Shown here piece by piece: positions 1 through 64,000 of a stretch of 64,000 nucleotides of DNA. Each line of letters opens with the position of its first letter. Position 1 is the first letter of the stretch. This DNA comes from Candidatus Woesearchaeota archaeon (GTDB taxonomy: Archaea; Nanobdellota; Nanobdellia; Woesearchaeales; GW2011-AR9): the NCBI GenBank assembly GCA_945861715.1, contig CAMAVK010000001.1:310001-374000 (forward strand), given 5' to 3'. Position numbers and translations under genes: made by a program. The notes under the pieces were generated by a model that ran no database searches, was not told where the DNA came from, and worked only from the letters and a program-made list of their open reading frames with translations.

Positions 1-361
1 CAACCCCAGCTACAAGTGAAGATTCATCATCTTGTGTTATCGCGTGAGCAATAAAAAAGACAAACAAGGGAATCAACGCATAAATAAAATTTGTGACCAG
101 CTTTGCTGCATCCACTGTATCAATAAAAAAAGCAGGTAAAGCAACCATGTAATGATAAAGTGGAAGAAATCTAATTTCTCGACCGCCATATGAAAAAGGA
201 TCATACCACATCGGATGTCCACTTTCAACAATAGTATCCACTTGTCTAATATGGAAATATGATTGGTATGTAAGTCCTCCAATACTAAATGCTACCGTAA
301 GACGTAAAATAAATGTAATCAGTACAATCCCAACCAGAAACCACGCTGTTCTCTTTTCCAT
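1..361 (-). CDS. Membrane glycosyltransferase / oligosaccharyltransferase-like protein, N-terminal part (truncated by window start)
   Basis: My translation of the minus strand from ATG (CAT at 359-361) is open to the window edge: MEKRTAWFLVGIVLITFILRLTVAFSIGGLTYQSYFHIRQVDTIVESGHPMWYDPFSYGGREIRFLPLYHY... The ORF track instead shows an alternative frame (73..282). Confidence 0.8.
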   Translation of the reverse strand, partial: MEKRTAWFLVGIVLITFILRLTVAFSIGGLTYQSYFHIRQVDTIVESGHPMWYDPFSYGGREIRFLPLYHYMVALPAFFIDTVDAAKLVTNFIYALIPLFVFFIAHAITQDDESSLVAGV

Positions 362-541
362 ACTCCTTCCTAATACCTCTTTTTGAGCGATACTCCTTTA
401 AACTTAATGAACAATACCAAAATCGCCTTATATATGTTTCCGCCCGATTAGTCGGGAATTATCCTTTTCCTTTAATTCCCCATACTTATTATACACATCA
501 ATCCTCCAAAACTTCTTATACCCACCTTACAATCAAACAAA

Positions 542-1219
542 ATGGCAAAAGTTTCAACAGGTGTTCCCTTTCTAGACCAATTCCTAAATGGCGGCTACGA
601 TGAAGATATTATTACTACCTATTACGGTCCATCCGGCTCTGGAAAAACGAATCTCTGTCTTATTGCCGCAGTTAAAATGGCAGAAACCGGAAAGAAAGTT
701 ATCTTTATAGATACCGAAGGTGGGATTGCAACGGAACGAATTTTGCAACTCACCGCGACCCCCGATGAAGTCCTCAGCCGTATTCTCTTTTCCCAACCAG
801 TAACCTTTGCGGAACAAAAAGAAATATTCCTTCACCTAAAAGACAATCTTCCAGACGACACAGGTCTTATTCTCGTTGATTCCATTTCTATGTTATATCG
901 AATCGAACTCGGTCAATCTGAAGAAGTCTATGAAGTGAACTCAGCTCTGGGAAAGCAAATTGCCTCATTAGTTGAAATTGCCAGACGAAAAAAAATCCCC
1001 GTACTTCTCACCACTCAAGTATATGCTGACTTTGACAACAAGGACAAAGTTAAAATCGTGGGCGGTGACCTCTTAAAATACGGTTCCAAATGTTTAATTG
1101 AACTTCAAACATTAAACAACTGCAGACGCCTCCTTCTCAAAAAACATCGAAGCCAGCCCGAAGGCCAAGAAACATTTTTCAAAATTGTCCAAACCGGAAT
1201 CGAAGAAGTGATACGATAG
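542..1219 (+). CDS. radB: DNA repair and recombination protein RadB (RecA/Rad51 family)
   Basis: Walker A GPSGSGKTN; short RecA core (STGVPFLDQFLNGGY...LILVDSISMLY) without the RadA N-terminal domain. Confidence 0.9.
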   Translation: MAKVSTGVPFLDQFLNGGYDEDIITTYYGPSGSGKTNLCLIAAVKMAETGKKVIFIDTEGGIATERILQLTATPDEVLSRILFSQPVTFAEQKEIFLHLKDNLPDDTGLILVDSISMLYRIELGQSEEVYEVNSALGKQIASLVEIARRKKIPVLLTTQVYADFDNKDKVKIVGGDLLKYGSKCLIELQTLNNCRRLLLKKHRSQPEGQETFFKIVQTGIEEVIR

Positions 1220-1329
1220 CTAATTCAGCTAGGCTTGAGTTCTTGTACTGCTCTCTCTTTCAAGCATATACCACCCCCCCCCAAAATTATAGACTAACCT
1301 TAATATATTCCTCCTCTCGTAAAATAAAC

Positions 1330-1956
1330 ATGACTTTAACTTACGACACAAACATTGTTTCAGAAGAACAATTCAACAGATTACCGCGCGAAACACAAAT
1401 CGCAATTGAAGTATATCATCCCCCGAGGCCCGCAACACTTCCTAACATCGGCACCCCTGAACTTCTCGAGATAATAATCAATGCAGCAAGTACGGTCGGA
1501 TTTAAGAAAGAAAATTTCACCCCCGCCCACAACCCCCAAGATGCCCTACATCATAATCTCTCCCTTGGATACAACACTAAAAATGACATCGAGATTCGCC
1601 CCCAAGAACCCTATGTCATGTTAAACGGGAATTTCTACTCAATAAAAGACGAAAACGAACTCGTCCTCTGTCCTCCTGAATCTTATTCGTTATTGCCCTA
1701 TGAAAGAATCAGGTGTTCTCCAAACCACCAACGTATCTTTGGATACCTCTCTTCTGAAAATCCAAAAGACCCCATCAAGAATCAAACATACCATGCTAAA
1801 TCCTTCGTCATGGGCGATTGTATGACACTAAGATCATCAGCTTCAACCAAATTTTGGGACATTTTAAAATCGCACGGATTAGAAGAAACGCATCTCCCTC
1901 GTATACCCTCAATGCGTATTTTTGAGCCTGCCTCACTCTATCCTCTAAGGGAATAG
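1330..1956 (+). CDS. Hypothetical protein
   Basis: ORF 1243..1956. The likely start is the ATG at 1330 (MTLTYDTNIVSEEQF), about 25-30 nt after a TTAATATA box (leaderless type). Confidence 0.55.
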   Translation: MTLTYDTNIVSEEQFNRLPRETQIAIEVYHPPRPATLPNIGTPELLEIIINAASTVGFKKENFTPAHNPQDALHHNLSLGYNTKNDIEIRPQEPYVMLNGNFYSIKDENELVLCPPESYSLLPYERIRCSPNHQRIFGYLSSENPKDPIKNQTYHAKSFVMGDCMTLRSSASTKFWDILKSHGLEETHLPRIPSMRIFEPASLYPLRE

Positions 1957-2215
1957 GAAATGAATGGGGACATGTGGGGACTAAATGTATCACTTTTTTT
2001 ATCTTCTACTACAATATCATAAAAAATATCACCAAACCTCCCCAAACCTTTTTAAATAACCCCTGCTCCAAACAAAATATAGCCAACGTGATTCAAAGTT
2101 AAGATCACATCGCTGCCTGAGGCAAAAATAACGGCAGAAGACAATAGTCTTCTTATAACCTCAAATAAACAAATTGAAATAATCATCAACCAAATCGTAA
2201 ACAAGGTGAACAAAC

Positions 2216-2854
2216 ATGACAACCGCAAACACAACTCCCGCAGTACAACAAATGGAAAAGCAAGAGACAAAGCTCTTAGATTCAAATGAATACCTAAAAT
2301 CAGGTATCCACATCGGAACCAAATTCAAAACCAAATATATGGCTGAATTCATTTACAAAACCAGACCTGATGGACTCTCCGTACTCAATTTGAAAAAAAT
2401 TGATGAGCGAATTGCAGTTGCAATCAACTTACTCTGCCAATATGAAGCAAAAGATATCCTTATTGTTTCAAGACGAGAAAACGGCTGGAAAGGCTTAAAA
2501 CTTCTTCACAAACTAACTGGCATCCCTATAATTGACGGAAGATACCCGCCAGGAATTTTAACCAACCCAAATTTGGAAACATTTACTGAACCAAAACTGA
2601 TTATGGTAAGTGACCCGTGGCCAGACAAAAACATCGTTGAAGATGCTGCTCGAATAGGAATTCCGGTAATAGCTTTATGTGATACCAACAATCAATCAAA
2701 CAATATTGATCTTGTAGTTCCATGTAATAACAAAGGAAAGAAATCCGTTGGCCTAGTATTCTTCCTCATCGCACGAGAATTCATGGTACGAAAGAACCTG
2801 ATTCGAAACGCCGACGAATTCAAGCACACTATCGAAGAGTTCGTAGAAGAGTAA
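2216..2854 (+). CDS. rpsB: 30S ribosomal protein S2 (uS2)
   Basis: LKSGIHIGTKFKTKYMAEFIYKTRPDGLSVLNLKKIDERI...VIALCDTNNQSNNIDLVVPCNNKGKKSVGLVFFLIAREFM, typical archaeal uS2. Confidence 0.93.
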   Translation: MTTANTTPAVQQMEKQETKLLDSNEYLKSGIHIGTKFKTKYMAEFIYKTRPDGLSVLNLKKIDERIAVAINLLCQYEAKDILIVSRRENGWKGLKLLHKLTGIPIIDGRYPPGILTNPNLETFTEPKLIMVSDPWPDKNIVEDAARIGIPVIALCDTNNQSNNIDLVVPCNNKGKKSVGLVFFLIAREFMVRKNLIRNADEFKHTIEEFVEE

Positions 2855-3000
2855 TTTTTTCTATTGTTTAATTTTCTTTTTAACTATTTGACCACCTTTT
2901 TCTACCTTTAATCCTCAACCATTTCTTATACCATACACCCCCATTTTCTAGTCCATCTATACACAATCCTAATAAATACCCTCTTCTCCTAACTAATCCT

Positions 3001-4176
3001 ATGGAAGCAGTTATTCTCGCAGCAGGAAAAGGAAGTCGAATCCATCCATTCTCACAAGATCGACCAAAACCACTCATTAAAATTGCAAACAAAGCAGTTT
3101 TAGAACACAATCTCGATCAATTAGTAGGCCTCATCACCCAAGCCGTCATTATTGTAGGATATAAAAAAGACATGATTATTGAACATCTCGGTCATACCTA
3201 CAAAGGAATCAAACTAACCTATCTCATCCAAGAAGAACAAAAAGGAACCGGTCACGCACTGCTTCAAGCAAAAGAACTCATCACAGGAAAAATGCTGGTT
3301 CTCAATGGTGATGATTTATTTGCCCGATCTGATATGATAAACCTCCTAAAGTATCCAAATTGCATCCTGGTGGAATACAAAGAAGATCCATCGGCCTTTG
3401 GTTCAGTGGTAATTGAAGACAACAAAGTCAAAGAAATAGTTGAAAAGTCCCCGATAATAATTTCTCACTTTGTAAATACTGGGATGTATTGTTTTGAACA
3501 AGACGTCTTTGATATCCTCTCCACAATCAAACCCAGTATTCGTGGTGAATATGAATTAACTGATGCTGTAAAAATTCTCTCTCTCCAAGATAAAATGGAT
3601 GCTCAAACAGTACAGGGGTATTGGATTCCTGTAGGGTACCCATGGCACATTTTGGACGCCACTGAAATTCTACTCAGCCAAAGTCACGCTCTTTCCATCA
3701 AAGGAACTCTCAAGCGTCATGTCCGAATCAACGGGACAGCGGATATTGGGGAAGGAAGTATCATCAGCGATCATTGCACATTAACAGGTAACATCATCAT
3801 CGGTAAAAATGTTCATATCGGAAAAAACGTCTTAATCACCGGATTCTGCGCTATCGCAGACAACACCACCATTCATGAAAATGTCATCATTCATAATAGT
3901 GTCATTGGTCAACATTGTATTCTTGAAGAAAATTGTGAGATGTATGACTCAGTTTTAGGAAACGGTGTGACACTTCATCCACATGTCATACTTCATAATA
4001 CCTCTCCCCCAGCAACAACTCAAAACAACCAGACTCCATCTCAAACTATCCCTCTTCATATCAACGGCAAAACATTTGATTCAGGAAAGCGAGAATTAGG
4101 ATCATTCATCGCCGACAACATCCAAATCACAAATTCCCTCACTGCAGGCGAAATCATTGACACTCCCACCAAATAA
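3001..4176 (+). CDS. Bifunctional sugar-1-phosphate nucleotidylyltransferase / left-handed beta-helix acyltransferase-like (GlmU-like)
   Basis: N-terminal AVILAAGKGSRIHPFSQDRPKPLIKIANK; C-terminal hexapeptide repeats (IGEGSIISDHCTLTGNIIIGKNVHIGKNV). Confidence 0.85.
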   Translation: MEAVILAAGKGSRIHPFSQDRPKPLIKIANKAVLEHNLDQLVGLITQAVIIVGYKKDMIIEHLGHTYKGIKLTYLIQEEQKGTGHALLQAKELITGKMLVLNGDDLFARSDMINLLKYPNCILVEYKEDPSAFGSVVIEDNKVKEIVEKSPIIISHFVNTGMYCFEQDVFDILSTIKPSIRGEYELTDAVKILSLQDKMDAQTVQGYWIPVGYPWHILDATEILLSQSHALSIKGTLKRHVRINGTADIGEGSIISDHCTLTGNIIIGKNVHIGKNVLITGFCAIADNTTIHENVIIHNSVIGQHCILEENCEMYDSVLGNGVTLHPHVILHNTSPPATTQNNQTPSQTIPLHINGKTFDSGKRELGSFIADNIQITNSLTAGEIIDTPTK

Positions 4177-4276
4177 TTTTTTGCTTTCCACTTTCTAACG
4201 TAATTTTCCTTCCATTTCCTCCTAACTCATGAAACCAACCCTTTTTTATACTAGAAAAGAAAAATAACTTCTTTTC

Positions 4277-5533
4277 ATGGCCGAATTCCTCGATTTTTAT
4301 GAACCTGCTGAAGATTCCTTCCTCTTGCAAGAACAAGTTAAAAAACACGCCTATGGAAAAGTAGTCGATGTTGGAACAGGTTCTGGTATCCAAGCTCTTA
4401 CCGCAGCAACAGTAAACAACGTAACTTCCATCCTAGCTATTGACATCAATCCTCTCGCTCTAACCCACGTACAAACGCAAGCAAAAACAAAACACCTTAG
4501 AATCAAAACCCTTCTCTCATCCAAATTCACATCACTCCCCACAAAAGAAAAATTTGATACTATCATCTGTAACCCCCCCTATCTGCCTGAAGATGCTCAT
4601 ATCGTTGACCCAGCCCTATTCGGAGGAAAACATGGCTTCGAATGGTCAGAAGATTTCCTCTCTCATGCCGCAAACTATCTTGACCCAAACGGCCAAATAC
4701 TGTTCCTCTTTTCATCCTTAACCATCAAGGAAAAAATTGATGGCATCATCGCCCAAAATCTCCTGGAATCCGTTCTTCTCAGCACCGGTAAAATTCCGTT
4801 TGAAACACTCTATATCTACAAAATAACCAAATCGCCCATCAGAAAACAAATTGAATCTGCAGGTATCTCTTCTATCCAATATCACGCGAAAGGCAAGCGC
4901 GGTCTCGTGTACAAAGCAAAGTACAATCCAACTAAACTAATTAAGAAAACATCTTCAAAACACATTGCAGTAGCAATCAAAATTACCAATCCGAACAGTC
5001 ATGCCAAAAGCCGAATTGAAATTGAAGGTAACATTCTAAAAGAAATGAACAAGCATTCCATTGGCCCAAAACTATATCTTGCAACCAAAGAGTTTCTTGT
5101 ACTTGAATTTATTGAGGGCGTACTCTTAGAAAAACATCTTCCCACCCTCAGCTCATCAGACGCCAAAGTCTTACTCACAAAAGTCCTAGCACAATGCTTC
5201 ACTATGGATGCCCTGGGATATTCCAAAGAAGAAATGCATCACCCCTACAAGCACATACTCCTCTCCAAAAATCAAGAGCCCATCTTCATCGATTTTGAAA
5301 GAGCAACAAAAACGGATCGCCCCAAAAATGTGAGCCAATGCCTCGAATATTTCGCAAGAAATAAAACTATCCTAACCATCCTAAACCAAACACCTGAATC
5401 TATTCGTACACTTGCTAAAACATACCAAAAAACAAAAGAAACCTATAATTCAGTTCTAACGCAGCTATTTCCTCCTCATCAACCCACATCCAAATCTCAT
5501 ATAAAGCAAATACATAAACCATCCAAAAAATGA
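4277..5533 (+). CDS. Fusion: HemK2/Mtq2-like methyltransferase plus kinase-like domain
   Basis: YEPAEDSFLL, VVDVGTGSGIQAL and NPPYLPED (N5-glutamine/N6 methyltransferase motifs), then a kinase-like domain (IAVAIKI, LVLEFIEG, HHPYKHILL, IFIDFERA). Confidence 0.8.
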   Translation: MAEFLDFYEPAEDSFLLQEQVKKHAYGKVVDVGTGSGIQALTAATVNNVTSILAIDINPLALTHVQTQAKTKHLRIKTLLSSKFTSLPTKEKFDTIICNPPYLPEDAHIVDPALFGGKHGFEWSEDFLSHAANYLDPNGQILFLFSSLTIKEKIDGIIAQNLLESVLLSTGKIPFETLYIYKITKSPIRKQIESAGISSIQYHAKGKRGLVYKAKYNPTKLIKKTSSKHIAVAIKITNPNSHAKSRIEIEGNILKEMNKHSIGPKLYLATKEFLVLEFIEGVLLEKHLPTLSSSDAKVLLTKVLAQCFTMDALGYSKEEMHHPYKHILLSKNQEPIFIDFERATKTDRPKNVSQCLEYFARNKTILTILNQTPESIRTLAKTYQKTKETYNSVLTQLFPPHQPTSKSHIKQIHKPSKK

Positions 5534-7527
5534 AAGCCTGTGATATACCAATCCTCATGTACCATGACATCGGCGTATACCGCAGCCCATGGTGCATTAC
5601 TCCCGAACTTCTTGAAAGTCATCTCAAATATCTGAGCGACCATAACATTCATACCATCACCATGCAGGAACTCGATTTTCTCCTCAAAGTTGATGGAGAC
5701 CTTCCTCAAGATTGCGTAGTCCTAACATTCGATGACGCAAGGTTGGGTGTCCATACTTATGCCCTCCCTTTACTCAACAAATACTCCATGAAAGCTACTC
5801 TTTTTGTGGTATCAGATTGGGTTCAAGATCATAACGCCATCCCCGAGCGTGAATATTACTCTGAGTTCATGACCATCCAAGACGTGCAGGACTGTCTTCA
5901 AAACGGTTGGGAACTCGGATCTCATTCAAAGACACATCGTAAACTCTCAACCATATCCGAATCTGAATATGAATCCGAACTGAAGGATTCAAAACGAGTT
6001 CTCGAAAGCATATTCAATACGAACATCACCAGTTATGGCATTCCGTATGGTCAACTAAACGATAAAATGCAGAACCTCATACCCCCAACGTACATAAGCG
6101 CCGTCTCAACCAAACGAGGTCTAGCAAAAACACCATTTTCATTCGCAAGGCAATGGGTAACACCCGATGTTTCACACGTTATCTTTCCTCTTCTGCTCAC
6201 AAAACAAACACTAAGCATTTGCATGATTGTCAAAAACGAAGAAAAGTTTCTTCCTGCATGTCTCACTTCAATTGCACCAATAGCAGATGAAATAATCATT
6301 ATCGATACCGGAAGCAACGATCAAACAATCAACATCGCAAAACAATTCAACGCAAAAATAATTGAAATCCCCTGGGAAAATAACTTTAGCACAGCAAGAA
6401 ACATCTCACTTCAACATGCCACCAGTGATTGGATATTCGTCATTGACGCAGATGAAATTATGACCTCCTCCGACCTCATTTTAATCGAAAACGCCATACA
6501 TCACCCCATGGTTGATGCATACCAAATTATCACTAAAAATTATACTAATGCCACACAATCCTCGCATTTCACTCCAACTCCGAACCATCCACACTCTCAC
6601 AACTTTCCAGGGTACGTCCCATCCATAAAAGTAAGGCTCTTCAAAAATAAACCGGATTATCGTTTTCAAGGTGATGTTCACGAATTAATTGATAACTCAA
6701 TCATTAACTCAGCTGGAAAATTAGAACTTCTCCCAATCAGTATCCATCATTATGGCGAACTCAAAAACAATACCTCTGAAAAACTAAATCTTCACCTCCA
6801 GTTAAACAAAAAAAAAGTCGAAGAAGATCCCAAAAACGAAAAAGCTCTTTTCGATCTAGCCATGCAACAGAAATTAACCAATCAGCCTCAAGAAGCATTA
6901 TCAACACTTAATCTTCTCCTCATCCACAATCCAACTCACATTCCTGCGTATATTGAACAAGGCATTTGCTACACTAAACTACACCAATTTCAAAAAGCAG
7001 AACAATGTTACCAAAAAGCCAAGGAGATAATCCTTACCACCAATAACTCATTCATAGACACCGCTTCTTCGTCTCCTACTAAGACCACACCCTCCACCAT
7101 CACTTCCACTCCGAGCAATAAAAAATATCTTTGCGAAATATATTTTGGACTGGGATATATCTATTTGCAACGCTCAACTCCCCCTACCTCAGAAAATCTA
7201 TTAGATGCTCAAATCAATTTTGAGAACGCGCTCGAATTAAATCCAAAACACCTGTTAGCAAGAATTAATCTCGGGGCAATCTACGAAAAACAACACCAAT
7301 ACTCAAAAGCCATTGCCCACCTAAAATATGCCCTAACCCTCCATCCAACCAATCCCCAAGCCCTATTCAATCTTGGCGTGGTCTATGAAAAACAAAAGCA
7401 ACTCCTCATAGCTAGAGATTATTATCAGCAAGCAACCGGTGCAGGGCACCCTCAGGCTCAGAAATATGCAGAGAAAATTACCCTATTCCTAGAAAAAAGC
7501 AACCACAAAGATAACCAATTCAGTTGA
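5530..7527 (+). CDS. Three-domain fusion: polysaccharide deacetylase plus GT2 glycosyltransferase plus TPR repeats
   Basis: Deacetylase motifs VLTFDDA and HSKTH; GT2 LSICMIVKNEEKFLPACLTSI...IIDTGSNDQT...FVIDADE; TPR units (ALFNLGVVYEKQKQLLIARDYYQQA). ATGA overlap with the upstream gene. Confidence 0.85.
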   Translation: MKACDIPILMYHDIGVYRSPWCITPELLESHLKYLSDHNIHTITMQELDFLLKVDGDLPQDCVVLTFDDARLGVHTYALPLLNKYSMKATLFVVSDWVQDHNAIPEREYYSEFMTIQDVQDCLQNGWELGSHSKTHRKLSTISESEYESELKDSKRVLESIFNTNITSYGIPYGQLNDKMQNLIPPTYISAVSTKRGLAKTPFSFARQWVTPDVSHVIFPLLLTKQTLSICMIVKNEEKFLPACLTSIAPIADEIIIIDTGSNDQTINIAKQFNAKIIEIPWENNFSTARNISLQHATSDWIFVIDADEIMTSSDLILIENAIHHPMVDAYQIITKNYTNATQSSHFTPTPNHPHSHNFPGYVPSIKVRLFKNKPDYRFQGDVHELIDNSIINSAGKLELLPISIHHYGELKNNTSEKLNLHLQLNKKKVEEDPKNEKALFDLAMQQKLTNQPQEALSTLNLLLIHNPTHIPAYIEQGICYTKLHQFQKAEQCYQKAKEIILTTNNSFIDTASSSPTKTTPSTITSTPSNKKYLCEIYFGLGYIYLQRSTPPTSENLLDAQINFENALELNPKHLLARINLGAIYEKQHQYSKAIAHLKYALTLHPTNPQALFNLGVVYEKQKQLLIARDYYQQATGAGHPQAQKYAEKITLFLEKSNHKDNQFS

Positions 7528-7599
7528 AACGCAGCCCTTCTACCCACAATCTTCCTACTTTTTCCCCTATTAATTCTATTCTATTTCAAGCAAAAAGGG

Positions 7600-8256
7600 C
7601 TACTTTTTAACCATGAATTCCAGTTTTCCTTCCGAAAAAATACCTTGTTCCAGCACAACGGGCCGCCAGGTATCAAATACCAACTCAGAGTCAAGCCAAA
7701 GAGCAAGATCCTTAGGATTACCAATCGTGGCTGAAAGTCCAACGATTTGGGGTGAGTATAGCATCTTAAGCAAGGTAATCACAATTTCCAATGTCGGACC
7801 GCGGCTCTGATCTTGGAGTAAATGAATTTCATCAACCACCACTACCTTAACCGATGAAATCCAACCATGTCTATCTCGTAACAGGGAATCTAACTTCTCA
7901 GATGTCAACACAAGAATATCGGCGTTACCTAATCTTTTTTCATCTCCCTCTACATCCCCTGTGGATAGCGCAACAGAATAAGGGGTACCCGCAAGTAATT
8001 CCTTAAACTCCCTAAATTTCTCCGTTCCAAGCGCTTTAAGTGGAACAACATACAGTCCCTTCCCTTTGCCTAATATATTAATAAGGGCCATCGAACCAAC
8101 CAACGTTTTCCCCGACGCGGTAGGCGCACACACAAGAACACTCTTTTCCTCTAAAAGACCTGAACGAACTGCTTTTTCTTGAATGGGAGATAGAGTCCCA
8201 AATTTCGAATATCTCGACGTAAAGAACAAGGGGAGTGGTAAATCATTGAAATCCAT
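7600..8256 (-). CDS. Ski2/Hel308-type SF2 helicase, N-terminal RecA1 domain only
   Basis: APTASGKT (motif I), VVVDEIH (motif II), LSATIGNP (motif III); the protein stops at TWRPVVLEQGIFSEGKLEFMVKK, just before RecA2 would start. Confidence 0.85.
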   Translation of the reverse strand: MDFNDLPLPLFFTSRYSKFGTLSPIQEKAVRSGLLEEKSVLVCAPTASGKTLVGSMALINILGKGKGLYVVPLKALGTEKFREFKELLAGTPYSVALSTGDVEGDEKRLGNADILVLTSEKLDSLLRDRHGWISSVKVVVVDEIHLLQDQSRGPTLEIVITLLKMLYSPQIVGLSATIGNPKDLALWLDSELVFDTWRPVVLEQGIFSEGKLEFMVKK

Positions 8257-8362
8257 ATCCTTTTATACCCTCTCACTTTTAATAAACTTTCGACGAGAAA
8301 ATCTATCTTCCCTTAAAATTTCCGACTAAGAAAAAAAAGGGAACTAAGTTCTATATCCAAAG

Positions 8363-8418
8363 TTCATCATTTCCAAATGATGAATGCCTGAAACCACCAA
8401 ATATTGGTGTTTAAAGGC
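8363..8418. repeat. Two adjacent hairpins upstream of the S-layer gene
   Basis: TTCATCATTT-CC-AAATGATGAA (8363-8384) and GCCT..CACCAA-ATA-TTGGTG..AGGC (8386-8418). Confidence 0.6.
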
Positions 8419-8471
8419 TTATAATTCAAGTTTTACATATCTAGGGGGGGAATATTACGAAAGGCTTATAA
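8413..8471 (+). promoter_or_regulatory. Two copies of AAAGGCTTATAA, likely tandem BRE/TATA promoter cores for the S-layer gene
   Basis: Identical 12-mers at 8413-8424 and 8460-8471 in the intergenic region ahead of the S-layer CDS. Confidence 0.6.
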
Positions 8472-8611
8472 ACCATTTTCCTGTCTACTGCCTAATCAAG
8501 ATTCACAGCCAATCAAGCACTCACCTTTGAAATCGAAATGACGTAAGCCGCCAAGGTGCGCCGTTCGGAATTTTCAAAGGATGGGTAAGAAGGGATGTGG
8601 GTAGGATATTC

Positions 8612-8629
8612 AAACACGGAGGTGTGTTT
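8612..8629 (+). promoter_or_regulatory. Hairpin with the Shine-Dalgarno sequence as its loop (S-layer leader)
   Basis: AAACAC-GGAGGT-GTGTTT: perfect 6-bp stem with GGAGGT exactly in the loop, directly before the start codon. Confidence 0.6.
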
Positions 8630-11205
8630 TGAGAATGGAAATAAAAAAAACCGTAAAGCGTATTGCAGCAGTAGGTGCAGGCGCAGCAATGTTAGGCGCA
8701 ACCGCAATGGGAGCTCTAGCAGCCGTTGATCTAAAGGACTATCCAAGTATGTTTGTTACTGAAGGATCATTTAACGGATACATCGTAGTTGGTGAAAACG
8801 CTAAGTCAGTTGATAATCTAGCAGCAATTGATATCAGCTCCAGTATGGAGACTGTTGCAGTTGAAGCAGGCTCAGAAGTAGCAACTGTTGAAGGAGACGC
8901 ATGGCAAGTTGGAACTAGTTCCAAAGTATTAGAACTAGCAAACAGCAACGCATCCGATAGCTCCATTAATGGTGAGACCTTTAGAAACATCAACACCTTC
9001 ATTGGTAGCGATGAATTAGAAGCTCTTCAAGATGGAACCTGGGAAACAAATAACGACCGGTATGATTACCAACAATTTGTATTCTTTGATAGCACAGCAA
9101 CCACCTCCAGTATTGTAAAATACACCCAAGATGATGCTGATGTTGATGCAGACAATTTGTTTATTGCAAGCTCAGATCCTTTTGCACGATACAAATTGGA
9201 ATTCTCATCCACTGCTCAATCTGACGTAACAGATTCAACTGGATCAGCCGACACTACAGGAACATACTTAGACGACTTTGAAAACACCAAGTTAACAATG
9301 TTCGGAAAAGAATACACTGTTGTACAAGCACGAAAACCAGCTGGAACAAATCTAAACGCAGTTCAATTAGTTTTAATGGCTGGCGCATCCAGTGACACCC
9401 TTCTTGAAGGCGAGTCCAAAACCTACGACGCAGCAGGAAAGAAATATGATGTAACATCCAGTTATGTTGATGACACATACGCAAAATTCACTGTAAACGG
9501 CGAGGCTACAAACAAGCTTAAAGTTGGTGAAACATACATCTTATCTGATGGATCCGAGTTAGGAGTAAGCGAAGTATTATACCAGAGTTACGCAGGTGGT
9601 ATTCATTCCGCAACCTTCTACATTGGCGCACAAAAGATGGAACTTCGAGATGACAACATCGCTGCAGTAACCGGCTCATACAACTTGAAGATTGGCTCAG
9701 ACGATATTGACGGAACCCAAGTTAAAATAACTGGTACTGACAATAACGTAACTGCATCCATTAGCACCATTGAAATTAACATGACTGCTCAAAGTGATTA
9801 CTTTGTTGGAGCAGGCCACAAGTTAAGTGAAGCTATGGAAGCAACTGGTGACAAAGCTGATATGCTCGCTGGTCAAGCATTTGACTACGAATACAAAGGC
9901 TTAACCAAAGAGACAACTCACGAGCTTGACTTAAAAACAAGTTCATCGAGACGCTACCACTTGACTTTGTTTGATGGAGACGACAACGCTGTTGACTTAC
10001 CTATTGCCTACGCAGAAGGAACATACAACTTGTCCGTTGGTGACGACACCCACGCAAACACAAGACAAAATCAGAAAAGATTAGTCTTGAACGAAACAGT
10101 TGCTATCCAAAAGGATGACTACTTCGTTATAACTGATGGAACTGCAGCTTCAGGTTCGGCTAAATCGTACCTCTTGCAATACAAGGGTTCAGATGCAGTA
10201 AGTCAAACCTCACCAAAGATTCGATTCAAGAATATTGGTTCAGGCGAGACTCTTGAGTATGCAGTGTCAACCAGTACAACTGTTGCAACCATTAAGTTAG
10301 GCGGCTACAGCTTCGATGTTGGAAACAGTTCATCAACAATTGCGGACAACTTCAACGTCAACGTTTCTTTGAACGGTGATACAGACTCGTCAGATGCTGC
10401 ATTAGTTAACTTCATTGATTCCTACGGATCCCAATGGGCATTTGAAGCATCAGTTAACGAGACTGGAACTGGTTACAATAGTTACGATGGTACTCCAACC
10501 GGTACAGGTACAACAAACGTAAGTATGCAAACTTATGTATTGGTAACACAAACAACCCCTAACGTTGATGACTACGACAATATGGTTCCTTCAACTATTG
10601 TTATGAATATAACAGCAGTAAGTGGACCAGAAGTTGACGCATCCGTTACTGGAGTTACTTTGTTAACCCCTGATGGATCATCCGACGTAAGCTACGGTTA
10701 CACCTCAATTGGTGCATTCTTGACCCTCACAAATCCTTCATCGGATCCAAGTGAGTTAAAGATGGTTTACCCTAAGGTACAACTTGTACCTCAAGTATTC
10801 GTTACCTCAGGAGCAGTAACCTCCGGCGCTAAGAAGTCAGGAAAGATGACAAGAGTAAATGTTGTTGAAGCTTCCCGACTTGACAGCGAAATCAGCGACG
10901 TGAAAGCTCAAAACTTGATCGTTGTTGGTGGCCCTTGTGTAAACAGCGTAGCAGCTAGCCTTTTAGGTAACCCTGCTGACTGTACTGAAGGCTTCACCCC
11001 TGGAAAAGCAAGAGTTAAACTCTTCGAACAAGCAAACGGAAAAGTTGCTATGCTCGTAGCTGGATACAGTGGCGAAGACACAAGACTTGCTGGAAAGATC
11101 GTAGCTCAACAAGCTGAAAAGCTTCTCGGATCTGAAGTAGAAATTGAGGGTACATCCCTTAAGGACGTTCAGGTTGGAGCACCTAGCCCAGCTGGTACCC
11201 AATAA
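8629..11205 (+). CDS. S-layer protein (secreted)
   Basis: Signal peptide MEIKKTVKRIAAVGAGAAMLGATAMGALA; C-terminal LIVVGGPCVNSVAASLLGNPADCTEGF...KVAMLVAGYSGEDTRLA typical of archaeal S-layer proteins. Start is TTG 8629 or ATG 8635. Confidence 0.88.
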   Translation: MRMEIKKTVKRIAAVGAGAAMLGATAMGALAAVDLKDYPSMFVTEGSFNGYIVVGENAKSVDNLAAIDISSSMETVAVEAGSEVATVEGDAWQVGTSSKVLELANSNASDSSINGETFRNINTFIGSDELEALQDGTWETNNDRYDYQQFVFFDSTATTSSIVKYTQDDADVDADNLFIASSDPFARYKLEFSSTAQSDVTDSTGSADTTGTYLDDFENTKLTMFGKEYTVVQARKPAGTNLNAVQLVLMAGASSDTLLEGESKTYDAAGKKYDVTSSYVDDTYAKFTVNGEATNKLKVGETYILSDGSELGVSEVLYQSYAGGIHSATFYIGAQKMELRDDNIAAVTGSYNLKIGSDDIDGTQVKITGTDNNVTASISTIEINMTAQSDYFVGAGHKLSEAMEATGDKADMLAGQAFDYEYKGLTKETTHELDLKTSSSRRYHLTLFDGDDNAVDLPIAYAEGTYNLSVGDDTHANTRQNQKRLVLNETVAIQKDDYFVITDGTAASGSAKSYLLQYKGSDAVSQTSPKIRFKNIGSGETLEYAVSTSTTVATIKLGGYSFDVGNSSSTIADNFNVNVSLNGDTDSSDAALVNFIDSYGSQWAFEASVNETGTGYNSYDGTPTGTGTTNVSMQTYVLVTQTTPNVDDYDNMVPSTIVMNITAVSGPEVDASVTGVTLLTPDGSSDVSYGYTSIGAFLTLTNPSSDPSELKMVYPKVQLVPQVFVTSGAVTSGAKKSGKMTRVNVVEASRLDSEISDVKAQNLIVVGGPCVNSVAASLLGNPADCTEGFTPGKARVKLFEQANGKVAMLVAGYSGEDTRLAGKIVAQQAEKLLGSEVEIEGTSLKDVQVGAPSPAGTQ

Positions 11206-11355
11206 GCCTTAACCGGCATTTTTTCTTTTTTTCTTTTTAGATTTCTGATATTGCTATTCTTCTAACATTCCTTCAAGAATTAACATTATCCTTTCAAAGA
11301 CACTACTGCTCATAAAACCCCAAACTTTATAACATCCTACACTCTTCCTAAATCC

Positions 11356-12420
11356 ATGTTTCAACTTAAAGAATACATCGCCCCGGCATGCATCATCCTT
11401 CTGCTCATCCTCTCGTACTTCATTTTAAAACCATTTCTGCTCGCCATCTTTCTTGGTGGACTTCTTGCCTACCTATTTTATCCTCTCCAAAAAAGAATTT
11501 TTCCCAATGCCAAAAATCGTACTTGGGTAGCTCTCTTTTTGTGTGTCCTCACCTTATTAGTCATTATAATCCCTTGTATCTTTCTTCTTCAGCGCACCGT
11601 GCACGAATCCTACGCTCTCTATACTGAGTCGCGTCATCTCATCGCCAAAGGCGTCTTCCAAAATTGCCACACAACCTTCTGCCTCAACATAAAAGAATAC
11701 GCACAAGACCCCATGGTGAGTCAACAAATTCAAAACACAATAACCCTCGCCACAAATACCCTCCTGGAGCGCAGCTCGACTTTCCTTGCAAGCCTTCCAA
11801 TCATCTTGCTTAACCTCTTCATTATATTCTTCACCATGTTCTATTTCTTAAAAGACGGCCCAAAATTTCTCGCGCATATAAATGACCTATTAGGACTCCC
11901 CGAACAGAAGTTTAACACGATCCTCACTCGCCTGCGACGCGTCGCCAGAGGTCTTACCTATGGCTATACTCTTATCGCCTTACTTCAAGGATTACTCGGA
12001 GCAATTGGCTTTTGGATATTTGGTGTTCAATCCCCCATCTTCTGGGGCATGATTATGGCAATTCTCGCCCTTATCCCCTTTCTTGGAACCGGTGTTGTCT
12101 GGCTTCCCGCCTCCATCTTCCTCATCTTACAAGGTTCATTGCAAGATTCATCCACACTCGTGTATCACGGTGTGGGTCTGTTCTTTTATAGCCTAATTGT
12201 TGTCTCCAGTGTGGATAACTTCCTCAAACCAAAGGTCATGGGTGGTGCAGCAAACATTCACCCTGCTATTATCATGCTTGGAATAGTTGGTGGAATAATA
12301 AGTTTCGGCGTCTTTGGTGCCTTGGTTGGACCATTCATCCTCGCCATGACCATCATCTTCATCGAAGAACTGATACTACAAAAAAAATGTGCTCACGAAT
12401 CAACTCTTCAAATCAAATAA
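11356..12420 (+). CDS. AI-2E family transporter (PerM-like permease)
   Basis: Polytopic membrane protein with the family signature (ALLQGLLGAIGFWIFGVQSPIFWGMIMAILALIPFLGTGVVWLPA). Confidence 0.88.
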   Translation: MFQLKEYIAPACIILLLILSYFILKPFLLAIFLGGLLAYLFYPLQKRIFPNAKNRTWVALFLCVLTLLVIIIPCIFLLQRTVHESYALYTESRHLIAKGVFQNCHTTFCLNIKEYAQDPMVSQQIQNTITLATNTLLERSSTFLASLPIILLNLFIIFFTMFYFLKDGPKFLAHINDLLGLPEQKFNTILTRLRRVARGLTYGYTLIALLQGLLGAIGFWIFGVQSPIFWGMIMAILALIPFLGTGVVWLPASIFLILQGSLQDSSTLVYHGVGLFFYSLIVVSSVDNFLKPKVMGGAANIHPAIIMLGIVGGIISFGVFGALVGPFILAMTIIFIEELILQKKCAHESTLQIK

Positions 12421-12548
12421 GCAGGAATCCCCATCCATTCGCACGGAAAAGCAGCGACTTTTCCGGCGCACCGATAAGGTCGTTGCCTTATCGTGTGCAT
12501 GGTGGGGAGGAATACGAGTACAGCATTGAGATTCCTATCTTATTTGAT
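12412..12548 (+). repeat. Palindromic element copy A (possible structured RNA or MITE-like element)
   Basis: Terminal stem ATCAAATAAG-C-AGGAATC / GATTCCT-AT-CTTATTTGAT; inner CCCCA-t-CCAT/ATGGTGGGG; arms GGAAAAG-cagcga-CTTTTCC and GCGCAC(c)GATAAGG-tcgttg-CCTTATCGTGTGC. Shares its ends with copy B at 19001-19085. Confidence 0.75.
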
Positions 12549-12552
12549 GCAA

Positions 12553-12659
12553 GAAAGGGAACGTTCCCTTTCAAGAAATGGAGAAACTACTCCATTTCTG
12601 AAAAGAAATGAAAAGCTCCAATTCATTTCTTGTTCTGCACAGAAAATCTTCGATTTTCT
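12553..12659. repeat. Cluster of four hairpins adjacent to element A
   Basis: GAAAGGGAAC|GTTCCCTTTC (12553-12572); AGAAATGGAG-aaacta..-CTCCATTTCT (12574-12599); AAGAAATG...CATTTCTT (12603-12631); AGAAAATC-ttc-GATTTTCT (12641-12659). Confidence 0.75.
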
Positions 12660-12745
12660 TCAACTAACCAAGAAATAAACACCTAAGCACCAATCACCTT
12701 ACCACAGAGCAAAAACATATAAACCTCTTCTCCCATCTAAACTCC

Positions 12746-13201
12746 ATGGCATTCTACGAGGAACCACTCTACAAAGTCCCTGTTGTAAGATCCAGATTTC
12801 TCATACCCAAACTCATCATACTGCTTGCTCTTGGCGGTCTTTTCTATGGTGGTGTCCTCATAAACATCATGCTCCTCGATCTCTCAGCTTCAAACGAAAC
12901 GCTCACCAAAATTATCACCTTCTTCTTTCTTACTGCAATTATCGCATTAGGCATGTATATCACCTATGTCAAAGCAGAAAAAGAATATCATTTCTATCGC
13001 ACATGGATGGAATTAGGGAACGAAAAAGTGCTCTACACCGCCATAACACAAGCAACCACAGAACAAAATATCTGGGATAAATTATTCCATACAAACCAGA
13101 TAAAAATTCCTGGTCACACCTTGCGTCATGTACCTGAAGAACTTCATTTGGATGAATACATCAACAAACTCGTAGTTTATGCCCAAAATAAAGGACAATA
13201 G
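12746..13201 (+). CDS. Hypothetical membrane protein with two predicted TM helices
   Basis: ORF with TM segments LIILLALGGLFYGGVLINIMLL and KIITFFFLTAIIALGMYITYV. Confidence 0.6.
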   Translation: MAFYEEPLYKVPVVRSRFLIPKLIILLALGGLFYGGVLINIMLLDLSASNETLTKIITFFFLTAIIALGMYITYVKAEKEYHFYRTWMELGNEKVLYTAITQATTEQNIWDKLFHTNQIKIPGHTLRHVPEELHLDEYINKLVVYAQNKGQ

Positions 13202-13293
13202 GGAAGATTACAAAAATCTCGATAATAAACCCTTCTAGCTCTCAACAAACCTATTGCATAACCTTTAAAAGTCACTCATTTGCCAACCAATCG

Positions 13294-13908
13294 ATGGCAA
13301 AAATAAACAAAAACGAAACCCTGTGCAGTATATTAAACGCCCTTCCTCTGTATAACACCAACTCTGATCCATATTCAAATTCTCGCCAACTTGCAGCAGT
13401 TACCGGTTCAATCAAAATACCGTCCCACCCTCGCCTTAACTACGCAGGACAAATCCAAATTATCCACCGATCACCAAATCAGTACCATCTCTATCCTCTT
13501 GGCGAGCCAAAACCACTCACTGTGCATCTTGCATGTGACCCCATGTCCGAAGAAAAACCGCTCATGGCGGATCCTGCATTTAAGCCAATGTCAGCATGGC
13601 CACAACCAACCATAACAGCAGCTCAATTAAGATATGGCCAAAGAACTCCTCAACCAAGTAAATCATTATACTCAACCGAAGAACACATTCTCATTTTAGA
13701 AGGACCATTTCGACACACCGAGTTGCATGTAGAGTGCGCATGCATAGAATATCAAACAAAACAACATGGAACATCTACCCAAACTATTCTATCTCCTCCA
13801 AGCGCGATCTATCTTATCGGTATTGCAACCATTTGCAATCCCTATCTATTTGACGAGCCTTCCCCAACATGGCCTAAACCCCAAACCAGAAACATAAGAA
13901 AGCTTTAA
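13294..13908 (+). CDS. Hypothetical protein
   Basis: 204-aa ORF with a consistent codon pattern and no motif I recognise. Confidence 0.5.
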   Translation: MAKINKNETLCSILNALPLYNTNSDPYSNSRQLAAVTGSIKIPSHPRLNYAGQIQIIHRSPNQYHLYPLGEPKPLTVHLACDPMSEEKPLMADPAFKPMSAWPQPTITAAQLRYGQRTPQPSKSLYSTEEHILILEGPFRHTELHVECACIEYQTKQHGTSTQTILSPPSAIYLIGIATICNPYLFDEPSPTWPKPQTRNIRKL

Positions 13909-13935
13909 AATATAACCTTCAAATAACCGCTCTGT

Positions 13936-14023
13936 GGGCTCGTGGTCTAGCGGCTATGACATTTCGTTGACGAGCCAATCCTCAAAGTCGAAAGGATCCC
14001 CAGTTCGAATCTGGGCGGGCCCA
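13936..14023 (+). tRNA. tRNA-Val(GAC) with a 15-nt intron at 37/38 (13973-13987)
   Basis: Acceptor GGGCTCG/CGGGCCC, T arm CCCAG-TTCGAAT-CTGGG, anticodon stem TTTCG/CGAAA. The loop holds TTGACG|AGCCAATCCTCAAAG|T with a TTGA/TCAA central helix and CGA and AGT bulges. No encoded CCA. Confidence 0.85.
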
Positions 14024-14122
14024 TTCATCTATTCCATCCACTCTCTAGTATCGGGTTCTGTTTTCGCAAGCATAGTCTACCACAAAAAGAACCTTTAAAT
14101 CTCCTCACCCCCCCACAATCAC

Positions 14123-15247
14123 ATGTTTCATCAATCCACTTCCTTCATGCATCGTCTCCTTCCCCACAAAGAACTTCAATCCATCTACCTCTCATCCGCC
14201 ATACGAGCGTTTGGAATATCCTTATTAGGAATTTTTCTTCCTCTCTACTTATACCATGAACTCAACTTTGGTCTCTCCATCACCTTGGGCTACTACATTC
14301 TCAACTCCATCATCTTCGCAGTCATCACTCCGTTTGCAGCACAGTATGCCGCAAAATACGGCCTAAAACACGCCATTCTCCTCAGTGTTCCCCCCTATGT
14401 ATTATTCGCATTCCTTCTCTATCAAAACCCTTCCCCATTCGACCTCATCCTTTCCTCCATCGCGCTAGGTGTTTCACTCGCGTTTTACTGGATGGGCATG
14501 AACGTACTCTTCCAAAAAATAAGTCATAAAAAATTGCACGGCACTGAAAATGCCAAAAAATTAGCCTATTCTATGATTGCAGCCATGCTTGGTCCTATAA
14601 TTGGTGGTTTCATAATTCAAACCACCTCCTTCTCTGCAGTATTTCTTCTCTCCGCCTTCGCCATGGTAATCTCCTCAATCATACTCTTCTCTCACACAGA
14701 GCAACACATCCCATTCACATTACATCTCAAAGAAGTAGCCTCACCCGTTTCATTACCCTCTGCCCTATTCATGGTGAGCCATGGCGCATTAACTATGACT
14801 CAATCCGTACTCTGGCCACTTTTTATCTTCCTCTTTCTTGGCACGTACTTTCAAGTTGGTTTCCTAACTTCATTTCTTGCACTTCTCTCCACTCTAATCA
14901 TTCTCGTCATGGGGAAGCTCAGCGATAGCGTGAATAAACACCGCATCATCCAAATAACAAGTATCATAGACTCCGCTCTCTACATCTTCACTACCTACGC
15001 TCGCACTATCACCCATCTTCTCATCCTGGTCGTCTGCAACTCCTTCATTCATGCAACCCGAGACGCACCACTGCTTGCATATGAAATGGATAATGCTAAA
15101 AAAAATATAGTAGCTTATTTTGCAAATCGTGAAGTCTATCTCTGCATTGGTCGAGTTCTACTTCTCTCAATAGTCTTACTCACCGAACAAGTAACACATG
15201 GTTTCATAACGCAGGCCATCCTCAACATTGCACTCATAATCGCGTAG
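14123..15247 (+). CDS. MFS-like transporter
   Basis: Polytopic protein (GISLLGIFLPLYLYHELNFGLSITLGYYIL..., IAAMLGPIIGGFIIQTTSFSAVFLLSAFAMV). Confidence 0.75.
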   Translation: MFHQSTSFMHRLLPHKELQSIYLSSAIRAFGISLLGIFLPLYLYHELNFGLSITLGYYILNSIIFAVITPFAAQYAAKYGLKHAILLSVPPYVLFAFLLYQNPSPFDLILSSIALGVSLAFYWMGMNVLFQKISHKKLHGTENAKKLAYSMIAAMLGPIIGGFIIQTTSFSAVFLLSAFAMVISSIILFSHTEQHIPFTLHLKEVASPVSLPSALFMVSHGALTMTQSVLWPLFIFLFLGTYFQVGFLTSFLALLSTLIILVMGKLSDSVNKHRIIQITSIIDSALYIFTTYARTITHLLILVVCNSFIHATRDAPLLAYEMDNAKKNIVAYFANREVYLCIGRVLLLSIVLLTEQVTHGFITQAILNIALIIA

Positions 15248-15261
15248 AGAAATTCAAACTC

Positions 15262-15972
15262 ATGGCATCCCAAACATTCCTCAACCTAAAACCAAAATTC
15301 ATCCCCCAAGACCCCCAATCAGAACTCCTCACCCTTCTAATCGAACTACATCACACCTCACAAGAAAACAAGCAAGACATAATAAACAAAATATCATTAC
15401 TCTCAAACAAAATTTCTTATCTTCAAAATTACCCCAAAAACCCTTCATCTTTTTGGAACGCTGAAAGTTTCATGTGGACATACAAAATAGATAAAGATAC
15501 AAGACAACAAATCACCCTCTTACTACAAAACCATCTTCCAAAAGACATTACACCGCTTGACCTCGGCTGCGGTGCATACAGCTACATCCCCTCAATTGGA
15601 TTTGATATTTCACCGAAAATGCTTGACTTAAACGACAACCTCAAAGAAAAAATTATGGGCGACATCGAACAACCTCTCCCTTTCCAAACAAACTCCCATC
15701 AAGCAATCACCGCTATCTTCCTATTAAACTACATCACCAACCTGAACCAACTCCTCACTGAAATCAACCGAATCCTCACAGAAAATGGAATCTTCATTGC
15801 CATCCTCTCCAAATCTCCCATTAACGAATATCATCTAATCCAACAAAAACAAACCCACATCACAAAAAAATGGCAGTCCATTTTACAACAGCACTTCAAC
15901 GTAACCACAAATCACCAAGAAAATCTCCTTATTTTCATCTGCAAAAAGCGTGACAACCCCAAAACCTTATAA
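15262..15972 (+). CDS. SAM-dependent class I methyltransferase
   Basis: ITPLDLGCGAYSYIPSIGFDISPKMLDL...GDIEQPLPF...EINRILTENGIFIAIL. Confidence 0.75.
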   Translation: MASQTFLNLKPKFIPQDPQSELLTLLIELHHTSQENKQDIINKISLLSNKISYLQNYPKNPSSFWNAESFMWTYKIDKDTRQQITLLLQNHLPKDITPLDLGCGAYSYIPSIGFDISPKMLDLNDNLKEKIMGDIEQPLPFQTNSHQAITAIFLLNYITNLNQLLTEINRILTENGIFIAILSKSPINEYHLIQQKQTHITKKWQSILQQHFNVTTNHQENLLIFICKKRDNPKTL

Positions 15973-16043
15973 AGTAAAATCCCCTCCTTAATCATATAAA
16001 GAAAGTACCATAGTCAAAATCATAATCCAAAAAAGAGGCCACG

Positions 16044-17561
16044 ATGTCATTTTCAAAAGAAGACCAAAGTATCATCCGAGATCGTTCTCAGTTGCTTGTT
16101 CAACATGGCTTCATAAAAAACCAAGGAAAATATTTTCTCAATAAAAACACCAAACTCTACGAACCCTACGGAAAAGAAATTGACGGTCAAGACGCAAATG
16201 AAGAGATTCTGGAAATATTTCCTGGAAATTATAAACCAACAGGGTTTCCTAAATCAGCAAAAACCCAACGCATACTTTGGGAAAATTACGACATGTCTAT
16301 CGAGGAACCGTATTATTGGATTCTTGACGTATTAAGAGACAACGGTTTTCAAGTCCACAAATTAGAAGATTCATTCGCCGCAGCCGAAAACAGCGCGGTC
16401 TTTGGCCACACCCAGCAACGCCTCGGAGCACAGCAAGATCGAGTCTCACAACTTCTTGCAACCTCAGGAAAAATGATCAAAGAATTATTTCAAATGTTGC
16501 GTGAATTACGCATCCTCGACGAAAGACTTGCGTATTATAACGAAGCAGAGGAGCATACAAAAAAGCCCCTCGAAAAACGTGGTCGCGCAAGTGAAATCAC
16601 CCTGAAAGGAATTTTTGTTGACCTCGTACAAGGTGGTGGAAAAAGTCCTGGTTCAGTATATGGCATGTCAAGTTCCCTTGAATACATAACTCTCCCCGAC
16701 TTATTCTTTGACGCTCCACCATTTGCAACTGCCGAAGAACTCGAAGAACACATCAAAAAGTTAGGAAGCGATTTCAACCAAAACGTACTGCGTGTTTTAA
16801 TCCGTCACCTAAGACAATATATGGAATGGAAAAAAGCAACGTACAAAGAGCACCAAAACAGAAAAGATTTCCTTCTCAAATACCTTGCACAACATTTTGA
16901 AATCATTAAAATGTACTTACAATGGCTCAAGCCGTATCTTCGAAATAGTGGAAAATTATCATTTAAAGATAAAAACATGGACTCTCCCGACCTCATCAGC
17001 GCATTCGAAGGAAGTATGACCGACATCGAAATACTAGGAACCAAAGGCAAAGGTGCATGTTCCGTTGTTCTTGCCACCTTCAACTATAAAACACGCGCAG
17101 AACTTAAAACACAAGCTGAAGGATACAACCGTGGACCAGTTCATATTGGAAGGGTAGACATTTCATTAAGAGCATATGGATGGACTGAAGACCAAGTGGA
17201 ACAATATAAACGACTTAAAGACCGCGAAACAATGTTATATCTCGGTGCCGTAGCTGGTCCCGTACTCAATTCCATGGATGAAATTCAACCATTGCTTGAC
17301 AAATATTTAAACGAAGCAAAAGGAATAAAAGAAACAGAAAAAAAAGAGAAACCAACCGCGCCCAATAAAAAATCTCTTGCCCAAAAAATGTTTGGTGATT
17401 TCATAGGACCAAAAAAGAAACCAACTCCTTCCGCTAAATTTTTAAGAGCCGAAGAAGAAAAACAAAAGGCAGCACTCAAGGGCGCCGCCTTCGGAGCAAT
17501 CATCACCATTTGGAATTCACATCACAATTTCAAAAAATCACATCGAATGACTGCGTGGTAA
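16044..17561 (+). CDS. Conserved-looking hypothetical protein (505 aa)
   Basis: Long ORF; lysine-rich C-terminal region; no motif I recognise. Confidence 0.65.
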   Translation: MSFSKEDQSIIRDRSQLLVQHGFIKNQGKYFLNKNTKLYEPYGKEIDGQDANEEILEIFPGNYKPTGFPKSAKTQRILWENYDMSIEEPYYWILDVLRDNGFQVHKLEDSFAAAENSAVFGHTQQRLGAQQDRVSQLLATSGKMIKELFQMLRELRILDERLAYYNEAEEHTKKPLEKRGRASEITLKGIFVDLVQGGGKSPGSVYGMSSSLEYITLPDLFFDAPPFATAEELEEHIKKLGSDFNQNVLRVLIRHLRQYMEWKKATYKEHQNRKDFLLKYLAQHFEIIKMYLQWLKPYLRNSGKLSFKDKNMDSPDLISAFEGSMTDIEILGTKGKGACSVVLATFNYKTRAELKTQAEGYNRGPVHIGRVDISLRAYGWTEDQVEQYKRLKDRETMLYLGAVAGPVLNSMDEIQPLLDKYLNEAKGIKETEKKEKPTAPNKKSLAQKMFGDFIGPKKKPTPSAKFLRAEEEKQKAALKGAAFGAIITIWNSHHNFKKSHRMTAW

Positions 17562-17614
17562 ATTCAACCCACAAACTTCTCCCATTTCACCAAAATAAAC
17601 AAAAAAAATAACAC

Positions 17615-18133
17615 TTAAGATGTTGGTAACGCAAGGAACTTATCAATTCTTGTGGGTTCGATACCTTCCCCAAATAATTCTCTTACTTTTGTATATACTG
17701 GTAGACCAAAGTGTGCATGCGTCCGCAGCTCCTTCCAGTATTTGCCATTAGCAAGGTTAAATATCGGTCGATTCAAACTATCCATTAAATGGTCACAATC
17801 TGAACGAAAAACAGTATCCTCAACTTGTTCCTCAAGAAGTCTATCCAACGCAGAGCTAATAATCCCCCCTTCTGCTTCCGGAACACGCATTCGATCGAGA
17901 TACGTTCCAATCTGTTTCATTCCCCCCAGTTGAAGTGCAAGAGCATCATCTGGAAGTTGCACCGGATTCTGCACGGCACAAAGGTGGTTGCGCATCTCAA
18001 GCATTGAAAGCACAACGGCATACCTTTGGTATTCAGGCTCAACGGTTTTGGTAATGTAATCCACCATTTGACCTGCTTTTTGCTGACCAATCGCAAAAAA
18101 TTCGTTTTGAAATATTGGATTTGTGTTTGTCAT
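17615..18133 (-). CDS. Hypothetical protein
   Basis: 172-aa ORF in a minus-strand block between plus-strand genes. Confidence 0.6.
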   Translation of the reverse strand: MTNTNPIFQNEFFAIGQQKAGQMVDYITKTVEPEYQRYAVVLSMLEMRNHLCAVQNPVQLPDDALALQLGGMKQIGTYLDRMRVPEAEGGIISSALDRLLEEQVEDTVFRSDCDHLMDSLNRPIFNLANGKYWKELRTHAHFGLPVYTKVRELFGEGIEPTRIDKFLALPTS

Positions 18134-18248
18134 CCACTTTCAATAGAAGCAAACAACAATAACTTGTCCTATAGGGACTATCAAGAGAATATATAATCTC
18201 GGAAGCATTGACTATACCCTTTAATAGTCCGGACCCCTTCTAACAAAA

Positions 18249-18983
18249 ATGCTACCAATTACTCTACAAGACCTACCACCGTTAATTCGCCTCCAAAAAC
18301 TAAAGGAACTCCAACAAAAAATAACCGGACGCGTCAAAGCAGTAGAGCGCAATCTCCATTCAATTGAAATCCAAGAAAAACAAGAGCTTCTCGAAATTGA
18401 AGCTATGATTGACCAAAGTACCAAAGAAATTGATATACAACAAGATAATCCATTTGGCGAACCACTCTCTTCTGACGAGTTCAACCATGAACAAACAAAA
18501 GCAAACACTCTTACCGTAAATCTTACTCCTCAACCGCAAACAAAAACAAAAGAAAAAGAAACATCCAAAAATAAACAATCAAAAAATATCGCCCCTCAAA
18601 CTCTGGAACAAATTTCAGCCACCGCAAATCTCGCAACCACTCCCCTCCCACCATCAAACCCATTTTCCCAGACAAACAATCCAAATTACTCCCCCTCTCT
18701 ACGTGAACAACCCTCTTTGTACCTTCGTAACAACATAGAACAACTCTACACTCAAATACAAACTCGTGGATATCTCCTCTGGGAACAACACGAGTTAGCT
18801 CAAAACATCGCCTCCGCTTTAGAAAACAAAGTGCAAGACTTACAATCCGGGAATTATATCCCCTCTGACCCCTCAACAACTCAAGAGCATATCGATGTTA
18901 CCCAAAAAATTGCTCAGTCCATTCTCGGAATGCAGCCCGCCCTAAACCAACCACAACAAAAAGATTGGTACAAAGGCACATAA
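18249..18983 (+). CDS. Hypothetical protein, coiled-coil/low-complexity
   Basis: IRLQKLKELQQKITGRVKAVERNLHSIEIQEKQELLEIEAMIDQSTKEID...; leaderless-looking start. Confidence 0.6.
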   Translation: MLPITLQDLPPLIRLQKLKELQQKITGRVKAVERNLHSIEIQEKQELLEIEAMIDQSTKEIDIQQDNPFGEPLSSDEFNHEQTKANTLTVNLTPQPQTKTKEKETSKNKQSKNIAPQTLEQISATANLATTPLPPSNPFSQTNNPNYSPSLREQPSLYLRNNIEQLYTQIQTRGYLLWEQHELAQNIASALENKVQDLQSGNYIPSDPSTTQEHIDVTQKIAQSILGMQPALNQPQQKDWYKGT

Positions 18984-19000
18984 AATCAAATATCTTCTGT

Positions 19001-19085
19001 TAAATAAAATAAGCAGGAATCCCCTGGATTCATCCTGGGGAGGAATGCGTGTTACGCATTGGGATTCCTATCTTATTTTATTTTA
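19001..19085 (+). repeat. Palindromic element copy B (short form)
   Basis: TAAATAAAATAAG-C-AGGAATC / GATTCCT-AT-CTTATTTTATTTTA; hairpin AATGCG-tgtta-CGCATT. Aligns with copy A over GGGGAGGAATnCG..GT......GCATTGnGATTCCTATCTTATTT. Confidence 0.75.
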
Positions 19086-19168
19086 GAAAATCCGTTATAG
19101 AAAAGGAGCGAAAATCCCCATCCCATTAAAATAAAATAACCCCTTTTCAGGATTTTCTTTAGCTCCTT
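19073..19168. repeat. Nested inverted repeats abutting element B
   Basis: TTATTTTATTTTA (19073-19085) pairs with TAAAATAAAATAA (about 19127-19139); AGAAAATCC pairs with GGATTTTCT; AAGGAGC pairs with GCTCCTT. Confidence 0.65.
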
Positions 19169-19224
19169 GCCATAACCAATCACTTCCTTCTCCTACCATA
19201 ATTGTCCCACTCTGATAAGCAACG

Positions 19225-19232
19225 TTTATATA
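19225..19232 (+). promoter_or_regulatory. TATA box for a leaderless transcript starting near 19256
   Basis: TTTATATA about 25-30 nt before ATG 19256; it lies inside the N-terminal extension proposed by the ORF track. Confidence 0.65.
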
Positions 19233-19255
19233 CGCTAAAATTCATCCTAACTATA

Positions 19256-21409
19256 ATGGCACAGTCTGATTATGGCGGCTACGCAAGCGCAATGGACAGA
19301 GAGTTCGAACATAGTCACAACCATAACGAATCCGCTACTGGTGATTTAGGTGTCACCATAGGTGATTTAGGAATGTCACTAGGTCTAGGACCCATTAAAG
19401 GACCGCATGACATCCAAGCAAAAATGCGACCAGGTACCAAAAAATTAGAATTTGTGTTCATGGGAACCGGAAAAGGTTCCGGTCAAGGTCATACCCCAGA
19501 ACAATACGGACTCAAACAACGTCAAGCACTAGTTGAAATGGGAAAAATCAACGACGTACACTTTACAACACACTCAACCGTTGGAGTATATGGTTTAGCA
19601 GGAGCCGATCAACAAGGAAACTTCAACAAAGCCTCTGCAAATTTCTCACTCCAAGAAGTAAAACGAGCAATCGAATTCGCAGCTGACGTAGGACATGGTG
19701 GTCCAGTAGTAGTGCACACAGGAGAATTTGGCCGACCTGTAGCCGATTCAGATTGGAATCAATCTGGAAAATGGAAAGACAAATTTGAAATGTATGCTGG
19801 CGAAGACGAACGCACATCATACAACGTTGTTGACACCAGAACTGGTGGATTAATCGAACAAGCAAGAAAGAACCGTGCAATCTCCAAACCTGTGTGGAAC
19901 AAAGCAGAAACCGGTCAAAAATATGTTGATGTCAACGGCAACGAACGTGAATGCAAAGGAAACGAAGACATTCCCGTCTATCTCGATTATTTAAACAAAG
20001 AAGTAAACCCAGAGGATCGCGTACCAAAACTAAACAAAGACGGCGACGGATTTGTCATGCGACAAATGAACTGGGACGAATTAAAAGAAGAAGCAATAGA
20101 ATTTACTAAGCGAGCAAAAGCCGAATGGAAAACATGGCAAAGGCGAGGGGGAGACAAAGATGACCCTGAGTTTAGAAAAAGTTTTGCTTACCGATTCAAC
20201 GAAACAAAAAATGAAAAAGACATCGAAGTACGCCCTGAAGAAGCATATATCATGGCACATCTTGAAACAACTGCCGCGCAAGCACGTGGTTGGGCACGAT
20301 ATCAGTTTGGTGCATTCGATGAAAACATTGACAACCTCAAAAAACTCGAAAAAGCACGTGAACTCTACACCAAAATAGAAACCGAAACCAGTGAAGAAGA
20401 GAAATGGAAATTAAAACAGCAACTCCCCCCTCTCGCAGGTGGCCTCGTACCCGCCGAAAGCGAATTTCCAACCGAAATCATTGACCGACAAATCAAAACG
20501 ATCAAACGAGCAATTGAACAAGCAAGAGAATCCGCATCATCCCAATGGTCCCAAGCAGAGCAAGCGCAAGAGACCATGAAATATATTGAAAGTTCAAACA
20601 CCTATGCAATCAAAGAAGCAGCAACATCGTATGCACAAGCCGCAATCACCGCATTCCAACAAACCGAACGGCTTCGAAAAGAGAATAAGTTAGATGTACG
20701 AACAGTAAATGGAAAACGCGAAGAAGTACCCGTAGCCATCGCACTTGAAAATCTATTTCCCGAGCATTACGGCTCACATCCAGACGAGCTCATACATCTA
20801 GTTGAAGTAAGTAGGGCAAAAATGGTAACTCTCTTACAGCGTGACTTCAAAAAATCAGAACAAGAAGCCAAAAAACTAGCTGAAGACCATATCACCTCCA
20901 CCTTTGATACGGGGCATCTTAACATGTGGCGTAAATATTGGAAGACCGATCCAAAAATATCAATTAAAGACAACGAAGAGCAGTTCAATGGTTGGCTACT
21001 TGAAAAAGTCGACGAAATGTGTAAAAAGAAAATCATTGGTCACGTACATATTGACGACAACTATGGCTATCAAGATGACCATCTCGCAGCAGGTGAAGGA
21101 AATACCCCGGTTAAAGCAATCATCAAAGTTCTACGAGATAATGGATACAACAAAGACATGATCGTAGAACCTGGTGCAGATTTTTATACTGATAACGGTC
21201 AAGGTTTTTCCGCCGTAGCCAAAACATGGCGAGACTTCAATATCCCCTTTTATAGTCCTGGCGGAGGCGGATCAGGTCGTGGTGGAAAAAGAACATGGAA
21301 TGATGCAGGGTACGGGTGGGTAGGACAAAACGCACCGCCATACTTCACCTTTGGCGGATATTCGCCAAACGAAGAATGGACATTATGGAGCGGCGTACCA
21401 TTAGAATAG
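19256..21409 (+). CDS. Large protein resembling AP-endonuclease-2/xylose-isomerase-type TIM barrel, with a long internal helical insertion
   Basis: Barrel-like stretches EFVFMGTGKGSG, FTTHSTVGVYGLAG, VQRAIEF-type helix (VKRAIEFAADVGHGGPVVVHTGEF) and C-terminal IIGHVHIDDNYGYQDDHLAAGEGNTPVKAIIKVLRDNGYNKDMIVEPG. Start moved to ATG 19256 (MAQSDYGGYASAMD). Confidence 0.6.
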   Translation: MAQSDYGGYASAMDREFEHSHNHNESATGDLGVTIGDLGMSLGLGPIKGPHDIQAKMRPGTKKLEFVFMGTGKGSGQGHTPEQYGLKQRQALVEMGKINDVHFTTHSTVGVYGLAGADQQGNFNKASANFSLQEVKRAIEFAADVGHGGPVVVHTGEFGRPVADSDWNQSGKWKDKFEMYAGEDERTSYNVVDTRTGGLIEQARKNRAISKPVWNKAETGQKYVDVNGNERECKGNEDIPVYLDYLNKEVNPEDRVPKLNKDGDGFVMRQMNWDELKEEAIEFTKRAKAEWKTWQRRGGDKDDPEFRKSFAYRFNETKNEKDIEVRPEEAYIMAHLETTAAQARGWARYQFGAFDENIDNLKKLEKARELYTKIETETSEEEKWKLKQQLPPLAGGLVPAESEFPTEIIDRQIKTIKRAIEQARESASSQWSQAEQAQETMKYIESSNTYAIKEAATSYAQAAITAFQQTERLRKENKLDVRTVNGKREEVPVAIALENLFPEHYGSHPDELIHLVEVSRAKMVTLLQRDFKKSEQEAKKLAEDHITSTFDTGHLNMWRKYWKTDPKISIKDNEEQFNGWLLEKVDEMCKKKIIGHVHIDDNYGYQDDHLAAGEGNTPVKAIIKVLRDNGYNKDMIVEPGADFYTDNGQGFSAVAKTWRDFNIPFYSPGGGGSGRGGKRTWNDAGYGWVGQNAPPYFTFGGYSPNEEWTLWSGVPLE

Positions 21410-21474
21410 AATAAAACGAACTATAATGAGTTATAGATCCCAGAAGAAAATTCAAAAAAATAAATTTCTAACTA

Positions 21475-22029
21475 TTAATCCCACCTTTTCGATATGCCTT
21501 GTTGTTCCAAAGCAGCAAGAGTAACACGACCAGCAAGAGTATGCTGGTAACCTTCTCTAATCTCTGCTGGTTCAAACGGAACTGTTTGTCCATGACAGAA
21601 TCGAATCATTGCTTCAGGGATTATCGCGTTTCTTACCCCAAAACTACCCAACGCGATTTCTTGAATAGCATATCTCTGATCACCACTTAGCAAATCATAC
21701 ATTCTTGCAATCTCAGTTGACAAAGGAATTTGGCATGATGTACTATTAATCCCACCAAAAAACACCCCCACCATGGCTGCATTACCCTCAACAACGAGAC
21801 CTGATCTGAAGGTAGGAGTTCCAAACGCAATATTTCCTTCAGTATCAACTCCTTTTTGGAGATCGCAAAAATACTTTTGGTTATCCTCTGGAAATTTCAT
21901 TTCTCGAGCGATACAATAATAATCTTCTAAGCCCGACACTTGCATATGTCCAACAACGACTTTTCGACCAGCATCTGTATTCACTAGTCGAATTAATCTA
22001 TAAATATCTAATGTGTCCATGTAAATCAC
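21475..22029 (-). CDS. Hypothetical protein
   Basis: 184-aa ORF (likely MDTLDIYRLIRLVNTDAGRKVVVGHMQVSG...). Confidence 0.6.
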   Translation of the reverse strand: MIYMDTLDIYRLIRLVNTDAGRKVVVGHMQVSGLEDYYCIAREMKFPEDNQKYFCDLQKGVDTEGNIAFGTPTFRSGLVVEGNAAMVGVFFGGINSTSCQIPLSTEIARMYDLLSGDQRYAIQEIALGSFGVRNAIIPEAMIRFCHGQTVPFEPAEIREGYQHTLAGRVTLAALEQQGISKRWD

Positions 22030-22116
22030 TTTAACGTTTATAAATAAAATAACGTTCTATTCTTTAAGAATTTTTTGCTAGTAAGTAGTACTAATTCAAT
22101 CTGCTTAAAAAAGAAA

Positions 22117-22245
22117 TTAATATCGTCTCCCCCGCAGTTCCCTGCGGCGTATTAACTCCTTCTTATACACCAAATACTCTAAATCATCTTCACTAAGCTC
22201 ACTTACATTCAGATTACATTCACCCATCCTAACTGCTAAAGCCAT
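22117..22245 (-). CDS. Predicted 42-aa small protein, below the ORF-track cutoff
   Basis: My translation: MALAVRMGECNLNVSELSEDDLEYLVYKKELIRRRELRGRRY*. GGTGATG precedes the ATG in the same strand. Confidence 0.55.
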   Translation of the reverse strand: MALAVRMGECNLNVSELSEDDLEYLVYKKELIRRRELRGRRY

Positions 22246-22397
22246 AGATTCATCACCAAAGCATTAACAGAAAATCAACTTATTAATCAATTATGAAACA
22301 AGAGTCAAGAACCAACATAACTACTTAATATCCTTAAAAGAGCCATAACCTTTTTAAAAGGAATTCACTATTAAACCTAAATAAGTTATCACTGGGG

Positions 22398-22541
22398 AGT
22401 ATTCATTAATACTAATCATTAATACTGATGTATAGCACCTTTCCATTGAAATCTAATAAAAATGAAAGGTGTTATATTCGAAATTCCCAACCCTATGTAT
22501 AATTACTTGGGAATTTCGTTATAGATGAGCGTTCCATAACG
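22398..22541. repeat. Hairpin cluster (possible ncRNA, leader or operator region)
   Basis: AGTATT-catt-AATACT (22398-22413); CACCTTTC...GAAAGGTG (22436-22471); CGAAATTCCCAA...TTGGGAATTTCG, 12 bp perfect (22479-22518); CGTTAT...ATAACG (22517-22541). Confidence 0.7.
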
Positions 22542-22613
22542 TTCAAAAGCACAAAATCAAAAAGCACAGTTAAGAAGTAAACAAACAAAATAAAACAATA
22601 TACCCACTACACA

Positions 22614-23318
22614 ATGTTCAGCCTCTACACAACACCGGACTGGTTCCATGGTTTTGATATAATCTTCGATACCATAGGTCTCCTAATATGTCTTCTCATT
22701 GCAGGATATAGCTATAAACTATTTCGTAGAACCAAAGAAAATAGGTTAGGCTATTTCTCATTAGCATTCGTGTTAATGTCAATAGGTTTCTTATTCAAAG
22801 CAGCAACCAGTGCTATACTTTACTTTTCCCCTGTAAGAGATGTTGCAGCAACGCTCCTAGCACCCGTAGCAGGTCAAGAGCTGGTTTTTGCAGATTTATT
22901 GTATCGCGGAGCATTCTTTGTACAAATGACTACCACCTTAGGGGCCCTATTGCTTATCTTTTTCATCTCACAAAAAGCCAGAGAACGATTACATAAGTGG
23001 CATGAAGTATCTCAAATCGCGTTATTTGTATACCTTGTATTATTGATTAGTGCCGTGAGTAACTTCCAATATTTTGTATTTTACTTAACAAGCTCAGTTC
23101 TTCTAGGTCTCATCACTTTGAATTACTACAAAAATTATCTTAATACTCAAAACAAAAACGCGATGCAAGTCATGATTGGATTTATATTCCTCCTCCTTGG
23201 CAATCTCCTATTCATATTTGTATTTGTAAATGGGGACTCATATGTTGCCGGAGAAGTATTACAACTTCTTGGCTTCCTCATCCTATTAATGACGTATCGG
23301 AGAATCACCAAAAAATGA
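22614..23318 (+). CDS. Polytopic membrane protein of unknown function
   Basis: Several TM helices; 4-nt overlap with the downstream HTH gene. Confidence 0.7.
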   Translation: MFSLYTTPDWFHGFDIIFDTIGLLICLLIAGYSYKLFRRTKENRLGYFSLAFVLMSIGFLFKAATSAILYFSPVRDVAATLLAPVAGQELVFADLLYRGAFFVQMTTTLGALLLIFFISQKARERLHKWHEVSQIALFVYLVLLISAVSNFQYFVFYLTSSVLLGLITLNYYKNYLNTQNKNAMQVMIGFIFLLLGNLLFIFVFVNGDSYVAGEVLQLLGFLILLMTYRRITKK

Positions 23319-23608
23319 GCGCCAACCGACGATCAAGACTTGAACTGGTATACGATATTCTCGTGTCCATACAAAACAAAGGTGGGCGAATAAAACCAAC
23401 CCACCTCATGTATAAATCAAATCTGTCTCATAAACTCTTAAACAATTATCTTGATGAGTTAGTGGGTAAAGGTCTCATTAACGTGGAAGAGGAAGAAGTC
23501 CGCAAGCGACAAAAAGTATCGAAAAATGTTGTCATCACGGATAAGGGCCTCGGATTCTTAGCTGAATATCGCAGAATGAGAGAATTCACCGACGCGTTTG
23601 GCTTATAG
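23315..23608 (+). CDS. Winged-helix transcriptional regulator
   Basis: SRLELVYDILVSIQNKGGRIKPTHLMYKSNLSHKLLNNYLDELVGKGLINVEEE...VVITDKGLGFLAEYRRM, wHTH (HTH_45-like) pattern. Confidence 0.8.
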   Translation: MSANRRSRLELVYDILVSIQNKGGRIKPTHLMYKSNLSHKLLNNYLDELVGKGLINVEEEEVRKRQKVSKNVVITDKGLGFLAEYRRMREFTDAFGL

Positions 23609-23658
23609 TTCAGTTTTCAACACTCATCTTTTTATTCTACTCTCACTTTATCCATAAT

Positions 23659-24498
23659 ATGGCTAGCTCAAAGAATATTCCATCAACCTCCGAACTCCCC
23701 AAAAAAGAAAAGATTCCAGTCACAAAGAAGTCTCCATCATCCTCTCCCACCCCCTCCTCTCCCTCCCCTTCTCCATCTCCCAAGAAAAAAAAATCAACTG
23801 CCTCTCTTCACCGCACCGCAGTCATCAGTCAAAATTTCATCACGGTTGGAATTGATGAAGCTGGTCGCGGACCAATACTAGGGCCACTCGTAACAGCAGC
23901 ACTCGCCTTCACCCCAGACCAAATAAAACAATTAGAATGGCTTGGCGTCAAGGATTCTAAAAAATTATCAAGAGATACACGTGATGAACTCTTTGAACGA
24001 ATTCGAGAAGTAACACATGACTTCAGAATAGAATTCATTGAACCAGACGCAATTGACAGTACATTAAGAGACCCTGCAACAAATCTCAATTGGCTTGAAG
24101 CTGATACCCAAGCAAGACTTACGTGCGAACTCGACCCCGATATCGTAATAATAGATTGTCCAAGCCCAAACATTCCTGCGTATACTGAGTACTTCAAAAA
24201 ACGCTTGAGCACTGGCGTAAAAAAGAAAGTCAAAATAATAATGGAACATAAAGCAGACGCAAACCACCTTCCTGTTGCTGCCGCAAGTATCGTAGCTAAA
24301 GTTCTTCGCGACAAAGCCATGGATAGCATCTGTAATGATATTGGAAAAGACGTAGGTTCAGGATATCCAAGCGACCCAGTAACAAAAAAATTCATCGCCG
24401 AGCATTATCAGGATTATCCTGAAATATTTCGCAAGAGTTGGAGCACCTACAAAGCATTAGAAGAAAAAAAGAAACAAAAGACTCTAGGCGAGTTTTAA
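23659..24498 (+). CDS. rnhB: Ribonuclease HII with a Ser/Pro/Lys-rich N-terminal extension
   Basis: ITVGIDEAGRGPILGPLVTAA, LGVKDSKKLSRDTRDEL, EHKADANHLPVAAASIVAKVLRD, GSGYPSDPVTKKF; C-terminus QKTLGEF. Confidence 0.9.
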   Translation: MASSKNIPSTSELPKKEKIPVTKKSPSSSPTPSSPSPSPSPKKKKSTASLHRTAVISQNFITVGIDEAGRGPILGPLVTAALAFTPDQIKQLEWLGVKDSKKLSRDTRDELFERIREVTHDFRIEFIEPDAIDSTLRDPATNLNWLEADTQARLTCELDPDIVIIDCPSPNIPAYTEYFKKRLSTGVKKKVKIIMEHKADANHLPVAAASIVAKVLRDKAMDSICNDIGKDVGSGYPSDPVTKKFIAEHYQDYPEIFRKSWSTYKALEEKKKQKTLGEF

Positions 24499-24566
24499 TC
24501 ATTTCTGTTTATACCTCTCGGTTAGTCTCAACTCTCAAAAGAATTAGTTATCTCTCTGGTGTTGCG

Positions 24567-24881
24567 TTACTGGAATAGTGGTTTATTCATGCCAAAGGCT
24601 ACTGTGTAAAAATCATGAACAGTTGTATTTTCTTTGCCTAAAACTCTTCCACAATTTTCGAGTGCGCTTGCATAATATGGTTGACTTTGAACTACGCTTT
24701 GGTTAACGAGCATATCCAGTTGGTTTGCCCCACCATTTCTATCGTAGAATTGTACGAGACTTCGCAAAACATTTCCAAGCTCAGTGACAGTCTTTGCTTC
24801 TTTCATCTCTATATCTGGGCGATAGAGTGTCTTTGGTGCGTCCATTTTAGTAGTCCGGTAATATTGTAATGCGTCTGTCAT
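24567..24881 (-). CDS. Hypothetical protein
   Basis: 104-aa ORF. Confidence 0.5.
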   Translation of the reverse strand: MTDALQYYRTTKMDAPKTLYRPDIEMKEAKTVTELGNVLRSLVQFYDRNGGANQLDMLVNQSVVQSQPYYASALENCGRVLGKENTTVHDFYTVAFGMNKPLFQ

Positions 24882-24905
24882 TTTTGTTTCCTTTTTGTCT
24901 TATAG

Positions 24906-25105
24906 TAAATCATATCTATACAGGAACTATACTCTGTGATTTACATACTAGTAGGACTCACAAATGTTCCATAATTAATGAGTTCTACTATTATTTTTAT
25001 GTTTTTATTTAATGCTTTTTACTTTCTATTGATATTAAATAAAAGTGGAGTATATCTTAAAAGGTGGTGATGAATATCACCACTATCTCAATATACCTTG
25101 TATAT
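24906..25105. repeat. Intergenic region with four inverted repeats
   Basis: TAAATCA/TGATTTA (24906-24943); TAGTAGGACTC/GAGTTCTACTA with one G-U (24949-24990); GTGGTGAT-gaat-ATCACCAC (25064-25083); ATATAC-ctt-GTATAT (25091-25105). Confidence 0.55.
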
Positions 25106-25209
25106 CTGTTCCCATCATTGCAAAGTTGGACATTAAATCTTGAATAAATAATGCAACCTGCTATCATTATCCCACAACAAATATAATCCCCTCCATCTAA
25201 TTCTCTAAA

Positions 25210-25803
25210 ATGTCACAATTCCCACCAACTCTCAAAGACAAAACAATCATCGGCTCTGACGAATCTCTCAAAGGCGACACCTTTGGTGGCATTGTAGTGG
25301 CAGCTCTGAAAGCAACACCCAAAGAACGAGAACTCCTAATCCACCTCGGCGTAAAAGATAGTAAACTCCTAACCGACAAACAAATTTTCCCTTTAGCAAA
25401 AAAAATAAAAGAAACATTTCAACACGAAATCATCTCCCTTCTCCCAGAGCAATACAACGCAAAACCCGGCAACCTTACACTCCTACTCAACACTCTACAT
25501 ACTCAAGCAGCATCAAAAATCAAACCAGGTTTTCATATAGTCGACGAGTACCCAGGGTGCACGGTTGGTGACCATCACGAAACAAAAGCTGAATCAACAT
25601 ATCCCGAAGTAGCCGCAGCTTCAATACTCGCACGCGCAGCAGCCCTTGAACAACTCGCCTATCTCGCAACCATTGCAGGATTCCATGTACCAAAAGGTTC
25701 CACCCATGTTGCAGACGCCTTACAAACACTCAAGAATAAGAAGCTCCCCTTCAATCAGTTTGTTAAATTGGATTTCAAAAATGTAAGACCGTATCTACTC
25801 TAA
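25210..25803 (+). CDS. Ribonuclease HIII-like protein (RNase H2 superfamily)
   Basis: IIGSDESLKGDTFGGIVVAAL, LGVKDSKLLTDKQI, ETKAESTYPEVAAASILARAAAL, closer to HIII motifs (GSDE.GKGD.FGP) than to HII. Confidence 0.8.
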   Translation: MSQFPPTLKDKTIIGSDESLKGDTFGGIVVAALKATPKERELLIHLGVKDSKLLTDKQIFPLAKKIKETFQHEIISLLPEQYNAKPGNLTLLLNTLHTQAASKIKPGFHIVDEYPGCTVGDHHETKAESTYPEVAAASILARAAALEQLAYLATIAGFHVPKGSTHVADALQTLKNKKLPFNQFVKLDFKNVRPYLL

Positions 25804-25845
25804 TTTCGGGTTGCCAAAAGAAATAAGCAAAAAAGAAAACAAAAT

Positions 25846-26133
25846 CTACCTAGAATTCTTCACAATATCAATTCCAGTAATCAGTGCCCAAATCCACATT
25901 CCAATGAGAATAGGAATTCCAATAATCACAAGACACAATGGAATACTAATTAATGTAATCACAAGTTGAATAACGCCGGTTTTCGTTCTGCCACCAATAA
26001 TCGTTCCAAGTCCTGGAAGAACAAGGATATTAAGAATCAGTGCAGCAATAGCAAGTCCTTGACTTACTTTCTTTTCCTTAGGACTACTCTCCTTCGGTTT
26101 CGACACACTCTTTTTAGTAGTTGCTTTAGCCAT
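25846..26133 (-). CDS. Small membrane protein, paralog of 26313-26594
   Basis: ORF 25846..26190 with probable start at MAKATTKKS (26133); SQGLAIAALILNILVLPGLGTIIGGRTKTGVIQLV. Confidence 0.7.
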   Translation of the reverse strand: MAKATTKKSVSKPKESSPKEKKVSQGLAIAALILNILVLPGLGTIIGGRTKTGVIQLVITLISIPLCLVIIGIPILIGMWIWALITGIDIVKNSR

Positions 26134-26312
26134 TATATCACAGAACCTATTTTTGGGTATATAAATACTTCTTTTCTCTCTAAACCCCACAATAAAAACT
26201 CACCGCTCCGGCAAATAATCAGCTACCAATTGAAAAGAAAATACGTCTCCCCTTTATATCCGCCTAGACCTAAAAACGATGTCGAAACATGAAAATAAAA
26301 AAATACTTGTAT

Positions 26313-26594
26313 CTACTCTTCCGATTCTTGAATCAATCGAACGCCAGTAACAATGCTCCAAACCCACATGGAAAACATCAATACCAAACCAGCAATTAAA
26401 AACGGAATCCCAATTAGAAAGATGGAGAAAATTGCTCCACCTACAACAAGACCCAGTCCAAGAAGTGAAAATACCATTTGTAAAATTCCCGCAAGAACTC
26501 GCCCACCAATCAAACTTCCAAGACCAGGAAGAATAATAACATTGAGTATAAGTGCCACAATTGCAAGTGCTTGACTATTTTTTTTCTTTGCCAT
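26313..26594 (-). CDS. Small membrane protein, paralog of 25846-26133
   Basis: Probable start MAKKKNSQALAIVALILNVIILPGLGSLIGGRVLAGILQMV (26594). Confidence 0.7.
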   Translation of the reverse strand: MAKKKNSQALAIVALILNVIILPGLGSLIGGRVLAGILQMVFSLLGLGLVVGGAIFSIFLIGIPFLIAGLVLMFSMWVWSIVTGVRLIQESEE

Positions 26595-26744
26595 ACATAT
26601 CAATACCTCTAGAACTCCCATACTTTTTATATCCTTCCTCATAAATATTTAAATCCCTATAACCAAAGCAATATAAACCATAACAACCCTCTCCACAAAA
26701 TATAATCTCAATAACATAATTTTATCAAATAAAGAGGTGTCCCC

Positions 26745-27761
26745 ATGACAATTAATATAGCTATCAATGGTTTCGGAAGAATCGGTCGCATGATCGCACG
26801 AGCAGCGTACGAAGACAAAAATATCAACATTGTTGCAATAAACGATCTAACAGACACCAAAACATTAGCACATCTTCTCAAACACGACACAGTACATGGC
26901 ACATTCAACCAACAAATCACATCAGATGAGCACCATCTCATCATCAACAAAAAGAAAATTCCTGTATTCACCGAAAAAGACCCAAGTAAATTGCCCTGGA
27001 AAAAACTAGGGGTCCACGTCGCAGTCGAATGCACGGGCAGATTCACCTCCCCAGACGGAGCAGCACAGCACCTCAAAGCCGGAGCAAAAAAAGTTCTTCT
27101 CTCCGCCCCTTGCAAATGCGACGGCCCACTTCCAAAAAACGTAATCAGTATCGTCTACGGTGTCAATCATCAAAAATTCAGCAAGAACACCCATACAATC
27201 ATCTCGAACGCCTCATGTACAACAAACTGCGTAACACCCATACTTGATGTCATCGAAAAACATATCGGAATCAAACGATGCGTCTTCACTACAATCCACG
27301 CCTACACCGCAGATCAAAATCTAGTTGATGGCCCACATAAAGACCTCAGACGATCCCGAGCCGCTGCGCAAAATATTGTCCCAACCACAAGTGGCGCAGA
27401 CATTGCCGTAGTGCAAGCAATTCCCGCGTTAGCAGGCAAACTCAAAGGCTCAGCATTTCGTGTTCCCGTACCAGACGGCTCCGTCACCGATTTTACCATT
27501 GAAACCAATAAAGATACAACCGTTGAGCAAGTAAACACCCTCATCAAAAAAGCCTCCACCTCAACTCACAAAGGAATCATTGAATATAGCGAAGAGGAAC
27601 TAGTATCGAGCGACATCATCCATAACCCGCACTCCACCATCTACGACTCAAAATTAACGCAAGTAGTTGACAAAAGAATGATCAAAATTATCAGCTGGTA
27701 TGATAACGAATGGGGTTACAGCTGCCGCATGGTCGACATGATAAAACTAATCGGAAAATAA
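26745..27761 (+). CDS. gap: Glyceraldehyde-3-phosphate dehydrogenase, bacterial/eukaryotic-type (class I)
   Basis: INGFGRIGRM; active site SNASCTTNC; WYDNEWGYSCRMVDM. Confidence 0.95.
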   Translation: MTINIAINGFGRIGRMIARAAYEDKNINIVAINDLTDTKTLAHLLKHDTVHGTFNQQITSDEHHLIINKKKIPVFTEKDPSKLPWKKLGVHVAVECTGRFTSPDGAAQHLKAGAKKVLLSAPCKCDGPLPKNVISIVYGVNHQKFSKNTHTIISNASCTTNCVTPILDVIEKHIGIKRCVFTTIHAYTADQNLVDGPHKDLRRSRAAAQNIVPTTSGADIAVVQAIPALAGKLKGSAFRVPVPDGSVTDFTIETNKDTTVEQVNTLIKKASTSTHKGIIEYSEEELVSSDIIHNPHSTIYDSKLTQVVDKRMIKIISWYDNEWGYSCRMVDMIKLIGK

Positions 27762-27808
27762 ACCATTCCTCATTAAACCTCCGAAAAAGGAAATGCGAGC
27801 AATAAATC

Positions 27809-28591
27809 ATGGTATCCCAAACAAAAGGAAAAGCTATAGCGCTCATCTTCATCGCGGGACCTTGTTCCATCGAATCAGAAAAACAGTTTCTCACTATCGC
27901 AAAAGCGGTTAAGGCTGCAGGTGCAACTCACCTTCGAGGCGGGGCATTCAAACCAAGAACAAATCCAGAATCCTTCCAAGGACATGGTCACGATATTCTT
28001 CATGTATTAAAAAAAGCAAAGAAGCTAACCAAACTCCCAATAGTAAGTGAAATCTTAGACACCGAAGATATCAATAGCGCAGCACCACACATTGACATCA
28101 TCCAAATCGGAACACGCAACATGCATAATACCACGTTGCTTAAAAAAATTGCACAAAGACAATCTCTAAAACCAATACTCCTCAAACGCGGATTTGCTGC
28201 AACAAAAAAAGAACTTCTTGGAGCAATAGCATACCTAAAACAGCATGGCCATAAAGCGCAAATTTACATTTGTGAGCGGGGTATTAGAACATTCGCAGAT
28301 GGTGAATATAGCAGATATACACTCGATGTAAACCTTATTGCTGACCTCAAAACCGATCCGACATTTCCCTATCCTATCTTAGTTGACCCATCACATCCGG
28401 CGGGACGTTCTGATTTAGTGGAATCCCTCAGTTACGCTGGAATCGCTGCAGGGGCGGATGGATTAATCATTGAAGTAAGCATGTCTCCATTCATTGAGCA
28501 TGCATTATCTGATAAAGAACAACAAATTACCCCGAACGTTCTAAAACGAATAATCAACAATTGTCAGAAAATCAAAAAGATCACATCATAA
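27809..28591 (+). CDS. aroF: 3-deoxy-7-phosphoheptulonate (DAHP) synthase
   Basis: [55 protein letters not shown]. Confidence 0.9.
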
Positions 28592-28609
28592 TACAAAATA
28601 TTCAAGTAC

Positions 28610-30523
28610 TCACTCAAAATAAATTTTAAGCAATCCCCGAACTTTCCGAACGCGAGCAATCATTTCAACAATCGCATCTAAATCTCGTGGAACAACTAAG
28701 AACGCACACTCAATCTTACCAACATCAGACATCTTTGCTTTCGCTTCCTTCACTTCAAACCCTGCTTGAGCTATTGTATGTAAAAAATCTGCGAGTACCC
28801 CACTTCTTTCTGTTGCCTCAATATAAAACCTAATTTTATTCGAATACGTTTGTTTCCATGCAACCGACACTACCTTATCTTCATCATTATTTTTCAACAA
28901 CAATCTGCAGTCATCGCGATGCACAGACACAACACGATGCTTTGTAATAAGACCCACAATCGCAAAAGTAGGAATCGGCATACAGCATCGTGCTAAATGG
29001 CAAACCGCCGATCCAAATTCTTCACATTCAACAAGACCATCTTGCTCCTCAACAACCGCCGCCGTCATTTTCCTATAGTGCAACACAGGAACCTTCTCGG
29101 TCACTCGCAGCGATTTACGAATCTTCTGTCGCGTACGACCTGACATCACAATTTTGAGCCATGCACTCCGCGGTCGTTGACTCTTATTTGTCAATACTTC
29201 GATAACATCTCCTTGCTTAAGCTCCTCCTTAAGAGGTACAAATTTACCATTAATCCGAGCACCAATACAATGATCTCCAACCGACTGATGGACCAAGTAT
29301 GCAAAATCAAGGACTCGAGCACCTTTAGGTAATTCTTTCACATCACCTTTTGGTGTATAGCAATAAATCGTATCTCCAAACAAATCAACTTTAACGGATT
29401 CAAGAAAATCTTTATCCTCGCCCGACTTCTGTAAATCCATCACACCACGAAGCCAGGCCACCTTTTTCTCAAACATCTCATCGCTTCGAACTTTTTTATA
29501 TCGCCAGTGCGCAGCAAACCCCTCCTCTGCGAGCTCATCCATCTCAAGAGTACGAATTTGAACTTCAAGCACTTTTCCCGATGGGAGTTTAACCCCTGTG
29601 TGAATAGAACGATATCCATTTGGTTTTGGATTTGTGATATAATCCTTTAATCTACCATCAAGCGATTCCAATTTCTCATGAATAATACCAAGTAACGCGT
29701 AACAATCTTTTTCTGAACCAACAAGCACCCGCACTCCAAGCAAGTCATATTGATCATGCAAACTCACACCGCGGTCCACTATTTTTTTATAGATACTATA
29801 GATATGTTTTGGTCGTCCTTTAATCTTAACAATATCAACATGTCCCGTAGCTACAGATTTGATGAGTGTTACTGCCTCTACAATACTCTTCTCACGTTGT
29901 TCACGTGAATCCTCAATAAAATTCGCAATCTCACGATATTTTCGAGGATTCAACACCTGTAAAGACAAATCCTCCAGTTGCACCTTCATCTTCTCAACAC
30001 CAAGACGATTAGCGAGCGGTGCATAGACCTCAAGAACCTCTGTTGCGATACGTTTCTTTTCCGTTTCATCAAGAACAGAAATAGTATGTAAATTATCAAT
30101 TTTCGAAGCTAGTTTAATCAGGATAACTCTTACATCTTTAAGCGCAGTCAACACAATTTTACGTAATCCCTCAGCTCCAAGCTTATTATTCTTCAACTTA
30201 AGCGCCTTCAACTCTTCAACTCCCTTAATGAGCGCAAGAACCTCCGAGCCAAATTTTTCAAGGATCTCCTTCTCCGAGCTCACCTTCAAAATCCCTTGAA
30301 GAACCCCTGCAATCACCACTTCAGGTTCACTCTTATTATCAATGAGAATAATCCCAATACGAGAGTTATGATCAAAATACGAATCTCCCGATTTACGAAG
30401 AACAGAAGCCAGTTTCGAGCCAGCAAACTCTTGCCCAAGTTCTATAGCTAACACATCAGTTTCAATGTATCCCTTCTCTCGCGCAAGAGCTCCTAGTTTC
30501 ATAAGAAAAGAAATACAACTCAC
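28610..30523 (-). CDS. RelA/SpoT homolog (long RSH), predicted (p)ppGpp synthetase with degenerate HD hydrolase domain
   Basis: Synthetase motifs GRPKHIYSIYKK, GRLKDYITNPKPNGYRSIHTGV, EVQIRTLEMDELAEEGFAAHW; TGS; CC-type zinc-finger-like region; ACT. HD positions altered: VIAGVLQGILK, KLASKIDNLHTI. Confidence 0.93.
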   Translation of the reverse strand: MSCISFLMKLGALAREKGYIETDVLAIELGQEFAGSKLASVLRKSGDSYFDHNSRIGIILIDNKSEPEVVIAGVLQGILKVSSEKEILEKFGSEVLALIKGVEELKALKLKNNKLGAEGLRKIVLTALKDVRVILIKLASKIDNLHTISVLDETEKKRIATEVLEVYAPLANRLGVEKMKVQLEDLSLQVLNPRKYREIANFIEDSREQREKSIVEAVTLIKSVATGHVDIVKIKGRPKHIYSIYKKIVDRGVSLHDQYDLLGVRVLVGSEKDCYALLGIIHEKLESLDGRLKDYITNPKPNGYRSIHTGVKLPSGKVLEVQIRTLEMDELAEEGFAAHWRYKKVRSDEMFEKKVAWLRGVMDLQKSGEDKDFLESVKVDLFGDTIYCYTPKGDVKELPKGARVLDFAYLVHQSVGDHCIGARINGKFVPLKEELKQGDVIEVLTNKSQRPRSAWLKIVMSGRTRQKIRKSLRVTEKVPVLHYRKMTAAVVEEQDGLVECEEFGSAVCHLARCCMPIPTFAIVGLITKHRVVSVHRDDCRLLLKNNDEDKVVSVAWKQTYSNKIRFYIEATERSGVLADFLHTIAQAGFEVKEAKAKMSDVGKIECAFLVVPRDLDAIVEMIARVRKVRGLLKIYFE

Positions 30524-30593
30524 CTTAATAAAAATATCTCCCTAATTGTCGCAAACAAACTAAACCCTTAAACTCTTCCAGAATAATCACCAT

Positions 30594-31664
30594 TTATTTC
30601 CCTTTCCCAAGTACCTTCATACTTCCAAGCATCTTCATATCCAGACAAACCCGAAATGTTCCCGGAGCAAATTGTCCGCATTTCACCGTACGAACAATAC
30701 GAACCGTATAACCAAGTGAAATGCACAACTCGCGAATTTTCTTACGATAAGCAGCAAACTCTTTCTCCTCAAGAAACGCATACAAATGAATCATTCCCCC
30801 CACCACAACTTTAGGAAGTGCAACATGAAGAAATTCTTCGCCTGTCTTTGGAAGCGGCATAATGATGCGATCAAACTTATTTTTCAATTTTGGAGTCGCA
30901 ATTCTAGCATCACCACACATAAACGTAATCCTATCCATAAACCGATTCATTTCTACATTTTCCTGTGCATATTTACACGCAATAGGATTCAGCTCCAGCG
31001 CCCAAATGTGCGTTGCTTTAGAATGCTTTGCTATAACCAGTGGAAACGGAGCAGCCCCAGCAAACAACACTAACACCTTTTCACCGGCGCGAACTAATCC
31101 AGCGACTCGCAATCGCTCATGACCCGTTCGCGCAGAAAAATAAACTTGTTCAATATCTAATTTAATGCGAATACCCGACTCCAAATGGATTGTCTCCCGC
31201 GTATCACGCCCAGCCAGCACACGGACTTTACGAGTACGAAACTCGCCAGTATGAATATCCTCTTTCATCACAATAGTCGTTACTTGTGTATTGGTTTGTA
31301 GATATGCCTCAGCAATTGTATTGGCTTTACCAACTAACGCAATTGGAATTTCAAGAACCATAATGGTTCCAATAATCTCTTGTGTCTTAGGAATGAGAGC
31401 AAGTTCAGCTGCCGACAACTTCGACCTCAACACATCCTCTGGCATAAGGTCTTTCTTCTTCAACGGGAATGCAAATTTCGTATCCAGTACTGTTGCATTT
31501 GGTATTTTGATATTTTTCCCTTTCTGTAGCGAATCAGAAATAATCGGAAAATAAATAAAATTCATCTCTTTCACTGTAACATAATCTAAATGAACTAACC
31601 TATGCTTCACGAGATATTCTTTCACCTTCTGAGCAAAAGGAAGAGTCGTTTGAACCGCTAACAT
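30594..31664 (-). CDS. tRNA (guanine37-N1)-methyltransferase Trm5 / TYW2-family
   Basis: GIRIKLDIEQVYFSARTGHERLRVAGLVRAGEKVLVLFAGAAPFPLVIAK...ALELNPIACKYAQENVEMNR...IIMPLPKTGEEFLHVAL. Confidence 0.88.
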   Translation of the reverse strand: MLAVQTTLPFAQKVKEYLVKHRLVHLDYVTVKEMNFIYFPIISDSLQKGKNIKIPNATVLDTKFAFPLKKKDLMPEDVLRSKLSAAELALIPKTQEIIGTIMVLEIPIALVGKANTIAEAYLQTNTQVTTIVMKEDIHTGEFRTRKVRVLAGRDTRETIHLESGIRIKLDIEQVYFSARTGHERLRVAGLVRAGEKVLVLFAGAAPFPLVIAKHSKATHIWALELNPIACKYAQENVEMNRFMDRITFMCGDARIATPKLKNKFDRIIMPLPKTGEEFLHVALPKVVVGGMIHLYAFLEEKEFAAYRKKIRELCISLGYTVRIVRTVKCGQFAPGTFRVCLDMKMLGSMKVLGKGK

Positions 31665-31810
31665 AAAAATAACTCATCAAGCAAGTGATATAAACTTTAC
31701 GCCAAATTTACCTTGAACTCCTTAAATAATGTATACCATGTAGTTTCAGGATAAGACACAATCATTTTATACCCAACAGTTTATAAAAAGGAAATTATCT
31801 AAATCACTAC

Positions 31811-32233
31811 ATGAATCTCCTTAATACCATAAAATCAACTCTCACCATGGGTTCACATCAACCAATTCCACCCCATGTTGATTCGCAACTCTACACACCT
31901 CTTGTTCGAATCTCCTTACAAGAGTTAATCAATACCCATCATTATCAATTATCTAATAAGGATTTATTGGGAAAAATGACCTCTAAGGGTTATGCCTTTA
32001 TTGGAACCGAAGTATGTCAACAGGACCTCGACCTTCAAAATTATGTCATAGAATGTACAAAAAAGTTTGGTTCCCTAACACATACTTCACCAATTCATAT
32101 TGTCTACGGCCCTACTGTTTTTGATTTCCCACCAGAAAATCACAACTTCATCCTCTCAAAAGCGATCTTTACAAGCCGGTTTCCTCCGGTCGGGTTATAT
32201 CACACCTTTGTTCGCTATGCGCTACCAAAATAA
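31811..32233 (+). CDS. Hypothetical protein
   Basis: 140-aa ORF. Confidence 0.5.
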   Translation: MNLLNTIKSTLTMGSHQPIPPHVDSQLYTPLVRISLQELINTHHYQLSNKDLLGKMTSKGYAFIGTEVCQQDLDLQNYVIECTKKFGSLTHTSPIHIVYGPTVFDFPPENHNFILSKAIFTSRFPPVGLYHTFVRYALPK

Positions 32234-32305
32234 CAGGTCACAAAAACACATAGTATCTAGCACACAACCACATTCTTTTTAACATCCACCTCCTCTCAAA
32301 CCAAA

Positions 32306-33343
32306 ATGGGACTAGCAATACGTGACTTAGTATCAAAACAAGAAATTGCTATCTCTGATCTCTCAGGGAAAATTCTCGCAGTCGATTCCATGAACCTCTT
32401 ATACCAATTTTTAACCACCATTCGTGGCCCAACAGGTGGACCATTAACCAACGACAAAGGACAAGTCACAAGTCACCTCATCGGCTTATTCAATCGAACA
32501 ACGAGTTTAATGGAAGAAGGAGTCAAACTCGTCTTTGTCTTCGATGGAAAAGCTCCTGCGATCAAGCAAAAAACATGGGACAAACGAGCCCAAGCCAAAT
32601 CAATTGCCGCAAATAAACTTGCTGTTGCCGAACAAGACGAAAATACAGACGATATCAAACGCTATTCCGCTCAAACCGCCGTTCTCACCAAAGACATGGT
32701 TGAAGATGCAAAGAATCTCATCAGGGCTTTAGGCTGTCCAATTGTTGAGGCACCAAGTGAAGGAGAAGCGCAAGCATCTCATCTCGTAACCATCGGCAAA
32801 GCCTACGCATGCGTCTCACAAGATTACGACACCCTTCTCTTCGGCGCTCCACGAGTAATTCGTAACCTCTCAATAGATGGGAAGCGCAAAAAACCAGGCA
32901 CATTAGCCTACGAAATTGTAAAACCAGAAATGGTGGAGTTAGAAAAAGTTCTCACCGAACTAAAACTCACTCAAGAACAACTTCGCGTGTTAGCCATCCT
33001 TATTGGAACGGATTATAATCCAGGTGGAATCAAAGGAATCGGACCAAAAAAAGCCCTCAAACTTTTACACGAACATGCAACCGACTATCCTGCCATCTTC
33101 GACCAAGTAGGTTGGGCAAACACCTATCCCGATTTACCTTGGACGGAATTACTTGATGTCATCAAAAACATCCCAACCACAGATTCACCCGAATTTATGT
33201 GGAATCCTATTGTGGAAGAAGAACTTGTAACACTTCTTGTCAATCAGTACGGTTTTTCCGCTGACCGTGTCAAATCAAAATTATCAAAATTAACCCAAGT
33301 ACGCAAAACCAAAAATCAAATCGGCTTAGACAAATTCTTCTAA
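32306..33343 (+). CDS. fen: Flap endonuclease 1
   Basis: KILAVDSMNLLYQFL, FVFDGKAPAIKQ, APSEGEAQASHL, GTDYNPGGIKGIGPKKAL; C-terminal PIP box QIGLDKFF. Confidence 0.95.
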   Translation: MGLAIRDLVSKQEIAISDLSGKILAVDSMNLLYQFLTTIRGPTGGPLTNDKGQVTSHLIGLFNRTTSLMEEGVKLVFVFDGKAPAIKQKTWDKRAQAKSIAANKLAVAEQDENTDDIKRYSAQTAVLTKDMVEDAKNLIRALGCPIVEAPSEGEAQASHLVTIGKAYACVSQDYDTLLFGAPRVIRNLSIDGKRKKPGTLAYEIVKPEMVELEKVLTELKLTQEQLRVLAILIGTDYNPGGIKGIGPKKALKLLHEHATDYPAIFDQVGWANTYPDLPWTELLDVIKNIPTTDSPEFMWNPIVEEELVTLLVNQYGFSADRVKSKLSKLTQVRKTKNQIGLDKFF

Positions 33344-33514
33344 ACTACTCCACAACATTTAACCAAATACCTGCCATCCACCATTCATTGAATTTCTTCT
33401 AACCCCTCGAACCTAACCATCCCATTGTATAAATCTTTATAAGACAAATTCAAGCTGTTACACTCAACATAATACAATATAACATAACACAATACAATTC
33501 TATGGTGATATCCA

Positions 33515-34516
33515 ATGGAGCAAAAACAATTAGACGAACTTGACGAAACACCTCTTGAAGAGTATATTGAAGAGGAAGATGAAGTTGAAAACTACAAAGC
33601 ACAAAAAAAAGCGATAAAAAAGCCCAAAAAAAATCCCTGGAAAGAAGAATCACCTGAGCAAGTTGAATCACAAGAGTCAGATGATGAACTAATCGATTCC
33701 ACCTCGGCAGCATCAAAAACTACAGTATCAAACATAACAGCATCAAAAGTAACAGTATCGAAAACATTTTCCGAAGTGGAAAAAGTTCCTATCAATCCAT
33801 GGGCTAACCACGAAGAAAAATCATCCACCTCCAAAATGTGGATAATCCTCAGCGTCATTCTCGCAATACTATTACTCATTGCAATTTTCACTGGTGGTTT
33901 TGGCATGCTTGCTAAAAAAAATAGCATCAGCCAAGCAGAAGCCGAGCAAAGAGTTCTTGGATACGTGAACACTGAGCTATTAATGGGCGAAACTAAAGCA
34001 ACCATCGTATCCTCGGCTGACGCTGGGGATCAATATATGATAACATTAGCCGTTGGGTCCGAGACAGTTGATACATATATCACAAAAGACGGTCAAATGT
34101 TCTTCCCACAAGGCTTCGCAATATCAACCGCTGGACCATTGAGTCCTACTTCACCAACCACTCAAAACCAACCAACTGAGCCATCATCTCCCACCTCAAA
34201 CAATCCTGTTGCAACTCAACCAGCAGATCCAAGTACACCTGCAAAACCAGCACGTACAATCGAAATCAATCTTGCGGCAAAAAAGTGGGTATTCACCCCC
34301 ACTCAAATGAACGCGCGTTCAGGCGACCACATCAAATTAACTATTAACCCAACAGCGCTTGATTTCACCTTTACCATACCTGAGTTAAACATTGAAAGAG
34401 AAATCACCAAAGCAAGTGTAATCGAATTTGACGTACCAACCTCAGGCAACTATACCTTTAACTGCGCAAGTTGCGAAGAATATCGTGGCATGACGGGTAA
34501 AATAATTGTAGAATAA
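33515..34516 (+). CDS. Membrane-anchored protein with C-terminal cupredoxin-like domain
   Basis: Acidic/low-complexity N-terminus, TM WIILSVILAILLLIAIFTGGFGML, C-terminal KKWVFTPTQMNARSGDHIKLTINPTALDFTFTIPELN...GNYTFNCASCEEYRGMTGKIIVE. Confidence 0.7.
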   Translation: MEQKQLDELDETPLEEYIEEEDEVENYKAQKKAIKKPKKNPWKEESPEQVESQESDDELIDSTSAASKTTVSNITASKVTVSKTFSEVEKVPINPWANHEEKSSTSKMWIILSVILAILLLIAIFTGGFGMLAKKNSISQAEAEQRVLGYVNTELLMGETKATIVSSADAGDQYMITLAVGSETVDTYITKDGQMFFPQGFAISTAGPLSPTSPTTQNQPTEPSSPTSNNPVATQPADPSTPAKPARTIEINLAAKKWVFTPTQMNARSGDHIKLTINPTALDFTFTIPELNIEREITKASVIEFDVPTSGNYTFNCASCEEYRGMTGKIIVE

Positions 34517-34639
34517 AGATAACATATCACTTTTTTTTAACTTTTTAAAAACCGACAATCTCCCTACTTTTAGTTAAATATTCTAAACGCATCCTCCAGC
34601 GTCGAATAATTTTTAAAGAAACCCCGTCTCCAACCAAAT

Positions 34640-35362
34640 ATGAAGTCACGAACCAAAAAAATCATCTTATTAGCCTTCCTCGCCTTTATCGTTATAGGAT
34701 TTACCGCTCCTCTAGTCAGTTACACCTTCTTTGAAGGAAACCAAGACACAAATAGCAATCTTCCAGAGCAATTAAAAAATCCGAAGTTATGTAACACAGA
34801 CACCGATTGTACCCTAACATGTACTCCTCCAAGCGACCCTATTTTATGTATCCAAAATATCTGCGCTCAAACAGCGTGTGATCAAGATCCCCTATTTTAT
34901 TACAACCAAGTACCAACCAAGTTCACATTAGCCATTGTAATAAACAACACCAACATACCTTCACATCTTCCACTCATTGTTGATCCCAAAAATACCTTCG
35001 TACAAACCCAAGGGGATGCTATATCTGTATTTTCAGGGAATATGCCACTCATCGGTATTCTTGAAAAAGTGGGTATCACCTTTAACCAAAATTGCATGGT
35101 ATATCACACGACTCAATACTGCCAAGATGAAAACAACGTATTGGATTTAAGAATCAACGGCAACGCATCTACCCTAGACTACAGCCCTCAAGACGATGAT
35201 ATCATCATACTTTCGTATTCAAAAGTTCAACCAAAAAATATAATATTACCCGCACCAATTGAGCAAAATATCACAAACTCAACCGCCATAAAGCAAGCAA
35301 ATGAAATAAACCGAACTGCTAATACATCTCAGCTCAAGAGTGAAAGTAACTTGAAAAATTAA
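34640..35362 (+). CDS. Hypothetical membrane-anchored, Cys-containing extracytoplasmic protein
   Basis: N-terminal TM IILLAFLAFIVIGFTAPLVSY; Cys-rich CNTDTDCTLTCTPPSDPILCIQNICAQTACD. Confidence 0.6.
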   Translation: MKSRTKKIILLAFLAFIVIGFTAPLVSYTFFEGNQDTNSNLPEQLKNPKLCNTDTDCTLTCTPPSDPILCIQNICAQTACDQDPLFYYNQVPTKFTLAIVINNTNIPSHLPLIVDPKNTFVQTQGDAISVFSGNMPLIGILEKVGITFNQNCMVYHTTQYCQDENNVLDLRINGNASTLDYSPQDDDIIILSYSKVQPKNIILPAPIEQNITNSTAIKQANEINRTANTSQLKSESNLKN

Positions 35363-35383
35363 ATTCTATAAAGAGATACTCCA

Positions 35384-36685
35384 ATGACAAAAACCGCTCC
35401 ACCAACAAATAATCAAACCCCACTCTCCTACCACGAATTTCCCGTTCCAGGAAAAATAAAAATCATACCTTCAAAACCGTGTAACACCAAAGACGATCTC
35501 TCTCTAGCGTACACACCGGGCGTTGCTATCCCTTGTCTTGAAATAAAAAAGGACCCAAGCGCAGCCTACAAATACACTGCCAAAGGAAATCTCATTGCAG
35601 TTATTACCAATGGCACAGCAGTTCTTGGCTTAGGCGATATCGGCCCACTTGCAGGAAAACCAGTGATGGAAGGAAAATCCGTTCTCTTCAAACGCTTCGC
35701 AGGTCTCGACTCAATTGATATTGAAATCGATGAAAAAGATCCCAAAAAATTCATTGACATCGTTAAATCTTTAGAGCCAACCTTTGGTGGAATTAATTTA
35801 GAAGATATCAAAGCACCCGAGTGTTTTGAAATCGAACAAACCCTCATTGAAAAAATGTCAATCCCAGTCATGCATGATGATCAGCATGGCACCGCTATCA
35901 TTTGCAGCGCAGCATTACTCAACGCAGTTTCAATAGCAAACAAGAAAATAAGAGAAGTTAGAGTAGTCTTCTCCGGGGCAGGCGCAGCAGCGATTTCATG
36001 TGCAACACTCTTTCATAAGCTCGGAGTAAAAAAAGAAAACCTGACCTTGGTAGACAGTAAAGGCGTCATCACCACAGAAAGATTGCATGAGTTAAATCCA
36101 GAAAAGCAACAATTCGCCCAAAACACAACTAAAACCACTCTTGCCGACGCCCTCATCGGAGCCGATGTCTTTGTGGGTCTCTCTCAAGGCAACATCATGA
36201 CCAAAGAAATGTTACTGAGTATGGCACCAACACCCATCGTCTTTGCTATGGCAAATCCAACACCAGAAATAGATTACCACCTCGCTATAAGCACCCGTTC
36301 TGACATAATTATGGCTACAGGACGCTCCGATCTTCCCAATCAAATAAACAATGTACTTGCTTTCCCCTACTTATTTCGAGCAGCGTTAGATACGAGATCA
36401 GCAAAAATAACTCCAGAAATGAAACTTGCTTGCGTCAAAGCATTAGCCGCACTTGCCAAAAAGAAAGTTCCATCCAGCGTCGAAGCAGCATACAATCACA
36501 AGTTAGCCTTCGGGCCATTATACATCATACCCAAAGCCTTTGACTCACGTGTATTATCCGAAGTAACGCCAAAAATTGCCGAAGCAGCAATGACCTCTGG
36601 TGTAGCAACCATCCAACTCGACCTCAAGACATATCAACAAAACCTCGCAAAAACTGCAAAGCGACTAGCCAAAGGAAAATGGTAA
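35384..36685 (+). CDS. NAD(P)-dependent malic enzyme
   Basis: LAYTPGVAIPCLEI, AVITNGTAVLGLGDIGPLAGKPVMEGKSVLFKRFAG, VMHDDQHGTAII, VVFSGAGAAAISCATL. Confidence 0.94.
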   Translation: MTKTAPPTNNQTPLSYHEFPVPGKIKIIPSKPCNTKDDLSLAYTPGVAIPCLEIKKDPSAAYKYTAKGNLIAVITNGTAVLGLGDIGPLAGKPVMEGKSVLFKRFAGLDSIDIEIDEKDPKKFIDIVKSLEPTFGGINLEDIKAPECFEIEQTLIEKMSIPVMHDDQHGTAIICSAALLNAVSIANKKIREVRVVFSGAGAAAISCATLFHKLGVKKENLTLVDSKGVITTERLHELNPEKQQFAQNTTKTTLADALIGADVFVGLSQGNIMTKEMLLSMAPTPIVFAMANPTPEIDYHLAISTRSDIIMATGRSDLPNQINNVLAFPYLFRAALDTRSAKITPEMKLACVKALAALAKKKVPSSVEAAYNHKLAFGPLYIIPKAFDSRVLSEVTPKIAEAAMTSGVATIQLDLKTYQQNLAKTAKRLAKGKW

Positions 36686-36820
36686 TTATGTACTAGGCCA
36701 TACCCCATAAAGATCATCGCATTTTTTCTTTTTAGCTCTTTCTCCCTCTTTTTTTCTAACATAAATCTTTTCTAAATAAGCTCCGTCATCTTTAAAAAAT
36801 AGATTCAAATAACCTCATAT

Positions 36821-37315
36821 ATGGCTACATCTCCTACAATTTACCCTCTCCAACCAGAGAACCCAACAGGACCATATTATCCTTGCCCAAATCCAAACAA
36901 GTACTTCGAAGTACGTACCTCAAACATCCACCAGCGCGGCGTATTTACTCTAAAAACAATTCCCGAAGGAATAAAACTCATTGAATACATAGGTGAAAAA
37001 ATATCCAGAACAGAAGCTCTACAAAGAGAAGCAATAAACAACACAACTGGCCTCACCTATCTCTTCGACCTAAACGAAAATACCTTTATCGATGGAGCCG
37101 TGGGCGGAAACGAAAGCGCCTATATCAATCATGCTTGCACCCCAAATTGCGTTCCACGAACACTCGAAGGAAAAATTTGGATCGTATCAGCAAGAGAAAT
37201 CAAACCAAACGAAGAACTCACATACGATTACCAATTCCCATCAGACGATGTAGTACAAGACATATGCCGATGTGGAACAAAATATTGTCGTGGAACAATT
37301 CAACTCCCCAAATAA
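36821..37315 (+). CDS. SET-domain protein with post-SET cysteines (1 of 2)
   Basis: RGVFTLKTIPEGIKLIEYIGEKIS...GGNESAYINHACTPNC...IKPNEELTYDYQFP...CRCGTKYCRG. Confidence 0.9.
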   Translation: MATSPTIYPLQPENPTGPYYPCPNPNKYFEVRTSNIHQRGVFTLKTIPEGIKLIEYIGEKISRTEALQREAINNTTGLTYLFDLNENTFIDGAVGGNESAYINHACTPNCVPRTLEGKIWIVSAREIKPNEELTYDYQFPSDDVVQDICRCGTKYCRGTIQLPK

Positions 37316-37404
37316 CAAATAAACCATCAGCACTTCTTAACATTCTACCTCCTCCCCTCGTAGCAACCACAAGCCATATTAACCCCCTTCTTCCAAAACC
37401 CCTC

Positions 37405-37893
37405 ATGGCAACTGTCCACTCAACTGTAGCAACCACAAAAACGAAATACATAGAATGTCCAAACTTTCATGATTATATCGAAGTACGACAATCTAAAATC
37501 CATCACAAAGGCGTGTTTGCCAAAAAGAAAATCCCCAAGGGCATGAAAATCATCGAATACATCGGAGAAAAAATAACGTCCGATGAAGCCGATCGAAGAG
37601 AATTTGAAAACATCAAAAAAGGTGCAACCTACATCTACATTCTCGATGACGACTACTGTATAGACGGCGAAATTGGCGGCAACGAAAGTAAATATGTCAA
37701 TCACAGCTGCTCCCCCAATTGCGAAGACGAAATTATCGATGGTAAAATCTGGTTCATATCAACAAAAGAAATCCAACCTGGCGAAGAGTTATTCTTTGAC
37801 TATGAGTTTCCTTTTGACGACCCCGTAAAAGACAAATGTTTATGTGGCTCAAAAAAATGTAGGGGATACATTCAATCGGATGTTCCTAACTAG
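37405..37893 (+). CDS. SET-domain protein with post-SET cysteines (2 of 2)
   Basis: HHKGVFAKKKIPKGMKIIEYIGEKIT...GGNESKYVNHSCSPNC...IQPGEELFFDYEFP...CLCGSKKCRG. ATG 37405 preferred over the track start 37135. Confidence 0.9.
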   Translation: MATVHSTVATTKTKYIECPNFHDYIEVRQSKIHHKGVFAKKKIPKGMKIIEYIGEKITSDEADRREFENIKKGATYIYILDDDYCIDGEIGGNESKYVNHSCSPNCEDEIIDGKIWFISTKEIQPGEELFFDYEFPFDDPVKDKCLCGSKKCRGYIQSDVPN

Positions 37894-38019
37894 ACCTTCT
37901 TGCGAATTATCTTTTTCTGCAAGTACAAGCAATTACCACCCGACTCCCCCATAACCCTTAAAAAGGCAGGATTACTCTACAATCATAAGTTCCAAAAAGC
38001 ATCATCAAAGAGGTAGATA

Positions 38020-39216
38020 GTGAAACCATTTGCATTATTCCATAAACCACGTTTTCCAGGAGAACTTCTCAAGTTAAATAGCAGTATAAAACAAATCTCC
38101 ATCATATTCTTTATTTATGGAATTGGCTGGGGAATTGTCGCTCCCATATTTCCAATTTATATCAGTACTCTGTTTGGCAATTACAAGTCCGCAGGTATTC
38201 TCGCAGCCGCTTTAGAATTCTTCGCCCTCGTCTTCGGACTCTTTCTCGGACCTATTCTGGACAAACTCCAAAAAAAATCCTTAATGAGCGTTGCCCTCTT
38301 TCTCTATCTCCCCTTCACCCCCATTCTCTTTGCCCTCTCATCCATTGTCCAATTAATGATATTTAGGGTGTATCACGCAGCCATCGCAACCAGTCTCTGG
38401 TTAACCGGTGAAGCCTACGTACGTCAACACAGCGAAAAACATAAAGAAGCCCAATCAATTGGCCTATTCGATTTTGGAACTGGCGCCGCACTCGTCATTG
38501 GCGGATTTATCGGTGCAGCCATCGTCGTATCATTAGGATTCAACGTAATCTATGCAGTAAGTATCTTTGGCGGACTCGCCTTCATCGCATCAATTTATCT
38601 CCCTGATAAGAAAACCAGAACCTCACTAACCTCATCGCTTCAAGGATTTTCCTTCAAATCCCTAAAAGCGAGCTTCAAACATTTTGAAAAAAACAAAGCC
38701 GCATCTCACTTCCTCTACTTCCTCATCCCCTATTATTTTATCGCTGCCATGATGCCTTTAGTAATCCCCTTATTCGTAGCAAGCCGTGGAGGTTCTCTTT
38801 CTCTTGCTTGTCTTGCGAGCGCATTGTATTATGTTCCCATGCTCTTTGAATCTTTTTTCTCAACAACAAAGAAAAAACACGCTCTTCTCACCCTTGCTCT
38901 GTGTTTAGGTTTAACCTTATTCATAATCCTCTCAGTTGTAACAAGTGTCGCAATCATTTTCGCCTTAACCATCCTCCTCGGAATTTGTTTTGCAGCCATC
39001 AGCCCAATCTTATCCGGTCATGTAACAGAACTACTTGACAAAAAGAAAATCGGAGAACAAACAAGTGTCATCTTCGCATCCAAAAGTCTTGCTGCTTGTT
39101 GTGGACTTCTCACCGCAGGGTTTGTAGCTGATGGTGCAGGATTAAAATATGTCTTTATGATTGGCGCAGCAACATTCATGATTCTTTTAGTTTTACAAAA
39201 GAAAATGCATATGTAA
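38020..39216 (+). CDS. MFS transporter
   Basis: About 12 TM segments; GTG start at 38020 preceded by GAGGT. Confidence 0.8.
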   Translation: MKPFALFHKPRFPGELLKLNSSIKQISIIFFIYGIGWGIVAPIFPIYISTLFGNYKSAGILAAALEFFALVFGLFLGPILDKLQKKSLMSVALFLYLPFTPILFALSSIVQLMIFRVYHAAIATSLWLTGEAYVRQHSEKHKEAQSIGLFDFGTGAALVIGGFIGAAIVVSLGFNVIYAVSIFGGLAFIASIYLPDKKTRTSLTSSLQGFSFKSLKASFKHFEKNKAASHFLYFLIPYYFIAAMMPLVIPLFVASRGGSLSLACLASALYYVPMLFESFFSTTKKKHALLTLALCLGLTLFIILSVVTSVAIIFALTILLGICFAAISPILSGHVTELLDKKKIGEQTSVIFASKSLAACCGLLTAGFVADGAGLKYVFMIGAATFMILLVLQKKMHM

Positions 39217-39317
39217 GGTTAAGATCATTGGTAATTTTCTAATTCTTTCACACCCAACAATAAAATCCAAAAAATCTATCCAAAACCATTAAAAATACTT
39301 CCCATTCTCTACCTCAC

Positions 39318-40625
39318 ATGGAACGAACATTAATTAGGGACTTAAAACAACATCTAAACCAAGAAGTCAAAATTCAAGGTTGGGTGCAGGAATTTAGAAA
39401 CGTCAGCAAAATAAAATTCATTATTCTTCGAGATCGCTCAGGCGACATGCAAACAGTAGCATTCAAGGGCGAAACACCAGAAGAGCCATTCAATTTAGCA
39501 AATGAAATAACCAGAGAATCCGTAGTTGAAATCATTGGAGTCCCTGTTGAAAGCAAAGAATCGAGATGGGGCATTGAAGTAAAAGTCAAGGATCTAAAAA
39601 TCATCAGCAAGGCGCAAACACCTCTGCCAATTGATAATAGTGACAAGGGTTTAACCGGAATCGAAAAACGTATAGACAACAGGTTCCTAGATACAAGAAA
39701 CGCAAAAGTGGGATCCATCTTCAAAGTACGAAGTAAAATTGTAAAGATCATAACGAATTTCTTTGATGACCAAGGTTTCACCAACATCAACTCCCCAAAA
39801 ATGACCGCATTAGGAGTAGAATCAGGAGCAGATTGTTTCAGAGTAGATTACTTTGGAAAACCAATGTTTCTAGCCCAATCACCCCAAGTATACAAACAAA
39901 TGTTTGTCATCGGCGGTTTCGAGCGAGTGTATGAAATTGGTGCTGTCTTTCGAGCAGAGAAATCACACACCACCAGACATCTAACGGAGTTCACCGGGGT
40001 GGATTTTGAAATGGGTTTCATCAACAATCATCATGATGTAATGGACTTCATCGAAGCTATGTTTAATGATCTTATAGCAAAACTCCCTGCAGAAGCTCAA
40101 AAAGAACTCACTACCTTAGGCGCAACATTACCTTCCATGGTTAAAATTCCCCGTATAAGCGTACAAGCAGCTAAAGACTTACTCAAACCTCTAGGGAAAT
40201 CCTATCCTGACGAAGATGACCTTGATGCCGAAGGAGAACGAATGCTAGGCGAACTCATAAAAGAAAAATACAACTCAGAATTCGTTTTCATAACCGAGTT
40301 CCCCTGGGCCATCAAACCATTCTATCAAACCAAAGATGAGAAGAATCCAAAAGTCACCAAATCCTTTGATCTCCTCTACAACGGCGTTGAAATCTGTTCC
40401 GGCTCACAACGTGAACACCGCTATGAAGTATGGGCAGCACAAGCAACCGAAAAAGGCCTTGACCCAGAACTCATGAAAGAATACGGAGACCTATTCAAGT
40501 ACGGAGCACCTCTCCATGGTGGCGCAGGTTTTGGCTTGGACCGAATCACTCATCGACTGCTAAAGTTGGACAACATCCGAGAAGCAGTACTCCTTCCTCG
40601 AGACCCAGAAAGAATGAAACCATAA
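39318..40625 (+). CDS. aspS: Aspartyl-tRNA synthetase
   Basis: Class II core FLAQSPQVYKQM, FRAEKSHTTRHLTEFTGVDFEM, GAPLHGGAGFGLDRITHRLL; OB-fold N-terminus VKIQGWVQEFRNV. Confidence 0.93.
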   Translation: MERTLIRDLKQHLNQEVKIQGWVQEFRNVSKIKFIILRDRSGDMQTVAFKGETPEEPFNLANEITRESVVEIIGVPVESKESRWGIEVKVKDLKIISKAQTPLPIDNSDKGLTGIEKRIDNRFLDTRNAKVGSIFKVRSKIVKIITNFFDDQGFTNINSPKMTALGVESGADCFRVDYFGKPMFLAQSPQVYKQMFVIGGFERVYEIGAVFRAEKSHTTRHLTEFTGVDFEMGFINNHHDVMDFIEAMFNDLIAKLPAEAQKELTTLGATLPSMVKIPRISVQAAKDLLKPLGKSYPDEDDLDAEGERMLGELIKEKYNSEFVFITEFPWAIKPFYQTKDEKNPKVTKSFDLLYNGVEICSGSQREHRYEVWAAQATEKGLDPELMKEYGDLFKYGAPLHGGAGFGLDRITHRLLKLDNIREAVLLPRDPERMKP

Positions 40626-40727
40626 TAACATCTTTTTCTTATCTTTATTTTTTTATCTATTATTATGTCTCTTTGTACCACTTGTATATAGTAAATTTAT
40701 TAAAAGAACCGAGGCAGAAATCCAAAT

Positions 40728-41234
40728 ATGAACACGATAGGCCCCCACTCAAAAATTCTACATTATTTACTTCTTGATCTTCCCCACCCAAATAGTCCAC
40801 CTGAATGCCTCCAACTGCTCTTTGATGAACAAGATATCAAACCCTATGCAAAAGTGTGTCTTCAAAGCATAGTGGAGGGTAATCCATCCTCCCATGAAAG
40901 ATATTTTCTTGACAAGTATAGTTATATCAATGCACCCACCGTGAAACCTGCACGACATCTCCTTACAGAAGCAATAAACAGAGACTATTCTGTTGATACC
41001 ATATTACGCGAACATGAACACTCAAGCATTGACGGTTCATTGGATCAGATTTTTTATCACACCTTAATGCGAATTCGAAAAGAAACCAAATCAACACGTG
41101 CTCCCTCATTTATAGCAACCCCTAAAACTTCATCTTTAAAAAGCGCAGATCTAAGAATTTTATATTCTCTCCTACCTCTAGATTCTCTGGGATTACATGA
41201 TAGAGTAGTTCGTTGTGCCAGATATCATCGCTAA
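40728..41234 (+). CDS. Hypothetical protein
   Basis: 168-aa ORF. Confidence 0.5.
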   Translation: MNTIGPHSKILHYLLLDLPHPNSPPECLQLLFDEQDIKPYAKVCLQSIVEGNPSSHERYFLDKYSYINAPTVKPARHLLTEAINRDYSVDTILREHEHSSIDGSLDQIFYHTLMRIRKETKSTRAPSFIATPKTSSLKSADLRILYSLLPLDSLGLHDRVVRCARYHR

Positions 41235-41290
41235 TCTGAGAATGAGACAGTCAGTTGAACTTAAAAAATAAAAAAGAAATAGAACTAAAC

Positions 41291-42082
41291 CTAGTTCTTA
41301 ATCTCAAATTCCACCGAAATAGATGTACTAACGGTAACATCTTCTCCAGTGATATCTGGAATTGCATTTCGAGGCATTGCATCCCCACCAGCACTCGCCT
41401 CAGCCATCATAGACTTAGCATAATATATAGGAGGTTGATATCCACCATCTTCATGAATAGCGACAACATTTCCAATATTAACGCCAAGAGCTGATGTCAT
41501 TTGCGTTGCCCGAGCGCGAGCCTTTGCCGCAGCTTCTGCAATTAACTCCTCACGAATCTCTTTCTCAGTCTCCTCGCTGAGGGTAAAATATGTTGATTGA
41601 ACATTTGTAACACCAGCATTTACTGCCGCGTCTAATACCTCTCCAACCGTTTCTACATCACGAACCGTTACTTTAAGCGTATGTTGTGCTCGATATCCTT
41701 TTTGTACCCATCGTTGAGTTGATGGTTCATAATCCTGTTCGGGGTAAATATTGTAATATTCGGTGACGATATCCTTCTTATCAACACCTGCTGCTTGGAT
41801 AGCTTTCATCACTTTCTCCATAGCAATAGAATTTTCTTCCTCAGCATTCTTCGCAAGCAAACTCTTAGTCTCAATCGAAAGTTGCAGTATAGCTTTATCC
41901 GGAGCGACCTTTCGCTCCGCTTGGCCACTTACTGTAACTGTATTAGGTCTACTAATGCCATCAATACTTGAACCACCATTTTGTACCACAACTGGTTCTC
42001 GTGCAAACATAAAATAAGACATTGCAACGAGTGCCACACACAAAATTGCAAACATCCACATCATTGGTTTTGAATTTTCCAT
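41291..42082 (-). CDS. SIMPL-domain (DUF541) membrane-anchored protein
   Basis: N-terminal TM; NTVTVSGQAERKVAPDKAILQLSIETKSLLAKNAEEENSIAMEKVMKAI...GYRAQHTLKVTVRDVETVGEVLDAAVNAGVTNVQSTYFTL. Confidence 0.88.
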   Translation of the reverse strand: MENSKPMMWMFAILCVALVAMSYFMFAREPVVVQNGGSSIDGISRPNTVTVSGQAERKVAPDKAILQLSIETKSLLAKNAEEENSIAMEKVMKAIQAAGVDKKDIVTEYYNIYPEQDYEPSTQRWVQKGYRAQHTLKVTVRDVETVGEVLDAAVNAGVTNVQSTYFTLSEETEKEIREELIAEAAAKARARATQMTSALGVNIGNVVAIHEDGGYQPPIYYAKSMMAEASAGGDAMPRNAIPDITGEDVTVSTSISVEFEIKN

Positions 42083-42205
42083 AGTTATCCTCCATAATAT
42101 AACATTATCAGCAAGACCATAATTGAAATTGAGTCAATCTGAGACTATTAAACACTTTCCTATATCCCTTACCTAAACTCTATTCATACATAGCGGCTGG
42201 TCCTT

Positions 42206-42244
42206 TATATACCTCGCGAAGACTTCAACTACAGTGGAAGTTAC
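42206..42244 (-). promoter_or_regulatory. Shared promoter/operator motif copy 2 (SIMPL gene)
   Basis: Plus strand TATATACCTCGCGAAGACTTCAAC-N7-GAAGTTAC; same layout as copy 1 at 42793-42831. Confidence 0.75.
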
Positions 42245-42756
42245 TTCGCACTATTCAGATGCGAGATAAATAGTTGTGGTTGTCCAAAATCATTACCAAG
42301 TTCAATACCCAATTCAGGTTCTTCTTGTACAAACTCAATTTCATCCAGTAAGTTTCCATCTTTCCATGCTTGGACAATAACGATAGGTTTATTTCCTAAT
42401 GGAAAAACTACTGTTTTGGTTTCAATCTGAAACCCATCCTCCCTTGCAGGAGCGAATAATCGGTAGTACTCATTACCATCAACAAATATTACAAATTCTA
42501 CCTTTGTATCAAGTTCATTCTGTATTTTTAACTCATTATGGGCTACTTCAAAACCAGGACCTTCTCTAGCAACACCATCATCTATATTCTCTTTTAAGCC
42601 AGGTTCTATTTGCTGTTCAGAGGGATAAACTTTATCAAAACCATCTGGTTCATCATATGGTTGGGATATTGGTTCATCTGTTTCTTGGGGAGTGTATGAA
42701 CACCCAACAACTAGCATAAGACCGACAATCATTATAATAAATGTTATTTGCTTCAT
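42241..42756 (-). CDS. Predicted lipoprotein of unknown function
   Basis: MKQITFIIMIVGLMLVVGCSYTPQ: signal peptide with lipobox VVGC. Confidence 0.75.
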   Translation of the reverse strand: MKQITFIIMIVGLMLVVGCSYTPQETDEPISQPYDEPDGFDKVYPSEQQIEPGLKENIDDGVAREGPGFEVAHNELKIQNELDTKVEFVIFVDGNEYYRLFAPAREDGFQIETKTVVFPLGNKPIVIVQAWKDGNLLDEIEFVQEEPELGIELGNDFGQPQLFISHLNSAK

Positions 42757-42792
42757 ATTTAATTCACCAGTCTATTGCAAAAAGTCCATATA

Positions 42793-42831
42793 TATATACC
42801 TCGCGAAGACTTCAACCCGATTAGAAGTTAC
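42793..42831 (-). promoter_or_regulatory. Shared promoter/operator motif copy 1 (lipoprotein gene)
   Basis: Plus strand TATATACCTCGCGAAGACTTCAAC-ccgatta-GAAGTTAC; sense GTAACTTC-N7-GTTGAAGTCTTCGCGAGGTATATA. Confidence 0.75.
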
Positions 42832-42864
42832 CCCCCATAAAAAATGCAGAAAAATGATTCGTCT

Positions 42865-43506
42865 CTACTTCCTAACTCGACTCACAACATACGATATCAG
42901 CAGATAAACTCCTACTCCCAGAACCGCCCCGAGCAACAAGTATGTAAAAAATGTCGGCTCAAATAGTGGGCTACTCGCACTCATTTCTGCGGGCAATTCC
43001 GCAACCATCATCTTGGAAGTCTGTGCAACACCTTCATTCACAAACGAACTCGCAGCAGAGCTAGCCGCATCCTCCATCATTGGTGTAGCCTGTGAAACCC
43101 CATTCATAGCTGAATTTGTTCGATTCATCAACCACTGAGCAACAAACCCCACAACACCAACCGTGAGCACGGCCGACACCGCAATCTTCAACTTAGCTAA
43201 AATCCCCTCTCTTTTCGGACCAATCACAATATACTGCGATGCGAGCTTGTAATGATTCACTTCACGACCTTTCTCACTATAATGGAACTCTAAAACGTGA
43301 ACAAGACCTGCTTGCTGTAACTTAAGCAAATGATAATGAACTGTCGAAATAGGAATCCCAAGCCCTGTAGCAATAGCACTCTCTGTTGCTTCTTTTTCCA
43401 TCAGAAAAGACAAAATCTTACGCGACGTATCAGATGTAATTGTTTCACCAACGGATTTTAATTTCGCATCATTCAAGTCAACAAAAAGAACCTTTGGTTT
43501 TACCAT
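42865..43506 (-). CDS. Membrane-anchored winged-helix (ArsR-like) transcriptional regulator
   Basis: TSRKILSFLMEKEATESAIATGLGIPISTVHYHLLKLQQAGLVHVLEFHYSEKGREVNHYKLA, then TM IAVSAVLTVGVVGFVAQWL and C-terminal TM FFTYLLLGAVLGVGVYLLISYVV. Confidence 0.85.
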   Translation of the reverse strand: MVKPKVLFVDLNDAKLKSVGETITSDTSRKILSFLMEKEATESAIATGLGIPISTVHYHLLKLQQAGLVHVLEFHYSEKGREVNHYKLASQYIVIGPKREGILAKLKIAVSAVLTVGVVGFVAQWLMNRTNSAMNGVSQATPMMEDAASSAASSFVNEGVAQTSKMMVAELPAEMSASSPLFEPTFFTYLLLGAVLGVGVYLLISYVVSRVRK

Positions 43507-43641
43507 AATCCAAAAATAGTTCTATGACATATATATCTTACGCAAAAAAATTAATTCGCAACATAACTTCACATATATCTTCTATAACCAACAAACCCAT
43601 ATAAATGCCCCTCTGTTTCTTCGCCATAAGAGGTATTCATC

Positions 43642-45099
43642 ATGGCAGGATATTCAGACGTTGTAGAAGGAGCTCAATGGGGCGACGAAGGAAAAGGAAA
43701 GCTAATAGATATGCGCTTAGATACAGGTAACTATTCTATTGTCGGAAGATATGGCGGTGGACCAAACGCAGGTCATACCCTCTCCGTTAATGGTCATATC
43801 ATTGCAACTCACGGACTCCCAAGTGGTGTATTCCATCCGAAAATTCATCTCTACATAGGAGCAGGCTGTGTAATTAATCCAGAAAAATTAGTAGCAGAAA
43901 TAAAAGAAGTTGAATCCCTTGGCGTGTCATTAGAAGAACGACTTCACATTTCTCCATTTGCAACCCTTATCCAACCCCATCATCTCTTAACAGATTCCAT
44001 GTATGGTGGACATCTTGGAACAACTGGAAACGGAATAGGGCCAGCTTATTCACAACGTATGATGCGCAGCCTTGGACCAAACCTCGAAGATCTCCGCTTC
44101 GCCCATGCCATAATATCACCGCATCAAGCCCGAGATATCGTGAAATCAAATCTGGGTCATTGTGTATCTGAGTGTTTGAATCCTATTAAAAATCATCCAA
44201 ATGCACATCAAATGCAAAAAATATTTGATCTCTTCAACAACGATCCAACACAAAAATATCTAAGTAGTCTGGCCAGATTGGGTAAATATCTTGAACGAGA
44301 TCCTCTATTTCTCACAAAACAAATTGAGTCAGGAAAAAACGTTCTCTTTGAAGGAGCACAAGGGTTCATGATTGATGTTGTATATGGAAATACACCGTTT
44401 ACTACCTCCAGTAGCACAATCGCAGCAGGTGCATATACAGGAGGAGACCTAAGCAACAAATATCATCGAAAAACAATGGCGGTAGTAAAAGCAATTCCTT
44501 CAAGAGTAGGAGCAGGACCATTTGTAGGAGAATTAGGAGGCAAAAAATCAGAAGAATACTGTGCTGCTAAAGATAGTGAAGGTAACACAAAACACACAAA
44601 AGAATTTGAGCACACCACCCACAATCCTCAGGACTTACTCCAATCATCTGACCAATTCGAGTTAGGAATTGCGCTTAGGATGCTTGGTGGTGAGTATGGA
44701 GCAACGACCAAAAGACCAAGACGCGTTGGAATCCTCGATCTCCCTCAGTTAGAATATGCAGCAAAACTAACGGGAGCCGATGAACTTTTCATCACGAAAA
44801 TGGATCAAGTCGAATTATTCAATAATACTCTATTTCATGGCCCAGTAATGGTAGATACATACCAAATCAACGGTTCAAAATTAAACACATATCCAATTAC
44901 CACAAACGAGCTTGCAAGTGTAACTCCACACTCATACCTCAATTTTGCAGCAACATCATTACCAACTAATGCTACGAAATGGAGTGATATCCCTCATTCT
45001 TTAGTAGAATTTCTTACTGCAATTGAAGATCGAACCGGATGTAAGGTGAGTGGTATAGGTGTTGGACCTGAGCGCGAGAAAGTAATAATGAGGGGATAA
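43642..45099 (+). CDS. purA: Adenylosuccinate synthetase
   Basis: VVEGAQWGDEGKGKLID, GGGPNAGHTL, TTGNGIGPAYSQR, FEGAQGFMIDVVYGNTPFTTSSST. Confidence 0.94.
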   Translation: MAGYSDVVEGAQWGDEGKGKLIDMRLDTGNYSIVGRYGGGPNAGHTLSVNGHIIATHGLPSGVFHPKIHLYIGAGCVINPEKLVAEIKEVESLGVSLEERLHISPFATLIQPHHLLTDSMYGGHLGTTGNGIGPAYSQRMMRSLGPNLEDLRFAHAIISPHQARDIVKSNLGHCVSECLNPIKNHPNAHQMQKIFDLFNNDPTQKYLSSLARLGKYLERDPLFLTKQIESGKNVLFEGAQGFMIDVVYGNTPFTTSSSTIAAGAYTGGDLSNKYHRKTMAVVKAIPSRVGAGPFVGELGGKKSEEYCAAKDSEGNTKHTKEFEHTTHNPQDLLQSSDQFELGIALRMLGGEYGATTKRPRRVGILDLPQLEYAAKLTGADELFITKMDQVELFNNTLFHGPVMVDTYQINGSKLNTYPITTNELASVTPHSYLNFAATSLPTNATKWSDIPHSLVEFLTAIEDRTGCKVSGIGVGPEREKVIMRG

Positions 45100-45175
45100 T
45101 GACACATTTAATTTTTTAACTTTATTTCTAGAACTTTCTCTGTTAGAAAAATCTCTATCTTTAAGAAAGAAATAA

Positions 45176-45937
45176 TCAGAACCGAGCAAATGGTCGTGGT
45201 CGATATACTTCAACCGCTTTCCGGAACTCTTCAAACACACCTACACGCTCCGCACGTTTCTCATACGCAATTTCATCACATGGTTTCTTAAAAAAATTCA
45301 CTGTGCCAAACTCCCTATACAACTCACGAGAATATAAAATGGGATAAAAATCGCCGGTTGACTCTTGTAATTTTTCAAAATGACCTTTAATCGTTTGATG
45401 TGCAGCAAGAAACCCTTCCTTAACTGCCTTCTCCTGTGAAAGAATGGAAATTGTCTCTGTTTCAGGTGTTAAAGGTTTAAACCGCGCACCAACAACTTTA
45501 CCTGATCTCATATGAAATACTGGAAAAGAATAATGAGCTAACATATTCAAATTCGCAATTTCAGATGCACAAAATGCTGCACTATCATTTACTTCATGCC
45601 CACCTTCAAAGTCAGGAGAGATGATACAATCAATTTGATACCGAACACAAAGCTGTCGAGTTTTATTAATAATAGTTGAAAAATGATTAAAGACATCACG
45701 CTGTGGAACTTGCAAAAAAAATATCTTGGAAAGAGAAAGGTGTACAACAGAAAGAGCGCGATGTCCCTCCTGCTCTCGTACACCAGTCTTAGAAACGGCA
45801 TCACCACTTGTCGAAAAAACGACTATCACCTCTTTTCCCGCCAGCAACAACCGTCTAAGTAGAACACAAGAAAACACATCATCACCAGGATACCCCATAA
45901 GAAACAAGTATCGCTTATGATTCATAATTGATGACAT
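45176..45937 (-). CDS. PIG-L/LmbE-family deacetylase-like protein (divergent metal motif)
   Basis: RYLFLMGYPGDDVFSCVLLRRLLLAGKEVIVVFSTSGDA...IDCIISPDFEGGHEVNDSAAFCA; HPDDE-type motif appears as YPGDD. Confidence 0.65.
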   Translation of the reverse strand: MSSIMNHKRYLFLMGYPGDDVFSCVLLRRLLLAGKEVIVVFSTSGDAVSKTGVREQEGHRALSVVHLSLSKIFFLQVPQRDVFNHFSTIINKTRQLCVRYQIDCIISPDFEGGHEVNDSAAFCASEIANLNMLAHYSFPVFHMRSGKVVGARFKPLTPETETISILSQEKAVKEGFLAAHQTIKGHFEKLQESTGDFYPILYSRELYREFGTVNFFKKPCDEIAYEKRAERVGVFEEFRKAVEVYRPRPFARF

Positions 45938-46051
45938 AACTAAAAGTAAAAAATCTACCTATATAAAGTTATAGCGAGTGAGCGATATATTCTGAACTGG
46001 TTTGATGAGAAAATACCCCCACGAAAAAATCAAGAAAGCTTTAAAATAGAG

Positions 46052-46318
46052 TTGTCCTTAAAAGAATGTATGGACAATAAAACACCAATTTCAGACATAT
46101 CTCCAATTTTCATAACCTCCCCACAAAACCCAAGGGTACTCGATGAACTTGCTCTCGGTCTTGAGCAAGATTACCCCCAACGTGCGCAATGTTATAATAG
46201 GGGATATCACAAGATAAGTGAGTTATCACCAACGGACCCACAGCTATGTTATCATTGCGAGTTATTCTTTGGAAAAGATCAAGGAACTTCATATCAAATT
46301 ATTCCCCATTTTAGGTAA
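46052..46318 (+). CDS. Hypothetical small protein
   Basis: 88-aa ORF; start may be ATG near 46070. Confidence 0.4.
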   Translation: MSLKECMDNKTPISDISPIFITSPQNPRVLDELALGLEQDYPQRAQCYNRGYHKISELSPTDPQLCYHCELFFGKDQGTSYQIIPHFR

Positions 46319-46357
46319 TCCCTAAACATACTCACAAATGTTTCAACCCTCTCCACC

Positions 46358-47158
46358 ATGTTCATACACAATTTAGACCCAGTAATCCTAAGCTTAGGCC
46401 CATTTGCCATCCGTTGGTACGGTCTCGTCTACGCCGTAGGTTTTCTTGGAACCATTCTCTTCTTACAATATCTCAGAACTCAAAACAAACTCCCCTTAAC
46501 AAAAGACGAAATCTATGATCTCGTTTTATATGCTATGATTGGTGTCCTCCTCGGATCGCGACTCTTCGAAATTTTCTGGGAACCCACTTACTATCTCACA
46601 AACCCCATAAACATTCTCAAGATTTGGGAAGGTGGCATGAGCTTCCATGGCGGATTCACGGGTATAATCATTGCAGTCTACCTGTACGCAAAAAAGAAAA
46701 AACTCAACTTCCTCGAACTAGCCGACAATTTCACGTTCCCCACAATGCTCGCTTTAGCACTCGGAAGAATAGCCAACTTCATCAACGGCGAATTATGGGG
46801 GACCATAACATCCTCCGAAAAAACTCCCTGGTGTGTTAACTTCAAAAATACTGGCGGCGGTGACGTATGTCGGCATCCACAACAACTCTACGCCGCAGCA
46901 TATCGATCCATCCTCGCAATGTATTTCCTTCTCCTAACCTTAAAAGAGAAATTCAAATCAGGATTCATATTCTGGAACTTCATGTTACTCGAAGGCATCG
47001 GAAGATTTATTGTAGACTTCTGGCGAGAAGATCCGAGGTTCCTCTCACTAAGCCTCGGCCAATACTTTAGTGCAATAATGATTGTTGTAGCAGCAATAAT
47101 CCTCATCAAAAACTACAGAACAGAATGGAAAAAGATATTTGTATCACAAAGATCATAA
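46358..47158 (+). CDS. lgt: Prolipoprotein diacylglyceryl transferase
   Basis: IRWYGLVYAVGFL, GGMSFHGGFTGIIIAVYLYAKK, ALGRIANFINGELWG, RHPQQLYAA, EGIGRFIVDFWRED. Confidence 0.93.
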   Translation: MFIHNLDPVILSLGPFAIRWYGLVYAVGFLGTILFLQYLRTQNKLPLTKDEIYDLVLYAMIGVLLGSRLFEIFWEPTYYLTNPINILKIWEGGMSFHGGFTGIIIAVYLYAKKKKLNFLELADNFTFPTMLALALGRIANFINGELWGTITSSEKTPWCVNFKNTGGGDVCRHPQQLYAAAYRSILAMYFLLLTLKEKFKSGFIFWNFMLLEGIGRFIVDFWREDPRFLSLSLGQYFSAIMIVVAAIILIKNYRTEWKKIFVSQRS

Positions 47159-47764
47159 TCATATTCTCCCTTCCAGATTAATTATTTCGATAGCTCTGTA
47201 TCTTCCACTTGCTTCTCCAACAAGGAATGCATCACAATTCTGTGCATTTTTTCCCAAGACTGCAGCAATGGTCGGCTGATGTGTAACAATCACCGCAAGA
47301 CCTTCTTCTTCTTTGTGATTTTGCATCCACCGCCTAACATCATCTCCTTCGTACAACTTACCTTCTTCTAATATACCACCAGTCACTCTGGAAATAGCAC
47401 GAGCAGTTACCTCAGTTCTCAAGCTTTGATTGTAAGCAATAGTAATTCCCGTGTAACCTGTTGATAGTTGCTTAATTCGTGTAGCCGCTACAAGTAATCT
47501 ATTTGGTCTCACCGGAGCCATTTCAACACCTTCCTCAAGAGCCTTTTTTTCATTTGCTAAACGTTGTTCATCCCTTAATCTTGCAAATTCAATTACTTCA
47601 TCATGTACATAATGTTCTCTAGGATCAACTAATACACTCGCCATTCTCTCAACAATTTGTTTATAATCAAGCGAATTTTTTCTTAGTTTTCCTATTTTTT
47701 CAATTTGGTCGTAAATATGGTCAAATCTATCTTCGTTCTCGTGTCTCATGAGTATGTATTGCAT
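47159..47764 (-). CDS. Histidine phosphatase superfamily protein
   Basis: QYILMRHENED (RH motif) and LAVIVTHQPTIAAVLG (C-terminal catalytic His). Confidence 0.65.
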   Translation of the reverse strand: MQYILMRHENEDRFDHIYDQIEKIGKLRKNSLDYKQIVERMASVLVDPREHYVHDEVIEFARLRDEQRLANEKKALEEGVEMAPVRPNRLLVAATRIKQLSTGYTGITIAYNQSLRTEVTARAISRVTGGILEEGKLYEGDDVRRWMQNHKEEEGLAVIVTHQPTIAAVLGKNAQNCDAFLVGEASGRYRAIEIINLEGRI

Positions 47765-47995
47765 TTCTATATTCCTCCATCTACCTCAAACCACATTTTT
47801 TATTTCTAAATAAGAAAAAAGAAAATTTATTGTGTTTGTCATGTTCATTCATCTCCTTTTTTTCATCATCCTTTTTTCTCATTATTTCTTGTCTTTCTCA
47901 CTATCCAGTAACATCTAAGAACTACTTAAAGAATCACTCTCCAAAAATGGAGGAGAAAGAACAAAACTTAAATACCCCCCAATCATAAAACCCAG

Positions 47996-48715
47996 ATGGA
48001 CACACAAATCCTCGAAGACATAGGTCTCACAAATGCCGAAATCAAAGTCTACCTCACTCTCTTAGAACTTGGTTCAAGCACAGCAGGCCCCATCATCGAA
48101 AAATCAAATCTCCAAAGCTCCGTCGCCCACATGACCTTAATCAAGCTCGCAGCCAAGGGATTCATAACCAGCATTCAGGAAGGCAAACGACATCACTACC
48201 AAGCAACCAACCCGAGTAACATCATCAACTTCATCAATGAAAAAAAAGAAAAATTCGAACAACTCCTACCCGAACTTCTCATAAAACAACAGCACGCCAA
48301 ACAAAAACCAGAAGTAACACTTTACCGCGGAATCAAAGGAATAAAAGAACTCCTTCTCGAACTTCTCAACGCTGGAGGAAATGAACACCACACATTCGGC
48401 TCATCAAAAAAATCACTCCTCCTAGGCGAAGCCTGGTGGGTACAATATCATAAAGACCGCGCAAAAAAGAGAGTCAAAGCAAAACTACTCTTCAACGAAT
48501 CCCTAAAAAAATGGAAAGCAGAAACTAAATACCCTCTCACCGAAGTCAAATACACAAAGCAAGGATTCGAACCTCTCACCGAAACCATCATCCGAAACGA
48601 CAAAGTAGGAATCATCATCTGGACAGACAACCCCATTGGCACATTAATCCACCAAAAAGAAGCAGCACAGTCGTATGAGCAATTCTTCCAACTCCTGTGG
48701 ACCAATCAAAAATAA
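47996..48715 (+). CDS. TrmB-family transcriptional regulator
   Basis: LEDIGLTNAEIKVYLTLLELGSSTAGPIIEKSNLQSSVAHMTLIKLAAKGFI, TrmB N-terminal HTH. Confidence 0.85.
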   Translation: MDTQILEDIGLTNAEIKVYLTLLELGSSTAGPIIEKSNLQSSVAHMTLIKLAAKGFITSIQEGKRHHYQATNPSNIINFINEKKEKFEQLLPELLIKQQHAKQKPEVTLYRGIKGIKELLLELLNAGGNEHHTFGSSKKSLLLGEAWWVQYHKDRAKKRVKAKLLFNESLKKWKAETKYPLTEVKYTKQGFEPLTETIIRNDKVGIIIWTDNPIGTLIHQKEAAQSYEQFFQLLWTNQK

Positions 48716-48789
48716 CATCCCCTAATCAACAAACTCCCCCCTATTACCCGACATAACCTTTAATAACTCCAAAACCATTTCAAACTGTA

Positions 48790-49146
48790 ATGATCCACAA
48801 ATTTCGAAAGCTCATCTCCGCACTATGTTATTTTCTCGTCGGAATCATATGGTATTTAATCGATGAAGACGCAAAAAAGGATCCCCAAATACAATTTCAC
48901 GCACACCAAGGCACCGTATTTCTCATTGCTGCATTAATCTATGGAATTATCTTCACCATTTTAATGACCATCGTCACCGTCATCTTTTCATTAATCCCAG
49001 TTATCGGACCAATCATAATCACTATAATCGGTCTCCTGAGATTCGTTCCATTAATCTTTGCCATCATTGGGGTACTTAACGCCATCCAAGAAAAAGAAAA
49101 AGAATTACCTATTATCGGCCACTACGCTAAAAAATTAGACTTTTAA
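48790..49146 (+). CDS. DUF4870/Tic20-like small membrane protein
   Basis: YFLVGIIWYLIDEDAKKDPQIQFHAHQGTVFLIAALIYGIIF...IGLLRFVPLIFAIIGVLNAIQEKEKELPIIGHYAKKL. Confidence 0.65.
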   Translation: MIHKFRKLISALCYFLVGIIWYLIDEDAKKDPQIQFHAHQGTVFLIAALIYGIIFTILMTIVTVIFSLIPVIGPIIITIIGLLRFVPLIFAIIGVLNAIQEKEKELPIIGHYAKKLDF

Positions 49147-49222
49147 ATTATCAACTTTAAATCCTACCTTAAACCTTTTTAACGTGACGTAACCTTTATT
49201 AATCACATCCACAGCTCCCCTT

Positions 49223-50515
49223 ATGGTGGATGCTAAAAAAAAGAAAATAGTCTCAATAATATTCTTACTTTGTAGTATTTCCGCTGCAATCTCCCTCACT
49301 ATAACAATTCTCAATCAGACTGATTTTAGTTCAGGAACATTTACGAGTACTTTTTTCAACACAACATCGGGAGCGCTAGAGTTAAACCGTACTGTTTTCA
49401 CCGGAAATTATAGCTCTCAAGTATTTGATGCAGGCTCAAGTTCAAGTTGGTATTCCCTAAGTTGGACACCCGATCGATGCATTCAATGTGAACTAGCAGA
49501 CAATCAAACCGTAGAAACAGGATATTCCATAGTTACCAACATGACTGGAAACGTTCTTCTCATGCATTTCAACAACAATTCAGCGCAAGGAGAAAACTCC
49601 ACATTATTCAAAGACTATTCTCTGATGGGAAACAACGGAACCTGCGCAGCACAATCCTGTCCAAGCCATAATCTCACCGGAAGGTTCAATCAAGCATACA
49701 CATTCGACGGAAAAGATGACAACATCACTCTAGGGGACACACTCGAATCAACCATAAATGGTAATCATACCATCGCAGTGTGGATATATCCTACTGCCAA
49801 TGCGTCTGAAACCATCATCGATAAATATAATCCCACCTCCGGTAAGCGACAGTGGGGAGTAACATATCGTGGAGATTTCATTATGAGCCGTTATGGTGCG
49901 CTCAATGGTGCTACATACCGACAATATGTTACAGATACGGATAATTTTCCCATCAGAAATTGGTATCATGTTGTTCTCGTAGCAGATCCAGCTAATGATA
50001 TTTACCATTTCTACCTCAACGGGACAGAAATTTCTGGCTCTGAAGCAGGTACCGGAAATATCACCTTAGTGCCAGACTCAAATGAACCAACCAGGATTGG
50101 TTCGGGTGGCGGATTAAACGACTACAATTTCAACGGAACCATGGACGAAATCGCCATTTGGAACAGAACCCTAAGCGCTCAAGAAATATCAGATTTATAT
50201 GCCCGCGGAGCAATGTATCTCAATTTTTCTGTCCAGTCATGCGATGATGCATCTTGTTCGGGTGAATCATATACCGCTCTCACCAACTCACCCGGTCAAA
50301 CAAGTCAAACCCTCTCCCTAACGACTAATCGCTATATACAGTTTAAAGCATTCCTAACCACCGAGAGTCTTTCAATTACGCCAAAACTCTACAACGTCAC
50401 AATCACCTACAGTGAAACATATGTCCCTCCAGTACCTGAGTGGAGCACAGTTGCTATGATTCTCATTCTAACTATCTCTTTGACGGGATTTTATTTCATA
50501 TCTAAACAGAATTAG
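49223..50515 (+). CDS. Cell-surface LamG/concanavalin-like domain protein with C-terminal PEF-CTERM-like tail
   Basis: GNVLLMHFNNNSA...NLTGRFNQAYTFDGKDDNITLGDTLESTINGNHTIAVWIYPTANAS...MDEIAIWNRTLSAQEISDLY; tail VPEWSTVAMILILTISLTGFYFISKQN. Confidence 0.85.
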   Translation: MVDAKKKKIVSIIFLLCSISAAISLTITILNQTDFSSGTFTSTFFNTTSGALELNRTVFTGNYSSQVFDAGSSSSWYSLSWTPDRCIQCELADNQTVETGYSIVTNMTGNVLLMHFNNNSAQGENSTLFKDYSLMGNNGTCAAQSCPSHNLTGRFNQAYTFDGKDDNITLGDTLESTINGNHTIAVWIYPTANASETIIDKYNPTSGKRQWGVTYRGDFIMSRYGALNGATYRQYVTDTDNFPIRNWYHVVLVADPANDIYHFYLNGTEISGSEAGTGNITLVPDSNEPTRIGSGGGLNDYNFNGTMDEIAIWNRTLSAQEISDLYARGAMYLNFSVQSCDDASCSGESYTALTNSPGQTSQTLSLTTNRYIQFKAFLTTESLSITPKLYNVTITYSETYVPPVPEWSTVAMILILTISLTGFYFISKQN

Positions 50516-50615
50516 AACGACAATTATTTTTTACTCTCAACCTGAAATACACAAAAATAGAAGTATAAACTTCTCTTAACAAGGCCGCCAAAAGAATCCT
50601 ACACACACAAAAGCC

Positions 50616-52394
50616 CTAGCTATAATACCATCTATTCTCAGCTCGCTGTTCTCTATCCTTAACCGACCCGAGTTTATTAATTCGTGGTCGTCTCGAACCC
50701 ATATCACGACGAAGAGTGATATCCAACTCCGTAAGAAACTTATTCATTCCTTCTTCCATCTTAAATGGACCACTCACCATTCCGTTACGCGCTGGTGTCC
50801 CCGTAAACACCATCAATTTATCCGCCACATAATCTAAAAACATCAAATCGTGATCAATAATTAAAATCGTCATGTCTCTCTCAAATGCAAGAGTCTTAAT
50901 CATCTTTGAAATAATCAATCGCTGTTCTACATCAAGATATGCCGATGGCTCATCAAGTAAAAACAATTCAGCATCTTGTGATAAACAATGTGCAATAGCC
51001 ACACGTTGAAGCTGACCCCCAGATAAAGAACTAAGCTTTTGATCAAACAATCGTTCAATATCAAGCGGTTTAATAATCGAATGAGGATACTTCTCAATTG
51101 CGATACCTAAAAATTCCAACACTGTAACATCTGATGTTGTCTCTAAATATTGGGGTTTGTACGCAACCGTACAAGTCGAACTAAACGATCCAGAATCTGC
51201 CTTTTCAATTCCTGCGAGCATTTTCATAAATGTCGTCTTACCAATACCATTTTCTCCTAGAATACCAATGATCTCCCCCTTATACAAAACTCCGGGTGCA
51301 GCACCAAGTGTAAAATGACCAAGCTCTTTTGAAAGATCCGTCCACGCAACAAGTTCTAGTCGAACGCCTTTATGTGTATCGACTACTTTCTCAAATTTAA
51401 GCGGATGTGATCTAAACCGAACGTTCTCCTCTTTCAAATAGCCTTCAAGAAACGAGTTAATACCTTCTCGTGTAGTCTTAACTCCTGATACAACTCCAAA
51501 CGCCCCTTCAAACCCATACATAATATTCAAAGAATCCGTCATAAAATCAAGTATAATTAAATCGTGTTCAATTGCCATCACGGACGTTGTATCTGTTGCA
51601 AGCGTGCGAACAAATCGTGCCATATTCACTCGCTGTTTAATATCAAGATATGAGCTTGGCTCATCAAGCAAGTACAAGTTTGCTTTCTTAAGTACTGCTG
51701 CAGCAATAGCAACACGTTGTAATTCTCCACCAGAAATTTTAGAAATATCAGTGTCCAGGAAGTGTCCCAGCTGTAACTCCAACACCACCGAATCCAATCG
51801 TTTATCTACATCAACTCGAGTCAGCAGTTCCCGAACTGTACCTGTTGCTTGTTTCGGAATCAAATCCACCTGCTGCGGCTTATATGATAATGTAATTTCA
51901 CCCTTATTCAACCGTTCAATGAATTTTTGTGTTTCAGTACCCTTAAAATATGCCACAACTTCCTTTGGCGTAGCCTCTTTAGTCCAATCACCCAAATTCG
52001 GTTTTATTTGACCTGCCATAACTCGAAGCGCAGTAGATTTACCAATACCATTTTTACCAAGAACCCCGGTTACTTGACCAAAAAGAGGTGCAGGAAGAGA
52101 ATACAATTCAAACATATTCTCTCCGTAGCGATGAATGGGATTCTTATTAAGAGTCTCAGGTAAATTAATAATTTCAATAGCTCCAAACGGACAGCGATTC
52201 GGACAAATTCCACAGCCCGTACACAAGTACTCATCAATGCGTGCTTTATGAAAGAGAGTATCTTCTGTAATACATTCAGACCCAGCACGATTCACGGGGC
52301 ACAATTTAGCACAAAGCAGATTACCACACTCCGTTGGGTGGCATTTTTCCTTATGAATAATTGCAATACGTTTACGCATACCTCTTGAAACCAC
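50616..52394 (-). CDS. ABCE1/Rli1 ribosome-recycling ATPase
   Basis: N-terminal Fe-S Cys motifs (CHPTECGNLLCAKLCPVNR, CTGCGICPNRCPFGAI), two ABC domains (GKNGIGKST, GENGIGKTT, SGGELQRVAIA, SGGQLQRVAIA). Confidence 0.96.
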   Translation of the reverse strand: MVSRGMRKRIAIIHKEKCHPTECGNLLCAKLCPVNRAGSECITEDTLFHKARIDEYLCTGCGICPNRCPFGAIEIINLPETLNKNPIHRYGENMFELYSLPAPLFGQVTGVLGKNGIGKSTALRVMAGQIKPNLGDWTKEATPKEVVAYFKGTETQKFIERLNKGEITLSYKPQQVDLIPKQATGTVRELLTRVDVDKRLDSVVLELQLGHFLDTDISKISGGELQRVAIAAAVLKKANLYLLDEPSSYLDIKQRVNMARFVRTLATDTTSVMAIEHDLIILDFMTDSLNIMYGFEGAFGVVSGVKTTREGINSFLEGYLKEENVRFRSHPLKFEKVVDTHKGVRLELVAWTDLSKELGHFTLGAAPGVLYKGEIIGILGENGIGKTTFMKMLAGIEKADSGSFSSTCTVAYKPQYLETTSDVTVLEFLGIAIEKYPHSIIKPLDIERLFDQKLSSLSGGQLQRVAIAHCLSQDAELFLLDEPSAYLDVEQRLIISKMIKTLAFERDMTILIIDHDLMFLDYVADKLMVFTGTPARNGMVSGPFKMEEGMNKFLTELDITLRRDMGSRRPRINKLGSVKDREQRAENRWYYS

Positions 52395-52457
52395 TCCCTT
52401 TTTTATATTACTTGTGGTGTTTTAGAACTTCCAGTAACAAAAAATCAATATACCTAC

Positions 52458-53603
52458 CTAACCATCAACGAGCAATCGTTCAAACTCACGAGTCAAAATA
52501 TCCACTGCTCCTGCAATATTATACTCCACATCCCCCGTTCGCAAACCACTCACTTCAAGCAGACTACCTCGGCGAAGATTACCTGGTCCTGTTTGTGCTT
52601 CAAGAAGAAAAGGTTTCCCCAAAGAATCAAAGCAAAAATCCAATCCACGAAGTACAGATCGAGAAGCCATAGCGCCAATATGTCGAGAAATAGCCGCAAC
52701 ATCACCACGTAAAGTGAAGTCATCCAAAACCCCATGCTTCCACAAATAGTCTACATTGCCTCTCATCAATATATCTAACGCTGTCTCATGGCATTTTTCC
52801 ATAGGTGTACACAGTGGAATTCTTTCTCGTGCTCCCAAAGCATTTGAACAAATTAAATCTTGGGTATGATAAAATAAAAATGATCCTAGGATACTATCAC
52901 CAAAGGTGAGAACACGTAGTGAACATGGATACAATCCACCATCCTCAACACGTTTCTGTGCCACCACTGCATCTTTTCCGTATGCCAAAAAGCGTTCTGC
53001 ACTATCAATAAAGTGAACGCCTAAGCTTCGATGTTTACCTTCCTCTTTTAAAATAAATCCATCATGGTTAGAATGAAATTTTTCAAGTAAAGTTTTATAG
53101 GTCCAGTTGGGAAGTTCAGAACGTAAAACACTTTCAGGAATACACACTTCTTCTTCTCGCATTCTCTCAATAAATGATATCTTTTTCTCCACGCTACCAA
53201 CATAAGACCGAGAACTGTTACTTTGTATAGACCCCCAATAGTTATCGAAAAGGCAAGTATCGATTTCTTCCATAACCAGGTCAACCATCTCCCTCTCTTG
53301 GCTTCCAAGAACCTTTCCTCTTCCTGAAAAGAATCTTCCTATCTCACAAAATAAACTCTCCTCATCAGAAATAATAATCTTGGGTTTAAAAGCCGAAATT
53401 TGTTGTGCAATAGTCAATGAATCCAATGACCCAACATATTCAGTTACCAGACCCTGCAGATCTAAATGTGCAATCGAAAATCCACACTCTTCTAATTTTT
53501 CTCCAACACGCAAGTAGACATCACCGTATGTATGTTGATGTGCAGCCGTAGTGTATGTAAACAAAATATCAGTCATAGGACTATTTCCCCCATCTATCAC
53601 CAA
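52458..53603 (-). CDS. ATP-grasp-like protein
   Basis: GFILKEEGKHRSLGVHFID...RGLDFCFDSLGKPFLLEAQTGPGN, ATP-grasp C-terminal pattern. Confidence 0.6.
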   Translation of the reverse strand: MVIDGGNSPMTDILFTYTTAAHQHTYGDVYLRVGEKLEECGFSIAHLDLQGLVTEYVGSLDSLTIAQQISAFKPKIIISDEESLFCEIGRFFSGRGKVLGSQEREMVDLVMEEIDTCLFDNYWGSIQSNSSRSYVGSVEKKISFIERMREEEVCIPESVLRSELPNWTYKTLLEKFHSNHDGFILKEEGKHRSLGVHFIDSAERFLAYGKDAVVAQKRVEDGGLYPCSLRVLTFGDSILGSFLFYHTQDLICSNALGARERIPLCTPMEKCHETALDILMRGNVDYLWKHGVLDDFTLRGDVAAISRHIGAMASRSVLRGLDFCFDSLGKPFLLEAQTGPGNLRRGSLLEVSGLRTGDVEYNIAGAVDILTREFERLLVDG

Positions 53604-53648
53604 AAGAAATTAAGTATCGAAAGAGCCAAAGGAAAAAAAATTTCTAAC

Positions 53649-53846
53649 CTAGCAAGCACGCCATTTAATCAATGCAACCACAATAAAACCAAGGCCAACA
53701 CCAATCATGCTCCCAATTTCAACTCTACCAAGCATGAGTCCTATACCAGTTGCAACAATAATTATACCTACAAACAGTAACCATGGATTAAAGGTGATAT
53801 TTGCCTTTTGTACTTTTACATCTTTGCCCGATTGAATCTTTGTCAT
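53649..53846 (-). CDS. Small two-TM membrane protein
   Basis: 65-aa ORF, NPWLLFVGIIIVATGIGLMLGRVEIGSMIGVGLGFIVVALIKW. Confidence 0.5.
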   Translation of the reverse strand: MTKIQSGKDVKVQKANITFNPWLLFVGIIIVATGIGLMLGRVEIGSMIGVGLGFIVVALIKWRAC

Positions 53847-53908
53847 GTATGTTTATCCATTCCTTAGTTTATAAACTCATCGTTTTACACCCTGACCATC
53901 CTAAACAA

Positions 53909-56353
53909 CTACATAACTCCTTTTCTTAAATTTCCCAATGTAACACCCTTCATTAAAAGTGTCGATGCCACTCGTTTTCCATGCAGCACATCCGCATAAT
54001 ACCGGACCACTCGTTCTGCCTCATATTCATCACGACGTCCATATCCCTTTCCATCCCCGCCTCCATTGCCTTGTTCACTCGTTTGTGTTAAATCAACAAA
54101 CAACATCGAAACTCCCGCATTCAACACCTCACGAGTATGCTGCAGCGTTCCAATCGTTCGAGAATACAACATCTCAATTGACGTACCATTTGGTCGAAGA
54201 GGAAATGTATAATTCATATTATCCGTAAGAGAAGAGTCCTCAAATTCCTCATTAAACGTCATAACAACCGGAGCACCATGGACATAATACAGTAATCTCT
54301 CCTTAAGTTTGAACGCTTTTAACTCATCCAAATTCAACTCAATCGATGCAATAGAAAATTCTCCATACTGAGCAAGCTGTACATCATTAAACACATTCAG
54401 TTGGTAGCCCAAGATAATCGTTGGCGCTTTATCTTTCTTCGAATAAGACAGCGATTGCAGCACATGCAACATCCCAACATTATTCACAATAACAAATTCC
54501 GGCCTAAACTCTTTAATTCGCTCTACTACCCGAATAACATCTGCATCGCGAAGAACCATCGGAGTATGTAACCCAAATATTCCGTGCGCGCTTCGAACGG
54601 AGGAACAAATGGCATGTACCTCGGAGTCAAACACACTGCTGTAGACAACCTGTGCCCCAGCTTTCACCGCGCTCGTTGCGTCTGTTGCAGAATATACTTG
54701 CACTTGTAGTCGAGGTATATCACCTCTTACCATTCGTTGTTGCTTTGCAGAAATAATCTTATCAACCACTCCTACTGGAACCACATTTTTAACCGCTAGA
54801 GTAGGGAAATAAGTATCAAAAATTCGACCCTCAATCTCTGAACGTAACGTTGTAAGGTCACTCTTAGGAATAAACGACTCATCCGTTTCCACAACAATCG
54901 AGCTCATCACACAATACTGAGATGAAAATTTACTCATCTCAACATCAATTTGACTCGAAGTAAATGGATGTTTTACTGCCTTTTGCGCAATCGTTGGAAG
55001 AGTAACAATAAGGCGTGACGATCTATCAACAACTCCCCTATATGTGGAAGGAACACTGGCCAAATCAACATCCATTTCCACCATCGTCGGCAATCCCTCT
55101 TTCACTACCACACGCAACGAAAATTCAACGCGTGACGGCAAATTAAAAATCTCTTCCCCAAATCGTTTCGTCGTAAGAAATACATTCGCACCATTTTGAA
55201 AACCATCCAACTCCAAAACAACCCTATCTCCTCGCGCACCCTTCAAAACAGGTTCACCATCTCGTAAAATGGTTTGAACATATCCCCCAGACATTTCTCC
55301 ATAGCAAACAAATCCTACTCCATCATTCACTTCAAGTTCGTGTTCTAATACCAACACACCTTGACGAACAATCCCAAGAGGAACTCCTCGACGTGTACCC
55401 ATGAGCGGGTCCACCATTTTCGTTTCACCTGAAAAATAGCCCGTGGTGAACTCACGATTAAATGCCATCTTAAGTGACGCAACATCCTGCGGAGTCACTG
55501 CCAGCTCACGCCCTGCAAGAACCGCATCAAGCGCCTTACGGTACGCTTTGGTTGTAATTGCCGTGTATTCGGCAGGTTTCATACGTCCTTCAATTTTAAT
55601 TGTAGAAACACCACTTTCAACAACCTCTTTGATTTGACCAAGAAGATTTAAGTCTCGAGCAGAAAGCAAGTAGGAGTCCCCATTGTATTGTTTACGACAG
55701 CTCGACGCACACATCCCACGATTGCCGGATCTCTTTCCAATAAGTGATGAAATTAAACATTGGCCGGAATAAGAGATACACAGATGCCCATGCACAAATG
55801 TTTCTAACCGAACTCCTGTGTTCCGTTTAAGCACCATAATCTCTTCTTTAGTAAGTTCACGAGCAAGAACAAATACATCAACATATCTTTTCCAATACTC
55901 AATCGACGCACTATTCATAATCGTTGACTGTGTCGATGCATGAACTTCAAGAGTTGGAAAATATTCTTTAACAATTGGTGCAAATGATAAATCCTGCAAA
56001 ATGACCGCATCAACATTAAATTGCGCTGCCTGCGCAAGTTGATTTAAAAACGGACCTACCTCTTGATTTTTCACAAGTGTATTTAAAGTCAAAAAAACCT
56101 TAACCCCACGTGAGTGAGCGTACTGCACTGCCCTCTTCAGCTCATCAGCGGTAAAATTATTTGCGAGTCGCCTAGCATTAAATAATTTAGATCCAAGATA
56201 AACAGCGTCCGCTCCAGCGCTCACCGCAGCCACAAGCGCCTCAGGTGAACCAACCGGGGATAGCAATTCTACCTTATGAGGGAGGCCAGTATTTTTGTTC
56301 TGAACTGCATCATGGAGATCTTTGCGTTGCCCAGATTTCATTAATAGTGACAT
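53909..56353 (-). CDS. Peptidase U32-family protein with C-terminal extension
   Basis: VELLSPVGSPEALVAAVSAGADAVYLGSKLFNARRLANNFT...ETFVHGHLCISYSGQCLISSLIGKRSGNRGMCASSCRKQY...TIKIEGRMKPAEYTAI. Confidence 0.9.
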   Translation of the reverse strand: MSLLMKSGQRKDLHDAVQNKNTGLPHKVELLSPVGSPEALVAAVSAGADAVYLGSKLFNARRLANNFTADELKRAVQYAHSRGVKVFLTLNTLVKNQEVGPFLNQLAQAAQFNVDAVILQDLSFAPIVKEYFPTLEVHASTQSTIMNSASIEYWKRYVDVFVLARELTKEEIMVLKRNTGVRLETFVHGHLCISYSGQCLISSLIGKRSGNRGMCASSCRKQYNGDSYLLSARDLNLLGQIKEVVESGVSTIKIEGRMKPAEYTAITTKAYRKALDAVLAGRELAVTPQDVASLKMAFNREFTTGYFSGETKMVDPLMGTRRGVPLGIVRQGVLVLEHELEVNDGVGFVCYGEMSGGYVQTILRDGEPVLKGARGDRVVLELDGFQNGANVFLTTKRFGEEIFNLPSRVEFSLRVVVKEGLPTMVEMDVDLASVPSTYRGVVDRSSRLIVTLPTIAQKAVKHPFTSSQIDVEMSKFSSQYCVMSSIVVETDESFIPKSDLTTLRSEIEGRIFDTYFPTLAVKNVVPVGVVDKIISAKQQRMVRGDIPRLQVQVYSATDATSAVKAGAQVVYSSVFDSEVHAICSSVRSAHGIFGLHTPMVLRDADVIRVVERIKEFRPEFVIVNNVGMLHVLQSLSYSKKDKAPTIILGYQLNVFNDVQLAQYGEFSIASIELNLDELKAFKLKERLLYYVHGAPVVMTFNEEFEDSSLTDNMNYTFPLRPNGTSIEMLYSRTIGTLQHTREVLNAGVSMLFVDLTQTSEQGNGGGDGKGYGRRDEYEAERVVRYYADVLHGKRVASTLLMKGVTLGNLRKGVM

Positions 56354-56505
56354 AGTACTCTTTTTCTCACTATTATTCTTAAATATAACGCCTCAAGTAT
56401 ATCAATCAAATACCCGCGCCCTTCTTCCTCCCCTCAACCAAACCTGCCATCCATTTTCGAATGTAAACAATAAGTCTTTTAAATAGCTCATCCATTCTAC
56501 CCTTT

Positions 56506-56850
56506 ATGAGCATACTATTCAAAACCTACAACGGCACCCCTCAACTTCACATATACCAAGAAATATGGCAAGTACAAAGCAAAATTCAACTAGATGATAT
56601 TTTAAGACTTTTATCCAAAAAAGAGTTAATGAAAGTAAGTTTAAAACCATGCGAGTCCGGTATAGACGTAGAGATGAATGGCGTTATCATTGATTGTGCT
56701 GATACTCGTGATTTAAAAGAGAAGTTTTCCATGCTCGCCGACTTAAAAGATCGCTTTCAAAAGAAACTAGAACAAAAAGATTTACCAAAACATATTAAGA
56801 AAAGGGCTCCAGCCAAAGCACCGACCACAAGAGCATCTCCAAGGAAATAA
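56506..56850 (+). CDS. Hypothetical protein
   Basis: 114-aa ORF with basic tail. Confidence 0.5.
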   Translation: MSILFKTYNGTPQLHIYQEIWQVQSKIQLDDILRLLSKKELMKVSLKPCESGIDVEMNGVIIDCADTRDLKEKFSMLADLKDRFQKKLEQKDLPKHIKKRAPAKAPTTRASPRK

Positions 56851-56892
56851 ATTTATTTATCCAACGCATCTTCTCATCTATGGTGATCATAG

Positions 56893-57363
56893 ATGTATAA
56901 TTTAAAAACTGCCGGAGGATCTTTTAAAGGTACTATCGGTGAATGTCTCTTTAAGATAGCGAATAATGATGCTATCGTGACTAAATTCTTTAATAAGCAA
57001 AAATATTTTACTATCTTTGGCAATTACTTTACTCCACCGCAAAGACTTTTTCTAGAGAGCAATTGGTATTCCATTGATGCCATTGAAATAGTGAAGGGCG
57101 CTCAATCTCCCCGGATAATCAATCTCTTCGAAATAAAAACCAGAAACAAATATCCTTACGAAGTTAAATTCAAACCAAAAATGACGTTAAATACTCATTT
57201 ATTGTACAACCAAGCAAAAGAATTAAACTTTCAGATAAACTTAGCAACAGTCTGGCTTCTTGATAATTGGAATTATTCTATTGAAATAAGTGATTTTTCT
57301 AAAGAAAATTATTGCCTTGACAAACCAAAAGAATACGATGCGCGGGGCTCACAAAATAAATAG
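56893..57363 (+). CDS. Hypothetical protein, possible PD-(D/E)XK-type nuclease
   Basis: WYSIDAIEIVKGAQSPRIINLFEIKTRNKYPYEVKFKP: D...ExK-like pattern. Ends next to the tRNA-Gln 3' end. Confidence 0.45.
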   Translation: MYNLKTAGGSFKGTIGECLFKIANNDAIVTKFFNKQKYFTIFGNYFTPPQRLFLESNWYSIDAIEIVKGAQSPRIINLFEIKTRNKYPYEVKFKPKMTLNTHLLYNQAKELNFQINLATVWLLDNWNYSIEISDFSKENYCLDKPKEYDARGSQNK

Positions 57364-57450
57364 TAGCCCCGCGCGGATTCGAACCGCGGTCAAAGCCTGT
57401 CCTTTCATAGATCCAAAGGGCTCTATGCTAGTCCACTACACCACGGGGCT
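57364..57450 (-). tRNA. tRNA-Gln(UUG) with a 14-nt intron at 37/38
   Basis: Reverse strand AGCCCCG...CGGGGCTA; T arm CCGCG-GTTCGAATC-CGCG; anticodon stem GAGCC/GGCTT; CTTTGG|ATCTATGAAAGGAC|A with CTTT/AAGG central helix and GGA and ACA bulges. Confidence 0.85.
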
Positions 57451-57591
57451 GTTAAGTTCTGTTCTTCGAATGGCTATTTATAAAATTTTGGGTAAGTTTA
57501 GATATCTATCTCATCCAGACGGCCCCCTCCCAATTTTGACCTAAATCCCACCTTCGAAACCTATATATAGGGAAAATACTGTTTCAGTCCT

Positions 57592-57900
57592 ATGGCGATA
57601 GACCCTACCAGTTTAGGTTTAGATGGAGGAGTACAACCTCTAATTGACACGATCAACCCATTTCTTGCCAAAATAAGCATCTTTGTAGGTGGTATATTTG
57701 GGCTCTATCTCATTTATGTCATCGTTCGCATCTACTACGAACGAAAACGCACCAAAATTCTCGAAGACATTCGTTACGATCTTGACCAAATGAATATCCA
57801 CTACAATTTACCTTATTCAAAACATCGTCTCGGCATCATTAAAAAAATAGGAAGCAAACTACGCGACTCAATAAACAAATCCGGAGGAGAAGAGTTATGA
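57592..57900 (+). CDS. Small single-TM membrane protein
   Basis: TM ISIFVGGIFGLYLIYVIVRIYY; ATGA overlap with the next gene. Confidence 0.6.
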   Translation: MAIDPTSLGLDGGVQPLIDTINPFLAKISIFVGGIFGLYLIYVIVRIYYERKRTKILEDIRYDLDQMNIHYNLPYSKHRLGIIKKIGSKLRDSINKSGGEEL

Positions 57901-58586
57901 AAATTACTGTCCAAACAAGCGTGTTTAAAAAATTCCCTAACATGTCTATCCTCGCATTCAGCGCACACAAAGTAGATAATATTACTCATAAAGATCAAGC
58001 AGGTCACCTCGTCGAAGAAGCATCGAAGTTAACCCAACTTACATTCAAAAAGAAAATACTCAAGCACCACCATAAGATTTCGCCTTGGGTAATGCATCAA
58101 AAACATTTTGGGCCATCATCAGCAAAATACCACACTTCTGTTGAGATACTACTCAAAAAATCATTAGCCAAACAAAAAGTTGCAGCACACAATACCTTAA
58201 CAAACATTTTACGGTATATGACCTTACGACACTTAGTTCCAATTGGAGTCGACGACTTCAACAAAATCAAAGGAAATCTCACGTTTGGGATTGCAACCGG
58301 TCACGAGCGTGCACACATTTTTGCAAAAGTTAAAAAAGGGGCATTATACTATAGTGACGAGAAAAGAGTACTTGGAACTAAGTTGGATTATTGGAAATCC
58401 CCGCGAACAGCAGTTCATAAAAGCACCAAGTCAGCAATTTTCCATGTACTCTGCATGCCTCCAGTAACCGAGCAAGACATGAGATTAATAACCGAAGAAA
58501 TGCAAGACCTACTAGAAGGATTCTGCGGCGCAAAAGTAAATGGTCTGCTTATCAACTCCAAAAAGCCATCCATAACAATAAAGTAA
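57897..58586 (+). CDS. B3/B4 (PheT-like tRNA-binding/editing) domain protein
   Basis: Layout resembles free-standing B3/B4 domains (HHHKISPWVMHQKHF...TLTNILRYMTLRHLVPIGVDDFNKIKGNLTFGIATGHE). Confidence 0.6.
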   Translation: MKITVQTSVFKKFPNMSILAFSAHKVDNITHKDQAGHLVEEASKLTQLTFKKKILKHHHKISPWVMHQKHFGPSSAKYHTSVEILLKKSLAKQKVAAHNTLTNILRYMTLRHLVPIGVDDFNKIKGNLTFGIATGHERAHIFAKVKKGALYYSDEKRVLGTKLDYWKSPRTAVHKSTKSAIFHVLCMPPVTEQDMRLITEEMQDLLEGFCGAKVNGLLINSKKPSITIK

Positions 58587-58599
58587 AATTTTTTTAAAT

Positions 58600-61173
58600 T
58601 CAAAAAAACTTATTCAACCCCTTCTGCTCGCTCCGCAATGCGATTTGATCTTCGCTATATCCAAACACCAAAAGGATACTAGATACACATGGTATCAAAT
58701 GATGATCCATATAATAGTCAATATCATACTCACCTTTTACTGCATCTTTTGGCTCAACCGCGCGATCTCGTACAAGACCCTTCCCTTTCAAAATAACATA
58801 GGCAACAGTCATGCCAGAATATACTCTCTCCCCTCTCTCTTTCATCATTGTTGCAACACGAACATGCGGTCCAATTGAAGAATATTTCCCAAGTTCACGT
58901 GTAAGCTGGGTTTTCATAACTAGTTTAGACAAAGGAATCTTTCCCAGTTTCAAATCTGCTACCATTTTCTGTGCATATGCAACCGCTCCAACGACATCAT
59001 CACTCAACACTCTTCTCAATACTTCTTCTTGCACTTCACGTGCAAGTTCAATGGCATTGCGACGAACAACTTCAAAGCCGGTAATTTTCATCTTACCATC
59101 CTCAGATAAAAGTGCATATCGTTTCTTCGCACCTTTGGGAGTGATTTTCTCATCTCCTCCTCCTACTTCTACATTCTTCTCCATTTTTTTCTCAGCGCCT
59201 TTCGCCCCAACAAAGATACCTCGCGGATAATATCCTTCTAACTCTAGTTCCATAAGTCCTGGCAAATGAGCATTAATCTTTTTCATAAACAACGTAGCAT
59301 CTTCTTTACTCTTCGCTCCTCTCTCCATAAAACACGAATCAGTATCCGCATAAATTACTTTAAACCCCTCGCGTGAGGCAACCTCAATTGTGTCTCCAAT
59401 ATAATATCGTGCATAGGCCGTAGTCGAATCCGAACATTCAATGCAATACCACCTGGCAGCATAAAACCCTAAATACCCATAAAATGAATTAGCGAGAATT
59501 TTAAACGCGTACGACCGAGACTCAAGCATCACTCTCACTTCATCTTGAGCTTTATGTTTTTTGAGCTTAGCTTTGATCTCTGATCTTTTGTTAATAATAT
59601 CTTCCAGGATGCTCGGTAAAAATGCCTTCTTCTTCAAACAGAACCAATACTTTTCTCGTCCCGGCACAACCTTTTTTTTACATTCAGAATGGTCACACTG
59701 TAAACTCTCTGGACTAATATTATGCGCAGTAATAATTGATGGATATAGAGAACGAAAATCAAACACGGCAATATCTTTATACAACCCAGGGATCGGCTCA
59801 AACACAAATGCGCCCTGCACCGCATCATCCATTCTATCCCCTGTTTCCTCATCACTTGGTTTATTCGGAGCAAGAATCCCCGCGCCAGCCGCACGGTTTA
59901 AAATAAAACTCTCAACAAGTCGCGAAAACTTCATGCGAATAACATCAAAGAGTGGCACACCGATGACTCGTGCAAATTCAATCATATCCAACAGCAATCG
60001 TTCACAAAGTCTCCACGTCAAACGTGCATCCTGCAAATTATATTCCATAAATCGAGCCAGGTCTTTGGACCCCGCATCCCATGCAGGGCTAAGTGCATCC
60101 AAACTCACGTCCAATTTCTTCTCAGAGAGCAACTCGCTAGCCACCGCATCCAAACTAAAACTCTCCGTCTTCAGATTTTTACCAAAAATATTCTTAACAA
60201 ACGCGCACACATCCAAATGGACAATGCCCACAATTGAACTCTCAGAGTCACGCAAACTGCCACGTTTACTCAAAAACAATTCAGAGCCATCCACACCCCA
60301 ACTCAACTTTACTCCCAGTTTATCTGCGCGGGTTTTAATGTATGGAAAATCAAATCCATCACTATAATATCCCGTTAATATATCTGGACCAAACTCAGAA
60401 ACAGCTAAATTAAGGGCAACAAGCATTTCTTTCTCATCCGCAAAAACCTCAGCATACGATGGCATTCCACTACATTTCTTCCATGTGAGCACACGTTCGT
60501 ACGCCTTCTTCTCCTTCCCTTTCACACCAGCACTCGTAGCACCATACAACCCTATCATTAAGATCGGATTTTTTGTAGCATCAATTTCCTTTGAAACCGC
60601 ATATGTTTCAATATCAACAGCTAAAATTGAAAAATCAGAACACACTTCGTCCTTTGTAACCACACTCACACTCGTTGCAATATACATATCTCTCCCGCAA
60701 GTCGTCTCGTTACTCCCCTTACTATCAACAACATTTTTCTCAACAACAGCATCTAGTCGCGAACAAGCAAGGATTCCCATATCTCGGATTGCGCGATGCA
60801 CATACAAAATATCCTTCTCATAACACGTAACGCCCCATGACTCAATCTCACGAGCAAGAATAACCACTGCCTTTGGAACATTAACCGTGACCTTAAAGTA
60901 ATGACCATCGACCCCAATTAAATTGCGAGTTACTTCTTCCACTAAACAAACCTTAGCATCGAACCCTGCATCTTTGCCTGCAATGTGCAAATTTTCAATT
61001 TTAGAACGAATAGGATCTTTCTTCTCACAATAAAAATAAGGTGCAAATGGATAAGAAACGGTAACCTTCTCCCCTTTAGCAGTCTTGCCATACATGACGA
61101 GGAGCGTATTTTCTCCCTCACCATTCACTTCTACCTTATGCGAAAAATCAAATGGAAAAAAGGACAGTTTCAT
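58600..61173 (-). CDS. polB: DNA polymerase family B
   Basis: Exo I LAVDIETYA; motif A FRSLYPSII; motif B ILANSFYGYLGF; motif C YADTDS; C-terminal PIP box QKGLNKFF. Confidence 0.96.
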   Translation of the reverse strand: MKLSFFPFDFSHKVEVNGEGENTLLVMYGKTAKGEKVTVSYPFAPYFYCEKKDPIRSKIENLHIAGKDAGFDAKVCLVEEVTRNLIGVDGHYFKVTVNVPKAVVILAREIESWGVTCYEKDILYVHRAIRDMGILACSRLDAVVEKNVVDSKGSNETTCGRDMYIATSVSVVTKDEVCSDFSILAVDIETYAVSKEIDATKNPILMIGLYGATSAGVKGKEKKAYERVLTWKKCSGMPSYAEVFADEKEMLVALNLAVSEFGPDILTGYYSDGFDFPYIKTRADKLGVKLSWGVDGSELFLSKRGSLRDSESSIVGIVHLDVCAFVKNIFGKNLKTESFSLDAVASELLSEKKLDVSLDALSPAWDAGSKDLARFMEYNLQDARLTWRLCERLLLDMIEFARVIGVPLFDVIRMKFSRLVESFILNRAAGAGILAPNKPSDEETGDRMDDAVQGAFVFEPIPGLYKDIAVFDFRSLYPSIITAHNISPESLQCDHSECKKKVVPGREKYWFCLKKKAFLPSILEDIINKRSEIKAKLKKHKAQDEVRVMLESRSYAFKILANSFYGYLGFYAARWYCIECSDSTTAYARYYIGDTIEVASREGFKVIYADTDSCFMERGAKSKEDATLFMKKINAHLPGLMELELEGYYPRGIFVGAKGAEKKMEKNVEVGGGDEKITPKGAKKRYALLSEDGKMKITGFEVVRRNAIELAREVQEEVLRRVLSDDVVGAVAYAQKMVADLKLGKIPLSKLVMKTQLTRELGKYSSIGPHVRVATMMKERGERVYSGMTVAYVILKGKGLVRDRAVEPKDAVKGEYDIDYYMDHHLIPCVSSILLVFGYSEDQIALRSEQKGLNKFF

Positions 61174-61313
61174 GAGACTAAAAAAGACCCTAATCTATAT
61201 AAAAATGACTCCCCCTAACTTGTAATACTCGAATAATCCGTAATATCACATTTTAATCCATAAAACTACTTTCAAGAAGTAACATTTTAATAGTTCTACT
61301 CCATTTTCATTAT

Positions 61314-61790
61314 ATGGCTATTCACATCATGGGGTATAAACAAGCCCAATGTTTCGTACCAGACAAACCAACTGTTGCAATGAGAATATTTGATGTTGAT
61401 GCTGAATCGAACAATCATCTTCAGAAATCTCAACCCCTAGTGTCTTCAAGATATTGGCTCGGTGTTCATCGCTTCTCTTTTAGGGATATTGATTTGAACC
61501 ATATCCTAGAGTTTGATAACGATGTTCAAAGGGTATATTATGAAGCGTACCCCGAAATATTGACCCCTCAACTAGCAGGCAATATAATGGCCATTCCACC
61601 TAGCTACATTCGTCCACGAAATACTCCTGATTTTCTCATTCATTGTCATCAAGGAGAAAGAAGATCACCTGCAATAGGAATCGCATTTGCCGAAATGTAT
61701 CAAGTAGATGATCCGCAAAGGTTACGCCGTGAGTTTCCAAACTTCAATAAATATGTATCTCAAACATTGATTCATGAAAAGAAAAAATAA
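61314..61790 (+). CDS. Cysteine-phosphatase-like protein (CX5R motif)
   Basis: DFLIHCHQGERRSPAIGIAFAEMY: HCX5RS signature of dual-specificity/tyrosine phosphatases. Confidence 0.6.
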   Translation: MAIHIMGYKQAQCFVPDKPTVAMRIFDVDAESNNHLQKSQPLVSSRYWLGVHRFSFRDIDLNHILEFDNDVQRVYYEAYPEILTPQLAGNIMAIPPSYIRPRNTPDFLIHCHQGERRSPAIGIAFAEMYQVDDPQRLRREFPNFNKYVSQTLIHEKKK

Positions 61791-61810
61791 AATTCACATC
61801 ATCTGAATAA

Positions 61811-62743
61811 TTAAGCAGGTAACACATTCATTTCTCTCTTTGACCTCATAAAGAAGAACAACACGACTCCTATTGTAAGAACTGGCGACACCCACTCAGG
61901 CACATGATATCCAAACGCATGAAGTAACATAACTGTACCTAAACACAAAATCGAGTACATGGCCCCATTTTTCAAATATTTGTACTTCTTAATGCGCTCA
62001 ACATTTCCCACGGTAAGTTGTCGTACGACAATAGCACCAATGCCATTTCCAATTAATATCAAAGGAACCGACAAAGTAAACGCAAACGCTCCCAAAACAC
62101 CATCAATAGAAAACGTCATATCAATCACTTCGAGATACATAATCTTACTCCAATCTGACATCGAAGTTTTATTATGGATCATCTCCTCTTCAGCCTTCTC
62201 TGCATTCTGTTTGAATCCATGGGTGATAAAAAACACAGTTGATCCTATCACGGCGCCAAACGCCATCAGCGGATTCACTTTAATTGCTTTCCACACAATA
62301 CCTGCAAGCAGAATTGAAACAACCGCATAAAACCAAATTCCTTGACGAGCAAAAAACTTTTCATGTCGAAGACCAAAATTTTTTGTTTCCAAAAAAAGCC
62401 AATGGAAAAATAAGAATACTAAAAACAACCCTCCACCTGCAAGAAGAATAGGTGCACTCTTCTCAATTGCATCAACAACCAGAGGGTCTGAGCTAAACGT
62501 CGCAGTAAACGCACCAACAATCCCTAAACTTGGGTTTGTCGCCCAAATTATAAGTAAAGGTAGCAACCCTCGAACAAGAAAGACCGCAAATAAAATGCCC
62601 CATAGTAAAAACCACTTCCTGGCCTTTTGGCCCATGGTGCTTAGAACTTCGGCGTTAATAATCGCGTTATCAATGGAACTAATAGTCTCAAATAAGACCA
62701 GACCAACCACAATGAGAACCATCGAAAATATTTCCATAATCAA
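61811..62743 (-). CDS. DUF475/TerC-like integral membrane protein
   Basis: LVLFETISSIDNAIINAEVLSTMGQKARKWFLLWGILFAVFLVRGLLP...MYLEVIDMTFSIDGVLGAFAF. Confidence 0.88.
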   Translation of the reverse strand: MIMEIFSMVLIVVGLVLFETISSIDNAIINAEVLSTMGQKARKWFLLWGILFAVFLVRGLLPLLIIWATNPSLGIVGAFTATFSSDPLVVDAIEKSAPILLAGGGLFLVFLFFHWLFLETKNFGLRHEKFFARQGIWFYAVVSILLAGIVWKAIKVNPLMAFGAVIGSTVFFITHGFKQNAEKAEEEMIHNKTSMSDWSKIMYLEVIDMTFSIDGVLGAFAFTLSVPLILIGNGIGAIVVRQLTVGNVERIKKYKYLKNGAMYSILCLGTVMLLHAFGYHVPEWVSPVLTIGVVLFFFMRSKREMNVLPA

Positions 62744-62837
62744 TAAAAATTAATAATCCTACAAAAAGCTTTTGCTTTTCAAAACAATACAAGACCAGCT
62801 TAATTACAGTTTCGTCGCATAAAATATCCTTTCATAC

Positions 62838-63473
62838 TCAAGGTATCCTTCTAATATTCCTAACCAGCGGAGGCACGGCCTGACTCTTTGTTTTAGCCTT
62901 TGTAACCGCTTCTCCACTTGCCTTCCCTTCACCGCTCTTCCTCGAAGAATCATCAACTACTTTTACATCTTTACCCAACACAGCCGACTCCGAGTTTGCA
63001 GCTGCTGCATCCGCCGCCGTCTCTTTCTCAACTTTTTTTGCCTTCTCTGCTTGTGCCTTCTTTACATCTTCAACAAGTGCGCGCATCGTCATTTCAAACT
63101 CATCATCATTCAATTGCTTACCTTCCCACGTCAATCCCACCTTATCCTCTTCAATACGTGGAATAACTTCAATGCCAAAATGGGGAACACTCTGACCTGA
63201 TGCCAGACCATTTGAAATAAGAATGTTAGTTCCCTGACAGCCTAAACTCTCAAACAGAGCCATACTCACTTTATTTGCAACCACAGAACATTTCGCAATC
63301 AACAATTCCGGAACCATCTCTAAAATAGTATAATGCTTGCGCGGAAAAATCGTAATTTGTCCCGGAGCCATCACCTTATCCTTAATTGCAACAACGAGTT
63401 CTTCATCGATGTACAAAATAGGAGCCTTACCCTCGCGTTCAACAATCTCACAGTATTCACATTTCATATTCAA
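62838..63473 (-). CDS. HIT-like protein with degenerate histidine triad and disordered C-terminal tail
   Basis: CEYCEIVEREGKAPILYIDEELVVAIKDKVMAPGQITIFPRKHYTILEMVP...GQSVPHFGIEVIPR (expected GQxVxHxHxHxIPR). Confidence 0.85.
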   Translation of the reverse strand: MNMKCEYCEIVEREGKAPILYIDEELVVAIKDKVMAPGQITIFPRKHYTILEMVPELLIAKCSVVANKVSMALFESLGCQGTNILISNGLASGQSVPHFGIEVIPRIEEDKVGLTWEGKQLNDDEFEMTMRALVEDVKKAQAEKAKKVEKETAADAAAANSESAVLGKDVKVVDDSSRKSGEGKASGEAVTKAKTKSQAVPPLVRNIRRIP

Positions 63474-63511
63474 TATTCCATCTACCTGTAATCATAACAA
63501 CCAACACCCAC

Positions 63512-64000
63512 TCACTTAAACAAATTCGCAATATCATCTAAACTCACATCATCATCTTTACGTTTTGGAACGACCTTCTCATCTTGACTCACAACAGGAA
63601 TCCCTTTCGAAGCAACAACCTTCTTCGCACTCTTTTTTACAACGCCCTCATCACGTACAGCACCCGATGCACTATGTTCCTTATACGCGGAAGGTTCAGG
63701 ATGTGGTGCATCCGGCTCAAGAGCAGCGTGTACAACCCCCGTTGACCCACTATCTTTTTTCTCTTCAGAATTCCCACCATCGTTCTTCGGTTCATCCCCG
63801 CCTAACCCAAGATGCTTGAAAAACGTCGGTTTCACTGCCGTCTCAACTTTACTCACCATCTCAGATGATATCAACGTATCAGTAAACTCAAGTACCTTAT
63901 CTCCTTCTTTACGAGGAATAACATGTAATATCACATGTTGTGCTCTTTGTCCAGCCACCTGACCATTTGCAATAAATAGAGATGTACCCCCTACCTTTAA
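63512..64000 (-). CDS. Second HIT-like protein, degenerate triad, truncated at window end
   Basis: The frame stays open past the track start to the window edge: LKVGGTSLFIANGQVAGQRAQHVILHVIPRKEGD.... Disordered C-terminus. Confidence 0.75.
   Translation of the reverse strand, partial: LKVGGTSLFIANGQVAGQRAQHVILHVIPRKEGDKVLEFTDTLISSEMVSKVETAVKPTFFKHLGLGGDEPKNDGGNSEEKKDSGSTGVVHAALEPDAPHPEPSAYKEHSASGAVRDEGVVKKSAKKVVASKGIPVVSQDEKVVPKRKDDDVSLDDIANLFK

Follow-up and report, generated by a model that had tools for sequence, protein, structure and literature searches.

Insertion sequences of the IS200/IS605 type carry subterminal hairpins, and they integrate on the 3′ side of a tetra- or pentanucleotide (PMC7290912, PMC6006769). 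Their transposase-free relatives in Haloquadratum walsbyi, the palindrome-associated transposable elements (PATEs), are related to the IS605 type and are often invaded by other small elements (PMC3119063). We analyzed a 64,000-nucleotide stretch of a Candidatus Woesearchaeota genome (the window; contig 1, CAMAVK010000001.1, positions 310,001 to 374,000) holding two copies, A and B, of a structured palindromic element. By analogy, this element appears to work most like a PATE. It is transposase-free with near-terminal palindromes that seem related to IS605-type ends, it lacks target duplication and apparently inverted terminal repeats, and small elements appear to invade it frequently, as described for PATEs (PMC3119063). 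Here, unlike in PATEs (PMC3119063), the palindromes form part of modules of 80 nt, and the outer stems of these modules bring the tips of the element together by pairing. The Woesearchaeales element also comes from a different archaeal lineage, and its origin by deletion of a transposon core is putative. With IS608 and ISDra2, both of the IS200/IS605 type, it shares hairpins in a subterminal position, a short motif (here TTAC or TTAA) that lies 5′ of the insertion, a related tetranucleotide closing the right end, and the lack of target duplication. It differs from them in having no tnpA or tnpB inside, in using extended tip-pairing stems where they have just a 4-nt guide, and in a left end with two mutually exclusive conserved folds. 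We found no description of this Woesearchaeales family in the literature searched.

The element is gene-less, is about 160–250 bases long and consists of two modules, so that a structured palindrome is present near each end. M1, a three-way-junction palindrome, forms the left end and is followed by M2, a long hairpin that forms the right end. A search of the whole 1.3-Mb home genome found A (322408), B (329002) and two further copies, C (485066) and D (171983); all four are on the + strand of contig 1. When a loose-pattern scan for extra copies returned 30 places, the known four alone folded this way. Copies A, B and D are intergenic, directly after stop codons, and copy C has a tRNA gene on one side and a divergent gene on the other. 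M2 directly follows M1 in copies B and C; in D a short double-hairpin insert separates them. The M2 layout in B, C and D is AGAAAATCC-GTnTTR-GAAAAgggGC..hairpin..GCcccTTTTC-A-GGATTTTCT-TTAA. Covariance models were used for M2 (R1), for M1 (R2) and for the M1 core (R3, built only from transposase-free copies). The features of copies A and B in the window are as follows.

12407–12411, + strand: left-flank target motif TTCAA of copy A, adjoining the left end and falling within the final codons of the AI-2E-type transporter ORF
12412–12548, + strand: M1 of copy A (left end), with outer stem P1, P1b, P2 and P3 (R2, 37 bits, E 6e-6)
12441–12498, + strand: double hairpin in the P2 loop of copy A, with a matching insert in the same loop of L051
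12549–12640, + strand: M3-type hairpins in the M1/M2 linker of copy A (AGAAA..TTTCT, loop GAAACTAC), with counterparts elsewhere
12641–12663, + strand: M2 of copy A, apparently reduced to the outer stem AGAAAATC/GATTTTCT plus the right end TTCAA, by comparison with B-type M2
19000–19003, + strand: left-flank target motif TTAA of copy B
19004–19085, + strand: M1 of copy B (left end), short-loop form (R2, 75 bits, E 6.5e-15; R3 core, 35 bits)
19082–19162, + strand: M2 of copy B (right end), stem AGAAAATCC/GGATTTTCT around an inner hairpin, right end TTTAG (R1, 71 bits, E 4.7e-15)

A preliminary description of this DNA had reported one palindrome in each copy. The terminal stem that it gave for copy A, ATCAAATAAG/CTTATTTGAT, lies exactly at 12412–12421/12539–12548, copy B matches what was written of it, and the proposed compensatory change in the outer stem (C-G in A, A-T in B) is genuine. 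Against dinucleotide shuffles both folds are far beyond chance, with a z of −7.9 for copy A (folding energy −62.9 kcal/mol) and −4.9 for copy B; the whole copy A element folded as ssDNA gives a z of −10.8. The A and B folds persist with DNA parameters, and copy A folds equally well on either strand. M1 of copy A also provides the final codons of the AI-2E-type transporter gene, together with its TAA stop. However, the palindrome had been taken for the entire unit. Although the stem coordinates were right, the elements are bigger (A, 12412–12663; B, 19004–19162), and the second module had been missed (in B, 19082–19161, 71 bits with R1). Likewise, the two long arms described in copy A exist (12441–12498), but A is the exception, with a short P2 loop found in B, C, D and most relatives.

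Copy A is thus an element enlarged by extra double hairpins. A copy in another genus (L051, genome G015) has a P2-loop double hairpin matching that of copy A. The M2 of copy A seems to have been cut down to AGAAAATC-TTC-GATTTTCT-TCAA, which stands after several M3 hairpins. M3 is a double-hairpin unit of about 60 nt, CAAGAAA..TTTCTG-nn-CAGAAA..TTTCTTG, whose loops include GAAACTAC and ATCGTTG. In several genera it occupies the linker between M1 and M2, the P2 loop or the interior of M2 (window 12549–12640; L065, L067, L051, L137, L142, L145) and is perhaps a second tiny mobile element. Both M3 and the P2 arms appear, by analogy, to be insertions of other small elements into this one.

The preliminary description had proposed looking for more copies and for covariation. 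Both were found, the copies in the home genome (four in all) and in relatives. The M1 alignment has 14 base pairs with two-sided changes, in 39 such cells versus 11 on shuffling and 5–12 on sliding. The M1 core hairpin accounts for 26 two-sided cells (7 in shuffles), and covariation in M2 is weaker (11 versus 5). This core hairpin consists of a stem AGCA/TGCT, a 3 × 3 internal loop GAA/GAA, a stem ATCYCC/GGRGAT and a loop of about TTTA. The 5′ strand of M1 has two partners: pairing with a proximal strand forms the core hairpin, and pairing with a distal strand forms a longer outer stem. Different lineages retain both pairings. In G127, for instance, AGCC pairs with GGCT and GGCT; in G130, GGAC pairs with GTTC and GTCC. 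Cognate pairings are stronger than cross-lineage ones (means of −12.5 versus −8.7 and −14.2 versus −7.8 kcal/mol), values that are illustrative because they come from ten hand-picked representatives and RNA energies.

To our knowledge, long tip-pairing stems and an apparently bistable left end exceed what is seen in IS200/IS605-type ends. We tentatively raise the idea, which we regard as doubtful for now, that this is a distinct class of ssDNA transposon end in which the left end would act as a three-strand switch. Its 5′ strand AGCAGAAATCYCC would pair either with the proximal GGRGATGAATGCT, giving an IS200-like hairpin, or with the distal strand, which would lock the cleavage tip in a long stem; both pairings would be kept in several families, and the folding state could then gate cleavage or tell excision from integration. 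Mutually exclusive end hairpins, and an insert within an end, are also described for IS605 and a PATE-like element in Halanaerobium hydrogeniformans (PMC7290912). There the competing folds are at the right end of IS605 (PMC7290912); here they are at the left end, and several families keep both pairings.

Covariance models found the element in at least 24 of the home family's 48 genomes and also in other parts of the order Woesearchaeales. Order-wide, M2 occurs in 57 of 353 genomes (R1) and M1 in 27 of 353 (R2); a phylum-wide sample of 371 genomes gave no M1 outside the order. A DNA search of 60 genomes (the home genome and 59 relatives) had matches in 11, and the matches of a pattern scan of named genomes were mostly Ca. 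Woesearchaeota. Genomes mostly have one to five copies. M1 followed directly by M2 is seen in other families too (G127, G242, G229, G112, G147). The weaker M2 matches in G141, G121 and G215, from other families, are multi-copy elements with the M2 core in which the preceding sequence is unlike M1. Palindromic elements in multiple copies, in which a different sequence precedes an M2-like core (GCGTAA..GGATAGC or similar), were recorded as L157–L159 (G141), L160–L161 (G121), L162–L163 (G215), L164 (G089) and L165–L166 (G066), and these seem, from their sequences, to be sister families. For viral carriers, the M2 pattern had no match in IMG/VR. The sole match outside archaea is a contig titled Ca. 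Nomurabacteria (L065, MFTJ01000039.1), which carries the element. This contig is probably misbinned Woesearchaeal DNA, since one of its proteins shares 62% identity with a protein from family genome G198.

Copies within a genome are nearly identical and lie in unrelated DNA. The seven complete copies in G229 are 95% identical, with 60-nt flanks at 31% and 28%, about the level of unrelated DNA. Five copies in G121 are 100% identical (same-length pairs; flanks 28% and 30%), and two in G127 are 97% identical (flanks 28% and 22%). The ends are sharp. The left flank reads TTAC (G229, G215) or mostly TTAA (home family) just before the element, more loosely in G121 and in home-genome copies A, C and D, and the right end is fixed by lineage as TGAC, TTAC or TTAA. 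A T two bases to the right of the insertion point (9/9 in G229, 6/6 in G121, 22/26 in the home family) is perhaps a target preference. Tandem insertion beside an existing right end was seen in L067 and L162.

These ends bear on whether the element is a MITE of a DDE transposase that duplicates a TTAA target (IS1380/piggyBac-like). TTAA does stand at both ends of many home-family copies. However, when the left and right tetranucleotides are compared within each copy, they do not match: TTAC (7/7) versus TGA(C/T) (9/9) in G229, TAC/TGC/CAC versus TTAC (6/6) in G121, and TCAA and ACAA versus TTAA in home-genome copies C and D. This argues against target duplication, and the per-copy comparison of left and right ends rules out a TTAA duplication. 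In other lineages a fixed TGAC or TTAC closes the right end, and the left flank is variable. We noticed no inverted terminal repeats shared by M1 and M2, and the similarity of their ends, read by eye, is just a short TTAAA/TTTAA. We therefore give a DDE origin only a very slight chance. A functional structured RNA dispersed in intergenic copies, possibly bistable and riboswitch- or sRNA-like, is improbable as well. The strong covariation, the invariant unpaired bases (GAA/GAA in M1, GTAAA/TA in M2) and the conservation of two alternative helices would fit such an RNA, but covariation is equally expected for ssDNA hairpins read by an HUH transposase and so is no argument for RNA by itself. No shared gene neighborhood was noticed, the copies are near-identical while their flanks are unrelated, and the ends are precise, with a TTAA/TTAC motif. 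Read by eye, the genes that follow A, B and D have their likely TATA boxes downstream of the element, which places it outside their 5′ UTRs and argues against the RNA reading. The preliminary description recognized no known RNA family, and Rfam agrees, with only chance-level matches to the element and none at or above the curated score.

Palindromes of the REP/BIME kind, kept by the host for a nucleoid or mRNA 3′-end function and spread by a domesticated TnpA (RAYT), are likewise small palindromes tied to Y1 transposases (PMC2817692, PMC8266576). The intergenic, palindromic copies right after stop codons (A, B, D) and the core hairpin common to Y1 loci would suit this reading. However, genomes mostly hold 1–5 copies rather than hundreds, the unit is 160–250 nt with distinct left and right ends, and copy C sits between a tRNA gene and a divergent gene. 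By comparison with REP/BIME and RAYT systems, copies here are fewer, the unit is larger with two distinct ends, and a RAYT partner is putative (PMC2817692, PMC8266576). We consider this explanation very unlikely.

The reading that we prefer, as a non-autonomous IS200/IS605-type element, depends on a link to Y1 (HUH) transposases. Of the 353 genomes of the order, 125 carry Y1 genes (PF01797), and Y1 tnpA is present in 17 of the home family's 48 genomes. The best R3 match (L172, E 3e-6) lies on the sense strand about 120–160 nt upstream of a Y1 domain, in a genome that also holds M1–M2 copies (G197). Sense-strand R3 matches directly upstream of tnpA are also present in L190 (E 0.02), L189 (0.04) and L174 (4.9). 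Three of the five top R3 matches fall in the zone upstream of tnpA, about 3% of the searched sequence (P ~4e-4, computed post hoc). In L172, L174 and L175 we read by eye TTAA, then 7–10 nt, then the hairpin, the layout of M1. The tnpA elements have the core hairpin in common with M1 and lack its long outer stems; R2, the full M1 model, had no match in the first 20 tnpA loci. Right-end matches at tnpA loci are weak (L171, an M2-like right end, E 0.006; L208, 0.05), and none of the tnpA loci read is a full-length M1-tnpA-M2 parent with intact ends. Within the family, the presence of the element is only weakly associated with that of Y1 (11/24 versus 6/24, Fisher P 0.11), too weakly to count as evidence. 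A search of the 98%-complete home genome detected no Y1 gene, which means that its copies are probably stranded. The other two of the five best R3 matches (L199, L201) are not beside the tnpA of their loci. These left-end-like hairpins (L199:2756–2795, L201:2194–2233), GGCNGRATACCC..GGGNNGAANGCC followed by GTCCTCCTTC, may be solo ends of other elements.

The two-module anatomy, the covariation, dispersal in unrelated flanks, fixed ends, the left-flank motif, the lack of target duplication and the core hairpin upstream of tnpA suggest that A and B are probably copies of a non-autonomous, PATE-like IS200/IS605-type element, which we infer was moved in trans as ssDNA by a Y1 TnpA. That the element is a non-coding RNA gene is unlikely. 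On a single strand, e.g., the lagging-strand template, both ends would fold, and a TnpA supplied in trans would recognize the subterminal hairpins. It would cut just behind TTAA/TTAC on the left side and behind the closing tetranucleotide on the right; the element would leave as a single-stranded circle and be pasted 3′ of another TTAA/TTAC with no target duplication. Of the alternatives first offered, "ncRNA or MITE", the MITE-like half has thus held up: the copies are near-identical and lie in unrelated flanks, their ends are fixed, no target is duplicated, and the core hairpins also occur in Y1-transposase elements. Nothing positive was found for an RNA gene. On this interpretation, Woesearchaeales, which are DPANN archaea, gain a widespread family of gene-less mobile elements, and the natural, apparently bistable left end could serve as a model for how HUH transposases choose substrates. 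The case also calls for caution in ncRNA discovery: when DNA folds at transposon ends covary, the pattern can look like that of an RNA gene.

For copy A, six relatives yielded no clean empty site; the two neighbor genes are adjacent there but convergent, without M1. The AI-2E-type transporter gene and the next gene, of 151 aa (window 11356–13201), are co-directional here with copy A between them and are convergent neighbors in the relatives (L219, L220, L221, L227, L228, L229). This difference in orientation indicates that the locus has been rearranged, with copy A at or near the breakpoint.
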